Shown piece after piece: positions 1-64,000 of a stretch of DNA of 64,000 nt. Both the position numbers and the translations under genes were made by a program. Source of the stretch: Fundidesulfovibrio agrisoli (GTDB lineage: Bacteria; Desulfobacterota; Desulfovibrionia; Desulfovibrionales; Desulfovibrionaceae); NCBI RefSeq assembly GCF_022808715.1, contig NZ_JAKZKX010000003.1, positions 186,001-250,000 on the forward strand, written 5' to 3'. The notes under the pieces were generated by a model. The model saw only the letters and a list, made by a program, of their open reading frames with translations, searched no databases and was not told the origin of the DNA. Each line of letters starts with the position of its first letter. Position 1 is the stretch's first letter.

Positions 1-12
1 TTTTCCGCGTGA

Positions 13-37
13 TCCCTGGGAGGGCGGCTTCCAGGGA
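13..37. repeat. 7-bp inverted repeat at the window edge
   Basis: TCCCTGG at 13-19 and CCAGGGA at 31-37 are perfect inverted arms around an 11-base loop. There is no T-run on either side, so it is not a clear intrinsic terminator. It lies 38 bases before the ECF sigma start and could be an operator or the end of a gene outside the window. Confidence 0.35.
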
Positions 38-74
38 GCTTGGTGAAAACAAAACAATTCAAAGGTGTTGCGAA

Positions 75-650
75 ATGTCCCGAGCGTGCAGCCCCACCGA
101 AGCGATCGATGTCGCCAGCGTGGTGTCAGGCCGGAAAGCCGCCTGGGACCGCTTTGTGGAAAATTTTTCCGGCCTGTTGTTGGGTGCCGCCCTCAGGACG
201 TTACGAACCCGCTGCCCGCACATGGCCGTGGAGGACGCCCGCGACGTGGTGCAGGACGTGTTCGTGCGCCTGCTGAAGGACGACTTCCGGCTGCTGCGCA
301 GCTTCGACCCCGCCCGCGCCTCCCTGCCCACCTGGCTGACCGTCGTGGCCCGCTCCACCGCTGTGGATGCGTTGCGCCGCCAGGAGCGCCACCGCGACGC
401 CGTGGAACTCGACGACACCATCCCCGCCTCCGCCTCGCCCCGGGACGCGGCCTTCGGCGGCAGGCTGGACCTGCCCCCCGGCCTGCTCTCGGAGCGCCAG
501 CGGCAGATCCTGCGCATGCTCTTCGACGACGACCTGGACGTGGCCGAGATCGCGGGCATCCTGAAGGTGCAGGCCCAGACGGTGCGCAGCCTGAAGCACC
601 AGGCCCTGTCCAGGCTGCGCGAGCACTACGCTCCCCCGCGCAGCGCCTGA
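75..650 (+). CDS. ECF-type RNA polymerase sigma factor
   Basis: A 191-residue protein with the two-domain plan of an ECF sigma factor, which would direct RNA polymerase to a small regulon. Residues about 20-100 look like region 2, with the acidic segment VEDARDVVQDVF at 52-63 in the place of region 2.2. Residues about 138-184 form region 4, with LSERQRQILRML followed by a helix-turn-helix ending VRSLKHQALSRLRE. An ATG at 75 is chosen because the upstream extension is low in coding character; an alternative start lies at 9. A zinc-finger anti-sigma gene follows 127 bases downstream on the same strand, the classic pairing. Its target promoters cannot be read from this window. Confidence 0.88.
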   Translation: MSRACSPTEAIDVASVVSGRKAAWDRFVENFSGLLLGAALRTLRTRCPHMAVEDARDVVQDVFVRLLKDDFRLLRSFDPARASLPTWLTVVARSTAVDALRRQERHRDAVELDDTIPASASPRDAAFGGRLDLPPGLLSERQRQILRMLFDDDLDVAEIAGILKVQAQTVRSLKHQALSRLREHYAPPRSA

Positions 651-777
651 GCTTCCCCCTCCCTCTCCATTCCTCCGGACCGGGCGCGCCATCCTGCCCT
701 TCTTGACCGCCGCATGTGTGCGGGCTATTGAGCCACAACGTATCGATAGCCAAGCGCACCCCGCGCCCGGGAGCAGC

Positions 778-1074
778 ATGTCCACGCAAGACGATCCCAC
801 GGCCGCCCAGACGGAGGGTGGGGCCTCCACCCAGGCTTCCGGCCAGGCTTCCGGCGGCTGCCCGGACGAGCTCGCCCTGGCCTCCTACCTGGACGGGATG
901 ATGCCCGCCGAAGATCGCGCGCGCCTGGAGGAGCACCTCTCCGGCTGCCGCAGGTGCTCCAGGGCCGTTGCAGAGCTGCGCGAGATTCTGGGCCATCTGG
1001 AGGCCGACGCGGAGGCTCATGCCGACGAGGCCCGCCAGGCGGCGGAGCGGGCCAAGAAGCTGGTGGAAGGGTAG
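778..1074 (+). CDS. zinc-finger anti-sigma factor (ZAS / zf-HC2 type)
   Basis: A 98-residue cytoplasmic protein. C28 begins a CPDELALASYLDGMMP stretch, and H53-x3-C57-x2-C60 (HLSGCRRC) is the zinc-binding anti-sigma signature. Anti-sigma domains of this family bind and hold ECF sigma factors; zinc ligation often makes them redox-responsive. There is no transmembrane helix after the domain, so unlike many family members this one appears soluble. The Ala- and charge-rich C-terminal helix (about 75-98) is short. It follows the ECF sigma gene and is the obvious partner. The start is the ATG at 778; a longer upstream reading is possible but lacks conserved content. Confidence 0.8.
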   Translation: MSTQDDPTAAQTEGGASTQASGQASGGCPDELALASYLDGMMPAEDRARLEEHLSGCRRCSRAVAELREILGHLEADAEAHADEARQAAERAKKLVEG

Positions 1075-1086
1075 CTCCGCCGGTTC

Positions 1087-1170
1087 CATTCCATCCGGCC
1101 CGCACCATCCGGTTCGCACCATCCGGTTCGCTTTCTCCGGTACGCACCATCCGGCCAGTTCCATCCCATC
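1087..1170. repeat. 14-bp imperfect tandem repeat, six units
   Basis: Six consecutive 14-base units starting at 1087, 1101, 1115, 1129, 1143 and 1157. Units 2 and 3 are identical (CGCACCATCCGGTT). Unit 5 differs only in its last two bases, and units 1, 4 and 6 are degenerate. It fills the gap between the anti-sigma gene and the convergent fliD gene. No coding role is apparent. Confidence 0.8.
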
Positions 1171-1224
1171 CGTCCCGCTGGGCTCGCGCGCCAGCCTCCC
1201 CGCATCGCGGAGCCCCCAGGCCCG

Positions 1225-2904
1225 TCAGTCGTCGAGCTTGGCGATTTCGGATTCAAGCGTGGTCTTGATCGATGAATACGTGCCGAGCAGCGAATCCAGC
1301 CGGGCGAACTTCTCCTTGAGGTGGGTGGCCATGGTGTTGATGCGCTTGTTTTCGTCGTCGATCTTCTTTTGGATGTTGTCAGAAATGGTGCTGTAGTTGT
1401 CCAGCAGCACGGCCAGCGGCCCCGTTTCCGAGTCGGTCAGGTCCGCCAGTTCGTCCACCAGCTCGCCCACCTTGCCCTGGCGCAGGTTGACGGTGTGGCT
1501 GTAGCTGCCGTCCGCCAGGTTGCCCACGGTGAGCACCAGGCCGGAGGTGTCGTAGCCCGCTCCGCCGGTGATGACGCCGGAGTTGGAGGAGAAGCTGGCC
1601 GGGTGCCCGCCGATGGAGGCCGAGACGATCTTGCCGCCGCTGACCGTGTAGCTGACGCTGTACGTGCCCGGCTTGGTGATGCCCTCGATGTAGGAGGTGT
1701 AGCTCACGTCGCCGCTGTTGGTGTCGCCGTCGAATTGGGCGGAGAATATCCTGGCCACCGCGTCGGCGTTGGAGGCCAGCACGTCGCTCAGCACGTCCTC
1801 GTCCAGTTGGAGCTGGCCGAAGGTGTCGGAGCCTTCGGTGGCGTCGGTGCTCAGGCCCAGGGTGGAGAGCGAGATGTAGGTGTCCCGCTTGGCGTCGAAG
1901 CCGGTCCCCGGCGAGGCCGTGATGTTCTTGAGCATGGAGTCGATCATCTGCAGGCCGTAGTTGCCGTTGAGGATGGCGGCCTGCTTGGTGGTGGAGTCGT
2001 ACTTGGTCAGTTCCTGGAGCATGGCCTTCACCTTGTTCACCTGGGTGACGAAGTCGCTCACGGTGCTGACCACGCTGTCCGTGTCGGTGGAGACCGTGAT
2101 GGTGCCCGCCCCCGAGGACTTGAGCGAGAGCGTGAGCCCGGTGACCACGTCGCTTATCGTGTTGGTGGCGCGGCAGATGTAGGCGTTGGAGAGGGGCCAG
2201 CCGTTGATCTTGAGCTTGGCGTCCTGGTTCTCCTGGGTGGTCTGGAAATCGGAGGCCGTGAAGCCCGTGAGGGTGGTGGCCCCGGAGATGACCAGGCTGT
2301 TGGCCGCCCCGGTGTCCAGCCCGCGCAGCTGCAGGTAGTAGTTGCTGCCGTCGTAGATGGTGGAGGCCCGCACCCCGGTGGTGGAGGACGTGGCGTTGAT
2401 GGTGTTGACCACGTCGCGCAGGGTGGCCCCGGCCGGTATGGCGTTGGAGATGGTGGTCCCGGCGTAGGTGTAGACCATCTTGGCGGCCGCGCCCGTGGAG
2501 TTCACCGTGTCCGTCAGCGCGGAATAGCCCTGGGTGGTGACCATCATCTTGTTCTTGGCCAGCTGGGCCACGCTGAAGCTGTAGGTGCCGTTCTCGGCCT
2601 CGCCGTCGGCCGTGGCGGTCAGGGCGTCGGTGTCGGTGGAGCTCGCGGTCTTGGCCAGGAACTCGTCGATGGTGTCGATCTTCTTGAGCGCCGTGCGCAG
2701 GGTGAGCATCTGCGTGTTGAGCTCCGTGAAGGCGGTCTTCTTGTCCTCCCAGGTCTGTTGCCAGGTCTGGTAGGTGCTCACGCGGCTCTGCTCCACCTGC
2801 ACGAGGCTCGAGATCATGGAGCTGAAGTCCGTCCCGTTGCCGAGCCCCGAGAAATAGATGGCCCCAGAGGTGCTGGTGCCGGAAGTGGCGTCGCCGATAG
2901 CCAT
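1225..2904 (-). CDS. fliD: flagellar filament capping protein FliD (HAP2)
   Basis: A 559-residue hook-associated protein 2, which caps the growing flagellar filament and guides flagellin folding. The N-terminus (residues 17-40) has the FliD pattern SGLGNGTDFSSMISSLVQVEQ, with a long coiled-coil-prone stretch after it. The C-terminus (about 480-559) is again helical and ends in ETTLESEIAKLDD-like composition. The middle is Ser/Thr/Gly-rich and variable, as usual for the exposed domain. The ATG at 2904 has GGAGG six bases upstream. It is the last gene of the leftward flagellar operon, 42 bases after flgL. Length is in the family range (about 450-600). Confidence 0.92.
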   Translation of the reverse strand: MAIGDATSGTSTSGAIYFSGLGNGTDFSSMISSLVQVEQSRVSTYQTWQQTWEDKKTAFTELNTQMLTLRTALKKIDTIDEFLAKTASSTDTDALTATADGEAENGTYSFSVAQLAKNKMMVTTQGYSALTDTVNSTGAAAKMVYTYAGTTISNAIPAGATLRDVVNTINATSSTTGVRASTIYDGSNYYLQLRGLDTGAANSLVISGATTLTGFTASDFQTTQENQDAKLKINGWPLSNAYICRATNTISDVVTGLTLSLKSSGAGTITVSTDTDSVVSTVSDFVTQVNKVKAMLQELTKYDSTTKQAAILNGNYGLQMIDSMLKNITASPGTGFDAKRDTYISLSTLGLSTDATEGSDTFGQLQLDEDVLSDVLASNADAVARIFSAQFDGDTNSGDVSYTSYIEGITKPGTYSVSYTVSGGKIVSASIGGHPASFSSNSGVITGGAGYDTSGLVLTVGNLADGSYSHTVNLRQGKVGELVDELADLTDSETGPLAVLLDNYSTISDNIQKKIDDENKRINTMATHLKEKFARLDSLLGTYSSIKTTLESEIAKLDD

Positions 2905-2946
2905 CTCACGCCTCCATGAACGGCCGGTAGGAGTTGGTGGTGTCCA

Positions 2947-4440
2947 TCACATGTAGTCCAGCAGGCTCATGCCCATGATCTTGGAGGAGGAGGACAGCAC
3001 GGACTCGTAAGCGTACTGGTACTTGGAGAGGTCCAGGAGCAGTTGCGAGAGGTCCGCGTCCTCCACGGAGGAGAGCTGCGAGGTGGTGTTGTCCTTGAGC
3101 ACGGAGAGGGTGTTGTCGGCGAAGTCCAGCCGGTTCTCCCGCGCGCCCACGTCGGCGGCGCAGGTCTCCAGGTGGGCCTGGGCTGTGCTCAGCTTGTCCA
3201 GGGAGTCGCCGATGCCGTCCGCGTTGTTGGTCTCCAGGTAGCCGATGAGTTCGCCCACGGTCTCGAAGACGTTCTGGTCCGGCTGGCTCGAGAAGGCCAC
3301 GCCCGCGTTGCTGGCCCCCACGGCCCGGTACAGGCCGCCGAACACGTCCTTGCCCACGCTGTTGATGGCAACCTGGGCCGTGGGCGAGATCTGCACGTTG
3401 ATGTCCGCCGTGTCGGGCACGATGGTGAACTGGCTCCCGGCACTCAGCGCCGTGCCCCCGTTGGAGGCCAGCTCCAGGTAGCCGCCGGGCACGGGCAGCC
3501 TGGCCCCGCTGGCCGTGTTGCCGGTGGCCCAGTTGCGCCCGCCGTCCAGGCTGTAGGAGTAGGACACCGCCCCCGGAATGGAGGCGGTCGCGTCGATGCG
3601 CACGGCCACGTTGCCCGGGAACGAGCCCTGCGCCGTGGCCGTCACCGGCGAACCGCCGTAGGAGCGCACCGCGCAGCCGTCCTGGTCGTCCCCCAGGTAC
3701 AGGGCCGAGGGCCTGAGGATCAGCGCGGTGCCGCCGCCGTCGGCGTCCCCGGTGACCGCCGCCCCGCTCCGCATGGTCACGGCGCAGCCGCCCAGGCTCA
3801 AGGTGTCGGAGCCCGCGGCCAGGGTGCCCGTGGCCCAGGTGGAGCCGCCGTCCGAGGAGTAGCGGAAGCCCAGGTCCGCCGAACCGCCCACGGTGCCGCT
3901 CTGGGTGAACTGCACCAGCAGGCTTGTGTCGCTCTGCCCGGTCACGGAGAGCACGTCCGCGCTGGTGAGGTTGTCGTCCTGCACGGTGGCCCCGAGCACG
4001 CTCTTGAAGGCGTCGGAGGAGGTCTTCTGCCCGGCGAACAGGCTGTTGCCGGAGACCGATGTGTTGGAGAGCGAGAGCAGCTCCTGGTAGAGCTGGCGCA
4101 CCTGGGTGGCGATCTCCTGCCGGTTCTCGGCCGTGACCGTGCCGGTGGAGGCCTGGGTGGCCAGCTCCTTGATGCTGGTCATCACGGTGCTGGCCTCCAG
4201 CAGGGTGGAGTCGGCCTGCTGGAGCCAGCTCCTGGCGGTGTCCACGTTGTCGGAATACTGGCTCAGGTTGGAGATGATGGAATCCAGCTTGCGGGCCTGG
4301 GCGTAGCCCACGGGGTCGTCCGAGGGGCGGTTGATGCGCAGCTGAGAGGCGTTCTGCTCGCTGGCCTCGGTCAGCTTGCCCAGGGCGGCGTTCATGTGCC
4401 GCATCGCGCCGGAATAGATCATGTTTTGAGAGATGCGCAT
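2947..4440 (-). CDS. flgL: flagellar hook-filament junction protein FlgL (HAP3) with a large insert
   Basis: A 497-residue HAP3 homologue that joins the hook to the filament. The N-terminal flagellin-like helix MRISQNMIYSGAMRHMNAAL and the C-terminal helices (about 395-497, SVEDADLSQLLLDLSKYQ) are typical. The protein is much longer than the usual 300 or so residues because of an insert at about 165-350. The insert holds two related segments, one with SSDGGSTW (195-202) and one with SLDGGRNW (297-304). Both resemble the Asp-box S-x-D-x-G-x-T-W of beta-propeller and carbohydrate-binding folds. AGGAGG precedes the start, and the gene lies 11 bases after flgK, so the two are co-transcribed. Confidence 0.9.
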   Translation of the reverse strand: MRISQNMIYSGAMRHMNAALGKLTEASEQNASQLRINRPSDDPVGYAQARKLDSIISNLSQYSDNVDTARSWLQQADSTLLEASTVMTSIKELATQASTGTVTAENRQEIATQVRQLYQELLSLSNTSVSGNSLFAGQKTSSDAFKSVLGATVQDDNLTSADVLSVTGQSDTSLLVQFTQSGTVGGSADLGFRYSSDGGSTWATGTLAAGSDTLSLGGCAVTMRSGAAVTGDADGGGTALILRPSALYLGDDQDGCAVRSYGGSPVTATAQGSFPGNVAVRIDATASIPGAVSYSYSLDGGRNWATGNTASGARLPVPGGYLELASNGGTALSAGSQFTIVPDTADINVQISPTAQVAINSVGKDVFGGLYRAVGASNAGVAFSSQPDQNVFETVGELIGYLETNNADGIGDSLDKLSTAQAHLETCAADVGARENRLDFADNTLSVLKDNTTSQLSSVEDADLSQLLLDLSKYQYAYESVLSSSSKIMGMSLLDYM

Positions 4441-4451
4441 GGCGGGGCCTC

Positions 4452-6530
4452 CTACTGCACCAGCCCGAGCACGGTCTCGAACATCTCGCTGGCGGTGGTG
4501 ATGAGCTTGGCCGCGGCCTTGTAGGCCTGCTGGTACTGCATCACCCTGGTCAGCTCCTCATCCAGGCTGACCCCGGAGACGGACTCGCGCTGGGTGGTCA
4601 GGTCGTCAGAGAGGGTCTGGGCGTAGGTGTACCGTGTGGACATGGCATCCGTGTCCGAGCCGGTCCTGGAGGCCAGGGCAGTCATGAAGTCCTGGAGGGT
4701 GCCGCTGGTCGAGCCCTTGGCCTGGGTGAAGCCCACGCTGTCGGAGGCCAGCGCGGCCAGGGCCAGGGCCGTGGTGTTGTCCCCGCTGTTGACCTCGCCC
4801 CCGCCGTTGACGTGCCCGGCGCAGAGGCGGTTGGGGTCGTCGGCCACCACGGAGTTCACCGCGATGCTGGCCGCGTCCGTGCCGGAGAACAGGGTGTTGA
4901 TGCCGAGCCCCGCCAGCAGCCCGGAGCTGTCCTCCGCGAACTGGAAGCCCACGCCGTCGGCGGCCTGAATCGAAAGCTGGCCGTTCTGCACGCTGGCGGA
5001 GAGCTGCCCGGAGTAGCTGGCGTTGATGGCGGCGGCCACGTCGTCCAGGGAGTGCACGGCGGGGTCGAAGGTCGCGGTTCCGGGCGTGACGGAGCTGAAA
5101 TCCAGGCCCGAGACCGAGATGTTCTCCCCCGTGGAGGAGTCGTAGAGCGCGATGGAGACGTTGCCGCTGGCGAGCTTGTCCGCCCAGTACAAGCCGCTCT
5201 GGCTGAGGGGGACGGAGGCGTCCTTCACGGCGTATTCGCCCTGGGCCTCGCTCATGGTGGTCAGGCCCGCGCCTTGGCTGTGGGCGCGGTTGGCGTTCCA
5301 GATCAGGCTCTCGGAGAAGGCGTCCAGCGAGTCCTGGTAGCCGCCGATGTACTGGTCGCGCAGGGCGAAGAGCCCGGCCAGGGAGCCCCCGGAGAGCCTG
5401 TTGGCGTTGTCGTTGCCCGTGAGCGGGGTGACGTTGACCTTTCCGCCCGTGGCCGTGATCCAGTACAGCCCGGTCTTGGGCATCACGTCGAAGCCGTCGC
5501 CCGCGCTCAGGCTGGTGGACGGGGCGGTGTCCGCGCTGGTTGCCGTGCCGAACCAGAGGGACACGCCGTCCACGGTCTCCTTGTGCGCGGAGTCCCCGGC
5601 GGTGAAGTTGCGCACCGAGCCGTCCTCGTTGGTGACCCAGGTTTTCCCTCCATCCAGCGAGACGTTGTAGGTGGCGGCCGTGGACCCGCCGGAGCAGTCC
5701 CCGGCGCTGACCATGCGCACCGTGAGCTCGTTGCTGGACGAGCCCTCGAAGTAGAGCTTGCCGTCGAAGGCGGAATCACCGGTCAGGGCCGCGCTGGCCC
5801 TGGGCGCGCCCACCTGGAGCGAATACGTCTCGGAGCCGTCCACCAGGTTCTGGCCCTCGGCGGTGAGCACCCGCACCTGCCCGTCGTCGCGGGTGATGAC
5901 GTTCACGTCCAGATAGCCGGAGAGCTGGCTTATCAGCAGGTCGCGCTGGTCCTGCAGGCCGCTGGCCTGGTCCGTGCCGCCGATGACCTTGTTGATGCCC
6001 GCGATCTGCTCGAGCAGGCCGTTGACCGTGTCCACCTGGCTGGCGATGGAGTCGTTCACGGAGGCCACCTGGGTGGCCAGGCTGTCCTGGATGGAGTTGA
6101 GCTGCTCGCTGAGGCTCTGGGCGTCGGTGATGACCTGGTTGCGGGCCGCGCTGTTGGAGGCCGAGGCCGAGAGGTCCGACAGCGAGGTCATGAAGGTGTT
6201 CAGGGTGGTGGTGATGCCGCTGTCCCCGGAGGAGTCGTTGAACAGGGACTCCACCTGGGCGAGGTTGGTGGCGATGGTCTCGCAGTAGGAGGTCTGGGCG
6301 GTCTGCTCCAGAGTGCGGCGCTGCAGGAACTTGTCGAGAGCCCGCACGATGCTCTGGATGGAGGCCCCGGTGCCCAGCCCCGAGCGCGAGACCGTGTCCT
6401 CCTGCATGGTCACGGTGCGCCGGGCGTACCCCTCGGTGGAGGAGTTGGCGATGTTGCCGCCGGTGACGTTGAGCGCCACCTGGAAGTTGGAGAGGGCCGT
6501 CTGGCCGATGTTCAGCAGGTTGTTCAGCAT
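4452..6530 (-). CDS. flgK: flagellar hook-associated protein FlgK (HAP1)
   Basis: A 692-residue HAP1 that forms the first hook-filament junction zone. The N-terminus has the axial-protein signature NVTGGNIANSSTEGYARR (residues 21-38), and the C-terminal helix carries GVSLDEELTRVMQYQQAYKAAAKLI, both diagnostic for FlgK. It is longer than the common 550-residue form. An extra region around 270-370 contains SLDGGKTW (291-298), an Asp-box-like motif also seen in the neighbouring FlgL. GGAGG precedes the ATG at 6530. It lies between flgE and flgL in the operon. Confidence 0.93.
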   Translation of the reverse strand: MLNNLLNIGQTALSNFQVALNVTGGNIANSSTEGYARRTVTMQEDTVSRSGLGTGASIQSIVRALDKFLQRRTLEQTAQTSYCETIATNLAQVESLFNDSSGDSGITTTLNTFMTSLSDLSASASNSAARNQVITDAQSLSEQLNSIQDSLATQVASVNDSIASQVDTVNGLLEQIAGINKVIGGTDQASGLQDQRDLLISQLSGYLDVNVITRDDGQVRVLTAEGQNLVDGSETYSLQVGAPRASAALTGDSAFDGKLYFEGSSSNELTVRMVSAGDCSGGSTAATYNVSLDGGKTWVTNEDGSVRNFTAGDSAHKETVDGVSLWFGTATSADTAPSTSLSAGDGFDVMPKTGLYWITATGGKVNVTPLTGNDNANRLSGGSLAGLFALRDQYIGGYQDSLDAFSESLIWNANRAHSQGAGLTTMSEAQGEYAVKDASVPLSQSGLYWADKLASGNVSIALYDSSTGENISVSGLDFSSVTPGTATFDPAVHSLDDVAAAINASYSGQLSASVQNGQLSIQAADGVGFQFAEDSSGLLAGLGINTLFSGTDAASIAVNSVVADDPNRLCAGHVNGGGEVNSGDNTTALALAALASDSVGFTQAKGSTSGTLQDFMTALASRTGSDTDAMSTRYTYAQTLSDDLTTQRESVSGVSLDEELTRVMQYQQAYKAAAKLITTASEMFETVLGLVQ

Positions 6531-6568
6531 GGGGTGCCTCCTCGTCCGCCTGGGGGTGCGAAACCGCG

Positions 6569-8140
6569 CTACCTTTTGAGCTGGATGAGTTCCTGGAGCA
6601 TGCTGTCCACGGTGCTGATGACCTTGCTGTTGGCCTGGAAGCCGCGCTGGTAGCTGATCATGTTCACCATCTCCGTGGCGGTATCCACGTTGGACTGCTC
6701 CAGCTTGCCCGAGGCGATGCTGCCCATGCCCGCCGTGTTGGCCGTGCCGATGCGCGGCTCCCCCGAGTCCAGGGTCTTGCTGTAGAGGTTGCCCCCCTCG
6801 CGCCGCAGGCCCTGGAGGTTGGTGAAGTCCGCCAGGCCCACCACGAACAGGTTCTTGGTCTGGTTGTTGGAATACTTGCCCGAGACCACCCCGTCGGAGT
6901 CAACGCTCACGCTCTGCAGGAACCCGGAGGCGTAGCCGTCCTGGGATTCGTCGGCGATGCTGAAGGCGCTGGAGAAGTTGGTGGTCGTGGTGTCGTCGGC
7001 TTTGGCGCTGACCATGCCGGGCAGGTTGTCCGGGTCCGTGCCCACCAGGGAGGCGTTGGCCACGCCGCCGCTCCAGCCACCGTTGGTGGCCGTGCTGTGG
7101 ATGCCCAGGTCCAGCTTGACGTTCACGGCGTTGGCCGCGCTGGTGGTGCTGGCGTTGGAGGCCTGGGCGAAGTTGGCCGTGAGCAGGGGGTAGCCGTCGG
7201 TGGAGAAGCTGGCCGGCACCCAGTTGGAGAGGTCCTTGAAGTCGCCCGTGGCGTTGGAGCTCAGGGTGAAGGCGCTCATGCTGGAGATGGAGCCCGACGG
7301 ATCGAAGGAGAGGGTGCCCGTCATCAGGATGCCCGCCGAGGAGGTGGTGCTGACCTTGACCCCGTTGATGGTGCGGCCGTCTTCCGTGGGGTCGCAGGCC
7401 ACCACGTATTCCCAGACGTCCTTGCCGGAGGCGTTGCTGGCCTTGTCGAAGTAGATGGTCACATCGTGGGAGGTGCCCGCCTGGTCGTAGATCTTGAGCG
7501 TGCTCTGGTAGGCGTAGCTGGAGTCGCCCAGGGGCGTGTCCGACTGCCCCGCCCAGCTCTTGAACATGGCGAAGAAGGGGTCGGTGGCGTCGTTGGTCTT
7601 CTCCTCGGCCTCGGCGTTGAGGTTGGTGACCATGCGCAGCTTGGTGCTGGCCGAAGGGGCCAGCTGGTAGCTGGTCAGCTTGATGTCGCTCAGGGAGCCG
7701 ATGTTGGAGACCTTGCCCGTGGCGCTGTCCGTGTAGGCCTTCCAGCCCTGGCAGATGTAGCCGTTGGGGTCCACCAGGTAGCCGTTCTTGTCGAAGGTGA
7801 AGTTGCCCGCGCGGGTGTAGTAGAGGTTCTCCGAGTTGGGGTTGTGCACCATGAAGAAGCCGTTGCCGCTGATGGCCATGTCCGTGGAGGAGCTGGTGTC
7901 CTGGAAGGAGCCCTGGGAGAAGTCGCCGTAGAGGCTGGCGATGTTGGCGCCCATGCCCACCTGCCCGAAGGTGCCGCCGGTGGTCACGTTGGAATAGAAG
8001 AAGTCCTCGAATTGCACGCTGGTGCGCTTGAAGCCCATGGTGCTCGTGTTGGCCAGGTTGTTGCCGATGACGGACATGGCCTGGCTGTGGATGCTCAGGC
8101 CGGAGATGCCGGTGTACATGGCGGACATGAGGGAGGACAT
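6569..8140 (-). CDS. flgE: flagellar hook protein FlgE
   Basis: A 523-residue hook subunit that polymerises into the flexible universal joint between rod and filament. The N-terminus has the rod/hook motif (LSIHSQAMSVIGNNLANTST, residues 15-34) and the C-terminal domain has LEQSNVDTATEMVNMISYQRGFQANSKVI, the second axial-family signature. The central Ser/Thr/Asp-rich region is variable surface. The length matches long hook proteins. The ATG at 8140 has CAGGAG upstream. It sits 24 bases after flgD, which encodes its assembly scaffold, in the expected order. Confidence 0.94.
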   Translation of the reverse strand: MSSLMSAMYTGISGLSIHSQAMSVIGNNLANTSTMGFKRTSVQFEDFFYSNVTTGGTFGQVGMGANIASLYGDFSQGSFQDTSSSTDMAISGNGFFMVHNPNSENLYYTRAGNFTFDKNGYLVDPNGYICQGWKAYTDSATGKVSNIGSLSDIKLTSYQLAPSASTKLRMVTNLNAEAEEKTNDATDPFFAMFKSWAGQSDTPLGDSSYAYQSTLKIYDQAGTSHDVTIYFDKASNASGKDVWEYVVACDPTEDGRTINGVKVSTTSSAGILMTGTLSFDPSGSISSMSAFTLSSNATGDFKDLSNWVPASFSTDGYPLLTANFAQASNASTTSAANAVNVKLDLGIHSTATNGGWSGGVANASLVGTDPDNLPGMVSAKADDTTTTNFSSAFSIADESQDGYASGFLQSVSVDSDGVVSGKYSNNQTKNLFVVGLADFTNLQGLRREGGNLYSKTLDSGEPRIGTANTAGMGSIASGKLEQSNVDTATEMVNMISYQRGFQANSKVISTVDSMLQELIQLKR

Positions 8141-8164
8141 GGCGTTGGCTCCTGGCGGTTCCGG

Positions 8165-8839
8165 TTAGGCGTCCGTGTTGGCGACGCTCTGGATGTTGGC
8201 GAGGCTGACTTCGCGCCCGTCCGTCAGGGTGAGCATCACCGTGCCGCTTGTGACGCTGACCCCGCTGACCACGCCCGAAACCACCGTGCTGGCGGTGACC
8301 GTCTCGCCCGAGGAGTTCTTCCCGGCCACGGCCAGGGAGTAGGTGCCGTCCGCCACGGTGGCCCCGCTGGAGTCCTTGCCGTCCCACTGGAAGCTGTAGG
8401 TGCCCGCGCTTTTGTCCCCCAGGCTGACCTTGCGCACCACGCTGCCGTCGCTGTCGTAGAGGTAGGCGGTGAGGTCCGTGAGGCTGGAGGAGAGCGTGTA
8501 GGACGAGGTGCTGGCCGTGCCGTCCGACACCTGGAGGCTGGAGCCCACGGCGCTCACGGACTTGCCGATGTAGGCCGCCGCGCTGGTGGCGGACTGCGTG
8601 TTCATGGCCGAAAGCATGGAGGTGAGCGAGGTGTTCATGTTGGTCAGCTGCTCCAGCATGGAATACTGGGTCAGCTGGCTGACCATCTGGTCCGTATCCA
8701 TGGAGCTGTCGTAGCTCTGGTTCTTCAGCTGGGCGACGAGGATCTGCAGGAATGCGTCCTTGTCGATGGACGATGAAGACGAACTGGAGCTGGAGCTGGT
8801 GCCGATGCTGTTCAGGTACGAGGTGGTGTCGATGCTCAT
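8165..8839 (-). CDS. flgD: flagellar hook assembly scaffold FlgD
   Basis: A 224-residue hook-capping protein, needed for FlgE polymerisation and then removed. After a Ser-rich stretch (residues 14-25), residues 26-70 match the FlgD N-terminus (KDAFLQILVAQLKNQ, then DQMVSQLTQYSMLEQLTNMN). Residues 80-224 form the FlgD Ig/Tudor-like part, ending with LTLTDGREVSLANIQSV. GGGAGA precedes the ATG at 8839. It is the first structural gene of the operon, 45 bases downstream of a sigma-region-4-like gene. Confidence 0.93.
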   Translation of the reverse strand: MSIDTTSYLNSIGTSSSSSSSSSSIDKDAFLQILVAQLKNQSYDSSMDTDQMVSQLTQYSMLEQLTNMNTSLTSMLSAMNTQSATSAAAYIGKSVSAVGSSLQVSDGTASTSSYTLSSSLTDLTAYLYDSDGSVVRKVSLGDKSAGTYSFQWDGKDSSGATVADGTYSLAVAGKNSSGETVTASTVVSGVVSGVSVTSGTVMLTLTDGREVSLANIQSVANTDA

Positions 8840-8884
8840 GGCGTGATCTCCCGTGTGTTGCGTGGTCGCTTGTCGGCGGCGGGT

Positions 8885-9448
8885 TCAGCAGGCGCCGCAA
8901 CGTTTCAGGGCCAGCCACTCGTGCTGGAGCAGCTCCATGGCCTGCCACTGGAGGGTGCGCACCTCCTGGGAGGAGACGCCGAGCATCCCGGCGGCCTGGG
9001 GCACGGAGCAGCCCTCGCCGTAGATCAGGCGCAGCACGCACTTCTGGGAGGGGGAGAAAAGCTGGTCCAGGCCGCTCAGGTGGTCCTCGGCCCCGGTGAC
9101 GTCCACATCCATGCAGCGGAAGATCTCGGCCAGGGTGGACTGGGCGTAGTGGGCGTGGCGCACGTAAGCCAGTGCGCACTCCCGGGCCATGACCACCATG
9201 CAGGTCTGCACGGAGCAGCTTTCGTTCTGTTCGAGGTAGCGGGGGTTCTGGGCGTCCTGGATCATGCGGTCCAGGATGATGCGCTTCACGCGCTTGACGT
9301 CTTCGTGCTCGCATCTGCCCGTGTGCTTCTCCAGAACGAAGCTGGCGACGCGCTCGATCATGTTCCAGCAGGACTGGGCCGTGGGCGCGTCCACCATGTA
9401 TATCTTGCCGAGCAGCTCTTTCGCGAAGTCCTCGATGACCTGTTGCAT
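8885..9448 (-). CDS. orphan sigma-70 region 4-like HTH protein heading the flagellar operon
   Basis: A 187-residue soluble protein of unassigned family. Residues 131-173 (LFSPSQKCVLRLIYGEG to VRTLQWQAMELL) read as a sigma-70 region 4 / helix-turn-helix. Residues 1-125 lack the conserved region 2 core-binding and -10 recognition motifs but are helical. It contains ten Cys, including a closing CGAC. The start at 9448 is set by GGAGGTGACG just upstream. It is transcribed into flgD 45 bases later. A role as a regulator or sigma-like co-factor of the hook operon is an inference from position. It could instead be a degenerate ECF sigma. Confidence 0.6.
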   Translation of the reverse strand: MQQVIEDFAKELLGKIYMVDAPTAQSCWNMIERVASFVLEKHTGRCEHEDVKRVKRIILDRMIQDAQNPRYLEQNESCSVQTCMVVMARECALAYVRHAHYAQSTLAEIFRCMDVDVTGAEDHLSGLDQLFSPSQKCVLRLIYGEGCSVPQAAGMLGVSSQEVRTLQWQAMELLQHEWLALKRCGAC

Positions 9449-9542
9449 GCCGTCACCTCCCGTGATGCGGGATGCGTGCGCCCATGGGCTCCGCGCAGCG
9501 GAGGTCTGGCGCTTATCCGTGTCCCTTTGCATGGATATACGG

Positions 9543-9575
9543 ACGGGGGGATGCGAAACATCCACGGGGGGATGC
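9543..9575. repeat. direct repeat upstream of the flagellar operon
   Basis: ACGGGGGGATGC occurs at 9543-9554 and again at 9564-9575, a 21-base period (two helical turns). It lies about 95-130 bases upstream of the first gene of the leftward flagellar operon, in the 307-base gap 9449-9755. Two identical sites on one face of the helix suggest a regulator binding site. No clear sigma-54 or sigma-28 promoter was found in the gap. Confidence 0.45.
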
Positions 9576-9755
9576 AAGAATTTTCAGAAAGTTGAGGCCG
9601 AGGGGTAAAGTATTTCCACTATACTGAAATGATGGGTGAATTTTTTGGCGTGGGGGAGGCGGTTTCGTGTCCGGCTGTCAGGCGGGGCGGAGATGACGGA
9701 GGGGAAGCGGGAGGCGGATACGCCGTGCGGGGGGGCCGCCCGGCGGGGGAGGGCG

Positions 9756-10658
9756 TCAGTTGAAGTAGCGGCTGGCCGGGGCGATGTCCTTGATGGTGAT
9801 GGGGCTGCCCTTGACCACGATGAACTCGCTGCCGCCCACGGTGTCGGCGGCGGCGGGGTTCCAGTCGTAGGTGTAGCCCAGGCCCGTCCAGGGGTAGGGG
9901 CCGCCGGAGATCGAGGGGTTGAAGATGGCGCCCTCGCGCTGGGCGAACCACACGGGGTAGTCCGGCGCGGTCCCGAAACCAGGGGCGGGCGCGCTCTGGG
10001 GCAGGGGCACGGCGGCCACGTTGGCCACCGTCTGCAGGGTGAGGGGGAAGGCCGCCTCGGCCTGGTGGGAATCGATGGCAGGGTCTATGGCCGGGCGCAG
10101 CATGGACGAGGGCGAGGCCCAGAAGGTCAGCACAGTGTCGTTGGCGTTGCGGGCGGGCAGGCCCAGATACATGGAGGCGGCCAGCTTGCCGTTGGCCGAC
10201 GCCAGCTCCGGGGCCTCGGCGCGCACATCCTGGTACATCTGGGGCGCGGGCGTGACCCAGAGGTCCACTGCGGCCGGGATGGTCTGGCCGGATTTGTAGC
10301 CGGTGTAATAGGCGGCCTTGGTGAAGGTGGCCACCAGCACCTGGCTCTTGCCTGGTTCGCCGCTCCAGACCAGGTTGGGGTTGGAGGCGTCGATGTCCCA
10401 GACGGCGGCGGCGGAGGGGGGCGTCTGCACGTGCAGCAGGTCGGCCTGGGCCTGGGGCACGGCCGCGGCGTAGAGGGCGTCGAAGGGGGCGAAGAGTTGG
10501 TCTTCCAGAGTGGACGTTTGGCTCGTTTGGGCCTGGGCCGGGGCGGCGAGGGCGAACCACAGGCATGCCAGCAGGGCCGGGAATCCGGCCCAAAGGCTGC
10601 CGGGTGGGGGGCAAGGTGTGCTGGCCGGCGCGCGGGCGGAAGCAGAGGCCGGGGTCAA
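9756..10658 (-). CDS. exported protein of unknown function
   Basis: A 300-residue protein with a probable signal peptide: a hydrophobic run at about 26-43 (FPALLACLWFALAAPAQA) ending in an AxA cleavage site. The mature part is rich in Ala, Pro and aromatic residues, with no Cys, no haem motif and no membrane segment. Its C-terminal segment (about 215-300) repeats short Gly/Pro/Trp-containing loops and ends in SRYFN. I do not recognise the family. The assigned start leaves a long Ala/Pro-rich n-region with little positive charge, so a downstream non-ATG start is possible. It stands alone, transcribed leftward, separated from the flagellar operon by a 307-base gap. Confidence 0.6.
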   Translation of the reverse strand: MTPASASARAPASTPCPPPGSLWAGFPALLACLWFALAAPAQAQTSQTSTLEDQLFAPFDALYAAAVPQAQADLLHVQTPPSAAAVWDIDASNPNLVWSGEPGKSQVLVATFTKAAYYTGYKSGQTIPAAVDLWVTPAPQMYQDVRAEAPELASANGKLAASMYLGLPARNANDTVLTFWASPSSMLRPAIDPAIDSHQAEAAFPLTLQTVANVAAVPLPQSAPAPGFGTAPDYPVWFAQREGAIFNPSISGGPYPWTGLGYTYDWNPAAADTVGGSEFIVVKGSPITIKDIAPASRYFN

Positions 10659-10713
10659 GGACGGCCTCCATGGGGCGCGGCCGCTGCCGGCCGGGGCGCG
10701 GGCATGGCGCCCG

Positions 10714-11466
10714 TCATGCGGTCGCTGCGCCCTGGGCCGGGGCCATCTTTTCGCAGTAGCGGATGAACTTGTGGGCCTCGGCGAATCCGGGATTGAGCTC
10801 AGTGGCCTTGCTCAGCACGCCGATGCACTGCTGCATGTCGCCCTTGTCGAAATGCACGCGGGCCAGGTTGAAGTAGATGTGCTCGTCGTCGTCGCGGATT
10901 TCCAGGGCCCTGTTGAAGAACTGGATGGATTCGTCCAGCAGGCCCTTCTTGCGCAGGTTGACCCCGAAGCTGTTGAGCTTCTGGCGGTATTCCACGGTGA
11001 AGGCCTCGTCGAGCCCCATGAGCACGGAGAGCACCTTGTGCAGCTTCGCGAACTCGCCCTGCTCTGTGTAGACGTCGCCCAGGCCATAGTTGGCGGGCAC
11101 GCTCATCTCGTCGACCATCAGGGCCTTGAGGAAGGAGCGCTCCGCGTCGTCGAGCAGGCCCATGGAGAAGAACTTCTCCCCCTGGTCGATCTTGGCCTTG
11201 AGGGTCCTCAGGGCGGGCACGGTGTTGGTTTCGTAGTAGCGCGGCTCCGGGGTGTGGGTGCGCATGAACAGGTCGAGGTTCATGGCCTTCTTGATGCCGG
11301 AGGGCACGTGGTAGGTGTTGAGCGGCTGCGTCTCCACCTGGGCGGGGTCAAGCTGGCGGGCGTACCAGTAGGTGACCTGCTCGTGCCTGTGCTGGGTCGA
11401 GCCGGTGCCGACATCTTCGACTTTTTGCAAGGAAAACACGCCGAGAATAACAGGAAAATCACTCAT
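10714..11466 (-). CDS. TPR-repeat protein
   Basis: A 250-residue soluble protein. Residues about 85-240 are tetratricopeptide repeats: a unit near ALRTLKAKIDQGEKFFSMGLLDDAERSFLKAL, one with LLDESIQFFNRALEI, and one with YFNLARVHFDKGDMQQCIGVLSKATELNPGF. TPRs mediate protein-protein contacts. The first 70 residues carry no known motif. The ATG at 11466 has GGTGAG upstream; a GTG nine bases earlier is an alternative. The repeat style resembles the pseudo-receiver TPR protein at 30532-31860, including the closing phrase (A/K)-x-ELNPGF. Its partner is unknown. Confidence 0.72.
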   Translation of the reverse strand: MSDFPVILGVFSLQKVEDVGTGSTQHRHEQVTYWYARQLDPAQVETQPLNTYHVPSGIKKAMNLDLFMRTHTPEPRYYETNTVPALRTLKAKIDQGEKFFSMGLLDDAERSFLKALMVDEMSVPANYGLGDVYTEQGEFAKLHKVLSVLMGLDEAFTVEYRQKLNSFGVNLRKKGLLDESIQFFNRALEIRDDDEHIYFNLARVHFDKGDMQQCIGVLSKATELNPGFAEAHKFIRYCEKMAPAQGAATA

Positions 11467-11647
11467 GAAACTCACCGGAGGCAGGGCTGGGATGCAATGG
11501 TCTCGCCGGGTGCGTACGCCGCCTGAACTGGAGTCATCCTATTGCAGGACGCATCGCGTGTCCAGCCGCATGCATCGGGCGGCATCCAGTTTGCGGAATG
11601 CAGACTGCGTCGGTCCGGTATGAATGCGGGGTGCCCGTACTGCCGAA

Positions 11648-14401
11648 TCAGGGCACCAGAAAGCGCCCGGTGATGGAATTCGGGTCCGCCATGATGGCCT
11701 CGGGCGTGCCGCTGGAGACCACCTGCCCGCCGTACTCGCCGCCGCCGGGGCCCAGGTCGATCACGTGGTCCGAGGCCATGATGACCTCGGTGTTGTGCTC
11801 GATGACCACCACCGTGGCCCCGCGCTCCACCAACTGGTTGAGCACCTGGATGAGCTTGCCCACCTCGTGCATGTGCAGGCCGGTGGTGGGTTCGTCCAGG
11901 ATGTAGAGCGTGCCGGGCAGGCTGCGCTTGCCCAGCTCCCGCGAGATCTTGATGCGTTGGGCCTCGCCGCCGGAGAGCGTGGTGGCGGGCTGGCCAAGCC
12001 GGATGTATTCGAGCCCCACCTGCTCCAGAATCTCCAGGCGACGAGCCAGGGGCGGGTAGTTCTCGAAGAGCCGCCTGGCGTCGGAAACGGGCAGGTCCAG
12101 GACTTCGGCGATGTTCAGGCCCTTGTGGCGCACCTCCAGGGTCTCGCGGTTGTAGCGCTTGCCGCCGCAGACCTCGCAGGTCACGTGGATGTCGGGCAGG
12201 AAGTGCATCTCCACGGTGATGACGCCGTCGCCCTGGCAGGCCTCGCAGCGCCCGCCGCGCACGTTGAAACTGAAGCGGCCCGGCTTGTAGCCGCGCTTCT
12301 TGGCGTCCGAGGTGGAGGCGAAGATGGTGCGGATCTCGTCGAAGATCTTGGTGTAGGTGGCCGGGTTGGAGCGCGGGGTGCGGCCGATGGGGGTCTGGTC
12401 GATGGAGACGATCTTCTCGATGCGCTCCTGCCCTTCGATGCCGTCGATGAGCCCGGGCAGGTCCACCTTGATGCCGCGCGAGAGCGCCATGTGCTTGTAG
12501 AGGGTGTCCACCACCAGGGAGCTCTTGCCCGAGCCGGAGGGGCCGGTGACGCAGGTCAGGCAGCCCAGGGGGAAGCGCACGTCCAGGCCGCGCAGGTTGT
12601 TGGTGCGCGCGCCGCGCACCTCGAGGTAGCCCTGGTGCTCGCGCCGCTTCTCCGGCCGGGGGATGGAGAGGTCGCCGCGCAGGTAGCGCCCGGTGAGCGA
12701 CTCGGACCCCAGCAGGCTCTTCACGTCGCCCTGGAACACGATTTCGCCGCCGAGCATCCCGGAGCCCGGCCCCAGCTCGATGACGTGGTCCGCGCTCTGG
12801 ATGGTGGCCTCGTCGTGCTCCACCACCAGCACGGTGTTGCCGCGCTCCTTGAGCATGCGCAGGGTGCCCAGCAGGCGTTCGTTGTCGCGGGGGTGCAGGC
12901 CGATGCTCGGCTCGTCCAGCACGTAGGTCACGCCCACCAGGCCGGAACCCAATTGCCCGGCAAGGCGGATGCGCTGGGCCTCGCCGCCGGAGAGCGTGGA
13001 CATGTTGCGGCCCAGGCTCAGGTAATCAAGCCCCACGCCGGAGAGGAAGCGCAGCCGGTGCCCCAGCTCCTTGAGCAGGGGCTCGGCGATCACGGCCTGG
13101 GCCCCGGCGAAGCTGCGGGCCGTGAGCCAGGCCAGGGCGCGCTCGATGGGCATGGAGCAGAAGCCGAAGATGTTCTGGTCGTCCACGCGCACGGCCAGGG
13201 CCTCTGGTTTGAGGCGAGCGCCGTTGCAGGCCGGGCAGGGGCGGCTCTGGCGGAAGCGGGAGAGCTCGTCGCGCCAGATGGAGCCCATGGCCTGGCCCAG
13301 CTCCATCATGTTCACCACACCCTTCCAGCCGATAGCCTCGTCGCCCAGGAACAGAGCCTCCCAGGCCTGGCGGGAGAAATCCTTGAGCGGGGTGGTGAGC
13401 GTGAAGCCGTGGCGCTGGCCCAGCCCGGAGAGCATGTCGCGCTGGCGGGCGAAGAGGCGCTCGTGCTTCCAGGGCAGGATGGCCCCCTGCGCCAGCGAGA
13501 GGCCCTTGTTGGGGGCCAGCAGGTCGGGCTCGAAATATTCCACGCTGCCGATGCCCGCGCACACCGGGCAGGCCCCCTGCGGGCTGTTGAAGGAGAACAG
13601 CTGCGGCGTGGGCGGCGGCACGCTGATCTTGCAGGTGGGGCAGACCGAGGTGGTGGAGAAGAAGCGGTCCCGCGAGTGCTCCATCTCGTGCACGATGAGC
13701 CGTTCAGACCCCTGGGACAAGGCCAGTTCCACCGAGTCGGCCAGGCGCTTGCGGATGTCCGGTTTGGATACCAGCCGGTCCACCACCAGCTCCACGGTGT
13801 GGCGCTTGTTCTTGTCCAGCTCGGGCAGGGGGTCCAGGCCCAGCACCTCCCCGTTGACGCGCACGCGCGCGAAGCCCTGGGCCTTGAGCTTTTTCAGCCG
13901 CTCGGCCTGGGAGCCCTTCTGGTGCTCGGCCAGGGGGGCCAGCACCATGAACTTGGCCCCCTCGGGCAGGGCCAGGATGTCGTCCACGATCTGGTCGGTG
14001 GTCTGGGCCGCGATGGGCAGCCCGCAACTGGGGCAGTGCGGCTTGCCCAGGCGGGCGAAGAACACGCGCAGGAAGTCGTAGATTTCGGTGACCGTGCCCA
14101 CGGTGGAGCGCGGGTTGCGCGTGGCGGACTGCTGCTCCAGGGAGATGGCCGGGGAGAGCCCCTCGATCTTGTCCACCTGGGGCTTGTCCATCTGGGGCAG
14201 GAACTGCCGGGCGTAGGCCGAGAGCGACTCAACGTAGCGGCGCTGGCCCTCGGCGTAGACGATGTCGAAGGCCAGGGTGGACTTGCCCGAGCCCGAAGGC
14301 CCGCAGACCACGACCATCTTGTCGCGGGGGATGTCCAGGGAGACGTTCTTGAGGTTGTGCTGGCGCGCGCCCTCGATATGGATGACTCGGTTGTCGCTCA
14401 T
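11648..14401 (-). CDS. uvrA: excinuclease ABC subunit A (UvrA)
   Basis: A 917-residue DNA damage sensor of nucleotide excision repair, acting with UvrB and UvrC. It has two ABC ATPase modules: Walker [13 protein letters not shown] near residue 35 and [11 protein letters not shown] in the second half. Two LSGGEAQRI signature loops are present. Zinc-finger Cys pairs include CPTC, CPVC, CPAC, CEAC and CEVC. Length is slightly under the usual 940 but the domain order is complete. The ATG at 14401 has GGAG upstream. No SOS-type palindrome like the one upstream of umuD is visible in the 165-base gap before it. Confidence 0.97.
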
Positions 14402-14566
14402 TGAGGCTCCGGGAGGTGAGACTGGAAGAGAGGCAGATAATGCCTAAGGGGAAAAAAGCAAGCGCGGCCGAGATGCTTCGCGGGGCGTTCGAAGAGGCCG
14501 CCAGGTGCCCGCCAAGTGCCCGCCGTATCCGCCTGGAACCCGGTGGGCGGGCTGCGCCGCCCGCGT

Positions 14567-15832
14567 TCAGCCCCCCAGAATGTCCACCAGCAGCAGCACG
14601 TTCAGCGCGATGACCACCGCGGCGACGGCGGCCAGCAGCACCGTGGTGGAGCGGTCGTTGGCCCATTTGCCCATGACCTTCTTGGAACTGGTCAGGTAGA
14701 GCTGCAGGAGCACCGTGAACGGCAACTGGATGGAGAGCACGATCTGGGAGACGATGAGCCCCTGGAACGGGTTGGGGATCGCCAGGATGAGCAGGTAGGC
14801 CGCGAACAGGGTGATACCCACGCCCACCTTGGTGTGCACGTCGCGGATGTTGTAGGGCTCGTTGAAGATGCCCGCGAAGATCGCGCCGCCCGCCATGCCC
14901 GCCGTCACCGAGGAGGCCACGCCCGCCAGCAGCAGCGCCAGCGCGAACACGATGGCGGACGCGCCGCCCACCAGGGGCACCAGCAGGCTCTGGGCCTGCT
15001 CCAGCTCCGTGACCTGCGCGCCGGAGCTGTGGAAGGCCGAGGCCGCCAGCAGGATCATGGCCGAGTTGATGGCCCAGCCCACGATCATGGAGACCAGCGT
15101 GTCCATGAACTCGTACTTGAGCTGATGGTGGATCACCTCGTCGTTGTCCAGGTTCCACTGCCGGCTCTGGATCACTTCGGAGTGCAGGAACAGGTTGTGC
15201 GGCATGACCACCGCGCCCAGCACGCTCATGATGACCGGGATGGAACCCTCGGGGAAGCTGGGCACCACCCATCCGGCGGCGGCGCGCAGCCAGTCCACTT
15301 CCACCATGGCCAGCTCGAACACGAAGGAGAGCCCGATGAGCGAGACGAAGCCGATGATGACCCGTTCGAGGCGCTTGTAGGAGTTGGCGAACAGCATCCA
15401 GCTCACCAGGGCCAGCACCATGAGCCCGCCCAGCCACAGCGGCAGGCCGAAGATCATGCGCAGGGCGATGGCCCCGCCCAACAGTTCGGCCAGGGCCGTG
15501 GAGACCGAGGCCAGCACCGCCGAGCCCAGCAGCGGGCGCGAGGCCCAGGGCGGCAGGTGGCGCGACGCGCCCTCCGAGAGGCACAGCCCGGTGGCTATGC
15601 CCAGGTGCGCGGCGTTGTGCTGCAGGACGATGAGCATCACCGTGGAGAGCGTGACCATCCACAGCAGCTTGTAGCCGAACCCGGCGCCAGCGGCCACGTT
15701 GGAGGCCCAGTTGCCGGGGTCGATGAAGCCGACTGTGACCAGCAGGCCCGGGCCGATGTATTTCCATATCTCCAGGGCCATGAAGCGCGGCTTGTGCCGC
15801 GCCCGGAGATCGGCCAGTACCTTGGTGAACAT
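14567..15832 (-). CDS. mntH: Nramp-family divalent metal (Mn2+/Fe2+) transporter
   Basis: A 421-residue inner-membrane protein with about eleven hydrophobic segments. The two metal-binding helices of the Nramp fold are visible: DPGNW at about residue 39 in the first, and MPHNLFLHSEVIQSR in the sixth. Family members import Mn2+ or Fe2+ with protons. A charged N-terminal tail (MFTKVLADLRARHKPR) precedes the first helix. It lies 58 bases downstream of an 82-residue small protein on the same strand, so the two may share a transcript. No MntR or Fur box was recognised. The exact metal is not readable from sequence. Confidence 0.92.
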   Translation of the reverse strand: MFTKVLADLRARHKPRFMALEIWKYIGPGLLVTVGFIDPGNWASNVAAGAGFGYKLLWMVTLSTVMLIVLQHNAAHLGIATGLCLSEGASRHLPPWASRPLLGSAVLASVSTALAELLGGAIALRMIFGLPLWLGGLMVLALVSWMLFANSYKRLERVIIGFVSLIGLSFVFELAMVEVDWLRAAAGWVVPSFPEGSIPVIMSVLGAVVMPHNLFLHSEVIQSRQWNLDNDEVIHHQLKYEFMDTLVSMIVGWAINSAMILLAASAFHSSGAQVTELEQAQSLLVPLVGGASAIVFALALLLAGVASSVTAGMAGGAIFAGIFNEPYNIRDVHTKVGVGITLFAAYLLILAIPNPFQGLIVSQIVLSIQLPFTVLLQLYLTSSKKVMGKWANDRSTTVLLAAVAAVVIALNVLLLVDILGG

Positions 15833-15890
15833 GAGGATTCCCGAAGAAAGGGAAAGCGCCCCGTGGCGCTTTCCCGTTGTTTGCGGCCGG

Positions 15891-16139
15891 CTACTTCTTG
15901 TTTATGGCGTCCAGGTATTCTTCCGCCGCCTTGGAGACGACGTCGTAGAAGCTGGGCTCTTTCTCGGGGTGCCCCGGGCGGACCTCGTCGGCGGCTTTGG
16001 TGGCCTTGCTCATGGCCTCGTCGAAGGCTGCGGGCTCCATGCCGCTGAGCTCCAGGGCCTCCTCGCGGGATATGACGCCCATCTGGGCGAAAACCGCCGC
16101 TGTGACACCCATCACCTTGCGGACATTCTCCTTGGCCAT
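15891..16139 (-). CDS. small hypothetical protein upstream of the metal transporter
   Basis: An 82-residue soluble protein, mostly helical by composition (MGVTAAVFAQMGVISREEALELSGM, then DVVSKAAEEYLDAINKK). No cysteines or metal motif, and I do not recognise a family. The start at 16139 is well supported by AGGAGG eight bases upstream, and the frame has the local GC-rich codon use. It is read leftward and directly precedes the Nramp gene, so a link to metal uptake is conceivable but only from position. Confidence 0.7.
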   Translation of the reverse strand: MAKENVRKVMGVTAAVFAQMGVISREEALELSGMEPAAFDEAMSKATKAADEVRPGHPEKEPSFYDVVSKAAEEYLDAINKK

Positions 16140-16314
16140 CTGAATCCCTCCTCTTGCTTGCGCCCGGGCTCCAAAGGCCTCGGGCGGGGTTGCGATTCGG
16201 CCCGGGCACAACGCCCGGGACAGGCGCGCCCAGGCAGCGTGTGTTCCCGGAAGGGGGAGCGGAGCGGGGCGCGAGCCAGGAGGGCCCGCCGCGCCGGATG
16301 GCTCGAGGCAGGGC

Positions 16315-17412
16315 TCAGTCCTGGAATTTCCGTTGAATATCCAGAAAGTCCTCAAGATTGTCCAGAAAAAGTGCAAAGATTCCCGGATCGAAGTGGGTGC
16401 CCTCCACCTGGGAGCGGCGCATGATCGCGAGCGCCTGCTCGTTGGTGTAGGCCTCCTTGTAGGGGCGGGCGGTGGTCAGGGCGTCGAACACGTCGGACAC
16501 GGCGCAGATGCGCCCGGGCAGGGGGATGCCCTCCCCGGCGAGGTTCATGGGGTAGCCCGTGCCGTCCCAGCGCTCGTGGTGCGAAAAGGCGATCACCTCG
16601 GCCACCTGGAGCAGCTCCGAATGGGATCCTTCCAGGATGTTGCGCCCGAACACGGTGTGGTTCTTCATCACCGTCCATTCCTCCGGGGTGAGCTTGCCGG
16701 GCTTGAGCAGGATGGAGTCGGGCACGCCCATCTTGCCTACGTCGTGCATGGGGCTCGCCTGGCGGATGAGCTCCACCACGTGCGGGGGGAGGCCGGCCAG
16801 CTCGGCCAGGCGCGCGGAGTAGCCGCTCATGCGCTTGATGTGGCTGGCGGTGTGCTCGTCCTTGTATTCGGCGGCGGAGGCCAGGCGCAGGATGGTCTCC
16901 AGGTGGGACGCCTGGAGGGTGTTCTGCATCTCGCGCAGGTTGTCCACGGCAAGGGTCAGGGCCTGGGTGCGGACGTCGACCATCTCTTCGAGCCTGGCCT
17001 GGTAGCTGATGAGCTGGTCCTGGGAGCGCTTCATGCGCAGCATGGAGGCCATGCGCACACGCAGCTCGGTCTTGTCGATGGGTTTGGCGATGAAGTCGTT
17101 GGCGCCGGACTCCAGGGCCTTGAGCCTGTCGTCCCGGCTGGTGAGGGCGGTGACCATGACCAGGGGCACGGAGCCCCACTCCTTGACGGCCTTGATGTTG
17201 CGGGCCACCTCGAAGCCGTCCATGCCGGGCATGAGCACGTCCAGCAGCACCAGGTCCACGTCGGAGTCCATCAGCTCCAGGGCCTTCCTGCCGCTGTCCG
17301 CCAGGACGGGGACGCAGCCGAACTCGCGCAGAAAGCTCCCGAGAACCCTGAGGTTCACGGTCTCGTCGTCGGCGACGAGGATGCGCCTGCCCTGGAAGGG
17401 GTCGTTGTCCAT
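16315..17412 (-). CDS. response regulator with HD-GYP c-di-GMP phosphodiesterase domain
   Basis: A 365-residue two-domain protein. Residues 10-125 are a receiver (acidic pair ADDE at 14-17, phospho-acceptor D58 in LLDVLMPGMDG, K110). A coiled-coil linker at about 130-165 leads to an HD-GYP domain at 170-350. The catalytic signatures are intact: HD in PMHDVGKMGVPD (223-224) and HHERWDGTGYP (278-288). HD-GYP proteins hydrolyse c-di-GMP and commonly control motility versus attachment. No cognate kinase adjoins it. The start at 17412 is the ATG just before the receiver; its ribosome site is weak (GGGATG). Confidence 0.92.
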   Translation of the reverse strand: MDNDPFQGRRILVADDETVNLRVLGSFLREFGCVPVLADSGRKALELMDSDVDLVLLDVLMPGMDGFEVARNIKAVKEWGSVPLVMVTALTSRDDRLKALESGANDFIAKPIDKTELRVRMASMLRMKRSQDQLISYQARLEEMVDVRTQALTLAVDNLREMQNTLQASHLETILRLASAAEYKDEHTASHIKRMSGYSARLAELAGLPPHVVELIRQASPMHDVGKMGVPDSILLKPGKLTPEEWTVMKNHTVFGRNILEGSHSELLQVAEVIAFSHHERWDGTGYPMNLAGEGIPLPGRICAVSDVFDALTTARPYKEAYTNEQALAIMRRSQVEGTHFDPGIFALFLDNLEDFLDIQRKFQD

Positions 17413-17526
17413 GAAACATCCCGTGGAAATGAATCTGGAAATCCTATGCCATCGCGTTGCGGATGGCAATGTCGGCTGTGCGTCCGGTGACGGCGGAAAG
17501 GCGAAGCGGGGCGGAGGGGGAGTCTG

Positions 17527-17561
17527 AAAAAAAAGCCGGGGAGGCCCAAGTGCCTCCCCGG
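17527..17561 (-). terminator. intrinsic terminator downstream of eno
   Basis: On the minus strand a 10-bp stem (CCGGGGAGGC / GCCTCCCCGG, 17536-17561) with a six-base loop is followed by eight T. It lies 17 bases after the enolase stop and would end the coaX-eno transcript. Confidence 0.9.
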
Positions 17562-17577
17562 TGCGGTATGCGGGGGC

Positions 17578-19711
<2,134 letters not shown>

Positions 19712-19836
19712 GTGGGTCTCCGGGCGAGCCGGGTGTGTCGATGGGTCGTATCCGACCTCAGGTAGACTATTTTCGCGTTCTTGAAAAGGTGATAGCCGTG
19801 GGTATTGGCGCCGTTTACTCGCAATAAGGGGCTCTT

Positions 19837-20907
19837 ATGGATCCTACCTCGCTGATACCGCCGGCGGACGCCCTGCCCGCCGCGCCGTGGCTCTTGCGTC
19901 TGCTGCTGGACGCCACCTTCGCGGTGCACCTGCTGCTCATGAACGCCATGCTCGGCCTGACCCTGCTCGGCTTCGCGCGCTCCCTGCGCCAGTCCGAGGG
20001 GGTGGCGCGCCAGGCCTCGCTGGTGCCCACCCTCACGGCCCTGACCGTGAACGTGGGCGTCGCCCCGTTTCTCTTCCTCCAGGCGCTCTACGGTCAGTTC
20101 CTCTACGTGGGCTTCATGCTCATGGGGGTCTACTGGGTGGGGCTGGTGCTGGCGGTGATGGCGGCCTACGGCCTGGCCTACCGCCAGAAGTACGCCCTGG
20201 GCCACACGCCCCACGGGCGCTCCGGCCCGCGCGGAACGCTGGCCTGGGGGGCCATGGCGCTGCTCATGCTCTACGCCTCCCTGGTGCAGGTCAACAACGC
20301 GCTGCTCCTGCAGCGGCCGGATTTCTGGAGCGGCTTCTTCCAGAACGCCACCGGCACCATGACCGCCTTCGCCGACCGCACCTTCGTTCCGCGCTGGCTG
20401 CACTTCGTGTTGGCTTCAGTCTCCATGGGCGGGTTGTGCCTGGCCATGGTGGGGCGCGGCCGCTCCCGCCGGGGCGACCCGCACGGGGCCGCGCTGCAGG
20501 CCGAGGGCATGCGCTGGTTCAGCCACGGCGCGCTGGCAACGGCCGCCGTGGGCCTGTGGTGGCTCATCAGCCTGCCGCGCGAGGCCATGCTCGCTTTCAT
20601 GGGCGGCCACGCCCTGGGCACCGGGCTGCTGCTGGGCGGCGTGGCCTCGGCCGGCGCGGCCGTGGCCTTCGGGCTGCGCGGCAAGGCCATCCCGGCCGCC
20701 TGCGGGGCGGTTGCCACCGTCGGCTTCATGGTGCCCCTGCGCGAGGTTCTGCGCATGATCCAGCTTTCGCCCCACCTCAACGAGGCCGCCATGCCCGTGC
20801 GGCCCGAACCCACCACGGTGGCCATGTTCCTGGGGTGCATGGGCATATCCCTGGCGGTGGTCTGGTGGGCCGCGGCGCGGCCAGTTCCCGACAGGAAGGG
20901 GGCGTAG
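19837..20907 (+). CDS. polytopic membrane protein partnered with a bd-like cytochrome
   Basis: A 356-residue integral membrane protein with about eight or nine hydrophobic segments. The first helix (LLRLLLDATFAVHLLLMNAMLGLTLLG, about residues 18-46) holds a His, and a second His occurs in RWLHFVLASVSMGG. This layout resembles the four-helix quinol-oxidase-like units of the cytochrome bd superfamily. The stop is only four bases before the bd-like/octahaem gene, so the two proteins very probably form one complex. No CxxCH motif. A TTGAAA-N16-TATTGG promoter-like pair lies near 19780 in the gap to coaX. Function inferred from context; the family is not firmly recognised. Confidence 0.65.
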   Translation: MDPTSLIPPADALPAAPWLLRLLLDATFAVHLLLMNAMLGLTLLGFARSLRQSEGVARQASLVPTLTALTVNVGVAPFLFLQALYGQFLYVGFMLMGVYWVGLVLAVMAAYGLAYRQKYALGHTPHGRSGPRGTLAWGAMALLMLYASLVQVNNALLLQRPDFWSGFFQNATGTMTAFADRTFVPRWLHFVLASVSMGGLCLAMVGRGRSRRGDPHGAALQAEGMRWFSHGALATAAVGLWWLISLPREAMLAFMGGHALGTGLLLGGVASAGAAVAFGLRGKAIPAACGAVATVGFMVPLREVLRMIQLSPHLNEAAMPVRPEPTTVAMFLGCMGISLAVVWWAAARPVPDRKGA

Positions 20908-20911
20908 CTCC

Positions 20912-23461
20912 ATGGACTATCCCATTCTGCATTGGAACTGGTGGGGCGGCGGCCTGCTCATCGCCCTGGTGGCCACGATCCACGTGTTCATCGCGCATTT
21001 CGCCGTGGGCGGCGGCCTGTTCATAGCCGTGATGGAGACCCGGGTGCAGCGCCTGGGCCTGGGCACCCTCAAGGACTACCTCCGCCGCTACGCCAAGTTC
21101 TTCCTGGTGTTCACCATGGTGGTGGGCGGGCTCACGGGCGTGGGCATCTGGGTGGTGATCGCCATCGGCGCGCCCGGGGCCACCTCGACGCTCATCCACT
21201 CCTTCGTGTTCGGCTGGGCCACGGAGTGGACATTCTTCCTGGCCGAGATCGTCACCCTGCTGGTGTACATGAGCTCCTTCGAGGCGGAGCGCTCCACCCG
21301 GCGGCTCATCCTGGCCTGGCTCTATTTCGCCTTCGCCTTCGGCTCGCTCACGGTGGTGCAGGGCTTCATCTCCTACATGCTGACCCCCGGGGAGTGGCTG
21401 GCCACCCAGCGCTTCTGGGACGGCTTCTTCAACCCGACCTTTGTGCCCGGGCTGGTGTTCCGCGCCGCTTTCGCGGCCCTTGTCGCGGGCGTGTTCGGCC
21501 TGATAACCGCCCAGGGCGTCGAGGACGAAACCGAGCGCAAGCGGCTCTCCCGCTTCTGCGCGGTGTGGACCATCCTGCCCCTGCCGGCGCTGGCCGCGGC
21601 GGGCTGGTGGCACATCGCCGTGCTCTCGCCGGAGCAGCAGACCCTGGCGCTGGGCCTCTCCCCCGAGGTCGCCTCGGGCATGAAGGCTTTCTGGTGGGCC
21701 TCGCCCTTCGTGGTGGCGGGCGGCGCGATGCTGGCGGGCGGCGTCTCCCGCGAGGTGGCCCGCCCCGTGGCCATCGCGACCATGCTGGCCTCCTTCTGCG
21801 TGCTGGCCTCCTTCGAGTACATGCGCGAGGCCGCGCGCAGGCCGTACCTCATCACCGGCTACATGTACTCGAACGGCATCCCCGTGGCCCGCGCCGGGGA
21901 GCTCAACGCCAAGGGCGCGCTGGCTTCCGCCAAGTGGAGCAAGGTCAAGCAGGTCACGGACGAAAACCGCATGGAGGCCGGCCGCGAACTCTACTACCTG
22001 GAGTGCTCCAGTTGCCACAGCCTGGGCGGCCCCATGCTGGACATGCTGCCCCGCAGCGCCAAGTACTCCGCCTTCGGCATGGAGGCCCTGCTGACCGGCA
22101 TGGGCAAGATCGGCACCTACATGCCGCCTTTCCTGGGCACCCCGCAGGAGAAAACCGCCCTGGCCGCCTGGCTCACCGAGGGGCTTCACGGCCCCCGCAA
22201 GGAGGAGGCCCCCAAGTTCCCGCAGGCTGTCGACGCGGTGCCCGTGTTCACCGACGACACCCCCTACGTGCTCACCGCCGCGCCGGACCGGGGCATCAAC
22301 CTGCTCTCCGACGCCGACGGGCAGTGGACCCTGGGCGTCGGCACGCAGGGGCTCACCGCGCAGCTGATCCGGCGCGACATAGCCCCCGAAGCCGTCACCA
22401 AGGGCGTCACCATGACCTACACCGTGGCCGACGGCCAGGCGGGCAGCCTCCAGCCCCAGGGCAACGCCTTCCGGGCCGAGCTTATCCCGGTGTCGCCCTA
22501 TCCCAAGTCCGGCGGGTTCCAGCCCTATCCGGTGGCCGAGGTCAACGCCTACGACGAATCGGGCAAGCTGCTGGCCAGCACCAGAGTGGTGCTGCCCGTC
22601 TCCACGGAGCTGGGCTGCCGCAACTGCCATGGAGGCCCGTGGAAGCGCGGCGTGGCGGGCATAGCCCCCCCCACCGGGCGAGACGTTCTGGCCGCGCACG
22701 ACAGGCTCTCGGGCACGCGCCTTTCCAAGCAGTCCGGCACGCTGGAGTGCCGCTCCTGCCACCGCGACGCCATCCAGGCCAATGGCCAGCCCAGTGGCCA
22801 GCCCGCCGCCCAGCCCGGCACGGGCGCGAATCCCGGCGGCCCCGGCAGGACCATGAGCCTCTCCGCGTCCATCCACGGGCTGCACGCGGTTTATCTGGCC
22901 GGGCAGGGGGCCAAGGCCTGCGACGCCTGCCACCCCACCAGCCCCACCGGGGCCACCCGCGCCTTCCGCGACCCGCATCAGGAGGCCGGGCTGGACTGCA
23001 CCAACTGCCACGGCGCGCTGGAGGACCACGCCCTCTCCCTGCTGACGCGGGAGAAGGCCCTGGGCGCTCCGGCCGCGGGCAAGCTCATGGGCCTGATAAC
23101 GCCCCGCGACGCCCAGCCCGTGCCGCGCGAACCCTGGGCGCAGGAGCCCCGCTGCCTGACCTGCCACGTGGACTACGGCCCGCCGCAGGGCATGCAGGCC
23201 TACGGCACCTGGAGCAAGGACCGCGCGGCCCTGTTCAAGAACTCCCGCGACGAGATGGGCGCCATGGCCTGCTCCGGCTGCCACAGCTCGGCGCACGCGG
23301 CCTATCCGGCGCGGAACCCCTACGGAAAGATACGCGACGTGCTCCAGCCCATGCAGTACCAGAAGAACACCAACGCCCTCGGTTCGCCCAAGACCTGCAA
23401 GGTCTGCCACACCATGGACATGGACGCCCCGGCGCACCACCCGGGCATGGGCCTGGACTGA
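20912..23461 (+). CDS. cytochrome bd-like membrane domain fused to an eight-haem cytochrome c region
   Basis: An 849-residue membrane protein. Residues 1-335 form about nine transmembrane helices resembling the N-terminal part of CydA (for example LIALVATIHVFIAHFAVGGGLFIAVME and WATEWTFFLAEIVTLL). The GRQPW segment of quinol-using CydA was not seen. Eight CxxCH haem c motifs follow, with first Cys at about residues 365, 569, 613, 670, 696, 748, 787 and 829. The first forms a mono-haem domain next to the membrane part. A 200-residue linker domain separates it from the seven others. It probably passes electrons between periplasmic c-type carriers and a membrane haem site. Whether it reduces O2 is unknown. 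Confidence 0.82.
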   Translation: MDYPILHWNWWGGGLLIALVATIHVFIAHFAVGGGLFIAVMETRVQRLGLGTLKDYLRRYAKFFLVFTMVVGGLTGVGIWVVIAIGAPGATSTLIHSFVFGWATEWTFFLAEIVTLLVYMSSFEAERSTRRLILAWLYFAFAFGSLTVVQGFISYMLTPGEWLATQRFWDGFFNPTFVPGLVFRAAFAALVAGVFGLITAQGVEDETERKRLSRFCAVWTILPLPALAAAGWWHIAVLSPEQQTLALGLSPEVASGMKAFWWASPFVVAGGAMLAGGVSREVARPVAIATMLASFCVLASFEYMREAARRPYLITGYMYSNGIPVARAGELNAKGALASAKWSKVKQVTDENRMEAGRELYYLECSSCHSLGGPMLDMLPRSAKYSAFGMEALLTGMGKIGTYMPPFLGTPQEKTALAAWLTEGLHGPRKEEAPKFPQAVDAVPVFTDDTPYVLTAAPDRGINLLSDADGQWTLGVGTQGLTAQLIRRDIAPEAVTKGVTMTYTVADGQAGSLQPQGNAFRAELIPVSPYPKSGGFQPYPVAEVNAYDESGKLLASTRVVLPVSTELGCRNCHGGPWKRGVAGIAPPTGRDVLAAHDRLSGTRLSKQSGTLECRSCHRDAIQANGQPSGQPAAQPGTGANPGGPGRTMSLSASIHGLHAVYLAGQGAKACDACHPTSPTGATRAFRDPHQEAGLDCTNCHGALEDHALSLLTREKALGAPAAGKLMGLITPRDAQPVPREPWAQEPRCLTCHVDYGPPQGMQAYGTWSKDRAALFKNSRDEMGAMACSGCHSSAHAAYPARNPYGKIRDVLQPMQYQKNTNALGSPKTCKVCHTMDMDAPAHHPGMGLD

Positions 23462-23481
23462 GCGCTGCTCACGCCAACGCC

Positions 23482-23524
23482 AACGGCCGGGAAGAGGCAT
23501 GCCTCTTCCCGGCCGTTTGTTTTT
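23482..23524 (+). terminator. strong terminator after the bd-like operon
   Basis: A perfect 36-base palindrome (two 18-base arms, 23482-23517) is followed by TTTGTTTTTG on the plus strand. It closes the rightward 19837-23461 unit 20 bases after its stop. The A-pairs on the left arm could also give weak leftward termination for the L,D-transpeptidase gene. Confidence 0.92.
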
Positions 23525-23556
23525 GTGCAGCCGCGCAGTGTGATCGAGCCGAAAGG

Positions 23557-24306
23557 TCAGGGAAGCTTCAGATTGGCGGCGAAGCGCGCGTACTCCTCGC
23601 GGGGCAACTGGACCAGCAGGGGGGAGAGGGCCGGGTCCAGCCAGGCGGCCACGCGCTCCATGTCGGCGCGGTCCATGGCGGTGCAGCCGGAGGTCGTGGC
23701 CCCGGGGGCGCGCCAGATGTGCAGGAAGATGCAGGAGCCCGCTCCGGGCGCGGCAGGGGCGGGGTTGTGGGCCACCACCAGGCCCAGGGCGTACAGGTCG
23801 TCCTTGCGGCGCATGAGTTCGGAGCTGTTCCACGCGCGCGAGGGGGCCGCCGAAGCGTCCAAGAGGACATTGTACTGCGGCGAGGCGGCGTCGTCCACGC
23901 ACTCCAGCGTCCCGGTGGCCTGGACGTAGGGCATGCGCAGGCCCGTCGGCGGGGCCTTGTCGTAGCCGAAAACCGGCCCCAGCCTGAACACGCCCGCCGG
24001 GGCGCGTCCGTCGCCCTCCCGCTTGCGCGGGCCGTCCGCCGGGGTCTCGTGCAGGCCGATCCCCCAACCCAGGCCCTTGGGGCCGAGCATGACCGGAACG
24101 GACGGGCCGTCCTGGTGCCATGAGCCGCCCGCATCGCGGCTGTGGAGGCTCAGGCTGGCGCCGGTGCAGCTCCAGCAATCGCTGGTGACCACCACAAGCT
24201 GCCTGGAGGCGGCCAGGGCTTCTTCCAGCGCGGCGGCGGACGCTGGGATGACAGTCAGGAGTACGGCGGCGAGCAACAGCGCGGCCATGAGCGGGAAGTG
24301 TTTCAT
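23557..24306 (-). CDS. exported L,D-transpeptidase-like (YkuD) protein
   Basis: A 249-residue protein with a signal peptide (residues 1-25, ASA at the cleavage site). The YkuD catalytic signature is visible near the C-terminus: H196 in FLHIWRAP, then S206-G207-C208 in TTSGCTAM. Such enzymes make or remodel 3-3 peptidoglycan cross-links, or anchor lipoproteins, in the periplasm. CWSC at 44-47 could form a disulfide. It is smaller than the second family member at 56809-57927. It stands alone, leftward, facing the terminator of the respiratory operon. Confidence 0.82.
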   Translation of the reverse strand: MKHFPLMAALLLAAVLLTVIPASAAALEEALAASRQLVVVTSDCWSCTGASLSLHSRDAGGSWHQDGPSVPVMLGPKGLGWGIGLHETPADGPRKREGDGRAPAGVFRLGPVFGYDKAPPTGLRMPYVQATGTLECVDDAASPQYNVLLDASAAPSRAWNSSELMRRKDDLYALGLVVAHNPAPAAPGAGSCIFLHIWRAPGATTSGCTAMDRADMERVAAWLDPALSPLLVQLPREEYARFAANLKLP

Positions 24307-24408
24307 GGGGCGAGGATGCAGCCCTCGGGGGTGCCCGTCAAGGGCCTCTCAGTGCGCCACCTGCCCTGCCTCGTTTCGAATGCGGAATGTTGTGGTTGTA
24401 CCGGCCCC

Positions 24409-24482
24409 GGCCTCCCTGTCCGCCGCCGCGCGGACAGATATATTTGAAGATATCCGCCCCCGCGGCGGCGGACAAAGAGGCC
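24409..24482. repeat. long hairpin repeat, module H (copy 1)
   Basis: A 14-bp perfect stem, TGTCCGCCGCCGCG (24417-24430) with CGCGGCGGCGGACA (24461-24474), extended outward by GGCCTC / GAGGCC-type pairing. The 30-base loop holds TATTTGAAGA at 24441-24450. A similar long hairpin with the same decamer, inverted, lies at 39046-39118. It sits in the 441-base gene-free stretch 24307-24747. Confidence 0.75.
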
Positions 24483-24614
24483 GGAGCCGCACCCCGGACC
24501 AGCGCGGCAACTATTGTAGATAACCGCCTCGCGCCCGGAGGTGTTTCCCGCTCCTTGCCTTCCAAAGAATTCGCTTGAGACCGCCCACGCAGGCGGAATG
24601 AACGCGAAGCGGAA

Positions 24615-24655
24615 CGGGATTGCAAAGGGAGGAACTCCCTTTGCCCGCCGGAGGC
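24615..24655 (+). repeat. 41-bp dispersed repeat, module R (copy 1)
   Basis: This 41-base segment matches the reverse complement of 39143-39183 at 39 of 41 positions. Its core is an AAAGGGAG-GAA-CTCCCTTT hairpin, followed by the G/C-rich CCGCCGGAGGC. It looks like a REP-type intergenic element. The rest of the 24307-24747 gap, outside modules H and R and the terminator, holds no gene I can support. Confidence 0.85.
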
Positions 24656-24691
24656 ATCTTCCCTCCCTCTCGCCTTTCCCAACGCTCCAAC

Positions 24692-24720
24692 AAAAAAACG
24701 GCCGGGTTCCCCCGGCCGGT
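24692..24720 (-). terminator. terminator downstream of the DEAD-box helicase
   Basis: On the minus strand a CCGGCCGG / CCGGCCG stem with a short GC-rich loop is followed by seven T (A at 24692-24698 on the plus strand). It lies 28 bases after the helicase stop. Confidence 0.85.
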
Positions 24721-24747
24721 CTCGATGCGTTTGTCTTGCGGCTGCTT

Positions 24748-26868
24748 CTAATCCCAGTCGATGCCCTTGCCGTCTCCGTAGGTGGAGTCGAACTCGAAGG
24801 TGGGCACGGCCTTCTTCTCAGCCTTCTTTTTGGCGGGCTTTTCGGCAGGCGCGCCTTCGGGCTTGGCCTCGGCTGCCTCGCCGGACTTGGCTTCAGTCGC
24901 CTTGGCCTCCCCGGATTTTCCTTTGCCGCGCGAGCGCGAACGCGAGCGCGACCTGGACTTGGGCTTGGCCTCGCCGGCGGGGGCGGCCTCCTCGGCGGGA
25001 GCGGCGGCCTCGGCGGCGGGCGCGGGCTCGAAGTCCTCATAGACCTCGGCTGATTCGTCCTGGGCCGACTCCCCGGCGGCCATGGCGGCCTCGCCCGAGC
25101 CGGGCTTCTTGCGGGAGCGGCGGCGGCGGCGCCTCTTCTTGCGCACCTCGCCCTCTTCGCCGGCGGGAGCGGCGGCGGGGACGGCCGTCACGGCTTCGAC
25201 GTCGCCAGCCCACTCCGTGGAGAAGTCCTCCATCGTGGTGAAATCGGCGGGAGCGGGAGCGGCAGCGGCCTGGGCCTGGGGCTCGGCCTTGGGCTGGGCC
25301 GGAGCTTCGGGCTTGCGCTCGCGCCGGGGTTTTTCCTCACCGCGCTGGCGGTCTTCGCTGCGCGGCTGGTCCTCGCGGCGGGGGCGGTCTTCGCGGCGGG
25401 GACGCTCCTCCCTGCGGGGACGCTCTTCGCGGCGCGGGGCGGCCTTGTCGCCGCGCCGGGCCGTGGAGGCGGCGCCTTCGGGCTGCTCGGGCACGGCGTG
25501 CAGGGTGGCCTGGTAGCGCTCGTCCAGGAGCATGGCCAGGAGGGACACGTCCTCGGAGGAGCCGAGCTCCTGCGCCAGGGGCAGGAAGCGCTTCAGGCGC
25601 ACCTGCTTGAGGGGGGGCAGGGCGCGCAGTTCTGCCTCCAGGAGGGCGGTCATCCTGGCGGAGACCACGGCGGAGACGTCGTCGTCCGTGGGGGCGGGGC
25701 GCTTGACCAGGTCGATGCCGAAGCGCTGGCCGATGCGGCCCAGGCCCAACTCCTCCATGATGTTCACCAGGGTGATGGCCGTGCCGGAGGCTCCGGCGCG
25801 GCCGGTGCGCCCGGCGCGGTGCACGTAGGACTCGGGGTCCTCCGGGGGTTCGTACTGGAAGACGTGGGAGAGATCGGGGATGTCGATGCCGCGCGCGGCC
25901 ACGTCGGTGGCCACCAGGAAGCGCAGGTTGCCCTTGCGCAGCCTGCCCATGACCTCCTCGCGCTTGGCCTGGGAGAGGTCCGCCGAGAGCTCCTCGGCGT
26001 CGTAGCCGAAGCCTTTGAGCACCTCGGTGATGTAGTGCACGTTGGCCTTGGTGTTGGAGAAGATGATGGCCGAGACCGGGTTCTCGATCTCCAGCAGGCG
26101 GACCAGGCAGCGGTCCTTATCCATGCCGGGTGACTCCACGTACTGGTGCAGGATGTTGGCAACGTGCACCTGGGTGGAGGAGAGCGAGAGGAAATTCGGG
26201 TGGTCCATGAACTCTTCGGCCAGGCGCAGCACGTGCGGCGGGTAGGTGGCCGAGAAGAGGAAGGTGGAGACGCGCCGCTTGGGCAGGTAGCGCTTGATCT
26301 CCTTCATGTCGGGGTAGAAGCCGATGGAGAGCATCCTGTCGGCCTCGTCGAACACGAGCACGCGGATGCCGTCCACGGTGAGGTTGCGGCGCAGCAGGTG
26401 GTCCAGGATGCGGCCGGGGGTGCCGACCACCAGGTGCGCGCCCGCGCGCAGGGCGTCGGTCTGCGCGCCGTAGCCAACGCCGCCGTAGACCGAGGCGATC
26501 TTCAGGCCGGTGCCCGCGAACAGGGTCTCGGCGTCGGCGGCCACCTGGCCCGCCAGTTCGCGGGTGGGGCAGAGGATCAGGGCCTGGGTCTGGGGCTGCT
26601 CCACGTCGAGCAGGTGAAAGATCGGCAGCAGGAAGGCCCCGGTCTTGCCGCTGCCGGTACGCGACTGGACCATGAGGTCCTGCCCGGTGAGCAGATACGG
26701 CAGCGACTTGGACTGCACGGGCATGAGCGCGGTCCAGCCAGCGCGGCCCATGGCCTCGCGCAGGGGCTCCGGCAGTTCCTCCAGGGCCATTTCGGGCAGG
26801 GAGGCTTCGGGCTCGACGAGGGTCTCGAACTCAGGGGGAGTGGTCTGGGAGTCTTTGGTGTTGTCCAT
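24748..26868 (-). CDS. DEAD-box RNA helicase with long charged C-terminal tail
   Basis: A 706-residue ATP-dependent RNA helicase. The two RecA-like lobes (residues about 20-400) show motif Q, Walker A SRTGSGKTGA (69-78), VFDEADRML, the FSATYP motif III and HRAGRTGRAG motif VI. The remaining 290 residues are low-complexity. They contain a run of RREERPRRED-type repeats (about 465-520), an Arg/Lys block (KKRRRRRRSRKK) and Ala/Glu/Lys repeats ending in RSRSRSRSRGKGKS. Such tails bind RNA non-specifically in RhlE/DeaD-type helicases active in ribosome assembly or mRNA decay. The start is the ATG at 26868; upstream sequence in frame lacks homology. Confidence 0.92.
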   Translation of the reverse strand: MDNTKDSQTTPPEFETLVEPEASLPEMALEELPEPLREAMGRAGWTALMPVQSKSLPYLLTGQDLMVQSRTGSGKTGAFLLPIFHLLDVEQPQTQALILCPTRELAGQVAADAETLFAGTGLKIASVYGGVGYGAQTDALRAGAHLVVGTPGRILDHLLRRNLTVDGIRVLVFDEADRMLSIGFYPDMKEIKRYLPKRRVSTFLFSATYPPHVLRLAEEFMDHPNFLSLSSTQVHVANILHQYVESPGMDKDRCLVRLLEIENPVSAIIFSNTKANVHYITEVLKGFGYDAEELSADLSQAKREEVMGRLRKGNLRFLVATDVAARGIDIPDLSHVFQYEPPEDPESYVHRAGRTGRAGASGTAITLVNIMEELGLGRIGQRFGIDLVKRPAPTDDDVSAVVSARMTALLEAELRALPPLKQVRLKRFLPLAQELGSSEDVSLLAMLLDERYQATLHAVPEQPEGAASTARRGDKAAPRREERPRREERPRREDRPRREDQPRSEDRQRGEEKPRRERKPEAPAQPKAEPQAQAAAAPAPADFTTMEDFSTEWAGDVEAVTAVPAAAPAGEEGEVRKKRRRRRRSRKKPGSGEAAMAAGESAQDESAEVYEDFEPAPAAEAAAPAEEAAPAGEAKPKSRSRSRSRSRGKGKSGEAKATEAKSGEAAEAKPEGAPAEKPAKKKAEKKAVPTFEFDSTYGDGKGIDWD

Positions 26869-26965
26869 AGATGGTGTCGTTTTGGGATGTCGCGCAAGGC
26901 GCGCGCCATTCTCTAACAGGAACGCGGAGCAATTGACAGCGTTTCTATGCAACCGCGGCGGGAGG

Positions 26966-27002
26966 CCAAAAGGAACCGGCCGCGCCAAGGGGCCGCGGCC
27001 GG
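26966..27002 (-). terminator. probable terminator after the outer-membrane protein gene
   Basis: A 9-bp stem CCGGCCGCG / CGCGGCCGG (26976-26984 with 26994-27002). On the minus strand it is followed by TTCCTTTT rather than a clean T-run. It lies 29 bases after the stop of the gene at 27032. Confidence 0.6.
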
Positions 27003-27031
27003 AAGTGATGACGGAATCAGGCGAAGGGCTG

Positions 27032-27595
27032 TTAGAACCCGTACTTGAGCGCCAGGTTGCCGCCCCAGTTGTCGGAGCCCTTGTCGGTGAACTCGCCGAT
27101 GTGCTGGTAGCGGCCGGCCACCTGCATGGACAGCGCGTTGACCAGGTACACGTTGAAGCCGATCTCGGCCGCCTCGGTCATGTTGGAGGTGAAGCCGTTG
27201 CGCGGGATGTTCACGTTGGAGAAGAAGCCGCCCAGGCCGATCCCGGCGAACACGGAGATCTTCTCGTCGGAGATGAAGTGGTAGCGCGCCCATGCGATGG
27301 GGCTGAATGCGCCGACGTTCTCGTAGGTGGTCGCCCCGCTGTAGGGATAACGCTTCTGCGTTACGGAATACCCGAGACCCTCAAGGCCCAGGGCAAAGCC
27401 ATCCACAAAGAAATATCCAGCTTCCGCGCCGTAGGAGAACATGGAGCTGATATTCTTGTTGGAGTTGGCGTAAATGCCCACCTTGGGCTCCAGGTAGACG
27501 GTTCCAGCAGTGGTGCCCGCGTTCGCCAGGGCGGCGCAGAGCCCGAACGCGGCCATAAGGGCCAGGATCGACATGGTTTTCAATGTGGTTCTCAT
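27032..27595 (-). CDS. outer-membrane beta-barrel protein (OmpW/OmpA-barrel-like)
   Basis: A 187-residue protein with a signal peptide (residues 1-26, ANA cleavage). The mature part alternates hydrophobic and polar residues in short strands (LEPKVGIYANSN, YFFVDGFALGLEGLGYSV, ISVFAGIGLGGFFSNVN, MQVAGRYQHIGEF). It ends in LALKYGF, a terminal aromatic residue typical for BAM-dependent barrels. The size suggests an eight-stranded barrel. No porin or adhesin motif tells its substrate. A ribosome site AGGAGG lies just upstream of the ATG. It stands alone between the helicase and a divergent operon; the 257-base upstream gap 27596-27852 shows no other gene. Confidence 0.82.
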   Translation of the reverse strand: MRTTLKTMSILALMAAFGLCAALANAGTTAGTVYLEPKVGIYANSNKNISSMFSYGAEAGYFFVDGFALGLEGLGYSVTQKRYPYSGATTYENVGAFSPIAWARYHFISDEKISVFAGIGLGGFFSNVNIPRNGFTSNMTEAAEIGFNVYLVNALSMQVAGRYQHIGEFTDKGSDNWGGNLALKYGF

Positions 27596-27852
27596 GGTTT
27601 TCCTCCTTCTGTTGAAAGCAACAGACCGTCCAACAATAACACCCTCCCGGAAGTGTTGTCAAAGGGTGCGCGCACTGGGGGAAATGCTTTGGGGCCCATC
27701 TGTAACATGCTTACGCAACTGTAAGGTTGCGCCGGGCCGCATCGCTGCCTGATGGGGCGAACCCCGCAGGGGGGTGGTCAAGCGCGGCGGCTTTGCGTAG
27801 ATTCGCCACGCCCCGGAAGGCCGGACGGGCCCGGGGGCGAACGGGGGCTTCG

Positions 27853-28611
27853 ATGTTCAAGAAATTGTTGTCAAACCTGAGCTGGAAGCAGTCCGTGGCC
27901 CTGGTCACGGCGGGGTTCGCCCTGGCGCTGCCGCTCGTGCACATGCTGATCTTTCGCGACGGCTACAACCTGGGCTTCTACTGGGCGCTGGACCTCTGCT
28001 TCGTGCCGGTGCAGGTTCTGGTGGTCACCCTGATCGTGGAGAACGTGCTGGGCGAGCGCGAGCGCGCGGCCAAGTTCCACAAGCTGAACATGGTCATTGG
28101 GGCCTTCTTCAGCGAGGTGGGCGGCGAGGCCATCCGGCGCATCAACGAATTCTGCGGCGACCTGGACGAGGCGCGCGCACGCTTCGCCGTGGACATGCAC
28201 TGGGGGCACGAGCAGTACCAGGAGGCCCTGGCCTTCGCCCGGGGCAACAGTTGCAGGCTGGACCACGACGAAACCAGGATGGAGGAGCTCAAGCTTTTCC
28301 TGCTGGAGAAGCGCCAGTTCGTGCTGGGGCTGCTGCAGAACCCCAACCTGCTGGAGCACGACAGCTTCACGGACCTGCTCTGGGCCCTGTGCCACCTCAC
28401 CGAAGAGCTGGCCGCGCGCCCGGGGCTGGAGGGCCTGCCCCCGGCCGACGTGGAGCACCTCAAGGGCGACATGCGCCGGGCCTTCAACCTGCTGGTGGTG
28501 CAATGGTTGGCCTACATGGAGCACCTCAAGCGCAGCTACCCCTACATCTATTCCCTGCAGGTCCGGCAGAACCCCTTCAAGCAGGACCGCAACGTGGTGG
28601 TGCAAGGATGA
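27853..28611 (+). CDS. two-helix membrane protein of unknown function
   Basis: A 252-residue protein anchored by two N-terminal transmembrane helices (about residues 14-33 and 40-62), with a long helical cytoplasmic part. That part has regular Leu/Glu/Arg heptad-like stretches and an N-terminal charged hinge (NVLGERERAAKFHKLN). I do not recognise a family. The ATG at 27853 begins MFKKLLSNLSWKQS. The stop overlaps the next start as ATGA (28608-28611), so translation with the glutaminyl cyclase gene is coupled. Confidence 0.72.
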   Translation: MFKKLLSNLSWKQSVALVTAGFALALPLVHMLIFRDGYNLGFYWALDLCFVPVQVLVVTLIVENVLGERERAAKFHKLNMVIGAFFSEVGGEAIRRINEFCGDLDEARARFAVDMHWGHEQYQEALAFARGNSCRLDHDETRMEELKLFLLEKRQFVLGLLQNPNLLEHDSFTDLLWALCHLTEELAARPGLEGLPPADVEHLKGDMRRAFNLLVVQWLAYMEHLKRSYPYIYSLQVRQNPFKQDRNVVVQG

Positions 28612-29399
28612 AGAAGTTCCACGCGATGTTCAGGGCCGTGCGGCTTTCCCTGCCGGTCCTGCTGGCCCTGGCGCTGCTTGCCGCGCCCTGTTCCGCCGGA
28701 AATTTGACGTACAGCGTCACGGCCGTGCTGCCGCACGACCCCCAGGCCTTCACCCAGGGCCTGGTCTTCAGCCAGGGCTACTTCTACGAGAGCACGGGGC
28801 TCAACGGACGCTCCAGCCTGCGCAAGGTGGAGCCCGCCACCGGGCGCGTGGTGCAGAAGCGCGACCTGCCCGCCAAGGACTTCGGCGAAGGCCTGGCCCT
28901 TGTTGGCGCGGACCTCATCCAGCTGACCTGGACCACGGGCAAGGCCTACGTCTACGACGCGGCCAGCTTCCAGCCCAAGGCCGAGCTGCCCCTGGACACC
29001 CAGGGCTGGGGCGCTGCCGCCACCCCCTTCGGCCTGCTGACCAGCGACGGAAGCGACACCCTGACCTGGCGCGACCCCGCCAGCATGAAGCCGGTGCGCA
29101 CCCTGCGCGTGGCGGACGGCCAGAAGCCCGTGACAGAGCTCAACGAGTTGGAGTGGGTGGATGGCTGGATACTCGCAAACGTCTGGCATGATGATCGCAT
29201 AGCAGTCGTTTCACCGGCCACCGGGAAAGTGGCCGCCTGGATCGACTGCGCCCAGTTGCGCGCCAGGACCCAGGGCCTGCCCGACGAGTCGGACCTCAAC
29301 GGAATCGCCTGGGATCCGGCGACCCGCAGGCTGTTCGTAACCGGGAAGCTGTGGCCGAGCATCTATGTCTTGTCCCTGGAGGGGCTGCCGAAACCATGA
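28608..29399 (+). CDS. exported glutaminyl-peptide cyclotransferase (glutamine cyclotransferase)
   Basis: A 263-residue protein with a signal peptide (about residues 1-30). The mature part matches the plant/bacterial glutaminyl cyclase beta-propeller family: PHDPQAFTQGLVF, FYESTGLNGRSSLRKVEP, GEGLA, TWTTGKAYVYD, ELNELEWVDGWILANVW and LNGIAWDPATRRLFVTGKLWPSIY. These enzymes convert N-terminal Gln to pyroglutamate, protecting exported proteins. It overlaps both neighbours by ATGA, so it is the middle gene of a coupled three-gene operon. Its substrates are unknown. Confidence 0.88.
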   Translation: MKKFHAMFRAVRLSLPVLLALALLAAPCSAGNLTYSVTAVLPHDPQAFTQGLVFSQGYFYESTGLNGRSSLRKVEPATGRVVQKRDLPAKDFGEGLALVGADLIQLTWTTGKAYVYDAASFQPKAELPLDTQGWGAAATPFGLLTSDGSDTLTWRDPASMKPVRTLRVADGQKPVTELNELEWVDGWILANVWHDDRIAVVSPATGKVAAWIDCAQLRARTQGLPDESDLNGIAWDPATRRLFVTGKLWPSIYVLSLEGLPKP

Positions 29400-29638
29400 G
29401 AAAAGCCAAATGCAAGCACTGCCGCTACTGGAAAGGCCCCATCCCCTACGAGCACCGCTACTGCCCGCCGGAGGAGATGCTCAAGGGCGAGTGGGGCTTC
29501 TGCAAACGCCACGCGCCCAGGCCCAAGGTCGACAACGTGGAGGCCGTGCGCGGCAAGACCTATATCGCCCTCTGGCCGGAGACCCTGGCCGAGGACGTCT
29601 GCGGCGAGTTCGCCCTGATCCCCTTGCAGAAGGAGTAG
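29396..29638 (+). CDS. small Cys-rich (zinc-ribbon-like) protein
   Basis: An 80-residue soluble protein. The conserved-looking pattern is C6-x2-C9-x2-W, C23, W-G-x-C36-K-R-H-A-P, W-P-x-T and D-x-C69-G-E-F. Four or five Cys plus His could bind zinc or an iron-sulfur cluster. Proteins with this C-x2-C ... WGxCxRHAP ... WPxT ... CGEF layout are widespread but without assigned function, as far as I know. The start overlaps the glutaminyl cyclase stop (ATGA). It is the last gene before a strong terminator. Confidence 0.78.
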   Translation: MRKAKCKHCRYWKGPIPYEHRYCPPEEMLKGEWGFCKRHAPRPKVDNVEAVRGKTYIALWPETLAEDVCGEFALIPLQKE

Positions 29639-29668
29639 CAGGCCTCCGCCGCCCCGCATGAACGAAGA

Positions 29669-29706
29669 AGCCCCCCGCGCCTGGTGCGCGGGGGGCTTTT
29701 TGTTTT
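29669..29706 (+). terminator. terminator closing the glutaminyl cyclase operon
   Basis: A 12-bp stem, AGCCCCCCGCGC with GCGCGGGGGGCT (29669-29697), is followed by TTTTTTGTTTT on the plus strand. It lies between this operon and the convergent lgt gene. Confidence 0.92.
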
Positions 29707-29721
29707 ACGGCGCCGAACAGG

Positions 29722-30522
29722 CTAGGCGTCGGGCTTCGAGGAGGCGGACCTGCCGCGCAGCAGCAGCGCCGCGCCCACAAGGACCATGGGCAGGGAGAGC
29801 AGCTGGCCCATGGTCAGCCAGCCCCAGGCCAGGTAGCCCAGCTGGGGGTCGGGCTCCCGGATGAGCTCCACCAGGAAGCGGAACAGGCCGTAGAATGCCA
29901 GGAACATGCCCGTGACGTGCCCCCTGGGGCGCGGCTTGGCCGAGTAGAACCAGAGGATGAGGAAGAGCGTGAGGCCCTCAAGCCCGGCCTCGTACAACTG
30001 GGAGGGGTGGCGCGGCACGCCGCCCGCGCGCGGGTCCGGGAAGAGCACGCCCCAGGGCATGCCGGTGGGGCCGCCCCAGAGCTCGCCGTTGATGAAGTTG
30101 CCGATGCGCCCGAAGAACAGGCCCGGCGGGGCCAGGGGGCACAGGAAGTCGCCTATCTCCAGGAAGGTCTTGCCGTGCTTGCGCGCGAAGATCCAGACCA
30201 CCACGCACAGCCCGATCATGCCGCCGTGGAAGCTCATGCCGCCGTTCCAGATCTGGAAGATGGCCAGCGGGTCGGAGAGGTAGACGCCCAGGTCGTAGAA
30301 GACCACGTAGCCGAGGCGCGCGCCCAGCACCAGGCCCAGCACGCACCAGGTGATGAAGTCGTCCACCATGGCCGGGGTCCAGCCCGAGCCGGGGCGGGCG
30401 GCGCGCCGCCTGCCCAGCAGCCATCCGGTGACGAACCCGGCCAGGTACATCAGGCCGTACCAGCGCACCTGCAGAGGCCCGAGGCCGATGGCCACGGGAT
30501 CGAAGTCGGGGTGTTTTATCAT
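29722..30522 (-). CDS. lgt: prolipoprotein diacylglyceryl transferase (Lgt)
   Basis: A 266-residue inner-membrane enzyme that attaches diacylglycerol to the lipobox Cys of prolipoproteins. Seven hydrophobic segments are visible. The Lgt signature region is present (GRIGNFINGELWGGPTGMPWGVLFPD, about residues 130-155, with the essential Arg and Asn), as is HPSQLYEAGLEG. The stop of the pseudo-receiver TPR gene is nine bases upstream, so the two are probably co-transcribed. There is no strong ribosome site, consistent with coupling to the upstream gene. Confidence 0.96.
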   Translation of the reverse strand: MIKHPDFDPVAIGLGPLQVRWYGLMYLAGFVTGWLLGRRRAARPGSGWTPAMVDDFITWCVLGLVLGARLGYVVFYDLGVYLSDPLAIFQIWNGGMSFHGGMIGLCVVVWIFARKHGKTFLEIGDFLCPLAPPGLFFGRIGNFINGELWGGPTGMPWGVLFPDPRAGGVPRHPSQLYEAGLEGLTLFLILWFYSAKPRPRGHVTGMFLAFYGLFRFLVELIREPDPQLGYLAWGWLTMGQLLSLPMVLVGAALLLRGRSASSKPDA

Positions 30523-30531
30523 GGAGGGGGT

Positions 30532-31860
30532 CTATATCTCGCGCAGCAGGTTCTTGGCGCGCTCGAACCCCGGGTTGAGCTCCAGGGCCTTGTGCAGAAA
30601 CTCCACGGCGAGCTCCTTGCGCGCGGCGCGCAGGTACACGGTGGCGATGTTGAAGCAGACGGTTTCGCCCGCGGTCCACAGGTCGGGGTTGGTGCGAAGG
30701 GCCTTGTCCAGGTAGTTGAAGGCGTCCTGGAATTCGCGGCCTTCGCTGTAGGCCATGGCCATGTTGTAGTAGAGCCCGGCGTCGTTGGGCGAGATCTTGA
30801 GGGCCCTGCGGTATTCCTCGATGGCCTGGTCCCACTTGCCCTGCTTGCGCAGGGTGATGCCGAGGCGGTTGAAGGTCTCGATGTCGGACTTGTCCAGGAT
30901 GCCCTTCTTGGCTTCGATGGACTGGCGCAGGTATTTCTCGGAGATTTCCGGAGCGTTTGAGATGCAGTGCTCCGCGATGGTCCTGGTGACGCGCCCCACC
31001 TGGGCCATGGCCTCCCTGGTGGCGAGCTTGATGGCGTCGTCGAAGATCTCCACGGCCTTTTCCCGCTCGCCCAGGTTCATGTAGTTGTCGCCGATGGAGA
31101 TCTTGCGGTCCACGTTGAGGGGGGAGAGCCTGTCCAGCCGTTCGAGGAACTTGGTCTCCTCCCGGACGTTGCCGGTGACCTTGTGCAGCTCCGCGATCTT
31201 CTTGATGGGGTCGAGGAACAGCTTCCCGTTCTTGGAGGCCTCTGTGTAGGCCGTCAGGGCCTGGTCCATCATCTCGCGGCCCTTGAAGCTGTCGCCCAGC
31301 ACCAGCAGGGCCGCCGGGCTGCCCGGCTTGAGCTCCAGGATCTTGCGGGCCACGGACTCGGCCTCGGAGTGCTTGCCGTTCTCGTTGAGCTTCTTGCCCA
31401 GGTCGATCAGTTCGCCGATCTGCCCGCGCGGCTTCACGGTGAAGGCCACCTTCTCGATGAGCATATCCGGGGAGATGGGTTTGGTGATGACGTTGTTGGC
31501 CCCGATCTCGTGCATGTAGATCAGTATCTCGCGGGCGACCTCGCCCGTGAGGATGATGATGAGCACGTCAGGGTATTGGTTCTTCAGGAACTGGACGAGG
31601 TCGTGGCAGTATTTGCCGTTGATTTCGCGTTCGACGAAGAAGACCACCTTCCGGCCCTGGCCGACGAGAAGTCGGAGTTCCTTGTAGAGCTGCTCCTGGG
31701 TGGTGACGTTGTGAACGCAGTCGTCCTTGATATGCAGATGCCGCAGCAGGGTGCTGCGCAAATTCTTGTTGAAGTGTGGATCGTGGGACAGCACCAGGAA
31801 TACGCCCCTCTGGTCGAGGATGAATTCCCGGACGTCCTCATCGTACACTTTCGGCTTCAT
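30532..31860 (-). CDS. pseudo-receiver domain fused to TPR repeats
   Basis: A 442-residue cytoplasmic protein. Residues 18-135 have the length and pattern of a response-regulator receiver (VFLVLSHDP, IIILTG at 101-106, NVITKPIS with K127). However, the beta-3 strand VVFFVEREING has no phospho-acceptor Asp, only E77 nearby. It is therefore likely a phosphorylation-independent receiver. Residues 150-442 hold at least six TPR units (for example IEEYRRALKISPNDAGLYYNMAMAYSEGREFQDAFNYLDKAL). The start at 31860 has GGAGG upstream. It precedes lgt by nine bases. Its partner is unknown. Confidence 0.8.
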   Translation of the reverse strand: MKPKVYDEDVREFILDQRGVFLVLSHDPHFNKNLRSTLLRHLHIKDDCVHNVTTQEQLYKELRLLVGQGRKVVFFVEREINGKYCHDLVQFLKNQYPDVLIIILTGEVAREILIYMHEIGANNVITKPISPDMLIEKVAFTVKPRGQIGELIDLGKKLNENGKHSEAESVARKILELKPGSPAALLVLGDSFKGREMMDQALTAYTEASKNGKLFLDPIKKIAELHKVTGNVREETKFLERLDRLSPLNVDRKISIGDNYMNLGEREKAVEIFDDAIKLATREAMAQVGRVTRTIAEHCISNAPEISEKYLRQSIEAKKGILDKSDIETFNRLGITLRKQGKWDQAIEEYRRALKISPNDAGLYYNMAMAYSEGREFQDAFNYLDKALRTNPDLWTAGETVCFNIATVYLRAARKELAVEFLHKALELNPGFERAKNLLREI

Positions 31861-32125
31861 CAAATCCTCCGCGAGACAATGTATCATGCCGATATGTATC
31901 GCTATGGGGGGCTTTCGCCCTGTGCTAGCGGCGTGCGGCGATGATATCTTAATGAGTGGCCCGGAAAAGGCAAGCGACTCCTGATGCCGAAAAAGGGAGC
32001 CTGAGCGGCGAAACGCAATTGTCACAGCACCGAGACACGGATTCAACGCTGCCAGGGCATCAGGCACAAAGACGAAAGGGCCGGACCCGGCCCGGGCATC
32101 CGAATCCAGACGCCAGGAGCGCCAC

Positions 32126-32512
32126 ATGGACGCAGAGCAGCTTCAGACGTTTTCCGCAACCCTTACCGCGATGATGCAGCACACCCTGAACAAGATGCGC
32201 GACAGCATGGACGACCTCATCGGGGAGGAAGTGCTCCCCCCCGACCTGGCCGACCGCGCCACCATGGAGTCCGGGCGCAACTTCGCCCTGCTCATGCGCG
32301 AGCGCGACCGCCAGACCCTGGCGGGCATCCATGAGGCCCTGGCCCGCCTCGAAGCGGGTGAATACGGAATCTGCGAGGAGTGCGACGAGGATATCGCCCC
32401 GGCACGCCTCAAGGCGCAGCCCATGGCCACGCTCTGCGTGCACTGCCAGGGCCGCCGCGAGGACCAGGCCCGCGCCCGCGCCGGTATGGCCTCAGGCTTC
32501 TTCGAGGCTTGA
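32126..32512 (+). CDS. DksA/TraR-family transcription factor
   Basis: A 128-residue protein. A coiled-coil hairpin (residues about 5-75) carries D40-L-A-D43-R-A45 near its tip, matching the DxxDxA motif by which DksA enters the RNA polymerase secondary channel. A C4 zinc finger follows (C83-x2-C86, C104-x2-C107). Proteins of this group tune transcription with ppGpp. The C-terminal tail is short. The last 21 bases overlap the 3' end of the convergent panB gene. The 265-base upstream gap 31861-32125 shows no gene. Confidence 0.88.
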   Translation: MDAEQLQTFSATLTAMMQHTLNKMRDSMDDLIGEEVLPPDLADRATMESGRNFALLMRERDRQTLAGIHEALARLEAGEYGICEECDEDIAPARLKAQPMATLCVHCQGRREDQARARAGMASGFFEA

Positions 32513-33343
32513 GAGCAGCAGGACCAGCTCTTCCGGGGCCATCTCGAAGGCGTGCTCCGGGCCGGGGAAGCTCCCCGAGCGGACCTCCTGGGCGAATTCG
32601 GCCAGGGCTTCGCGGGCGAGCCGCCCCAGCTCGGCGTAGCGCTTGACGAACTTGGGGCGGAAGCCCTCGTAGAGGCCGAGCAGGTCGTGGAACACCAGAA
32701 CCTGCCCGTCGCACGAGGCGCCCGCGCCGATGCCGATGGTGGGGACGGGCACTTCCCGGGTGACGAGCTGCGCCACCTGGGAGGGCAGGCATTCCAGCAC
32801 CATGGCGAAGCAACCGGCTTCGGCCAGGGCCATGGCGTCCCGCAAGAGGCGCTTGGCGGCGATGGCGGTGCGCGCCTGCACCTTGAAGCCGCCCAGGGCG
32901 GCAACATGCTGCGGGGTGAGCCCCAGGTGGCCCATTACGGGTATCCCCGCCTGGACCATGGCCCGCACCTGCGGGCATATCTCGAGGCCGCCCTCCACCT
33001 TCACCGCCTGGACACGAGCCTGCTTCATCAGCAGGCCGGCGTTGCGCACCGCATCCTCCACCGAGGCCTGGTAGGAGAGGAAGGGCATGTCCGCCACCAC
33101 GAGGGCCTTGCCGGAACCACGGGTCACCGCCGAGGCGTGATGGAGCATCTGCTCCATGGTGACGCTGATGGTGTCCTCCTGGCCCAGCACGACCATGCCC
33201 AGGGAATCGCCCACGAGCAGGATGTCCGCGCCCGCGGCTTCGGCCAGGGCGGCCTGCCCGGCGTCGTATGCCGTGATGACCACGAGCCGACGGTTGCCCT
33301 TGCACGCGGCGATGTCCGGCGCGGTGAGTCTCTTCTGCTGCAT
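32492..33343 (-). CDS. panB: 3-methyl-2-oxobutanoate hydroxymethyltransferase (PanB)
   Basis: A 283-residue TIM-barrel enzyme of pantothenate synthesis, transferring a hydroxymethyl group to alpha-ketoisovalerate. VVITAYDAGQAALAEAAGADILLVGDSLGMVVLGQEDT (about residues 20-58), VKVEGG, GHLGLTPQ and IGIGAGASCDGQVLVFHDLLGL are the family signatures. The start is the ATG at 33343 with GGAGG upstream. The 3' end overlaps the dksA-like gene. panC and panD are not nearby. Nothing recognisable lies in the 266-base upstream gap 33344-33609. Confidence 0.96.
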   Translation of the reverse strand: MQQKRLTAPDIAACKGNRRLVVITAYDAGQAALAEAAGADILLVGDSLGMVVLGQEDTISVTMEQMLHHASAVTRGSGKALVVADMPFLSYQASVEDAVRNAGLLMKQARVQAVKVEGGLEICPQVRAMVQAGIPVMGHLGLTPQHVAALGGFKVQARTAIAAKRLLRDAMALAEAGCFAMVLECLPSQVAQLVTREVPVPTIGIGAGASCDGQVLVFHDLLGLYEGFRPKFVKRYAELGRLAREALAEFAQEVRSGSFPGPEHAFEMAPEELVLLLSSLEEA

Positions 33344-33609
33344 TGATCCTCCCCTTGTTTCGCCTCCCGTCATAGCCCAAACACGCCGGTTTGTCTCTCC
33401 CGGCCAGGGCGCATGCCCGGATGGGGCACCTCTGGCCGGGCACAGTGCCGTTTCAGGCCATGCCGGGCCTCGGATGCGGCTCGCGGAAGAGATGCTGCGG
33501 ACGGAGACGTGTTCTGGGCGGGCGACGGGGATGAGGGGGTGAGTGCGCCGCGGGCGCGAACCCAAGAACGGGCGGGAGGTGCGGGGCCGTTGGGCCCGCC
33601 TGCCGTGCC

Positions 33610-34251
33610 TCAGGGGCGGTGCATCACCCAGACCACCCTGCCGAGCATGGCCCCGGCCAGAGCGTCCGTGGCGAGGTGCTGCGCCTTGATGGATGCGTTG
33701 TCCGCCGTGACCAGCACGAGCGGCTTGCGGTTTTCCTGGCGCAGCCTGCGCACGCAGAACCCCTCCATGGGCAGCATCAGGCCGAAGAGCCCTCCATCGA
33801 CCGGGGTCTTGTCCCTGGTGTTCACCCCGACGTAGGCGTCGCGATGGATCAAGGGCTCCATGGACGCATCCTCCACGCGCATGGCCAGGAGAGACTCCGG
33901 TTGGTAGCGCAGCAGAAAGGAGGATTCCGCTGCGGGCTGGTCCCAGCCGGCATCTTCAGGCCCGGAGGGCGAGGGTTTGGTGAGGAAGACGGGGGGCAGG
34001 CCGTCGTACACCCAGCGGGGGTTGAGGCCGAAGTTCCGGTAGAGCTTGAGGGCCCATTCCCCCGGGATGACGCCGCGCCTCTTGGCGTCGGAGATGCTCG
34101 ACTGCCTGATGTCCAGCGTGATGGCCAAATCACTCTGTGAGGCCAGGCCAAGGGCCTGGACGATTCGCTCGAACCCGAGTGTGAACTCGCTAGGGGCCTG
34201 AACGGCTCCGTTCTTCCTGCCCTGTCCGGAAAGTTGGGGGTGCTGGGGCAT
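33610..34251 (-). CDS. CI-like regulator: HTH plus degenerate S24 domain (paralogue 1)
   Basis: A 213-residue protein with a phage-CI-type helix-turn-helix at about 25-80 (SDLAITLDIRQSSISDAKRR) and a LexA/CI S24 domain at 115-213. The nucleophile position keeps S130 (EDASMEPLI). The general-base Lys is replaced by Arg (R168 in FCVRRL), so self-cleavage is unlikely. Proteins of this group act as repressors of prophage or stress genes. A closely related gene lies 210 bases upstream on the same strand. The upstream gap is AT-rich. No phage structural gene is near. Confidence 0.82.
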   Translation of the reverse strand: MPQHPQLSGQGRKNGAVQAPSEFTLGFERIVQALGLASQSDLAITLDIRQSSISDAKRRGVIPGEWALKLYRNFGLNPRWVYDGLPPVFLTKPSPSGPEDAGWDQPAAESSFLLRYQPESLLAMRVEDASMEPLIHRDAYVGVNTRDKTPVDGGLFGLMLPMEGFCVRRLRQENRKPLVLVTADNASIKAQHLATDALAGAMLGRVVWVMHRP

Positions 34252-34408
34252 ACGCCGACTCCTTATGCCAATCTATATACGAATTTACGATTTGAAAAAT
34301 AGCATCATATATTCATTCCTGCAAGTAGAAGTTTGAATACGTGTGGTCTCAGGTGCGATATTACAGGTTCGAGTGCGACTATCAGATATTTATTTGTGAC
34401 ATGGGAAC

Positions 34409-34433
34409 AAAAAAAACCGCCCCGAGGGGCGGC
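34409..34433 (-). terminator. terminator of CI-like paralogue 2
   Basis: CCGCCCC-GA-GGGGCGG stem (34417-34433); on the minus strand the hairpin is followed by eight T. It separates the two CI-like genes, so paralogue 1 must have its own promoter in the AT-rich stretch 34252-34400. Confidence 0.9.
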
Positions 34434-34461
34434 TTTTCACATCCGTAGAGTGGGGAGCGGC

Positions 34462-35139
34462 CTAGAGTTCCTGCAGCACCCACCAGACGCGGCCGATGAT
34501 GTTGCCGACGATGTCTTCGGCCTTGAGCGACTGATCCTTGTAGGTGGGGTTCTCGCTGCGCAGGATGACCCTGTTGTTCTCGAAGTCGTTGAACAGGCGG
34601 CGCACCACGAAGCCCTCGTTGGGCACGGACACGGCGAAGATTTCGCCGGAGCGGAGCTGCCGCTGGTCCTTGTTGACGCCGATGTAGGCGCCGCGGCGCA
34701 CGATGGGCTCCATGTTCTGGTGCTCCATCTTGAAGATGGTCTGGCCCGGGCAGATGAAGGCCTCGGGGATGGCGATCATCTCGATGGGCTTCTCCTGCAG
34801 GGAGCCGTCCTCGGCGATGATGCCGGTCATGGAACTGACCGTGACCGCGCGTGACTTGGGCTTGTCGGAGCCGTAGCTGGTGCCGGGCTCCATGAGGCCC
34901 ACGGGCAGGGCCATGCCTTCACGCAGCACCTGGGGCGCTTCGCCGGAGGTGATCCAGTCGGGGTTGAGGCCGTGGCTGCGGTAGAGCTTGAGCAGCCAGT
35001 CGGCAGGGATGGATTGACGCCGCTTGGCGTCGGAGATGCTGGACTGACGGATGCCGAGAATCGCCGCCAGGTCGACCTGGGTGCGGGCGCCGGTGGCGCG
35101 CTTGATTCTTTCCAGGGCTTCGTCGAATGCGTTGTACAT
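34462..35139 (-). CDS. CI-like regulator: HTH plus degenerate S24 domain (paralogue 2)
   Basis: A 225-residue homologue of the downstream gene. The recognition region contains the same RQSSISDAKRR string (residues 31-41). In the S24 domain (about 130-225) both catalytic positions are changed: N142 in HQNMEPIV replaces the Ser and R180 in FVVRRL replaces the Lys. It therefore cannot autocleave by the usual mechanism and would need another way to be relieved from DNA. It has its own terminator. The upstream gap to hypF is AT-rich and includes a 10-bp hairpin. Confidence 0.83.
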   Translation of the reverse strand: MYNAFDEALERIKRATGARTQVDLAAILGIRQSSISDAKRRQSIPADWLLKLYRSHGLNPDWITSGEAPQVLREGMALPVGLMEPGTSYGSDKPKSRAVTVSSMTGIIAEDGSLQEKPIEMIAIPEAFICPGQTIFKMEHQNMEPIVRRGAYIGVNKDQRQLRSGEIFAVSVPNEGFVVRRLFNDFENNRVILRSENPTYKDQSLKAEDIVGNIIGRVWWVLQEL

Positions 35140-35410
35140 GTTTCACCTCTAAGCTCCCTCAAAGCAAGGAGCACGCTGTTGATCCCATGATGGATACCCC
35201 GCCGCCGCAACACTTCCGTGAGAGTTGATAGGGTACATCATTACGTAGGCTGCTGCCGCTGCCCCGGGCGGGAGGCGAGGGTGGCCGAACGGAACCGCCA
35301 AGGGCTGGTGCAGAAGATCACCAGACGCTGACCGCTTGTGGCGGCTTACGTGTGGGGTGCACCGTAGTGTACAAGCACATATATATGGCCTTCGGAAAAG
35401 CGCAAGCATA

Positions 35411-35433
35411 AAATGGAGGGTTTCCCTCCATTT
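35411..35433. repeat. 10-bp inverted repeat between hypF and the CI-like genes
   Basis: AAATGGAGGG and CCCTCCATTT flank a TTT loop, followed nearby by a further GGATGGAGGG. It lies in the roughly 480-base gap 35140-35616, otherwise without a gene. It could be a regulator site or a leftward terminator for hypF, although the T-run is short. Confidence 0.5.
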
Positions 35434-35616
35434 GGATGGAGGGTTTTGCGCAGTTATTACGGAACCAGCTGTTTACAAATACTATTTAAGAACAAGGCTC
35501 AGGGCGGTGTCATGACAACATACAGACAGGATGAACAAAGTGTAAAGTTTTTAAAATATTGTTAACGCCACTATCCTCTTTGGTGAGTCGAAAGCCGACC
35601 GTTCGGGTCGTGTATT

Positions 35617-37959
35617 TTATTTTTGTACAAGCAGGCTGCCGAAGTACGCTTGGCCCAGTGAAATACACCCGTCCCCGGGGTGTGTCTGATTCATGGCCAC
35701 GCATTTTACGCCTACATGTAATAGTAGCCTGGATAAGGCTACAGTCAAGGAGGCATTGCAGAATACACCGCCGCTGATAACCACTTTTCGGGCATCAGTC
35801 CGTTTGCTTAACACCTCGGCCATGGCGGCCAGGCCATGCGCCAGACCCAGATGGAAGCGTCTGCTGATAACGCCTGAGCTCTCGCCGCGGACGAAATCCT
35901 CCGCCGCCTTGCCGAAAAGTTCCAGCGTCCCCAGTTCGAGCATTTCCCCACCCTCAAGGAAGCCGCAAGGGTAGGGCCTGCTCTCGGCCATGTCCTGCGC
36001 GTGCTCCAGCCGGATGGCCGCCTGCCCTTCGTAGCTGATCTCCTGGCACAGGCCCATGAGTCCGGCCACGGCGTCGAACAGCCTGCCGCAGCTGCTGGTG
36101 AGCGGGCTGTTGACGCCTTTGGCTATCATGGCCCGCAGCGTGGCCAGGGCCTGCTCGCGTCCCCTCAGCCAGGGGTGCGCGGCAGGGTCCGGCGCGAGGC
36201 CCAGGGCGTCCATGTAGGCCGCCGCCATGCGCCAGGGCTGCCGGATCGCCGCCTCGCCGCCCGGCAGGGGCACCTGCTGGAAGCGGCCCACGCGCTCCAT
36301 GACCATGTTCAACGGGTCGACGTAGAGAAATTCGCCGCCCCAGATGGTGCCGTCCCCGCCGTAGCCCGAGCCGTCCAGGGCGATGCCCAGCACGGGCTCC
36401 TCCAGGCGGTGTTCGGCCAGGGCCGCGAACACGTGGGCGAAGTGGTGCTGGAGCCTGAGCACGGGCAGGCCGCTCTCCTCCAGGGCGTAGCGCGTTGAGA
36501 GGTAGTCGGGGTGCAGGTCGGCCACCACCGCCTCGGGCTTGACCTGCAGGATGGACTCCAGATGGGCGATGACCTCCTTGTGGAAGGCCGCCGTCTCCAT
36601 GTTGTGCATGTCCCCGATGTGCTGGCTGACGAAGGCCTGGTTCTCCTTGGTCAGGCAGATGGTGTTCTTGAGCTCCGGCCCCACGCCCAGCACGCTTGGC
36701 CCCTTGCGCGGCAGGAACACCGGCGAGGGCGTGAACCCGCGCGCCCGGCGCAGGAACTGGCGCTCGAAGCCGCCTTGCGCCGCCGGCAGCAGGCGCAGCA
36801 CGGAGTCGTCGGTGCGCACCAGAATGTCGCGGTTATGGAGCAGGAAGACGTCCGCTATGGCCTTGAGGCGGGAAAGGGCCTCGCGGTTACCGAGGGAAAT
36901 GGGCTCGGAGCTCATGTTGCCGCTGGTCATCACCAGGGCGGCGGGCTTGCCCGTGACCTTGCGGAAGGCCCGCAGCAGCAGGTGGTGCTGCGGGGTGTAG
37001 GGAAGCATGGCCCCCAGCAGGTCGGTATCCGGGGAGACGTCCGGCGCGAGCGGCCCGTCGCGGCGGATGGGCACCAGCACGATGGGCCGCTCTTTGGAGA
37101 GCAGCAGCTCGCATTCCTCGGGCGAGGGGGATGCCAGGGCGCGCAAGTCGTCCAGATCGGGGACCATGACGGCCAGGGGCTTGCCCGGGCGGTGCTTGCG
37201 GGCGCGCAACAGGGCCACGGCGGCCGGGTCGCAGGCGTCCACGGACAGGTGGAAGCCGCCCAGGCCCTTCATGGCCAGGATCCTGCCCTTGGCCAGGGCC
37301 TTGGCCGCCTTCTCGATGGCGGCGTGGCCCTCGGCCTGGCGCTTGCCCTTGCGGTCGGCCAGCCAGATCAGGGGGCCGCACACCGGGCAGGCGTTGGGCT
37401 GGGCGTGGAAGCGGCGGTCCAGCGGGTCCTCGTATTCCTTGGCGCACTCGGGGCAGAGCGGGAAGCAGGCCATGGAGGTGGTGGCCCGGTCGTAGGGGAG
37501 GCTGCGGGTGATGGTGTAGCGCGGCCCGCAGTTGGTGCAGTTGGTGAAAGCGTAGTTGTGGCGGCGGTTGGCCGGGTCGGACATATCGGCCAGACAGTCC
37601 TCGCAGGTGGCCACGTCCGGGCTGACCAGCACGTGGTGCCCCTCTCCGGCGCTGCTGCGCTCGATGCGGAAGGCCTGCTCGCCGGGCACCACGGGGGCCT
37701 CGGCCACGGAGTGCTCCACGATCATGGCCAGCGGCGGCAGCTTGTGCAGCAGATCGTGGGTAAAGCCATCGAGCTCTGCGGGAGGTCCCTGCACCTCGAT
37801 GACCACGCCTTCGGGGGAGTTGAGGACGAAGCCGACGAGGCCGCGCTCCAGGGCCAGCCGGTACACGAAGGGGCGGAAGCCCACCCCCTGCACTCGGCCG
37901 ACCACCACATGCCTGTTGCGCTTGACGGTCTGGTTGTTCACCGCCTGGAAATAAGACAT
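35617..37959 (-). CDS. hypF: carbamoyltransferase HypF (NiFe-hydrogenase maturation)
   Basis: A 780-residue multidomain enzyme that makes thiocarbamate on HypE from carbamoyl phosphate, supplying the CN ligands of the NiFe active site. Domains in order: acylphosphatase (GRVQGVGFRPFVYRLA, 21-36), two C-x2-C ... C-x2-C zinc fingers (CEDC/CTNC and CPEC/CPVC, about 120-200), YrdC-like (about 215-395), and a Kae1-like domain with HHFAHVFAALAEH and LDGSGYGGDGTIWGGEF. Length is normal. A DUF362 gene starts 31 bases upstream. Other hyp genes are not in the window. Confidence 0.97.
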   Translation of the reverse strand: MSYFQAVNNQTVKRNRHVVVGRVQGVGFRPFVYRLALERGLVGFVLNSPEGVVIEVQGPPAELDGFTHDLLHKLPPLAMIVEHSVAEAPVVPGEQAFRIERSSAGEGHHVLVSPDVATCEDCLADMSDPANRRHNYAFTNCTNCGPRYTITRSLPYDRATTSMACFPLCPECAKEYEDPLDRRFHAQPNACPVCGPLIWLADRKGKRQAEGHAAIEKAAKALAKGRILAMKGLGGFHLSVDACDPAAVALLRARKHRPGKPLAVMVPDLDDLRALASPSPEECELLLSKERPIVLVPIRRDGPLAPDVSPDTDLLGAMLPYTPQHHLLLRAFRKVTGKPAALVMTSGNMSSEPISLGNREALSRLKAIADVFLLHNRDILVRTDDSVLRLLPAAQGGFERQFLRRARGFTPSPVFLPRKGPSVLGVGPELKNTICLTKENQAFVSQHIGDMHNMETAAFHKEVIAHLESILQVKPEAVVADLHPDYLSTRYALEESGLPVLRLQHHFAHVFAALAEHRLEEPVLGIALDGSGYGGDGTIWGGEFLYVDPLNMVMERVGRFQQVPLPGGEAAIRQPWRMAAAYMDALGLAPDPAAHPWLRGREQALATLRAMIAKGVNSPLTSSCGRLFDAVAGLMGLCQEISYEGQAAIRLEHAQDMAESRPYPCGFLEGGEMLELGTLELFGKAAEDFVRGESSGVISRRFHLGLAHGLAAMAEVLSKRTDARKVVISGGVFCNASLTVALSRLLLHVGVKCVAMNQTHPGDGCISLGQAYFGSLLVQK

Positions 37960-37990
37960 CCAGAAGGCTTGCGCAACTCCAGCGGGCGGA

Positions 37991-38917
37991 TCAGCCGCCG
38001 CGCAGGCGCGTGCACAGGCTTTTCAGGCGGCCTTTGACGAAGCGCGAGGGCTGGAAGGCCACCGGGGCCGGGCAGCGGGGCACTTCGAAGCCCGTTGCGA
38101 TGAAATCACCGGGGCACAGGGCGGGGAAATCAAGATCTTCCAGCCGGGAACCGGGCAGGGCCCGGCGCATGGCCTCGCGGCCCAGGGGGCTGGCGTCCGG
38201 CGGCAGGCCCAGCACCGAAAGGAGCGCCGCGTCCAGGGCCACGGGATTGGCTGCCGCGCCCAGCAGGCCCAGGGGGTAGGGCTTGCCCTTGGCCGGGCCG
38301 GAGACGTGCATGGCCACCACGCCGTCCACCAGGCTCACCGAGGGGGGCATGGCCAGGCACACGTCCAGGATCATGCTCTCGAAGCGGTTGCCCTTCTCGC
38401 CGTGCACCTGGTGCGCCCAGGCCTTGCGGAACCCGGTGACCGCGCCGAAGAAGTTCTTCACGGCCAGGGTGCAGAACATCTGGTCGTGCACCTTGAAGCG
38501 GGGCAGGTTGACGATCAGCTCCGCGTCCAGGGCCTGGGCCGAGACGCCCACGCAGCCGCCCAGGCTCAGGGGCAGCTTGCGGGTTTGGCCGAGGTTCGCC
38601 AGGCGCGCGCCCGTACCCTTGAGGGCCTGGTCCAGCCCAGAGGCTCGGGCCACGATGCGCGCGGTGCCGAAGGCCGGGGAGTCGCCCACCACAACCCTGG
38701 CCCCGTGGTCCGCCAGGTAGAGGCAGGCGGCGCGCACCACGGCGGGCGTGGTGCAGGAGAGGGCCGTGTTGGAGGGGGCCACCAGGTTGGGCTTCACCAG
38801 CACTTTCGCGCCGTGGGCCGGGCGGCAGCCCGCGCCCTCCAGCAGGCGGCCCACGGCCTCGTCCAGCCCGGGGGAGGCGTAATCCCGCCGGGCCTCAAGG
38901 TATACTCGCTGCGTCAT
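37991..38917 (-). CDS. DUF362 family protein
   Basis: A 308-residue protein matching the DUF362 domain: KVLVKPNLVAPSN, HGARVVVGDSPAFGTAR, DAELIVNLPRFKVHDQMFCTLAVKNFFGAVTG, SLVDGVVAMHVSGP and GLLGAAANPVALDAALLSVLGL. The family occurs often with ferredoxin-type clusters in anaerobes; here no CxxCxxC motif is present. The ATG at 38917 (MTQRVYLEARRD) is preferred to two earlier ATGs because homology starts there. It precedes hypF by 31 bases and is probably co-transcribed. Its biochemical role is unknown. Confidence 0.82.
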   Translation of the reverse strand: MTQRVYLEARRDYASPGLDEAVGRLLEGAGCRPAHGAKVLVKPNLVAPSNTALSCTTPAVVRAACLYLADHGARVVVGDSPAFGTARIVARASGLDQALKGTGARLANLGQTRKLPLSLGGCVGVSAQALDAELIVNLPRFKVHDQMFCTLAVKNFFGAVTGFRKAWAHQVHGEKGNRFESMILDVCLAMPPSVSLVDGVVAMHVSGPAKGKPYPLGLLGAAANPVALDAALLSVLGLPPDASPLGREAMRRALPGSRLEDLDFPALCPGDFIATGFEVPRCPAPVAFQPSRFVKGRLKSLCTRLRGG

Positions 38918-39045
38918 GGCCGCCCACATAGCCGCAAACCCGCCCCAAGCCAAGAAGGCCGGAGCCGCCGGGAGAGGCCTTGCCGCCGGAGGAAGTCTTG
39001 CACGTTTGCCTCATATCGGACGTGGTGAACCGCACCGGCTTCGGT

Positions 39046-39118
39046 CCTGGCCTTCGCCGCGCCGAACTGGCCGATGTTCTTCAAATACACCGGACAGTTC
39101 GGCGCGGCGGGGGCCAGG
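39046..39118. repeat. long hairpin repeat, module H (copy 2)
   Basis: Two 24-base arms (39046-39069 and 39095-39118) match at 22 of 24 positions around a 25-base loop. The minus strand of the loop contains TATTTGAAGA (39078-39087), the same decamer as in the loop of the 24409-24482 hairpin. It lies in the roughly 290-base gap between ilvB and the DUF362 gene, which holds no coding sequence I can support. Confidence 0.8.
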
Positions 39119-39142
39119 GCTGAAGCCTAAACAAGCCGGAGG

Positions 39143-39183
39143 GCCTCCGGCGGCCAAAGGGAGTTCCTCCCTTTGGAATCCCG
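39143..39183 (-). repeat. 41-bp dispersed repeat, module R (copy 2)
   Basis: Inverted copy of 24615-24655 with two mismatches in 41 bases. Read on the minus strand it begins 23 bases after the ilvB stop, forms an AAAGGGAG-GAA-CTCCCTTT hairpin, and is followed by a second stem GCCGGAGG / CCTCCGGC. It may serve as the ilvB 3' end. Confidence 0.85.
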
Positions 39184-39205
39184 TATGGGATGCCGGTGGT
39201 GCCGC

Positions 39206-40924
39206 TTAGGCCATGTTCACCGCCTCGGGCATGTCGCGCTCCACGGGCGTGGCCTGGGCCCTGGGCTCGTGCCCGTGCAGCATTTGGGTGTTGGCCGCGC
39301 CCGGGGGCACCATGGGGAAGACCATGGCCGCCGGGTCCACGCGCACGTGGATCAGGCAGGGGCCGCGGCTGGCCAGGGCGTCGTCAAGTGCGGCCTGGGG
39401 GTCGTCCTGGGCGTCCAGGTCGATGCCGCGCACGCCGAAGGCCCGGGCCAGGGCGGAGAAGTCCGTGCCCGCGGCGTAGCGCGAGGCGCTGCGGCGGTTG
39501 TAGAACAGCCGCTGCTGCTGGGCCACCAGGCCGAGGCACTGGTTGTCGAGCACCACGATCTTCACGTTGGCCCCGGTCTCGGCGAGGGTGCAAAGCTCCT
39601 GGATGTTCATCTTCAGGCTGCCGTCGCCGCTGAAGCAGACCACCTGTGCGGAGGGGTCGGCCAGGGCCGCCCCGATGGCGGCGGGCAGGCCAAAGCCCAT
39701 CACGCCGAGCCCGCCGGAAGTCAGCCAGCGGCCGGGGGCCTTGAAGGGGAAGCTCTGGGCCACGAACATCTGGTGCTGGCCCACGTCGGTGACCACCACC
39801 GCGCCCTCCTCCATGCGTTCGGCCACGGCCGCGATCACGGCTCGGGCGTGGGTGCGCTCGGCGTCGTGCTCCAGGTGGGGGGCGTGCTCCTTGAGCCCGC
39901 GGATGCGCGCCAACCAGCCCCGGCGCTCGCGCGGCTCCGCCAGGTCGGCCAGGGCTTCGAGGAACTGCCCGGCGTCGGCGGCGATGCCCAGGTCGGCGGG
40001 CTTGATGCGCCCGAGCTCGGAGGCGTCCATGTTCACGTGGATGATGCGCGCCTCTGGGCAGAAGGTCGCGGGGTCGCCTGTGGCGCGGTCGTCGAAGCGG
40101 TTGCCCACGGCGATGAGCAGGTCGCACTCGTGCAGGGCGATGTTGGCGCAGGGGTGGCCGTGCATGCCGTGCATGCCCAGATCCAGCGGGTGCCCGGCCG
40201 GGATGGCCCCCAGGCCCATGAGCGTGCTGGTGGCCGGGATGGCGGCCTTCACGGCCAGGCGCAGGGCCTGCGCCCCGGCGCGCACCGCGCCGCCGCCGAG
40301 CAGCAGCACCGGGCGCTTGGCCGCGTTTATCATGGCGGCCGCGCGGGAGATGTCCCAGCCGGAGGCGGCGGGAAGGCGCTCGTCGCGGGGGGCCTGTGCG
40401 GGCATGCCTTGGGCGGGCACGGGCTGGCACTGCACATCCTTGGGGATGTCCAGGAGCACGGGGCCGGGACGGCCGGAGGCGGCCACGGCGAAGGCCTCGG
40501 CCAGGGCCTCGGGAAGCTCGGCCGCGCTGTCCACGCGACGGCTCAGCTTGGTGATGGAGGCGGTGATGGCCACGATGTCCACCTCCTGGAAGGCGTCGGT
40601 GCCGATCATGGGCAGGGGCACCTGCCCGGTGATGCAGACGATGGGCACGCCGTCGCGCCGGGCGTCGGCGATGGCGGTGACCAGGTTGGTGGCCCCTGGG
40701 CCGGAGGTGGCGAAACACACGCCGGGCCTGCCGGTGAGGCGGGCCATGCCCTGGGCCATGAAGGCCGCGCCCTGCTCGTGGCGGGCCAGCACGTGGCGGA
40801 TGCCCTTGGTTTCGGCCAGGGCGTCGTAGATGGGCAGGATGGAGCCGCCGGGTATGCCCGCGACCACGCGCACGCCCTGGCGTTTGAGGAATTCGATGAT
40901 GTAGCGGGCGCCGGTGATGCTCAT
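39206..40924 (-). CDS. ilvB: acetolactate synthase large subunit
   Basis: A 572-residue ThDP/FAD enzyme for the first common step of valine, leucine and isoleucine synthesis. RHEQGAAFMAQGMAR carries the ThDP-activating Glu. GPGATNLVTAIADA, QVPLPMIGTDAFQE and the Mg-ThDP motif GDGSLKMNIQELCT ... LDNQ are intact. GGGAGG precedes the ATG at 40924. The regulatory small subunit (ilvN) is not adjacent. A branched-chain-rich leader peptide and attenuator hairpin lie upstream, so expression is probably controlled by charged Val/Leu tRNA. Length is normal. Confidence 0.95.
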   Translation of the reverse strand: MSITGARYIIEFLKRQGVRVVAGIPGGSILPIYDALAETKGIRHVLARHEQGAAFMAQGMARLTGRPGVCFATSGPGATNLVTAIADARRDGVPIVCITGQVPLPMIGTDAFQEVDIVAITASITKLSRRVDSAAELPEALAEAFAVAASGRPGPVLLDIPKDVQCQPVPAQGMPAQAPRDERLPAASGWDISRAAAMINAAKRPVLLLGGGAVRAGAQALRLAVKAAIPATSTLMGLGAIPAGHPLDLGMHGMHGHPCANIALHECDLLIAVGNRFDDRATGDPATFCPEARIIHVNMDASELGRIKPADLGIAADAGQFLEALADLAEPRERRGWLARIRGLKEHAPHLEHDAERTHARAVIAAVAERMEEGAVVVTDVGQHQMFVAQSFPFKAPGRWLTSGGLGVMGFGLPAAIGAALADPSAQVVCFSGDGSLKMNIQELCTLAETGANVKIVVLDNQCLGLVAQQQRLFYNRRSASRYAAGTDFSALARAFGVRGIDLDAQDDPQAALDDALASRGPCLIHVRVDPAAMVFPMVPPGAANTQMLHGHEPRAQATPVERDMPEAVNMA

Positions 40925-40986
40925 GGCTGACCTCCCTGGGTTGTCGTCCGTGTGGACGGCGGGGGAGGACTCCGGCCTTGAAATGG

Positions 40987-41020
40987 AAAACCCCCGCCGG
41001 TGGCCACACCGGCGGGGGTT
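40987..41020 (-). promoter_or_regulatory. transcription attenuator of ilvB
   Basis: A perfect 14-bp stem, AACCCCCGCCGGTG (40989-41002) with CACCGGCGGGGGTT (41007-41020), and a four-base loop. On the minus strand it is followed by TTTTCC, so it works as an intrinsic terminator. It lies 22 bases after the leader peptide stop and 62 bases before ilvB. A competing antiterminator stem was not evident by eye. Confidence 0.82.
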
Positions 41021-41042
41021 GAAGATCGGGTTTACAGTCCTA

Positions 41043-41123
41043 TCAACACACGCGAGTAGCGGCCTGACACTTGGTCATGCGTACTACTACGAGGGATAGA
41101 ACGGTGGCGGCGATGCGTTTCAT
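41043..41123 (-). CDS. ilvB leader peptide
   Basis: A 26-residue peptide, MKRIAATVLSLVVVRMTKCQ then AATRVC, with a ribosome site AAAGGT just upstream of the ATG at 41123. Ile4, Val8, Leu9, Leu11, Val12-14 and Val25 make it rich in the end products of the IlvB pathway, with the run LSLVVV in the middle. This is the layout of ivbL/ilvL-type leaders, where ribosome stalling at Val/Leu codons prevents the downstream terminator from forming. The peptide itself need have no other role. Confidence 0.78.
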   Translation of the reverse strand: MKRIAATVLSLVVVRMTKCQAATRVC

Positions 41124-41142
41124 TTCGATTACCTTTCGGTGA

Positions 41143-41171
41143 TTGCTACGCCCGGTGCGGCGGGCTGTCAA
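41143..41171 (-). promoter_or_regulatory. candidate promoter of the ilvB leader
   Basis: On the minus strand TTGACA (41166-41171) and TAGCAA (41143-41148) are 17 bases apart. The -35 is consensus, the -10 is weak. The predicted start would fall close to the leader ribosome site, leaving almost no untranslated 5' end, so the true promoter could lie further upstream. Confidence 0.4.
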
Positions 41172-41367
41172 GATTGGAATCGCGGGATTATGTCTTGTTG
41201 TAGTCTCCTGGCGGGCCTGCTCCGGGCGGGGCGCTGACCTGCCCGGTATTTTTCGGCCCACTGAACGTGAGAAGGTGGCTACTGGCGACGAAAAAGGAGC
41301 CATGCTTATAACTTTCAGAAGAGCAGATGGTGAAGATCTTCTGCGAGGCCGACCGTGAATCACCCAC

Positions 41368-41676
41368 CTATGTGATGGGATAAAGCACGACACCCACACG
41401 TTCAATGTGATCGCGCAATTGTGCATGGGCTAGTTGGCTAAACACCGAAAGATCGATGACGTACGGCAGGTCAAGCTCATCGAGTTCGTCGAGTATCCGA
41501 TCCTTTTCCTTCTGGGGGATACCCTCGCCATAAAGGGCTAGGTCGATATCCGAACCCGGCTTGTAGGTCCCTTTGGCACGCGATCCATACAGCACCACTT
41601 TCTCGACATTGGGGTGCTTTGCGAAAACCGATCTGATTTTCTCGATCGTCTGCTCGCTAAGTCCGAACAACATCAT
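41368..41676 (-). CDS. MNT-type nucleotidyltransferase, probable antitoxin of a HEPN/MNT pair
   Basis: A 102-residue minimal nucleotidyltransferase (MntA / HI0073-like). VVLYGSRAKGTYKPGSDIDLALYG contains the GSRAKG and D-x-D catalytic signature. In known pairs this enzyme neutralises the HEPN RNase toxin, by adenylylation in characterised cases. The start is uncertain among several ATGs; 41676 follows GGGGATGG and overlaps the upstream HEPN gene by 20 bases. Base composition is clearly lower in GC than the neighbouring ilvB and umuC genes, which suggests transfer. Confidence 0.85.
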   Translation of the reverse strand: MMLFGLSEQTIEKIRSVFAKHPNVEKVVLYGSRAKGTYKPGSDIDLALYGEGIPQKEKDRILDELDELDLPYVIDLSVFSQLAHAQLRDHIERVGVVLYPIT

Positions 41677-42097
41677 CCATCCCCGAGTGATCATAGAGGA
41701 CACTGAATCTCTTGGCCATCTTTAGAAAGGCAGGGTGGTGTTCCTCCAGGATTCTGCCGACAATCTCTTGGGCTGTCTCCTGGTCGTAGGTGTGGGACGA
41801 GAGATTCCTATCCCTGATCATCGTCATCCACGTTTCGCCATCTTCAATCAGGCCATTCCTGAACGCCTCTCGGACGGCACCTCGTGAACCTACGACGTCT
41901 CTGACGCCTTGATACTCAAGATAATCCTTCAAGACGTTCCACGCCAGTTCATGCGTGAACTCGAATGACTGGATAACTCCCTGTTCTTCCAACGTCGTGA
42001 GATCTCGCTCCCCGGCCAGCTTTGCAGCGTCGGAAAGAGTCTGAAGCGCCTTCAGATAGTTGTCAAATCGCTGTTTCCAACGGATATCTTCCGACAT
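41657..42097 (-). CDS. HEPN-domain protein (HI0074-like), probable toxin of the HEPN/MNT pair
   Basis: A 146-residue all-helical protein of the nucleotidyltransferase substrate-binding family. FDNYLKALQTLSDA, FTHELAWNVLKDYLEYQG and MIRDRNLSSHTYDQETA are typical. R-N-L-S-S-H within RDRNLSSHTY matches the Rx4-6H active-site motif of HEPN RNases, so it may be an active toxin. It is translated first and overlaps the MNT gene. Its lower GC sets it apart from the surrounding core genes. Confidence 0.85.
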   Translation of the reverse strand: MSEDIRWKQRFDNYLKALQTLSDAAKLAGERDLTTLEEQGVIQSFEFTHELAWNVLKDYLEYQGVRDVVGSRGAVREAFRNGLIEDGETWMTMIRDRNLSSHTYDQETAQEIVGRILEEHHPAFLKMAKRFSVLYDHSGMDDVVRT

Positions 42098-42257
42098 GAC
42101 TAATCTCCGTGGCCCCGGCGTGAAGTGTGCGGAGAGAACTCAAGGATTCCGCAACTTCCGCATTCAGCGCTGCAATGTTTTCCTGTGGGGTGATCAACAA
42201 ATCAGGGTTGAAGCCGCAATTAACTCCCCACAACCATTTCCAGATACCCTGCCGCAC
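42063..42257 (-). other. possible gene remnant between umuC and the HEPN gene
   Basis: An open frame of 64 codons beginning with GTG, whose product includes FNPDLLITPQENIAALNAEV and a Ser/Leu-rich segment. Its composition looks protein-like rather than random, but I do not recognise it. It overlaps the HEPN start by 35 bases and has no clear ribosome site. A 3' fragment of a lost gene or an upstream component of the islet are both possible. Confidence 0.25.
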
Positions 42258-42287
42258 AATGGTTTACAAGAGCAGGCAAGATTCTCC

Positions 42288-43547
42288 TCACGCCCTGGCC
42301 ACGGGCAGCTCCTCCCAGACGGTGGTGTAGCGGGGCGAGCGCCTCCCCTGGCGCATCCGCCAGGTGCGCTCCACGCCGCAGGCCGCCGGGAACAGCGTGT
42401 CGCGGCCCCAGCGGGCGTTGATCGTATCCAGGGCGGCCATGAGCCTGCCGCCGCGTTCGTCCGGCGCGTGCAGCAGGGAGAGCTGAGCGCCCTGCGCGGG
42501 CTCGATGCCGCAGAGCATGACCCCGGCCTTCTTGTAGCGGAAGCCAGGGCGGAAGATGCGCTCCAGCACGGCCGCGCCCTGGGCGATCAGGCGCGGGGTG
42601 TCGTCGGTGGGCGGGTCCAGGGCCTGGCTCTGGGAGGCGCTGTACTGGGGCTCTCCCTCGATGAAGGTGTTGGTCTGCACGAAGACCAGGATGGAGGCGG
42701 CGCGGCTCTTCTGGGCGCGCAGCTTCTCGGCCGCGCGGGAGATGTACTGCCCCAGGGCCTCGCGCAGGTGCTCCAGGCTGGTGACGGGCCGCCCGAAGGA
42801 GCGCGAGGAGATGATGCTCTGCTTGGGCTTGGGGGCCAGCTCCAGGGGCAGGCAGGGGGTGCCGTGCAGCTCCAGCCAGGTGTGCAGGCCGCCCACGGTC
42901 ATGGCCTTGCGCACGAACTCGCGGGGCAGGGCCATGAAGTCCAGGGCGGTGCGCACCCCGCGCTCGCGCAGGCGGCGGCCGTGGCGCGGGCCTATCCCCC
43001 AGACGTCCTCCACGTCCAGGCGGGCCAGCAGCTCCCGCCGGGCCTCGCCCTCGGGCAGGACGAGCACTCCGCGCATGGAGGGATCCTTCTTGGCCAGGCG
43101 GTTGGCGGCCTTGGCCAGGGTCTTGGTGGGGGCCACCCCGATGGAGACCGGGATGCCCGTGTCGCGCCGCACGCGCTCGCGGATCATCCGGGCGTGGGGT
43201 TCGGGGCCGCCGGGCAGGCCGTCCAACTCCAGGAAGGCTTCGTCGATGGAGTAGACCTCCATGCGCGGGGCGAGCGCCCCGGCGGTGGCCATCACCCGGG
43301 CGGACATGTCGCCGTAGAGGGTGTAGTTGGAGGAGAACACCGCCACCCCGGCCCGGGCGCAGCGCTCCCGGCACTTGAACTCCGGCTCGCCCATGCGGAT
43401 GCCCAGGTCCTTGGCTTCCTGGGAGCGGGCGATGACGCAGCCGTCGTTGTTGGAGAGCACCACCACGGGCCGCCGGGCCAGGGCCGGGTTGAAGGCGCGC
43501 TCGCAGGAGGCGTAGAAGTTGTTGCAGTCCATCAGCGCGAAGAGCAC
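42288..43547 (-). CDS. umuC: Y-family DNA polymerase V catalytic subunit (UmuC)
   Basis: A 419-residue translesion polymerase. FALMDCNNFYASCERAFNP (with the catalytic Asp), VLSNNDGCVIARSQEAK, YSIDEAFLEL (with the paired Asp-Glu) and SIGVAPTKTLAKAANRLAKK are the family motifs. The C-terminal little-finger region extends to about residue 350, and the last part resembles UmuC rather than DinB. Its start overlaps the umuD stop by 16 bases, so the pair is translationally coupled. Length matches UmuC (about 420). Confidence 0.95.
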   Translation of the reverse strand: MLFALMDCNNFYASCERAFNPALARRPVVVLSNNDGCVIARSQEAKDLGIRMGEPEFKCRERCARAGVAVFSSNYTLYGDMSARVMATAGALAPRMEVYSIDEAFLELDGLPGGPEPHARMIRERVRRDTGIPVSIGVAPTKTLAKAANRLAKKDPSMRGVLVLPEGEARRELLARLDVEDVWGIGPRHGRRLRERGVRTALDFMALPREFVRKAMTVGGLHTWLELHGTPCLPLELAPKPKQSIISSRSFGRPVTSLEHLREALGQYISRAAEKLRAQKSRAASILVFVQTNTFIEGEPQYSASQSQALDPPTDDTPRLIAQGAAVLERIFRPGFRYKKAGVMLCGIEPAQGAQLSLLHAPDERGGRLMAALDTINARWGRDTLFPAACGVERTWRMRQGRRSPRYTTVWEELPVARA

Positions 43548-43960
43548 GGCGCGCCTCCTCCGCCCGTAAGGCGGTGGATGACGTGGGTGGCCACGCCCCA
43601 GATCTCCACGGCGTTCTCCTCGTTCAGGGGGATGGGGGCGAAGTCAGGGTTTTCGGGGGCCAGCACCAGCAGGCCGCCCAGGCGCTTGAGGCGCTTCACC
43701 GTGAGTTCGCCGTGCACGGCGGCCACCACCACATGGCCGGGCCTGGGCTCCACGGAGCGGTCCACCACCAGCAGGTCGCCCGAGGCGATGCCCGCGCCGC
43801 GCATGGAGTCCCCCTGGACGCGGATGAAGTAGGTGGAGGCCGGGTTGCGGACCAGGTGCTCGTTCAGGTCCAGGCGCTGGTCCAGGTAGTCCTCGGCAGG
43901 CGAGGGGAACCCGGCCGGGGCCGTGGCCAGGGGCAGCGGAAGGGGCGTATGTCCTTGCAT
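43532..43960 (-). CDS. umuD: UmuD, self-cleaving subunit of DNA polymerase V
   Basis: A 142-residue S24-family protein. The cleavage region AGFPSPAEDYLDQRLDLNEHL (residues 16-36) closely resembles UmuD of enterics, with A16-G17 as the predicted scissile bond. The catalytic dyad is intact: S52 (GDSM) and K89 (ELTVKRL). RecA-stimulated cleavage would yield UmuD', which activates UmuC. The ATG at 43960 directly follows a candidate SOS operator and promoter. This intact S24 domain contrasts with the two degenerate CI-like proteins at 33.6-35.1 kb. Confidence 0.95.
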   Translation of the reverse strand: MQGHTPLPLPLATAPAGFPSPAEDYLDQRLDLNEHLVRNPASTYFIRVQGDSMRGAGIASGDLLVVDRSVEPRPGHVVVAAVHGELTVKRLKRLGGLLVLAPENPDFAPIPLNEENAVEIWGVATHVIHRLTGGGGAPCSSR

Positions 43961-43965
43961 GACGA

Positions 43966-43996
43966 TGTGTATAGTCTTGCGATACACAAATGGCAA
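43966..43996 (-). promoter_or_regulatory. umuDC promoter with overlapping palindromic operator
   Basis: On the minus strand TTGCCA (43991-43996) and TATACA (43968-43973) are separated by exactly 17 bases. A 7-bp inverted repeat, TGTGTAT-N9-ATACACA (43966-43972 with 43982-43988), covers the -10 and spacer. Position and gene content suggest the LexA operator, although it is not the E. coli CTGT-N8-ACAG box. Confidence 0.65.
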
Positions 43997-44028
43997 GTCT
44001 GAACGCACATTGCTCGGCGGCGGGCCGC

Positions 44029-46053
44029 CTACTGTTCGGGGTGGTCGTCGGCGAAAGTGGAGGTGGTGGCGTCGGCGAACCAGAAGTTGTTCTTGCCGCG
44101 GCCCTTGGCCCGGTACATGGCGGTGTCGGCGTGGTTGAGCAGCTGGTTGGCGGTGGCGCCGTCCTGGGGGGAAATGGCGATGCCGATGCTCGCGCCCACG
44201 CGGACCGTGGTTCCGCCGATGTCGAAGGGTTCGGCGGCCGCCTCCAGCATGCGCGTGGCGATGGCCGCGGCCTCGTCCGGACGGACCAGGTCGATGAGCA
44301 CGGCCACGAACTCGTCGCCGGCGTAGCGGGCCAGGGTGTCGTTGGCGCGCAGGCACCCGCCCAGGCGGCGGGCCATGCGGCGCAGCAGATCGTCGCCGGC
44401 CACGTGGCCGTGGGTGTCGTTGACGCGCTTGAACTCGTCCAGGTCTAGGAAGAGCACGCCCACCTTGGTCTGGTTGCGTTCCGAGGTGGCGATGGCCTGC
44501 TCCAGGCGGTCGGCCAGCAGCAGACGGTTGGGCAGGCCGGTGAGCCCGTCGTGGAAGGCCAGCTCGCGGATGCGCTCCTCGCTGCGGGTCTTTTCCGTCA
44601 CGTCGGTGATGACCAGCAGGTAGCCCCTGCCGCCGCGCCGCCCGGCCACGGGGCTGAAGTTGAGCTCATAGAGGCCCTGCTGCCTGGGCAGGGCGGTGGT
44701 CAGGCGGATGCGCCCGGAGTCACGCAGGATCTCCATGCCGGGCCATCCCTCCGGGACGGCGCCGCCGCCCGCGAGGACCTCCTGCCAGGGCTTGGAGACG
44801 ATGTCGCGCAGGGGGAGCCGGAAGAGGTCCTCGGCGACGCGGTTGACGCGCAGAACGCGGCCGTTGGCGTCGAGCACCAGGAGCGCCTCCTGCACGGAGT
44901 TGAAGGTGCGCTCCCAGTCCTCCGCGGCGCTGCGCAGGGAGGCCAGGGTCTGCTTGAGGCGCACCGAGAGCTGGAAGAAGGCCCGGGCCAGCTTGCCGAT
45001 CTCGTCGTTGGAGCGCATCTTGCGCAGGGCGTCCAGGGCGCTGGAGGCGAAGGGCCGGGTGAGCGCGCCGCCGGGTTTCTGCAGATCCTGGCTGATGATC
45101 TGGGCGGCGGCCTCCAGGGCTTCGAGGGGGCGGGCGATGCGGCGCATGGCCAGCAGCCCCGCAGGAATCACCAGGGCCAGCACGGCCACGAAGAAGACGC
45201 CCACGGCGAGCAGGGCCTCGTCGAGGTTGGCGAAGGCCTCCTTGGTGCCCACCTGGGCCAGCACGTGCCAGCCCAGCTCCGGCACCTTGCGTGAGGCGAT
45301 GAGCATCTCCACGCCCTTGCTGTTGACCGTCTCCCCCACGCCCTCGAAGCCTTGGAGCGCCTTGTCCAGGAAGAGGTTCTGCCCGTGGCTCAGGGAGGTG
45401 AATATCCTGCCGCGCTCCGGATGCATCAGGAACTGGCCGGAAGCGCTGACCACGTAGACGTAGCCGCCCTTGCTCATCCTGCGCCCGCCCTCGCTCAGCG
45501 CGTGGGGGGAGAAGAGGTTCAGCGAAGCGCAGACCAGGCCCAGCATCTTGCCGCCCGGGCCGAATATCGGGGCGGCCACGGTCATGACGGGGAGGCCCGT
45601 CCGCGCGGAGAGGTAGGGCGGGCTCAGCACCGCGCGGCCGCTGCTCATGGCGCCCTGGTAGTATTCGCGGTAGGCGAAGCTCTCGCCTGCGAGCTCGGGG
45701 TGCGCGGGGTAGTCCGTGAGGAAGATGCCCGCCGGGTTGAGCAGGAACAGCCCGTTCTCGAACTGGGGGAACAGCCGGAACTGCAGCCGCAGGTAGGCGC
45801 GGAGCCTTTCGACGTCGGAGGCCGCCAGGGCGTCCAGGGGCAGGTTGGCGGCGATGGCCTCCGTGTCGCGGATGCTGCTCTCCATGTATTTGCGGATGTC
45901 GTTGGCCACGCCGTCGGCTTCCGCCACCAGCCCGTCGAAGACCACTTGCCTCAAGGCCGCCTTTTGGTAATTTAGCAGAAAGAGGCTCGTCCCGGCGATG
46001 ACCGCCAGAACAAGTCCCGAAAGAAGAAGTGTGGCCTTTGAATGCAGCTTCAT
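44029..46053 (-). CDS. membrane sensor diguanylate cyclase (Cache-HAMP-PAS-GGDEF)
   Basis: A 674-residue inner-membrane protein. A first helix (about 8-28), a periplasmic double-Cache sensor (about 35-270) with [30 protein letters not shown], and a second helix (about 280-302) are followed by HAMP, a PAS domain (about 385-500, ending [16 protein letters not shown]) and a GGDEF domain (510-665). The active loop reads YAGDEF rather than GGDEF. A product-binding I-site RxxD (RAND) lies five residues before it, so c-di-GMP feedback control is likely. It is divergent from the DUF255 gene. No ribosome site is obvious at the chosen ATG. Confidence 0.9.
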
Positions 46054-46171
46054 GGTGTTTCGGGATGCATGCTACGCGGTTTCCGGCCGGATTTCCACGG
46101 AGGGAAGCCCGTATTTTTCTCTAGGCGTCACGGCGTTCCAGCCCCAGCCGCCCACCACGCAAGGAGGCTCC

Positions 46172-48238
46172 ATGTCCCGCCCCGCCAACGCGCTCATCAA
46201 CGAAAAAAGCCCCTACCTGCTCCAGCACGCCCACAACCCCGTGGACTGGCAGCCCTGGGGGCAGGCGGCCTTCGCCAGGGCCAGGGCGGAGAACAAGCCG
46301 CTGTTTCTCTCCATCGGCTACTCCACCTGCCACTGGTGCCACGTGATGGAGCGAGAGAGCTTCGAGGACGAAGACGTGGCGGCCTTGCTCAACAGCGTGG
46401 CCGTGCCAGTCAAGATCGACCGCGAGGAGCGTCCCGACCTGGACGCCGTGTACATGAAAGCCTGCCAGATGATGACCGGCGCGGGGGGGTGGCCGCTCTC
46501 CGTGTTCGTGGACCATCAGGGGCGGCCCTTCTTCGCGGCCACGTTCATCCCCAAGGTCTCGCGCTTCGGGCGCATGGGCATGATGGAGCTTCTGCCCGCC
46601 CTGGCCAACGTCTGGAACAACCGGCCGGAGGAGGTGGAGCGGGCAGCGGGCAACGTGCACCAGGCCCTGCTGCGCCTGGGCGAGGAGAAGCCCGAGGGGC
46701 AGGGCGCGCTGGCGGAACCGGACTCCACGCTGCTGGACGCCGCCTTCGACCAGCTGGCCCAGCGCTTCGACCAGAAGAACGGCGGCTTCGGCGATGCCCC
46801 CAAGTTCCCAGCGCCCCATCAGCTGCTCCTGCTGCTGCGCCGCCACGCCCGCAAGGCCGACCGGGCCGCCCTGGGCATGGTGCTGCGCACCGTGGAGGCC
46901 ATGCGCCTGGGCGGCGTGTTCGACCAGGTGGGCCTGGGCTTCCACCGCTACTCCACCGACGCCCACTGGCTGCTGCCCCACTTCGAGAAGATGCTCTACG
47001 ACCAGGCCATGATGCTCATGGCCTGCGCCGAGGCGTACCAGGCCTCGGGCGAGCCGCTCATGGAGCGCACCGCCCGGGAGGTTATCCGCTACGTGTTGAG
47101 CGACATGACCAGCCCCGAAGGGGCCTTCTACAGCGCCGAGGACGCCGACAGCGAAGGCGAGGAGGGCAAGTTCTACGTCTGGAGCGTGGTCGAGATCCGG
47201 GAGCTGCTGTCCCCGGAGGATGCGGCCCTGTTCATCCGGCTGATGAACCTGCGCCCCGAGGGCAACTTCGCCGAGGAGGCCACGGGCGAGCTCACCGGGC
47301 ACAACATCCCGCACCTGAGCGAGTGGCCCGGCCCCGAGGAGGAGCGCCGCCTGGAGGCCATCCGCGAGATCCTGTTCGCCCAGCGGGAGCAGCGCGTGCA
47401 CCCCCACAAGGACGACAAGGTGCTCACGGACTGGAACGGCCTGATGATCGCCGCCCTGGCCCAGGCCGGGCGCATCCTGGGGGACGGCGGGGCGCTGGAG
47501 GCCGCCTCCCGCGCGGCGGACTTCATCCTGGCCCGGCTGCGCACCCCCGAGGGCAGGCTGCTGCACCGCTACCGCGACGGCGACGCCGCCATCGCCGCCA
47601 CCCTGGACGACTACGCCTTCCTGATCTGGGGGCTGACCGAACTGCACCAGGCCACGGGCGACCCGGTCTGGCTGGAGGCCGCTCTGGAACTGGCCGGGAT
47701 CATGGTCCGCGATTTCGAGGACAAGGAGAACGGCGGCTTCTTCCTCACCGCCTCCGACGCCGAGGAGCTGCTGGTGCGCCACAAGGATTTCGTGGACGCG
47801 GCCCTGCCCTCGGGCAACTCGGCGGCCATGCTGGTGCTCACGCGGCTCTCCCGCCTGTGCGGCAGGCACGAGCTGGCCGAACAGGCCGCCCGCACCGTCC
47901 GGGCGGCCGGGCCTTCCCTGCGCGTCTACGTCTCGGGCTACACCATGCTGCTCTGCGCCCTGGATTCGGCCCTGGGCCGCAGCGCCGACGTTGTGCTCAC
48001 CGGCCCCACGCCCGAGAGCTTGGACCCCTTCCGGAAAGCCCTGCGCTCGGCTCACCTGCCGGACACTCTCGTGCTGGAGCGGCCGGAGCACGGGCTCGGG
48101 GAGTTGGCCCCGTACACCGCCATGATGACGCCCAAGGACGGCAAACCCACGGCCTACGTTTGCGTGAGCGGGGTCTGTCAGCCCGCCGTCACGGACCCGG
48201 AAGCCATGCTCAGGCTGCTGCGGGGGGGAGTGTATTGA
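46172..48238 (+). CDS. thioredoxin-domain protein of the YyaL / DUF255 (spermatogenesis-associated 20) family
   Basis: A 688-residue soluble protein. The N-terminal thioredoxin-like domain (1-170) has [19 protein letters not shown] and [18 protein letters not shown], the DUF255 signature with a CHWC motif. The rest is an (alpha/alpha)6 barrel related to glycosyl hydrolase and N-acylglucosamine 2-epimerase folds ([44 protein letters not shown]). The family is very conserved but its reaction is not settled. AAGGAGG precedes the ATG at 46172. It is a stand-alone gene. Confidence 0.93.
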
Positions 48239-48280
48239 CGAAACTTGTTCAGGCTACTATTTTAGATGTTGGAGATAGCC

Positions 48281-48724
48281 ATGAGCACGATCACTTTTGA
48301 TGAAATAGTCCATGAGCCACGATCTCTTGGAAGAAGGCTGGAGAGATTGGGGCTGAGGAAATCTATCGCCTTCGGGGCGGAAATTGTTGCCTTGGCCAAT
48401 GATAGTCTCGAAATTGCTTTAGAGTTGAGAGAGTGCTTGGCCTCATGCAACTTACCTGAGAACCCTGGGTTTCTGTTAAGCAATGCAAGTGTTTCGGCTG
48501 AGAACGCCGCCAAGTTAAGGCGTATTTACGGGGCGTTGCCCTGGTATTTTGGGTTCGTCAAATCGAAGGCATTCAAAGCTGCTGACGCTTGGGAAGATTT
48601 GGCCGAAGACATTCAAATGCTCGCTAGCCCACTTCAGCGCAAAGCGCTTGACGACCTGGAAAATGCGGCCAAGGCCGCAGCGGGTCATCTCAAAGATTGG
48701 CGGCAGTCTTCTCTGTTTCAATGA
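48281..48724 (+). CDS. unrecognised protein coupled to a RelE-like toxin; probable antitoxin
   Basis: A 147-residue soluble, mostly helical protein. There is no convincing DNA-binding domain of the common antitoxin classes (no AbrB, RHH, Phd or Xre pattern). It has a central motif LPWYFGFVKSKAFKAADAWEDLAEDI. The ATG at 48281 follows GGAG; an in-frame ATG 15 bases earlier is less favoured. The stop overlaps the start of the RelE-like gene as ATGA. GC content is well below the flanking genes, suggesting horizontal acquisition. The antitoxin role is inferred only from gene order and coupling. Confidence 0.65.
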   Translation: MSTITFDEIVHEPRSLGRRLERLGLRKSIAFGAEIVALANDSLEIALELRECLASCNLPENPGFLLSNASVSAENAAKLRRIYGALPWYFGFVKSKAFKAADAWEDLAEDIQMLASPLQRKALDDLENAAKAAAGHLKDWRQSSLFQ

Positions 48725-49059
48725 CTTTTGCTGTCAAACTAGCACCTTCCTTTGAACGCCAGGCGAAGGAACTTCTTTCCAAATATCCGGCTTTCAAGCC
48801 TGAGTTAATAGAGTATCTCTCTTGTTTAGAAACCGATGCTCCCAAGGGTGAACAAATCCAGCGTCATAGGATGCTATGGAAGGATCGCCTCGGTCTCAAG
48901 GCATATAAAATCGGAAAACGGGGCGGTTTGCGAATCATAATGTATTTTGACGGACTATCTCTTGTCTGCCCTCTGCTCATCTACTTGAAACGCGATATCT
49001 CGCAACCAACGGATAGAGAGATACGCGATGCTATCAGCGAACTTCAATCGCTAGTATAG
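48721..49059 (+). CDS. RelE/ParE-superfamily toxin-like protein
   Basis: A 112-residue basic protein. VKLAPSFERQAKELLSKYP, MLWKDRLGLKAYKIGKRGGLRIIMYFDG and LIYLKRDISQPTDREIRDAISEL follow the RelE/HigB fold, with the strand-and-Arg pattern GGLRIIMYF that in this superfamily positions catalytic or DNA-gyrase-binding residues. RelE-type members cut mRNA on ribosomes; ParE-type members poison gyrase; I cannot tell which. Its start overlaps the upstream gene (ATGA). The 320-base region after it (49060-49380) holds no gene except the glnN terminator. Confidence 0.78.
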   Translation: MTFAVKLAPSFERQAKELLSKYPAFKPELIEYLSCLETDAPKGEQIQRHRMLWKDRLGLKAYKIGKRGGLRIIMYFDGLSLVCPLLIYLKRDISQPTDREIRDAISELQSLV

Positions 49060-49304
49060 CGGCAGTCCCTCCTCAACTACTACCACCTGTCCTCTCCAAG
49101 AGGATGAGAGCGCCTACGAGCGAATGCGAGTGCATCTATCCGGTGCATCGATAATCCCTAAGCAATGTCGTAGCGTCTGCCTCGTGGCTTCCTTCACCAG
49201 TGGTCTATGTCCTCATGAGTCCCTTGTCTAAGGCCTACCTGGGATTTTTGGTGGCTAGACGGGAACCTCATCTTCACTGATTGCTTCTTCGTAGAAGCTA
49301 GTAC

Positions 49305-49343
49305 CAAAAAACAAAAAGGCCGCCCCCTTGCGGGAGCGGCCTT
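49305..49343 (-). terminator. terminator after type III glutamine synthetase
   Basis: AAGGCCGC-rich stem with GCGGCCTT (49316-49343). On the minus strand it is followed by T-rich sequence, TTTTTGTTTTTTGG. It lies 38 bases after the glnN stop. Confidence 0.88.
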
Positions 49344-49380
49344 GTCTCGTCCGGTCGCTGCGGACCGCCAGGCGCGGGCC

Positions 49381-51561
49381 TTAGCGGATGAACAGCATCT
49401 CCTGGTAGGAGGGCAGGGGCCACAGGTCGTCGGCCACCACGGCTTCCAGGGAGTCGGCGTAGCCGCGCACGGCCAGCATGGCGGGCATCACCTTGTCGCA
49501 CATGAACTTGGCGTGGGCCAGGGTGTCGCCGCCCTCGTGGGCCACCAGCTTCTCCAGCTTGTCGATCTCGGCCTGCATGCCGCGCAGCTTGGCGGTCACG
49601 TCGTCCAGAGAGGCCATCTTGAAGTCGTGGCCGATGGCCTTGAGGCTGGCGCAGGTTTCGGCCAGCTGCCCCTGGTAGCGGATGGCGGCCGGGAGGATCA
49701 CGGTGCGCGCCATGCGGATGACCAGGTTGGCTTCGGTCAGGATGGTCTTCACGTACTGCTCGAGGTAGATCTCCTGGCGGGACTTCAGCTCCGCCTCGGT
49801 GAGCACGCCGTACTTGGTGAAGAGGGCGATGGTCTCCTTGGAGGTGAGCACCGGCAGGGCGTCGGGGGTGGTCTTCAGGTTGGGCAGGCCGCGCTTGGCC
49901 GCTTCCTTGTGCCATTCGTCGGAGTAGCCGTTGCCGTTGAAGATGACGGCGTCGTTCTCGACCATGATCTTCTGCAGCAGCTTCTGGACGCCCTCGTTGA
50001 ACTGGGTCTTGTTGACCTTGCCCAGCTTCTCGAGCTCAGTGGCGATGTAGTCCAGGGACTCGGCCATGATGGTGTTCAGGGCCACCTGGGCGCCGGCGAT
50101 GGAGTGGGAGGAGCCCACGGCGCGGAACTCGAAGCGGTTGCCGGTGAAGGCGAAGGGGCTGGTGCGGTTGCGGTCGCCCGGATCCATGGGCAGCGGGGGC
50201 AGGGTGTCCACGCCGATGTGCATGACGCCCTTGGACTTGGAGCCCTTCACTTCGCCCTTCTTGATCTGCTCGAACACGTCGGTCAGCTGCTCGCCAAGGT
50301 AGGCGCTCATGATGGCCGGCGGGGCCTCGTTGGCGCCCAGGCGATGGTCGTTGGAGGCGGAAGCCACGGTGGCGCGCAGCAGGGCGCCGTGCTTGTGCAG
50401 GGCGCGGATGGCGGCGGCGCAGAACACCAGGAACTGGGCGTTGGAGTGCGGGGTGTCGCCCGGATCGAAGAGGCTGCCCAGCTCGGCGTTGCCCAGGGAG
50501 TAGTTGAGGTGCTTGCCGGAGCCGTTGATGCCCGCGAAGGGCTTCTCGTGCAGCAGGCAGATCATGCCGTAGCGTTTGGCCACGGTGCGCAGGGTGGTCA
50601 TGACCAGCTGGTTGTGGTCGGTGGCCAGGTTGCCGGATTCGTAGATGGGGGCGATTTCGAACTGGCTGGGGGCCACTTCGTTGTGGCGGGTCTTGACCGG
50701 AACGCCCAGCTTGAAGAGCTCGCGCTCGACTTCCATCATGAAGGAGAGCACGCGGCGGGGGATCACGCCGAAGTACTGGTCCTCGAACTCCTGGCCCTTG
50801 GCGGACGGAGCGCCGAACAGGGAGCGGCCGGCGATGAGCAGGTCGGGGCGGGAGAACACGAAGTTGCGGTCGATCAGGAAGTATTCCTGCTCGGGGCCGG
50901 CGTAGGAGCCGACGGGCAGCTTGCTGTTGACGCCGAAGAGCTTCAGCACGCGGCGGGCCTGCTTGTCCAGGGCCTGCAGCGAGCGCAGCAGCGGGGTCTT
51001 CTTGTCCAGGGCCTCGCCGGTCCAGGAGACGAACGCGGTGGGGATGCACAGGAAGGTGCCGTTGGGGTTCTCCAGGATGTAGGCGGGGCTGGTCACGTCC
51101 CAGGCGGTGTAGCCGCGGGCTTCGAAGGTGGCGCGCAGGCCGCCGGAGGGGAAGCTGGAGGCGTCGGGCTCGCCCTGGATGAGCATCTTGCCGGAGAACT
51201 CGGCCATGGCGCCGCCGTCGCCCTCGGGCACCAGGAAGGCGTCGTGCTTCTCGGCGGTGAGGCCGGTCAGCGGGTAGAAAACGTGGGTGAAGTGGGTGGC
51301 GCCCTTCTCGATGGCCCAATCCTTCATGGCGCTGGCCACGATGTCGGCCACGGAGGCGTCCAGCTTCTCGCCGTAGGTGATGGTCTTCTTCAGGGACTTG
51401 TAGACGGCCTTGGGCAGGCGCTCCTTCATCACCTTGTCGTTGAAGACGTTGGAACCGAAAATGTCGGTGGGCTTGGTCTCATGGAAGTTGAGAGGATCAT
51501 GAGCCGGTTTGTAGTTGATGATCGCCGAGATGGCGTTCAAACGTGCCTGGATTCCACTCAT
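49381..51561 (-). CDS. glnN: type III glutamine synthetase (GlnN)
   Basis: A 726-residue ammonia-assimilating enzyme of the large dodecameric type III class. The N-terminal [23 protein letters not shown] and the catalytic segments [67 protein letters not shown] and [10 protein letters not shown]-like [15 protein letters not shown] are diagnostic. Length fits type III (about 700-730) and not GSI (about 470). The ATG at 51561 follows GGAG. The promoter is about 250 bases upstream, leaving a long untranslated leader that may be regulatory. No PII gene is adjacent. Confidence 0.95.
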
Positions 51562-51809
51562 AGGGTGCTCTCCATTTTTAAAAGGCGATTGACACGGTTG
51601 GGTGACCGGGCAGGCCAGCATGGGCCGGGACGGTCTGCCCGCTCGGCCGGCGCGGCTCTGTGAGCCGTGTGCGGCCTGCGGGCGCAAAGCTTCCTGAAAC
51701 TCCGGCGGCAGGCTGGGCGTCTGCTTCGGTGCCCGCGGGAAGTGGAATCCTTCCTGTTCCTTGGGCTTTTCCGGTTTTCGGCGGCATGCCTTCCCGCTTC
51801 ATTTTCAAT

Positions 51810-51838
51810 AATGTAAAATAAACCATGGGCGATGTAAA
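51810..51838 (-). promoter_or_regulatory. candidate glnN promoter
   Basis: On the minus strand TTTACA (51833-51838) and TACATT (51810-51815) are 17 bases apart, in a locally AT-rich block. It would give a 5' leader of about 240 bases before the glnN start at 51561. The rest of 51562-52174 shows no gene. Confidence 0.5.
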
Positions 51839-52174
51839 GGTGACAAAATGAGAATCGTGGCTTTTATCGTAACAAAAAGTGGGTGCGGAGGGTCTCGGGA
51901 GGGGTCTGCGGGGGTGAAATGCCGCTCCGGAAGGGCTCCGAAGGGCTTACGGGCTGCCTGTTGGGCCGCTACGGCCTGAAGCGCCCAAATTTCGTTCCTC
52001 CGGTTTCAGGCCCCTACCTGGAGCCTTTGAGGCGGGTTTTCCTCATTGACGGAGTGTTTCAAAAATGTCGCGCTTTCGGCGGGTTGGCCTCTCCTCCGCG
52101 CCTCAATCTGGAACGAAGATTGCTTGAACTCCGTCGCGAGCCCGTTTTCTTGAACGGGAACAGGAGGAATCACA

Positions 52175-52807
52175 ATGGGTTGCGGAACAACCGCCAAGGC
52201 CTTGACGTTTTCCTGGATGGGCAGCCTCATCAAGGCCCAGGCCATGCTGGAGGCAGGGGTGCGCCTGAGCCTGCGCCAGGAGTCGCTGCTGCGCGGCTGC
52301 GAGCCCGCATGCAGGAAGCGTTGCAGCGCCTGCTGCGAAAGCCCCGTGCACCGCGCCACGGACCTGGAGCTGGCCGGAGCCGTCTGGCACCTGACAGGGG
52401 CCAACCCGCCCGGCAGCAAGGCCGTGCTGGCCAGGCTGGCCGAGGGCGGGGGGCAGGGCTGCCCCTTCCTGCACGAGGGGATCTGCTCGGTGTACCCCAT
52501 GCGCTTCCTGTCCTGCCGCCAGCTCGTGGTCTTCGGGAGGGCCTGCGCCCCCGGGGAGGACCCGTCCCGCACCCGCCGGGGGGACATGCTCACCATCCTT
52601 CGCCGCCACGCCCTCAAGGGCTACGCCCTGCTGCTGCCGCACCTGGGCATCGAGCCCGACCTGCAGGACCCCCTGGCCCTGGAGGCGCAGGTGTTCGAGG
52701 CCACGCGCCCTGCGGCGTCCCTGCGCGTGCGCGACGCCGGCGAGTTCCTGGCCGCCATGGACGCGGCGGCCTCGCAGGCGGCGCTCAAGGCCGCCCAAGC
52801 AGCATAG
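52175..52807 (+). CDS. YkgJ-like cysteine cluster protein
   Basis: A 210-residue cytoplasmic protein with the CxxxCxxCC cluster of the YkgJ / UPF0153 family: C42, C46, C50, C53-C54 (CEPACRKRCSACCE), then CPFLHEGICSVYPMRFLSCR at about 96-115. Members are thought to bind zinc or an iron-sulfur cluster; the function is not known. The C-terminal third is Ala-rich and helical. AGGAGG precedes the ATG at 52175. A small CCCGTT / AACGGG stem sits just before the ribosome site. It is followed by a bidirectional terminator. Confidence 0.82.
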   Translation: MGCGTTAKALTFSWMGSLIKAQAMLEAGVRLSLRQESLLRGCEPACRKRCSACCESPVHRATDLELAGAVWHLTGANPPGSKAVLARLAEGGGQGCPFLHEGICSVYPMRFLSCRQLVVFGRACAPGEDPSRTRRGDMLTILRRHALKGYALLLPHLGIEPDLQDPLALEAQVFEATRPAASLRVRDAGEFLAAMDAAASQAALKAAQAA

Positions 52808-52859
52808 AGCGAAGCCGCTGATTCGGGGGCAACGCATCCCCGCATGACAGAACGAAATT

Positions 52860-52889
52860 CGCCCCTGGAGACCATGGTCTCCAGGGGCG
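52860..52889. terminator. bidirectional terminator between ykgJ-like and acyltransferase genes
   Basis: A perfect 30-base palindrome, CGCCCCTGGAGACCA and its complement, followed by ATGTTTT on the plus strand and AATTTC on the minus strand. It serves two convergent genes, whose stops are at 52807 and 52895. Confidence 0.85.
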
Positions 52890-52894
52890 ATGTT

Positions 52895-54022
52895 TTAGCC
52901 GATCTTTTCGTTGATGCGGGCCACGGCCTTGTCCGTGACCATGGCCACCAGCACGGAGGCCAGCCCGCACACGCCCGTCAGGAAAATGAACGCCGAGAAG
53001 GGCTCCATCTGCGGCCGCACCCACTCCGAGGCGTAGGCCAGGATGGGCTGGTGCATCAGGTAGATGCTGTAGGAGAGCCCCGCGTAGACGCTCACCGGCT
53101 TCCACACGCCCAGCCTGTCCATGCTGTCCATGAAGAAGATCGCCGCCCCGCCGCAGAACACCACCGCCAGCCAGTAGAGGTGCGTCACCAGCAGCACCGG
53201 CCCGGGGATGCCCACCAGGCAGCCCCAGCCCACCAGCAGCGCAAAGCCGGCCACGGCCAGGCGGCGCTTGCACTTGAAGGCCTCGCCCACGCTCAGGCCC
53301 TGCGAAAGCACGGGGTTGGCCACGGGGTCGCGCCAGAGGGCGCAGAGGTACATGCCCAGGGCGAACTCGCCCAGGCGGTAGGGCAGGTTGAAGTAGAACA
53401 GGTAGTTGCACATGGCGAAGGTGGAGCCGGGCATCAGCTTGGCCAGCACCTCCAGCACGGCCCACAGGCCCCAGCAGCCGCCGCAGAGCAGCAGGGCCGC
53501 CTTCCTGGGGCCGAATTTCGTGAAGAGCTTCCAGAGAAGCGGGTAGGCCAGGTAGAACTGCGCCAGCAGGCCCATCCACCAGTAGGCGGGCACGATGTCG
53601 AAGAACACCGCCGGGTTCAGCGTGTGCACGAACAGGGCGTGCTGCACGAAGGAGCTCAGCAGGGCGGCGCCGCCCTTGCCCGCGATGACGGCCACCAGCG
53701 TCCAGAACACCAGCCCGATGTAGTAGTTGGGGCAGATGCGCAGCAGACGGTGGCGCATGAACTGGAAGTAGGAGGGCATGGGCCGCGCGGCCGGGCCCGC
53801 GAAGGGCAGGGTGAGCACGAAGCCCGTGACGATGTTGAACAGGATCACGCCCATCCAGCCCTGGCTCAGCAGCGCCCCGAACCAGGGGCCGAAGGGGTTC
53901 TCGGTGCCCGCCTTGGGCACGTCGGACCAGAGGTGGTAAAGGAAGATGCCTGTCACGGCCAGGGCGCGCATGACCTCGATCTGGCCCAGGGTCTTGCGTT
54001 TGGCGGGTGCTTCACTGCTCAT
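52895..54022 (-). CDS. acyltransferase 3 family membrane protein
   Basis: A 375-residue integral membrane O-acyltransferase with about ten helices. The first helix begins IEVMRALAVTGIFLYHLW, with the family His. SYFQFMRHRLLRICPNYYI is the second family landmark, and GLSYSIYLMHQPILAY lies near the end. Members acetylate or succinylate sugars of O-antigen, exopolysaccharide or lipids. The ATG at 54022 overlaps the stop of the sialidase-like gene by four bases (ATGA), so both are translated together. This suggests a shared surface-glycan function. Confidence 0.87.
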   Translation of the reverse strand: MSSEAPAKRKTLGQIEVMRALAVTGIFLYHLWSDVPKAGTENPFGPWFGALLSQGWMGVILFNIVTGFVLTLPFAGPAARPMPSYFQFMRHRLLRICPNYYIGLVFWTLVAVIAGKGGAALLSSFVQHALFVHTLNPAVFFDIVPAYWWMGLLAQFYLAYPLLWKLFTKFGPRKAALLLCGGCWGLWAVLEVLAKLMPGSTFAMCNYLFYFNLPYRLGEFALGMYLCALWRDPVANPVLSQGLSVGEAFKCKRRLAVAGFALLVGWGCLVGIPGPVLLVTHLYWLAVVFCGGAAIFFMDSMDRLGVWKPVSVYAGLSYSIYLMHQPILAYASEWVRPQMEPFSAFIFLTGVCGLASVLVAMVTDKAVARINEKIG

Positions 54023-55581
54023 GGTCCCTCTCTCGGCGGTTGGGGGGTGAAATCGGAGTCCTCCAGCCATGTCCCGCGGATGTGGCAGCTGCGGCCCGGC
54101 TCATACCCGGGCTCGGCGCTGGCCGCGTGGTGGTAGGCGCAGAAATAGCGCCCGTCGGGCAGCGCGGCCCAGCCCGAATAGCCGTAGTCGCCGAAGTTGG
54201 CCTCGCGGTCGTTGGCCATCTCCAGCACCCTGGCCCGGGCCCAGGCGTCGGGGTGGCCCTGGGTGTGCTCCCAACTCCAGCTGTAATCCCGCTCGTAACG
54301 CGGTTCCGTGACGCTCAGGGACAGGCTGCGCCAGAAATGCCGCCCCCCGTTGTGTTCGCGGGTGTTGGCGTTGCCGGCAAGGATTGGCCTGGCCTCGGCG
54401 CGGCGCGAATCCACGGGGTAGGTTCCGGCGTGCTCGCCGTTGACCTCCGCCCGGACCTCGCCCGGGGTGTGGCGCAGGGTCAGGCGCACGGGCTTGCCGC
54501 GCTCCAGGGCGATGGGCGCGGCGCCCTCGGCCGGGGGCAGCAGGGCTTCCGGCGTGAGCCGCCACCAGCCGCAGAAATAGAGGGCGCAGGCGTTCTGCTG
54601 CGCCGACTCCACCAGAACTTCCGCCGAGAGCGTGGCCCGGGCGCGCTCCGGGTCGGTCAGGGGCCGCAGGCAGTAGCGCAGGCAGGCCTCGCGCCCGGCC
54701 TCGTTCTCCACCAGCAGGCCCTGCGGGGTCAGGCGCGGGTTGGCCGGGTCCGGGTGCAGGCCGTGCACGGCGTAATCCGTGTCCAACTCGTCCAGGGTGC
54801 CCATCCAGGCCGCTGTGCCGCCGTCCGGGGCCACGTTGCGGTAGGTGACCAGCAGCCGCCCGGAGGGCGTGAGCCCGATGCAGGGCCGGTGCCCGATGAG
54901 CGGCGTGGGCCGGGGCGGCGTCCAGGAGACGCCCTCGTCGTCGCTCAGGCAGATGTACATGGGCTCGTGCACGAAGGAGTTCTCGCGCAGGATGGCCAGG
55001 AGCCTGCCGTCCTCCAGGCGGATCATGGAGGCCTCGCAGAGCACGAGGTTGGGGTCGAAGACCATGACGGAGTACGGCTGCCACGCCCCGCCCTGGTTAC
55101 GCGAGGCGTAGACCATCTGCATGGAGGGGGCCTGGCGGATCTTCGGGGGGGCCGACTCGCCCTGGTGGGTGTGTCCGGTGGTCAGGAAGAGGTCCGGGCG
55201 CAGGGGCAGCACTCGGTCCGGTATGGGGATGTAGCTCCCCGCGCAGGACTGGCGCAAAAAGATGGCCCCGTCGTCCATGCTCACGAAAGTGCTCTGGGAC
55301 TGGTCGTCGATTATCATCAGCTTGCCGCCCGGCAGCCTGGTCATGCGCGGGCAGTGGCCCACCCCGGGCACCAGGAAGCGGGGCTTGGTCCAGGTTCGGC
55401 CCAGGTCGTGGCTGGTGCAGTTGAGCAGGTCGAAACGGGTGGCCACGTGCTGGTCCCCCTGGCGGTAGACACAGACCAGGGTGCCCGCGTCCGTGAGGCA
55501 TACGTCGGGGAAACAGAGGTACTGTCCGGGCCGCCGGTCGATGGTCACATGGCGGGCGGGGTCGTTTGCGATGCTGGGCAT
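54019..55581 (-). CDS. BNR/Asp-box (sialidase-like) beta-propeller protein
   Basis: A 520-residue protein with the sialidase-superfamily fold. Asp boxes are visible in TSHDLGRTWTKPRF (about residues 57-70) and LSDDEGVSWTPPRP (about 215-228), with further LEDGRLLAIL- and LPGGKLMIID-type strands. A second, lectin-like or concanavalin-like part (about 310-460) follows. There is no signal peptide, so a cytoplasmic or atypically exported location is likely. The catalytic Arg triad and Tyr/Glu of sialidases could not be assigned by eye. The start at 55581 follows GGAGG. It is coupled to an acyltransferase gene. Confidence 0.78.
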   Translation of the reverse strand: MPSIANDPARHVTIDRRPGQYLCFPDVCLTDAGTLVCVYRQGDQHVATRFDLLNCTSHDLGRTWTKPRFLVPGVGHCPRMTRLPGGKLMIIDDQSQSTFVSMDDGAIFLRQSCAGSYIPIPDRVLPLRPDLFLTTGHTHQGESAPPKIRQAPSMQMVYASRNQGGAWQPYSVMVFDPNLVLCEASMIRLEDGRLLAILRENSFVHEPMYICLSDDEGVSWTPPRPTPLIGHRPCIGLTPSGRLLVTYRNVAPDGGTAAWMGTLDELDTDYAVHGLHPDPANPRLTPQGLLVENEAGREACLRYCLRPLTDPERARATLSAEVLVESAQQNACALYFCGWWRLTPEALLPPAEGAAPIALERGKPVRLTLRHTPGEVRAEVNGEHAGTYPVDSRRAEARPILAGNANTREHNGGRHFWRSLSLSVTEPRYERDYSWSWEHTQGHPDAWARARVLEMANDREANFGDYGYSGWAALPDGRYFCAYHHAASAEPGYEPGRSCHIRGTWLEDSDFTPQPPREGP

Positions 55582-55647
55582 GGAGCCTCCCAGCTCTGGG
55601 CTGTGCACGCAAACAAGGAGGATGTCAAAGCTTTCTGGAAGGAGGGC

Positions 55648-56793
55648 TCAGGCCTCGGCGGGCTCGGGGTGGCGGAAGTTCAGCCGGAAGGAGGTGCCCG
55701 GGCCGAGTTCATCCACCTGGAGGTCGGCCTTGAGCTGCTGGGTCAGGTTGAACACGAGCTGCAGGCCCAGGGTGTCCACCCGCGAGAGCTCGAAGCCCTG
55801 GGGCAGGCCATTGCCGTCGTCCTCGACCCGCAGGTGGATCGTCTCCCCGTCGCGGGTCAGGCGCAGGGTGATGACGCCCTGCTCGCGGCCGTTGAAGGCG
55901 TGCTTGAGGCAGTTGGAGATCAGCTCGTTGAGGATGAGCCCGCAGGGGATGGCCGTGTCCACAGGCAGGGATACCGGGTCGCAGGCGATGTCCGGCGTGA
56001 TGGTCAGGCCGGTGCGGCTGTAGGTCTGCAACAGGAACAGGGCCAGGCGCTCCAGGTAGCTGGCCAGGTCCACCCGGCTCAGGTCGTCGGAATTGTAGAG
56101 CTTCTCGTGGACCAGGGCCATGGCCCGGACCCTGGTCTGGCTGTCCAGAAGGCATTCGTTGAGCCGGGGGTCGTCGTGGCGCAGGGCCTGGAGGGAGAGC
56201 AGGCTGGAGACCACCTGGAGGTTGTTCTTGACCCGGTGGTGCACCTCCTTGAGGAGCACCTCCTTCTCGTGCAGCGACTTGAGAAGGGCCTCCTCGGCCA
56301 GGCGGCGCTCGCGCACCTCCTCGGAGAGGGCCAGTGTGCGCGCCTCCACCAGTGATTCCAGGCGCAGGCGGTAGCGCTCGTTCTCCTGGAGCAGGCGGGA
56401 GCGCTCCATGCAGCGGCGCAGCACGTAGTGCAGCAGATCCAGATCCTCGATGGGCTTGGTGAGGAAGTCCCACGCGCCCAGGCGCAGGGCGGCGATGACG
56501 TCGTGGATGTTGCCGGTGCCCGAGATGACGACCACGGGCAGGGAGGGGTGGGACCGCGTGGTCAGGTCCAGCACTTCGAGGCCGCTGACTCCGGGCATGG
56601 AGAGGTCGAGCAGGACGGCGTCGAACGGGCCGTGTTCAAGGGCCTGGAGGCCTTTGGCGCCATCGGTGGCGGTCTCCACGAGGTAGCCCACATCGGAGAG
56701 GTAGGCTTCGATGCTCTCGCGGATGGAGGAGTCGTCGTCGATGCAGAGCACGCGTCCGGGAGGGGGCTTCTGAGCCAGCATCGGATCTGTCAT
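55648..56793 (-). CDS. single-chain receiver-histidine kinase (HisKA_2 type)
   Basis: A 381-residue cytoplasmic signalling protein. An N-terminal receiver (residues 14-130) has CIDDDSSIRES, phospho-acceptor Asp in LLDLSMPGVSG, and FLTKPIE. A coiled coil (about 135-180) leads to a HisKA_2 dimerisation domain (KEVHHRVKNNLQVVSSLLSLQA, about 182-203) and a HATPase_c domain (LILNELISNCLKHAFNG, VEDDGNGLPQG, LGLQLVFNLTQQL). The order REC-kinase, with no sensor, suggests that another kinase phosphorylates its receiver. It lies 15 bases downstream of an L,D-transpeptidase gene. Confidence 0.92.
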   Translation of the reverse strand: MTDPMLAQKPPPGRVLCIDDDSSIRESIEAYLSDVGYLVETATDGAKGLQALEHGPFDAVLLDLSMPGVSGLEVLDLTTRSHPSLPVVVISGTGNIHDVIAALRLGAWDFLTKPIEDLDLLHYVLRRCMERSRLLQENERYRLRLESLVEARTLALSEEVRERRLAEEALLKSLHEKEVLLKEVHHRVKNNLQVVSSLLSLQALRHDDPRLNECLLDSQTRVRAMALVHEKLYNSDDLSRVDLASYLERLALFLLQTYSRTGLTITPDIACDPVSLPVDTAIPCGLILNELISNCLKHAFNGREQGVITLRLTRDGETIHLRVEDDGNGLPQGFELSRVDTLGLQLVFNLTQQLKADLQVDELGPGTSFRLNFRHPEPAEA

Positions 56794-56808
56794 GGCGGGC
56801 CGGGCTCC

Positions 56809-57927
56809 CTAGGGATTGGCCTGGGCCGTGAAATAGGAGGTCGAATCCCCGATGATCAGGTATTTGCCTGGATAGGAGACGGGGCGGCGGTCCTTCTTGA
56901 GCAGCCAGGATTCGGGCTTGGTCTTGGCCCAATGCTCGTAGTTGAGGTCCAGGATGGCGTAGGTGTCCAGGAAGTGGTTGAGCGTGTGGGAGATGCGCAC
57001 GCAGCCCTTGGAGTCAGTGCGGCCGAGCCTGGGCTCGCCCTTGTCCGGGTCGGTGGAGTGCATCAGCAGGCGCATTTGGCTCACTGTGTTACCGCCCTTG
57101 TATTTCTTCACGCTCTTCTGGTCGCCGAAGTCCCAGACGCGGCTGTCCTTGGCGCCCAGGCCGCGCCAGCCCTCCTGGTTGGGGGTGCCCAGCGCCCTGT
57201 AGCCGAAGTTGTCCACAAGGTTCTCGAACACGCCCGTGGGGGTGACGTAGTAGTCCCCGCCCTTTTCCAGGTTCCCGGAGGACATGAGGTCCGCCCCGAG
57301 AAATTCGACGCGCCTGGCGTCCGCGTCGTAGAAACCAACCAGGACGAACTGGGTCTTGGGGTTGCGGTCGGCGTATACGAAATATTGCGACCGTTCGAAT
57401 GCGAGGTCGCGCTGCTTCATCTGGGCGGCCACATCCTCCCGCACGAAGTCGAGGAAGCGCTTGTCCAAGCGGGCCAGCCTGTTGCGGCGGTCCTCCAGGG
57501 CCTGCTGCACCTTGGGGGCGTTCTTCCAGCCCTTGATGTAGCGGTCCATGCGCTCCATGTTGGGCTGCTGCACGGTGCTGGAGAAAATCTTACGCATGTC
57601 GTCCAGTTCGTCGCCGGCGGGAACGGCCGGGGCCTGCTCCAGGGATGCGGTGTTCACCGGTTGCTTCGCCGGGGCCTGGGGCGCGGGGCGGGCCTGCTGC
57701 TGCGATGACGCGTGCGGCAATGGCGGCAGGGGGCTGCCGGGCTGATAGGGCTGGGGCACGCGCTGCGCGCTCCCGGTGGAGGTCTGGCGCGGCTTGTCCG
57801 TGGCGTCCTGCTGGCCGTAGGCAACGTGCCAGCCCACCACGAGGGAGACAGGCAGGGCGAGCCCGGCCAGGAAGGTGAGCGCTGTCTTGATGGTGTTTTT
57901 CGGCTTTATTTTTTTGGGGCTGGCCAT
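56809..57927 (-). CDS. L,D-transpeptidase (YkuD) with N-terminal anchor and proline-rich linker
   Basis: A 372-residue protein anchored by a single helix (about 13-34). A Pro/Gln-rich linker (about 45-100) probably spans the periplasm. The YkuD catalytic domain is at about 185-370, with H290 (LLMHSTD) and S306-K-G-C309 (DSKGCVRIS). Such enzymes form 3-3 cross-links in peptidoglycan. The ATG at 57927 is preferred; a GTG lies 15 bases upstream. It precedes the REC-kinase gene by 15 bases and probably shares its transcript. Confidence 0.88.
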   Translation of the reverse strand: MASPKKIKPKNTIKTALTFLAGLALPVSLVVGWHVAYGQQDATDKPRQTSTGSAQRVPQPYQPGSPLPPLPHASSQQQARPAPQAPAKQPVNTASLEQAPAVPAGDELDDMRKIFSSTVQQPNMERMDRYIKGWKNAPKVQQALEDRRNRLARLDKRFLDFVREDVAAQMKQRDLAFERSQYFVYADRNPKTQFVLVGFYDADARRVEFLGADLMSSGNLEKGGDYYVTPTGVFENLVDNFGYRALGTPNQEGWRGLGAKDSRVWDFGDQKSVKKYKGGNTVSQMRLLMHSTDPDKGEPRLGRTDSKGCVRISHTLNHFLDTYAILDLNYEHWAKTKPESWLLKKDRRPVSYPGKYLIIGDSTSYFTAQANP

Positions 57928-57984
57928 GCGCCGAACCCTCACGGCAACTGGATTTCAAATAAGTATAGACGAATCCGGGCCAAA

Positions 57985-58016
57985 TGAAAAGGGGCGAAAG
58001 CCTGCGCTTTCGCCCC
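57985..58016 (-). terminator. terminator after the NlpC/P60 gene
   Basis: GGGCGAAAGC-CTGC-GCTTTCGCCC hairpin (57991-58016 with flanks), followed on the minus strand by CTTTTC. It separates the NlpC/P60 gene from the downstream L,D-transpeptidase gene. Confidence 0.82.
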
Positions 58017-58055
58017 CGAGTGCCGGCCAGCCGGGCGGCAGTGCCGCCCAAGTGC

Positions 58056-58697
58056 CTAGAATACCCGTCGGGCGCCGGTGTATTTGCGCTCCCAGGTGGG
58101 TTCGTCCAGGCTGGAAATCTTGACGGTGTCTCCGGAGCTGGAGCTGTGGATGAACTTGTTGTCTTCGAGGTAGATGCCGACGTGGGTGATGCGGTGTTTG
58201 TTGCCGAAGAAGACCAGGTCGCCTTTGCGCAGCTGGCTCTTGGCGATCACTTTTCCTTCCTGGAACTGCTCGCGGGAGCTGCGGGGCAGGTTCACCCCGA
58301 GTTTGCTGTACACCCAGGTGGTGAAGCCGGAGCAGTCGAACCCGGTGGAGGGCTCGGTGCCGCCGGGGCGGTAGAGCGTGCCGATCTGGCTGAAGGCCAG
58401 GGCCAGCAGGCGCTGGTTGGTGGTGGAGCCGCTCATGCTCACGAGATCGAACGGGTTCTTGGTCCCCGCGACGACGCTGGGCACCGGGAGGGTGCAGAAC
58501 TGGTTGCCGCCCATGCGCAGGAAGGGAGAGGCTGGTTCGAAGCTGGCGGCGATGGATTCGGTGGAGTTCGTTTCGTCGGCGAGGACTTGTTTGGTGGAGT
58601 ACTGTTTCGATCCGCAGGCGGTGGTGGTGAGCAGGATGGCGAACACAAGCAAGGTGCGTACGCTCATCCAGGGGGCAAGGGGTGTGGTGCGGGGCAT
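58056..58697 (-). CDS. NlpC/P60 family cell-wall hydrolase, probable lipoprotein
   Basis: A 213-residue exported protein. A hydrophobic signal (about 12-27) ends at C28 in LTTTACG, a near-lipobox with Thr instead of Leu at -3, so lipidation is likely but not certain. The NlpC/P60 domain (about 95-213) has GFDCSGFTTWVYSKLG with the catalytic Cys, then THVGIYLEDNKFIHSS with the His. Members cleave D-Glu-DAP bonds in peptidoglycan. GAGG just upstream supports the first ATG at 58697. It stands between two unrelated transcripts; the 399-base gap 58698-59096 shows no supported gene. Confidence 0.88.
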   Translation of the reverse strand: MPRTTPLAPWMSVRTLLVFAILLTTTACGSKQYSTKQVLADETNSTESIAASFEPASPFLRMGGNQFCTLPVPSVVAGTKNPFDLVSMSGSTTNQRLLALAFSQIGTLYRPGGTEPSTGFDCSGFTTWVYSKLGVNLPRSSREQFQEGKVIAKSQLRKGDLVFFGNKHRITHVGIYLEDNKFIHSSSSGDTVKISSLDEPTWERKYTGARRVF

Positions 58698-59096
58698 CTC
58701 TTTCCTCGTCTCCTCTTTTTTCTGGCCGTTGCTAACAGTGTTCGAGAACCGGGCGGAACCCGGAGTGGCTCTGATGGCTTCGGCTTTGATGCGTTAGATG
58801 CTTAATTTGGCGCCCAGGGGAACACATGCTCGGGAGGTGGGGCGCCTGGCGGGTAGGGCTGCGCAACACCTGATGAGCCCATGACCCCGCTTTTGAGCGA
58901 ATCCTTGGTTTGTTTTTTAGTCGCGGCCAAAAAAAATGTCCAGGGTTTTCGTCGATTTTTAACATATTTAGGACAAGTGCCGCTAATCACATACAAACAC
59001 CCATTGCGAGCGGCCGAAAAGGTGATATAAGCTCAGAATTTGACCCAACCGAAAAACGCTTGCGCTCGGACCCCGCCGCAAGCATTCTCGAGCCCC

Positions 59097-60644
59097 ATGA
59101 AAACCTTCGCCATCCTGCCCGGAACAGGCCTGAAGCATGTGACCCGGGACATCCAGCCCGGTTTCAGCCTGGCCCAGGCGCTCTTCGCGGCCGGGGCTTA
59201 CAGGGGCAAGCCCCTTTGCTCCGGCGCTGGCCGCTGCGGGCTGTGCCGGGTGCGCTTCGCCGAGGGCGCGCCAGAGCCCCTGCCGGAGGAAACCCGCCGC
59301 CTGCCCGGCGAGCGACTCCTTGAGGGTTGGCGGCTGGCCTGTCTCCGCCCGCCCGTGCCCGGCAGCGTGGTCGAGGTTGCGCTGGAAGAGCCCAACCCGG
59401 CGGATGGCTTCGAGCTGCCGAGCGCCTGCGACGGCGTGCTGGGCGTGGACCTGGGAACCACCTCGGTGCACTGGCGCTTCGACGGCCCCGGCGGCGTTTT
59501 GGGCGGGCAGTTCCCCAACCCGCAGCTCGGGGCCGGTTCCGAAGTGATGGCCAGGCTCTCGCTGGCCTCGCTGCCGGGCGGGGCAGAGCGCCTCCGCGAG
59601 GCGGTCGCCGCATCCATAATAAAGATCGTCCGCGGGTTGCCCTGCACGCCGAAGCGCATCTGCCTGGCGGGCAACACCTGCATGACCATGCTGGCCCTGG
59701 GCCTGGACGCCTCGGGCCTGGCGGCCGCGCCCTATAGGGTGGATTGGCCGGGAGGGGAGTACGCCGAGCTTGACGCGCGCCTGCCCCGGGTCTACATCCC
59801 GCCGCTCCTCGCGCCCTTCGTGGGCGGCGACGTGAGCGCCGGGATGGCCGCGCTGGCCTTTTCCCCGGCTCTGGGGGACGCCAGGCCGGAGCCCCCGTAT
59901 CTGTTGGCCGACCTGGGCACCAACGGCGAGTTCGCCCTGGAGCTTCCCGGCGGCGAGGTGCTGCTGGCCAGCGTCCCTATGGGCCCCGCGCTGGAAGGCG
60001 TGGGCATGGCCCAGGGAATGCTGGCCGGGCCGCACGCGGCGGTGCGCTTTTCGGCCACGCCCGCCGGGCTCGCGCCCGAGGTGCTGGGCGGCGGCGCGGC
60101 GCGCGGCGTCTCCGGCACGGGCTACGTGAGCCTGGCCGCCCGGCTGCTGGCCGCTGGCGCGCTGACCCCGGAGGGCCGCTTCGACCGCCAAACCGCCTCG
60201 CCCCTGGCCGCGCGCTTTCTCGCCGGTCTGGCGGAAGAGGGCGGCGAGCCGAAACTGGATGTGGGCGGAGCGAGCCTGTACGCCTCCGACGTGGAGGCGC
60301 TGCTCAAGGTCAAGGCCGCTTTCAATGTCGCGGTGCGCTATCTTCTCAAGGAAGCCGGGCTCGGCTTCGCGGCCCTGAAGTCCGTGCTGCTGGCCGGAGC
60401 CCTCGGCGAGCATGTCGCCCCGCGGGATCTGGAGGCCCTGGGCTTCCTGCCTCCTGGCGGCGCGCTCAAGGTCAGGGCCGTGGGCAACACCTCGCTGGAG
60501 GGGGCCTGCCTGGCCGCCGACCGCGAGGACGTGCGGGCCTGGCTGGCGGAGCTGCCCCGCAGGTCCCGGCTGGTGGACGTGGCCGCCCGGCCCGGTTTTC
60601 AGGATTCTTTCATCGGTTCCATGAGGTTCACCCATGCAGGCTGA
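59097..60644 (+). CDS. RACo-like protein: 2Fe-2S ferredoxin domain fused to ASKHA ATPase (DUF4445)
   Basis: A 515-residue protein resembling reductive activators of corrinoid proteins. The N-terminal ferredoxin fold binds a 2Fe-2S cluster through C41-x5-C47-x2-C50 (CSGAGRCGLC) and C82. The ASKHA part shows GVDLGTTSVHWRF (about 133-145), the second phosphate loop LADLGTNGEF and LAGALGEH. Family members use ATP to reduce Co(II) corrinoid methyltransferases in anaerobes. No corrinoid protein or methyltransferase is adjacent, so its client is elsewhere. The first ATG of the family-matching part is used. It overlaps the next gene by 11 bases. Confidence 0.87.
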   Translation: MKTFAILPGTGLKHVTRDIQPGFSLAQALFAAGAYRGKPLCSGAGRCGLCRVRFAEGAPEPLPEETRRLPGERLLEGWRLACLRPPVPGSVVEVALEEPNPADGFELPSACDGVLGVDLGTTSVHWRFDGPGGVLGGQFPNPQLGAGSEVMARLSLASLPGGAERLREAVAASIIKIVRGLPCTPKRICLAGNTCMTMLALGLDASGLAAAPYRVDWPGGEYAELDARLPRVYIPPLLAPFVGGDVSAGMAALAFSPALGDARPEPPYLLADLGTNGEFALELPGGEVLLASVPMGPALEGVGMAQGMLAGPHAAVRFSATPAGLAPEVLGGGAARGVSGTGYVSLAARLLAAGALTPEGRFDRQTASPLAARFLAGLAEEGGEPKLDVGGASLYASDVEALLKVKAAFNVAVRYLLKEAGLGFAALKSVLLAGALGEHVAPRDLEALGFLPPGGALKVRAVGNTSLEGACLAADREDVRAWLAELPRRSRLVDVAARPGFQDSFIGSMRFTHAG

Positions 60645-62085
60645 CACACAGGGCAGATTGCGCAGCGCGCGGCCCCTCTTCATCCAGGCCCCGCCCGAGC
60701 TGGCCGCCGCCCTGGAGGACTACCGCCGCGTGCTGCACACGGCGCACCCCCTCAAGACCAAGCACGGCGCGGGCCTCCCGGCGGACGTCAAGCGCCTCTC
60801 CCTGGCGCTCACGGCGGAGCGCGGCCCCGGCCCGCAGGCCAACTATCTTTCCAATCCGGCCAACCTCTCGGCCTACCTCTATTATTTCCTGCCCTGGAAC
60901 ATCTACCGGGTGTCGCGCCTGCTGCACGGCCTGGCCCTGGACCTGCCGGAGGGCTCCTCCGTGCTGGACCTGGGCTGCGGGCCGCTGACCCTGGCGCAGG
61001 CCCTGTGGATCGCCAGGCCGCAGCTGCGCACGCGCAGGCTGCGCTTCGTCTGCCTGGACCAGACCGGCAGCGTCATGCGCGCCGGCAAGGCCCTGTTCGA
61101 GGCGCTGGCCGGGGAGGCCGGGCAGGCCTGGAGCATCGAGCTGGTGCAGGGGCCGCTGCACAAGGCCCCCCAGGGGCCTTTCCAGCTGGTCGCGGCGCTC
61201 AACGCCCTGAACGAGCTGGCCGGTGGCCGGGGCGAGGAGGGCCGCGACGCCCTGGACCGCGTGGCCGAGGCCCTGACCGGACGCCTGGCGGCGGACGGGC
61301 GGCTGCTCCTGGTGGAGCCGGGCACCCGCCTGGGCGGCGGGCTGCTCGCCCGCCTGCGCGAGGCGCTCATGGAGGAGGGCCTCTACCCCCAGGCACCCTG
61401 CACCCACGACGCGCCCTGCCCCATGCTGGCCCCGCGCTGGCGCTCCTGGTGCCATTTCACGTTTCCGGCCGAGGGCATCCCGGCCTGGCTGGCGCGGCTC
61501 TCCGATTATGCCGACCTGGAGAAGGACAGGGTCAGCCTGGCCTTCCTGCTCATGTCCGGGGATCAGCCCGAGTATAAGGATGCGAACTCCCGGGTGGTGT
61601 CCCACCGTTTCGCCCTGCCCGGCGGGCAGGGGATCTACGCCTGCGCCGAGGACGGCATCCGGCTGATGACCTTCGTCCAGCCCCCGCGCGGTCTGCTCTC
61701 CGGCGCGCTGGTGGAGGCCGAGTTGCCCGAATCCCCCATGCGCGACCCCAAGACCGGGGCCTGGGTCTGCCCGCTGGACGCGGCCGCGCCCGGTGAGGCC
61801 AAGGGGCAGCAGCCTCCTGAAGCGCCCGGCGGCCTTGCCCGCGAAGCAGCGGATCAGCAGCCCAAGGGCCAGACGGGTGATCGCAAGCCTCACGGCGCAG
61901 GCGTTCCCGGACGCCCGCCCAGATCGGGGCGGCCCGCGCCGGGGAAATCCGGCCCCGCCAAGACCGGCCCCGCCAACGCGGGCTATGGTAAAGGTGGCCC
62001 GGCCAAATCCGGTCCGGCCAAAGCTGGTGCAAGACGGGCTGGCCCTGGTGGCCCCAAGGGCTCCAAAGGCCCCCGGGGCAAGTGA
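60634..62085 (+). CDS. Rsm22-like small-subunit ribosomal RNA methyltransferase with basic tail
   Basis: A 483-residue AdoMet-dependent methyltransferase of the Rsm22 / METTL17 family. LDLGCGPLTLAQAL (about 111-124) is the AdoMet motif. The downstream CTHDAPCPM ... WCHF segment (about 255-285) is the family Cys pattern, which in METTL17-type proteins ligates a 4Fe-4S cluster; a later VCPL could complete the set. The final 90 residues are low-complexity Gly/Pro/Ala/Lys/Arg repeats (GPAKSGPAKAG-like), a likely RNA-binding tail. GAGG precedes the start. Its stop overlaps the lipB start. Confidence 0.82.
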   Translation: MQADTQGRLRSARPLFIQAPPELAAALEDYRRVLHTAHPLKTKHGAGLPADVKRLSLALTAERGPGPQANYLSNPANLSAYLYYFLPWNIYRVSRLLHGLALDLPEGSSVLDLGCGPLTLAQALWIARPQLRTRRLRFVCLDQTGSVMRAGKALFEALAGEAGQAWSIELVQGPLHKAPQGPFQLVAALNALNELAGGRGEEGRDALDRVAEALTGRLAADGRLLLVEPGTRLGGGLLARLREALMEEGLYPQAPCTHDAPCPMLAPRWRSWCHFTFPAEGIPAWLARLSDYADLEKDRVSLAFLLMSGDQPEYKDANSRVVSHRFALPGGQGIYACAEDGIRLMTFVQPPRGLLSGALVEAELPESPMRDPKTGAWVCPLDAAAPGEAKGQQPPEAPGGLAREAADQQPKGQTGDRKPHGAGVPGRPPRSGRPAPGKSGPAKTGPANAGYGKGGPAKSGPAKAGARRAGPGGPKGSKGPRGK

Positions 62086-62726
62086 TGCGGGTCGTCGATC
62101 TGGGAACCATAGGCTTCAGCGAGGCCCTGGCCCTGCAGGAGCCCGCCGTGGAGGAGGTGCTCGCCGGGGGCGAGGAGCGCATCTTCGTGCTGGAGCACAA
62201 GCCCGTGGTCACCTTCGGCCGCCACGGGGGCGAGGCCTTCCTGCTGGAGACCCCCGAACAGCTGCGCGCCCGTGGCGTGGAGGTGGCCAAGGCCAGCCGG
62301 GGCGGCAGCGTGACCTGCCACTTCCCGGGCCAGGCCGTGATCTATCCCGTCATGCGCCTCTCGGGCCGCCCTGGCGGGCTCAAACGCTTCTTCGCGGACC
62401 TGGAGCAGGCGGCCATCGACGTGCTGGCCGACATGGGGATTTCCGCCGGGCGCAGCGAGGGCCGCCCCGGCGTGTGGACCGGGCCGCGCAAGATCGCCAG
62501 CGTGGGCGTGGGCGTGCGCCGCTGGGTCAGCTACCACGGGCTGGCCCTGAACGTGGGGCCGGATATTTCCCTCTTCAATGTAGTAACCGCCTGCGGCCTG
62601 CCCGGCGTGGAGATGACCTCCGCCGCCCTGGAGCTCGAACGCGCGGGCCTGCCCGCCGAGCGGGCCGACATCGGGAGCGTCAAGCATGAGCTCGTCCAAG
62701 CCTTCCTGCGCCTCGCCAGAGGCTAG
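62085..62726 (+). CDS. lipB: octanoyltransferase LipB
   Basis: A 213-residue enzyme that transfers octanoate from acyl carrier protein to lipoyl domains. VTFGRHG, KASRGGSVTCHFPGQAVIYPV, RKIASVGVGVRRWVSYHGLALNV with the catalytic Lys, and FNVVTACGLPGVEMTS with the catalytic Cys are all intact. The ATG at 62085 shares a base with the upstream TGA; a GTG three bases earlier is an alternative. The end overlaps lipA by 41 bases, so both lipoate genes are tightly coupled. Confidence 0.95.
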   Translation: MRVVDLGTIGFSEALALQEPAVEEVLAGGEERIFVLEHKPVVTFGRHGGEAFLLETPEQLRARGVEVAKASRGGSVTCHFPGQAVIYPVMRLSGRPGGLKRFFADLEQAAIDVLADMGISAGRSEGRPGVWTGPRKIASVGVGVRRWVSYHGLALNVGPDISLFNVVTACGLPGVEMTSAALELERAGLPAERADIGSVKHELVQAFLRLARG

Positions 62727-63588
62727 CCCCGCGCGGCAGCCGCGCCTGCCCGAGTGGCTCAAGGTCAGCCTCCCGCGCGACGGGTCCTTCGCCCAGACCG
62801 CCTCCGTGGTGGCCGGGCAGGAGCTGCATACCGTGTGCAGGCAGGCCCGCTGCCCCAACATCTTCGAGTGCTTCGGCAAGGGCGTGGCCACCTTCCTGAT
62901 TCTGGGCGGGGTCTGCACGCGCGGCTGCGCCTTCTGCAACATCACCCCGGGCCTCCCGGCCCCGGCTGACCCGGATGAACCCGGGCGCGTGGCCCAGGCC
63001 GCAGCCAAGCTCTCGCTCAAGCACGTGGTGGTCACCTCCGTGACCCGCGACGACCTGCCCGACGGCGGGGCCGCGATCTTCGCCGCCACCATCCGCGCCG
63101 TACGCAATGAATTGCCCGAAGCCAGCATCGAGGTGCTCATCCCGGACTTCCAGGGGGACGAAGCCGCGCTGCACGCCGTGCTGGAGGCCGCCCCCGAAGT
63201 GCTCAACCACAATTTGGAGACCGTGCCCGAGCTCTACGCCACGGTGCGCGCCGGGGCGGTCTACTCCCGCAGCCTGGAGCTGCTTGCCAGGGCCAAGGCC
63301 CACGCCGGAAGGGCGAAGACCAAGAGCGGGCTCATGCTCGGCCTGGGCGAAACCCGCGAGCAGCTCGAGCGTGTGCTGGCCGACCTGGCCCGCGTGGGCT
63401 GCGACATGGTCACCGTGGGGCAGTACCTGCGGCCCTCGCGGCGCAACCTGCCCGTGGTGCGCTACGTGCACCCCGACGAGTTCGCCGAAGTGGCCGAGCT
63501 GGGCCGGAGCCTGGGCATCGCGCACATGTACTGCGGCCCGCTGGTGCGCTCCAGCCACGACGCGCGCGCCCTGCTGGAAGGCTGCTGA
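62686..63588 (+). CDS. lipA: lipoyl synthase LipA
   Basis: A 300-residue radical-SAM enzyme that inserts two sulfurs into octanoyl-lipoyl domains. The auxiliary-cluster motif CRQARCPNIFEC (Cx4Cx5C, about 51-62) and the radical-SAM motif CTRGCAFC (Cx3Cx2C, about 77-84) are complete. GLMLGLGET, VTVGQYLRPSRRNLPVVRYVHP and the terminal YCGPLVRSSHDA are family landmarks; the RSSY-type tail reads RSSH here. It overlaps lipB by 41 bases. Supplies lipoate to 2-oxoacid dehydrogenases or the glycine cleavage system. Confidence 0.96.
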   Translation: MSSSKPSCASPEASPARQPRLPEWLKVSLPRDGSFAQTASVVAGQELHTVCRQARCPNIFECFGKGVATFLILGGVCTRGCAFCNITPGLPAPADPDEPGRVAQAAAKLSLKHVVVTSVTRDDLPDGGAAIFAATIRAVRNELPEASIEVLIPDFQGDEAALHAVLEAAPEVLNHNLETVPELYATVRAGAVYSRSLELLARAKAHAGRAKTKSGLMLGLGETREQLERVLADLARVGCDMVTVGQYLRPSRRNLPVVRYVHPDEFAEVAELGRSLGIAHMYCGPLVRSSHDARALLEGC

Positions 63589-63684
63589 CTCCCGCGCTTT
63601 CCGCCCGGCCCCGCGGTTGCCCGGGGGCGGCTATTGGGGTATACCGCCCCAGTTTCGATCACAGAATCATCAGGAGGTAACGCC

Positions 63685-64000
63685 GTGGGTTTCGAGGCCA
63701 CCGGCATTCCAGGTCTCTGGCTCTACGCCCCCAAAGTCTTCCAGGACGAGCGGGGCTTCTTCATGGAGAGCTACAACAAGGCCAATCTGGACGCGCAGGG
63801 CATCGCCTGCGACTTCATACAGGACAACCACGCCCTCTCGCGCTCCAGGGGCGTGCTGCGCGGGCTGCACTTCCAGACCCCGCCCAAGGCCCAGACCAAG
63901 CTGGTGCGCGTGACGCGCGGCAAGGTGCTGGACGTGGTGGTGGACCTGCGCAAGGGCTCCCCCACCTACAGGCAATGGAAATCCTTCGAGCTTACCGAGT
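63685..64000 (+). CDS. rfbC: dTDP-4-dehydrorhamnose 3,5-epimerase, 3' truncated by the window end
   Basis: A partial gene of 105 codons in the window. The GTG at 63685 has AGGAGG eight bases upstream. The product reads VFQDERGFFMESYNKANLD, then DNHALSRSRGVLRGLHFQ, the RmlC signature with the conserved His, then LVRVTRGKVLDVVVDLRKGS. The family makes dTDP-L-rhamnose for O-antigen and other surface glycans and has about 180 residues, so some 75 are missing. It follows lipA after a 96-base gap and starts a new unit. Neighbouring rml genes would be expected beyond the window. Confidence 0.93.
   Translation, partial: MGFEATGIPGLWLYAPKVFQDERGFFMESYNKANLDAQGIACDFIQDNHALSRSRGVLRGLHFQTPPKAQTKLVRVTRGKVLDVVVDLRKGSPTYRQWKSFELTE

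Follow-up and report, generated by a model that had tools for sequence, protein, structure and literature searches.

Results

The window, that is, the whole 64,000-nt stretch of Fundidesulfovibrio agrisoli DNA that we analysed, carries a two-gene unit on its + strand. The upstream gene (19837..20907) encodes a 356-aa small subunit, modelled with nine long helices, and the downstream gene (20912..23461) encodes an 849-aa large subunit; the ORF coordinates leave a spacer of 4 nt between them (20908..20911, +). The large subunit opens with an eight-helix CydA-like core (residues 1 to 345; 20912..21946, +). This is followed by a mono-haem cytochrome c domain with CSSCH at residue 365 (residues 346 to 430; 21947..22201, +), a strand-rich linker domain (residues 431 to 565; 22202..22606, +) and a seven-haem module (residues 566 to 849; 22607..23458, +). 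CxxCH motifs start at residues 365, 569, 613, 670, 696, 748, 787 and 829. A first-pass annotation had described an 849-residue protein with eight CxxCH motifs arranged as one plus seven and a second ORF 4 nt upstream, and the ORFs and motif positions confirmed all of this.

The small gene lies directly upstream of the large gene in 25 of 26 loci, the window included; at the 26th, L024, the large gene begins 510 bases into the available sequence. The gene pairing and the 1+7 motif layout are not due to chance. The neighbours of the unit in the window (PanK, enolase and YkuD) were uninformative on O2, and formate dehydrogenase genes are not beside it.

A single-sequence PDB search with the window's large protein found nothing useful, and this protein alone gave no match to PF01654 at E <= 10. 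The family profile matched 5doq_A (E 1.1e-5), and 20 of the 26 family members matched PF01654 at E <= 1, the best at 1.2e-14. A wide core profile matched the canonical CydA profile at E 9e-8 and the CydB profile at only 0.13. When the haem-free AF2 model of the large subunit (pLDDT 79) was submitted to Foldseek, the first 18 matches were cytochrome bd chains, with ranks 1 to 10 (E 1.6e-6 to 3.5e-5) being subunit I as judged from chain and length. Profile, Pfam and structural evidence therefore agree with the CydA-like set of helices noticed in the first pass and, on these profiles and this predicted fold, the large subunit is a member of the cytochrome bd superfamily.

We then compared the core, which shares about 15% of its residues with E. 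coli CydA, with the bd ligands published in PMC8585947 and PMC6853902, using the passages of those papers that name them. His24, Glu105, Glu112 and Glu306 of the window protein align with the O2-site residues His19, Glu99, Glu107 and Glu445 of E. coli. Counterparts of these four residues, and likewise of Arg448 and Pro450, were kept in the alignment in 73/73 family cores, window included, a set drawn from all but the weakest matches and picked by similarity, hence biased toward conserved residues. In contrast, the b558 ligand His186 was kept in none of the 73 cores, the ligand Met393 was aligned with Met in just one, and the Q-loop residues K252/E257 fell in a gap in every core, in keeping with the earlier suggestion that the quinol site is absent. 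The alignment thus indicates that the residues holding both high-spin haems at the O2 site of cytochrome bd are retained and that the b558 ligands and the Q-loop are lost. Loss of the b-haem ligands across the family had been named in the first-pass annotation as an argument against a bd-type protein; such a loss does affect b558 in the large subunit, but the O2-site ligands are all kept. The GRQPW motif of CydA, reported in the first pass as not seen, is indeed absent in its exact form, but the region is degenerate rather than missing. It aligns with ARRPY (residues 308 to 312) in the window protein, and its R and P were kept in all 73 cores, with R (56), K (12), G (4) or H (1) at the Q position and Y (62), F (5), W (5) or H (1) at the W position.

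The small subunit had no Pfam or NCBIfam match, and a profile search with it found nothing useful. The first pass had envisaged a CydA/CydB comparison, but the second protein turned out to be a paralogue of the large subunit by sequence. The core profile matched it at E 1e-10, and CydB was ruled out as an identity, its profile giving only E 0.3; nor was PF02322 (CydB) matched by any of 25 small subunits. Against the CydA profile the match was weak with a 25-sequence alignment (E 0.036) and reached 0.003 with a wider set. The fold resembles CydA and CydB chains alike, and the four matches at E <= 0.001 are A chains. Sampling of 149 genomes from the host's class found the small subunit in 111, and His31, His189, Met298 and Arg302 were invariant in 70/70 distinct sequences, His189 being aligned to a b558 ligand.

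These invariant residues speak for an alternative in which the pair is a cytochrome c:menaquinone oxidoreductase. Periplasmic electrons would travel along the chain of haems to a b haem of the small subunit, menaquinone would be reduced (or drawn on), and the dihaem site would be either a redox relay or a relic. In sulfate reducers Qrc does connect periplasmic cytochrome c3 with menaquinone, as stated in passages of PMC4215793. We consider this alternative unlikely, in that it gives no reason for the retention of all six O2-site counterparts in 73/73 cores and has to accommodate the deletion of the Q-loop from the large subunit. A role at the quinone pool is less likely yet still conceivable because the small subunit may bind haem.

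Among the c-type haem motifs, the first seven were strict CxxCH in 26/26 aligned proteins and the eighth in 24/26, with L006 and L027 having CxCH at that position. Met404 was invariant in all 26 proteins and is likely the sixth ligand of the mono-haem domain's haem. In the seven-haem module, His 596, 655, 658, 689, 795, 842 and 843 were also invariant (26/26), a number that fits seven bis-His haems. The charge pattern puts the c-type domains, which follow TM8, on the periplasmic side, consistent with the earlier proposal that the seven-haem module could serve direct exchange with cytochrome c pools. Four K/R in the stretch behind TM8 run counter to the simple charge rule, and three of these lie within or close to ARRPY.

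In some relatives the seven-haem module is encoded by a separate gene. At two such loci, L034 and L007, the split unit is followed by formate dehydrogenase, all on one strand, in the order small gene, CydA-like gene, 9-10-haem gene, FdhA, FdhB. The predicted masses are 48.0 and 64.4 kDa at L034 and 63.3 kDa for the L007 multihaem protein; passages of PMC10920352 give 47.7 kDa for CfdD and 61.9 kDa for CfdE and describe FdhM as a membrane-associated formate dehydrogenase of D. vulgaris. By gene order and mass alone, the split, formate dehydrogenase-linked loci fit the FdhM (Cfd) complex, itself little understood, an arrangement that would also suit a menaquinone-linked enzyme. The split relatives L031 (47.4/54.7 kDa) and L032 (49.5/56.6 kDa) do not have formate dehydrogenase beside them within the available stretch.

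The seven-haem module also adjoins FdhA/FdhB without bd genes, at L030 (own genome) and L037, as might be expected if the bd-like part were an inactive, purely structural membrane anchor for a multihaem cytochrome. We regard such an anchor as very improbable. Six catalytic-site residues are invariant in a core about 15% identical to E. coli CydA, and the core with one haem c persists without the module: at none of 16 mono-type loci (L078 and L083-L097) did a gene match the seven-haem profile, although other ORFs with 7, 4 and 8 CxxCH motifs were present at L091, L092 and L095, respectively. A history in which the octahaem fusion arose once and was never lost was unsupported, with three changes found, at least two of them forced by well-supported branches.

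Pfam-confirmed defence genes neighbour the unit at six of the 41 loci viewed, a count of neighbours chosen by eye that stands without a background rate. They comprise a flavodiiron protein with canonical cydAB (L003), a flavodiiron protein (L045), a PF00141 peroxidase (L008), AhpC/TSA (L084 and L096) and CCP_MauG (L092); none was confirmed at the other 35 loci, with the formate dehydrogenase genes of L007 and L034 counted apart. These neighbours favour O2 reduction and weigh against a menaquinone-linked role. They would also suit a detoxifying reductase, one with the same electron path as an O2 reductase but with NO or H2O2 as its substrate. The L003 flavodiiron protein resembles the NO-reductase flavorubredoxin (474.7 bits versus a cut-off of 635), and canonical bd enzymes are said in passages of PMC10839748 to aid NO detoxification. 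Nevertheless, the ligands are those of an O2 site, and we hold NO or H2O2 reduction to be quite doubtful; sequence cannot tell the substrates apart.

When the neighbours at 38 loci were clustered, no partner predominated, and the largest cluster took in six loci. Five of seven near relatives share a conserved upstream element, for which no match to a nameable site was found. Canonical CydB was present in 38 of 40 core-bearing genomes versus 11 of 19 without the core, in a test that ignores kinship and whose p weakens to 0.046 when completeness of at least 90% is required.

Discussion

We propose that the pair is probably a quinol-independent membrane O2 reductase of the bd superfamily that draws its electrons from the periplasmic cytochrome c pool. 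Loss of the quinol site and of one haem's binding site, together with an eight-haem periplasmic wire, points to probable O2 use with electrons from periplasmic cytochromes. Cytochrome c3 would be reduced by periplasmic formate dehydrogenases and hydrogenases, and its electrons would first reach the seven bis-His haems, move on to the membrane-adjacent His/Met haem c and then arrive at the dihaem site, where O2 would be converted to water with protons from the cytoplasm. The small subunit would be a structural partner binding a low-spin b haem at His189/Met298, in which case the haem functions that CydA combines in one chain would be split between two paralogues. The likely physiological role is to clear low levels of O2 from an anaerobe while conserving some energy. 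The interpretation offered in the first pass is partly supported; the formate dehydrogenase link and the O2/peroxide-defence neighbours of some relatives lay outside its view.

It has long been asked how O2 is consumed by strict anaerobes such as Desulfovibrio, and a quinol-free bd enzyme draining periplasmic cytochromes would be a concrete candidate. Such an enzyme would also allow O2 chemistry to be studied in a bd protein without b558 and without quinol. Passages of PMC4383621 describe a D. vulgaris double mutant that lacks both known membrane oxidases and yet withstands 0.02% O2; its authors call the mechanism unknown. Tentatively, these units may represent a third type of O2 reductase in sulfate reducers, one that has escaped notice, in which 8-11 haems c wire a bd-type dihaem site to periplasmic formate dehydrogenase, hydrogenase or cytochrome c3 and the CydA haem set is split over two paralogues; the D. 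vulgaris FdhM (Cfd) would then be a formate:O2 version and could be what balances oxidase loss in the bd/cox double mutant. A literature search of titles, abstract starts and passages, whose reach stopped short of the defining paper on the OR-C family, found no description of the octahaem bd fusion or its family.

Canonical cytochrome bd (CydAB) is the qOR type in the qOR/OR-C/OR-N scheme given in passages of PMC10839748, PMC13189123 and PMC11707229. The window unit shares its fold and the His19/Glu99/Glu107/Glu445 counterparts but has eight haem c motifs and lacks the b558 ligands, the Q-loop and CydB. Elsewhere the host genome gives single matches to CydA and to CydB, its only PF02322 match being on another contig. 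FdhM (CfdABDE, DVU_2481-2484) resembles L034 and L007 in gene order and masses, a comparison by order and mass and not by sequence, whereas in the window unit the multihaem part forms a single chain with the bd-like part and formate dehydrogenase is not adjacent.

The OR-C family was reportedly defined by Murali, Gennis and Hemp in 2021 (ISME J) as having a bd-type core, no quinol site and a c-type haem on the CydA chain. By that definition, the window unit appears to fit the OR-C kind, in having no quinol site and a c-type haem on its CydA chain. Unlike OR-C, it adds seven haem motifs and a strand-rich linker behind the mono-haem domain and has its own small paralogous subunit. In the OR-N family, the CydA chain is not known to carry haem c. 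The OR-N or CydAA' bd-like oxidases of Nitrospira, Nitrospinota and archaea have two CydA-like paralogues, with cytochrome c as the proposed donor, according to passages of PMC10839748 and PMC12342949. The window unit likewise consists of two CydA-like paralogues but differs in that the haem c belongs to its own chain, where the CxxCH motifs lie.

The large subunit is a divergent relative of CydA

The first-pass annotation had described a two-gene unit whose larger product carries eight haem c motifs, and both features are present in the window. A gap of 4 nt lies between the small subunit ORF (19837-20907, + strand, 356 aa) and the large subunit ORF (20912-23461, + strand, 849 aa), and the large protein has CxxCH motifs at residues 365, 569, 613, 670, 696, 748, 787 and 829. 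Searched alone against Pfam, the large protein of the window matched cytochrome c families and gave no match to a bd family. Among 26 family members, 20 matched PF01654 at E <= 1 (best 1.2e-14), and a PDB search with the family profile recovered CydA of Geobacillus (E 1.1e-5). Compared with a canonical CydA profile built from 14 sequences, a profile of 73 cores (the CydA-like membrane part) scored E 9e-8; against CydB it reached only E 0.13. We then searched with an AF2 model of the large subunit (pLDDT 79; 26 sequences, no templates) and found that the top 18 Foldseek matches were all cytochrome bd chains, ranks 1 to 10 being subunit I as read from chain letter and length. Counting aligned positions, the window core and CydA of E. 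coli are 15% identical, and a tree of the 73 cores and four CydA sequences split the family from canonical CydA with 100/100 support.

The E. coli bd-II ligands are published as His186/Met393 for b558, Glu445 for b595 and His19 for d (PMC8585947), and Glu99 of bd-I is placed next to haem d (PMC6853902). Counterparts of His19, Glu99, Glu107, Glu445, Arg448 and Pro450 were retained in 73/73 distinct family cores, the window included, a set picked by similarity (core E < 1e-30) that takes in only the stronger phylum-sample matches. The b558 ligand His186 was retained in none of the 73, Met393 was aligned with Met in one, and all had a gap at both Q-loop positions, Lys252 and Glu257.

The small subunit is a paralogue of the large subunit

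Compared by hhalign, the small and large subunit profiles matched at E 1e-6 with the first sequence sets and 1e-10 with the wide sets, and the two subunits are therefore paralogues. Direct comparison of the small subunit with CydA gave a weak match (E 0.003 with the wide set, 0.036 with fewer sequences). The wide alignment places His31 onto CydA His19 and His189 onto His186; these two residues, Met298 and Arg302 are invariant in 70/70 distinct sequences. The model of the small subunit (pLDDT 81) resembles both CydA and CydB chains, and its four matches at E <= 0.001 were all A chains. Judged from its sequence, the small subunit is predicted to hold a low-spin haem b.

Haem c domains and topology

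The mono-haem domain (c1) spans residues 346-430 and would fit a His/Met cytochrome c, Met404 being invariant in all 26 sequences. Of the motifs in the seven-haem C-terminal module, six keep strict CxxCH in 26/26 and the last does so in 24/26; in L006 and L027 this eighth motif of the large subunit is CxCH, and its haem may be missing there or attached in another way. Exactly seven non-motif histidines of the module are invariant in 26/26 (596, 655, 658, 689, 795, 842 and 843), which would suit seven bis-His haems. Successive inner loops of the large subunit contain 3, 3, 3 and 2 Lys or Arg residues and outer loops 0, 0, 1 and 0, a pattern that fits an eight-helix chain with the N terminus and the C-terminal haems in the periplasm. 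The segment following TM8 has four Lys or Arg residues, three of them in or close to ARRPY (residues 308-312, aligned with GRQPW of CydA).

Distribution, gene order and architectures

The large protein was matched in 41 of 59 relative genomes, with the core in 40 and, in one, only weak similarity to the C-terminal part (table read by eye). Named relatives were Desulfovibrio, Pseudodesulfovibrio, other Desulfovibrionaceae and Desulfobacterales. The core was matched in 56 of 297 genomes of a phylum sample, and the small subunit in 111 of 149 genomes of a class sample. Seven loci were drawn from GTDB genomes. The small gene lies immediately 5' of the large gene in 25 of 26 loci, window counted; in the remaining one, L024, the large gene is close to the start of the available sequence.

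We compared gene layouts over 18 loci and a further set of 20 loci. Besides the octahaem fusion, we found a core with c1 (428-442 aa) and a 7-10-haem protein encoded by its own gene downstream (L031, L032 and L034), a similar arrangement with 9 haem motifs and a disrupted c1 region (L007), a core with c1 and an adjoining small gene and no seven-haem-profile match (16 loci of the 20-locus set), and a core with 2-3 CxxCH (L079-L081). In the L007 CydA-like gene (586-2004) the frame encoding the haem c part breaks off after residue ~345, either through an assembly error or through a real disruption in this MAG. A small subunit with two CxxCH was found in L091-L094 and could be an alternative electron-entry design on the same core. 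A further protein of ~290 aa with 2 CxxCH adjoins the unit in L091, L093 and L094. The tree labels comprised 44 octahaem, 25 mono-haem and 3 tri-haem cores, with none for L007. The octahaem state requires 3 changes on the tree, and the fusion was therefore gained or lost more than once.

Upstream of the unit lie genes for enolase and a type III pantothenate kinase (window 17578-19711), one or both of which, judged by eye, recur beside it in L004, L006, L038, L046 and L047. From this recurrence, the unit seems to keep one position in the chromosome and to have been inherited vertically. The gap separating it from the divergently oriented pantothenate kinase gene contains the element TAGACTATTTTC-N6-TTGAAAAGGTGATA (window 19763-19794), kept with one or two changes in five of seven aligned upstream regions, the window's included. 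The element could act as a promoter, or as a palindromic site for a regulator, of the pantothenate kinase gene or of the unit.

Neighbouring genes and genomic context

We surveyed the neighbourhoods of 41 loci, judging nearby ORFs by eye and running ten on Pfam. O2- or peroxide-defence genes were Pfam-confirmed beside the unit in 6 of the 41, a raw count without a background rate: a flavodiiron protein with canonical cydAB (L003), a flavodiiron protein (L045), a PF00141 peroxidase (L008), AhpC/TSA (L084 and L096) and CCP_MauG (L092). Canonical CydB was found in 38/40 core-bearing genomes versus 11/19 other relatives (p 0.001, kinship ignored) and, among genomes at least 90% complete, in 37/38 versus 10/13 (p 0.046, kinship ignored).

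The window's own genome (3.94 Mb, 52 contigs), most likely that of a sulfate reducer of the Desulfovibrionales, has one match each to canonical CydA and CydB, and five of its ORFs together give six class III cytochrome c matches. Among the latter is the decahaem relative of the module at L030, which is followed by FdhA (TIGR01553, 1372.8 bits, above cut-off) and an FdhB-like protein (TIGR01582, 151.2 bits, below cut-off), with a divergent haem-copper oxidase cluster (COX1, and COX2 with haem c) nearby; the whole group occupies L030 9022-10938, 5273-9011 and 12366-16211. Over L001-L097, tblastn detected relatives of FdhA and FdhB next to the module at L037, L034 and L007 only, with no FdhA match at the other loci. 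The one-strand order in L034 and L007 is small gene, CydA-like gene, 9-10 haems, FdhA and FdhB, the small gene of L007 being cut off.

A putative cytochrome c-fed oxidase and its known relatives

The sequences themselves establish the homology, the kept and lost residues, the haem motifs, the charge pattern and the gene neighbourhoods. The most economical reading is that the unit would be an O2 reductase fed by the periplasmic cytochrome c network. Electrons would run from that network towards O2 as the presumed substrate, at haems that may be b or d, and energy might be conserved. This offers an interesting link to the O2 tolerance of a D. vulgaris double oxidase mutant, which PMC4383621 leaves unexplained, and another to an incompletely understood formate dehydrogenase. 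DVU_2485 may be the small subunit in D. vulgaris. FdhM of D. vulgaris (the CfdABDE complex), for which PMC10920352 gives 47.7 kDa for CfdD and 61.9 kDa for CfdE, resembles the L034/L007 cluster in gene order and mass. The nearest published kind appears to be the OR-C family, in the scheme given by citing papers.
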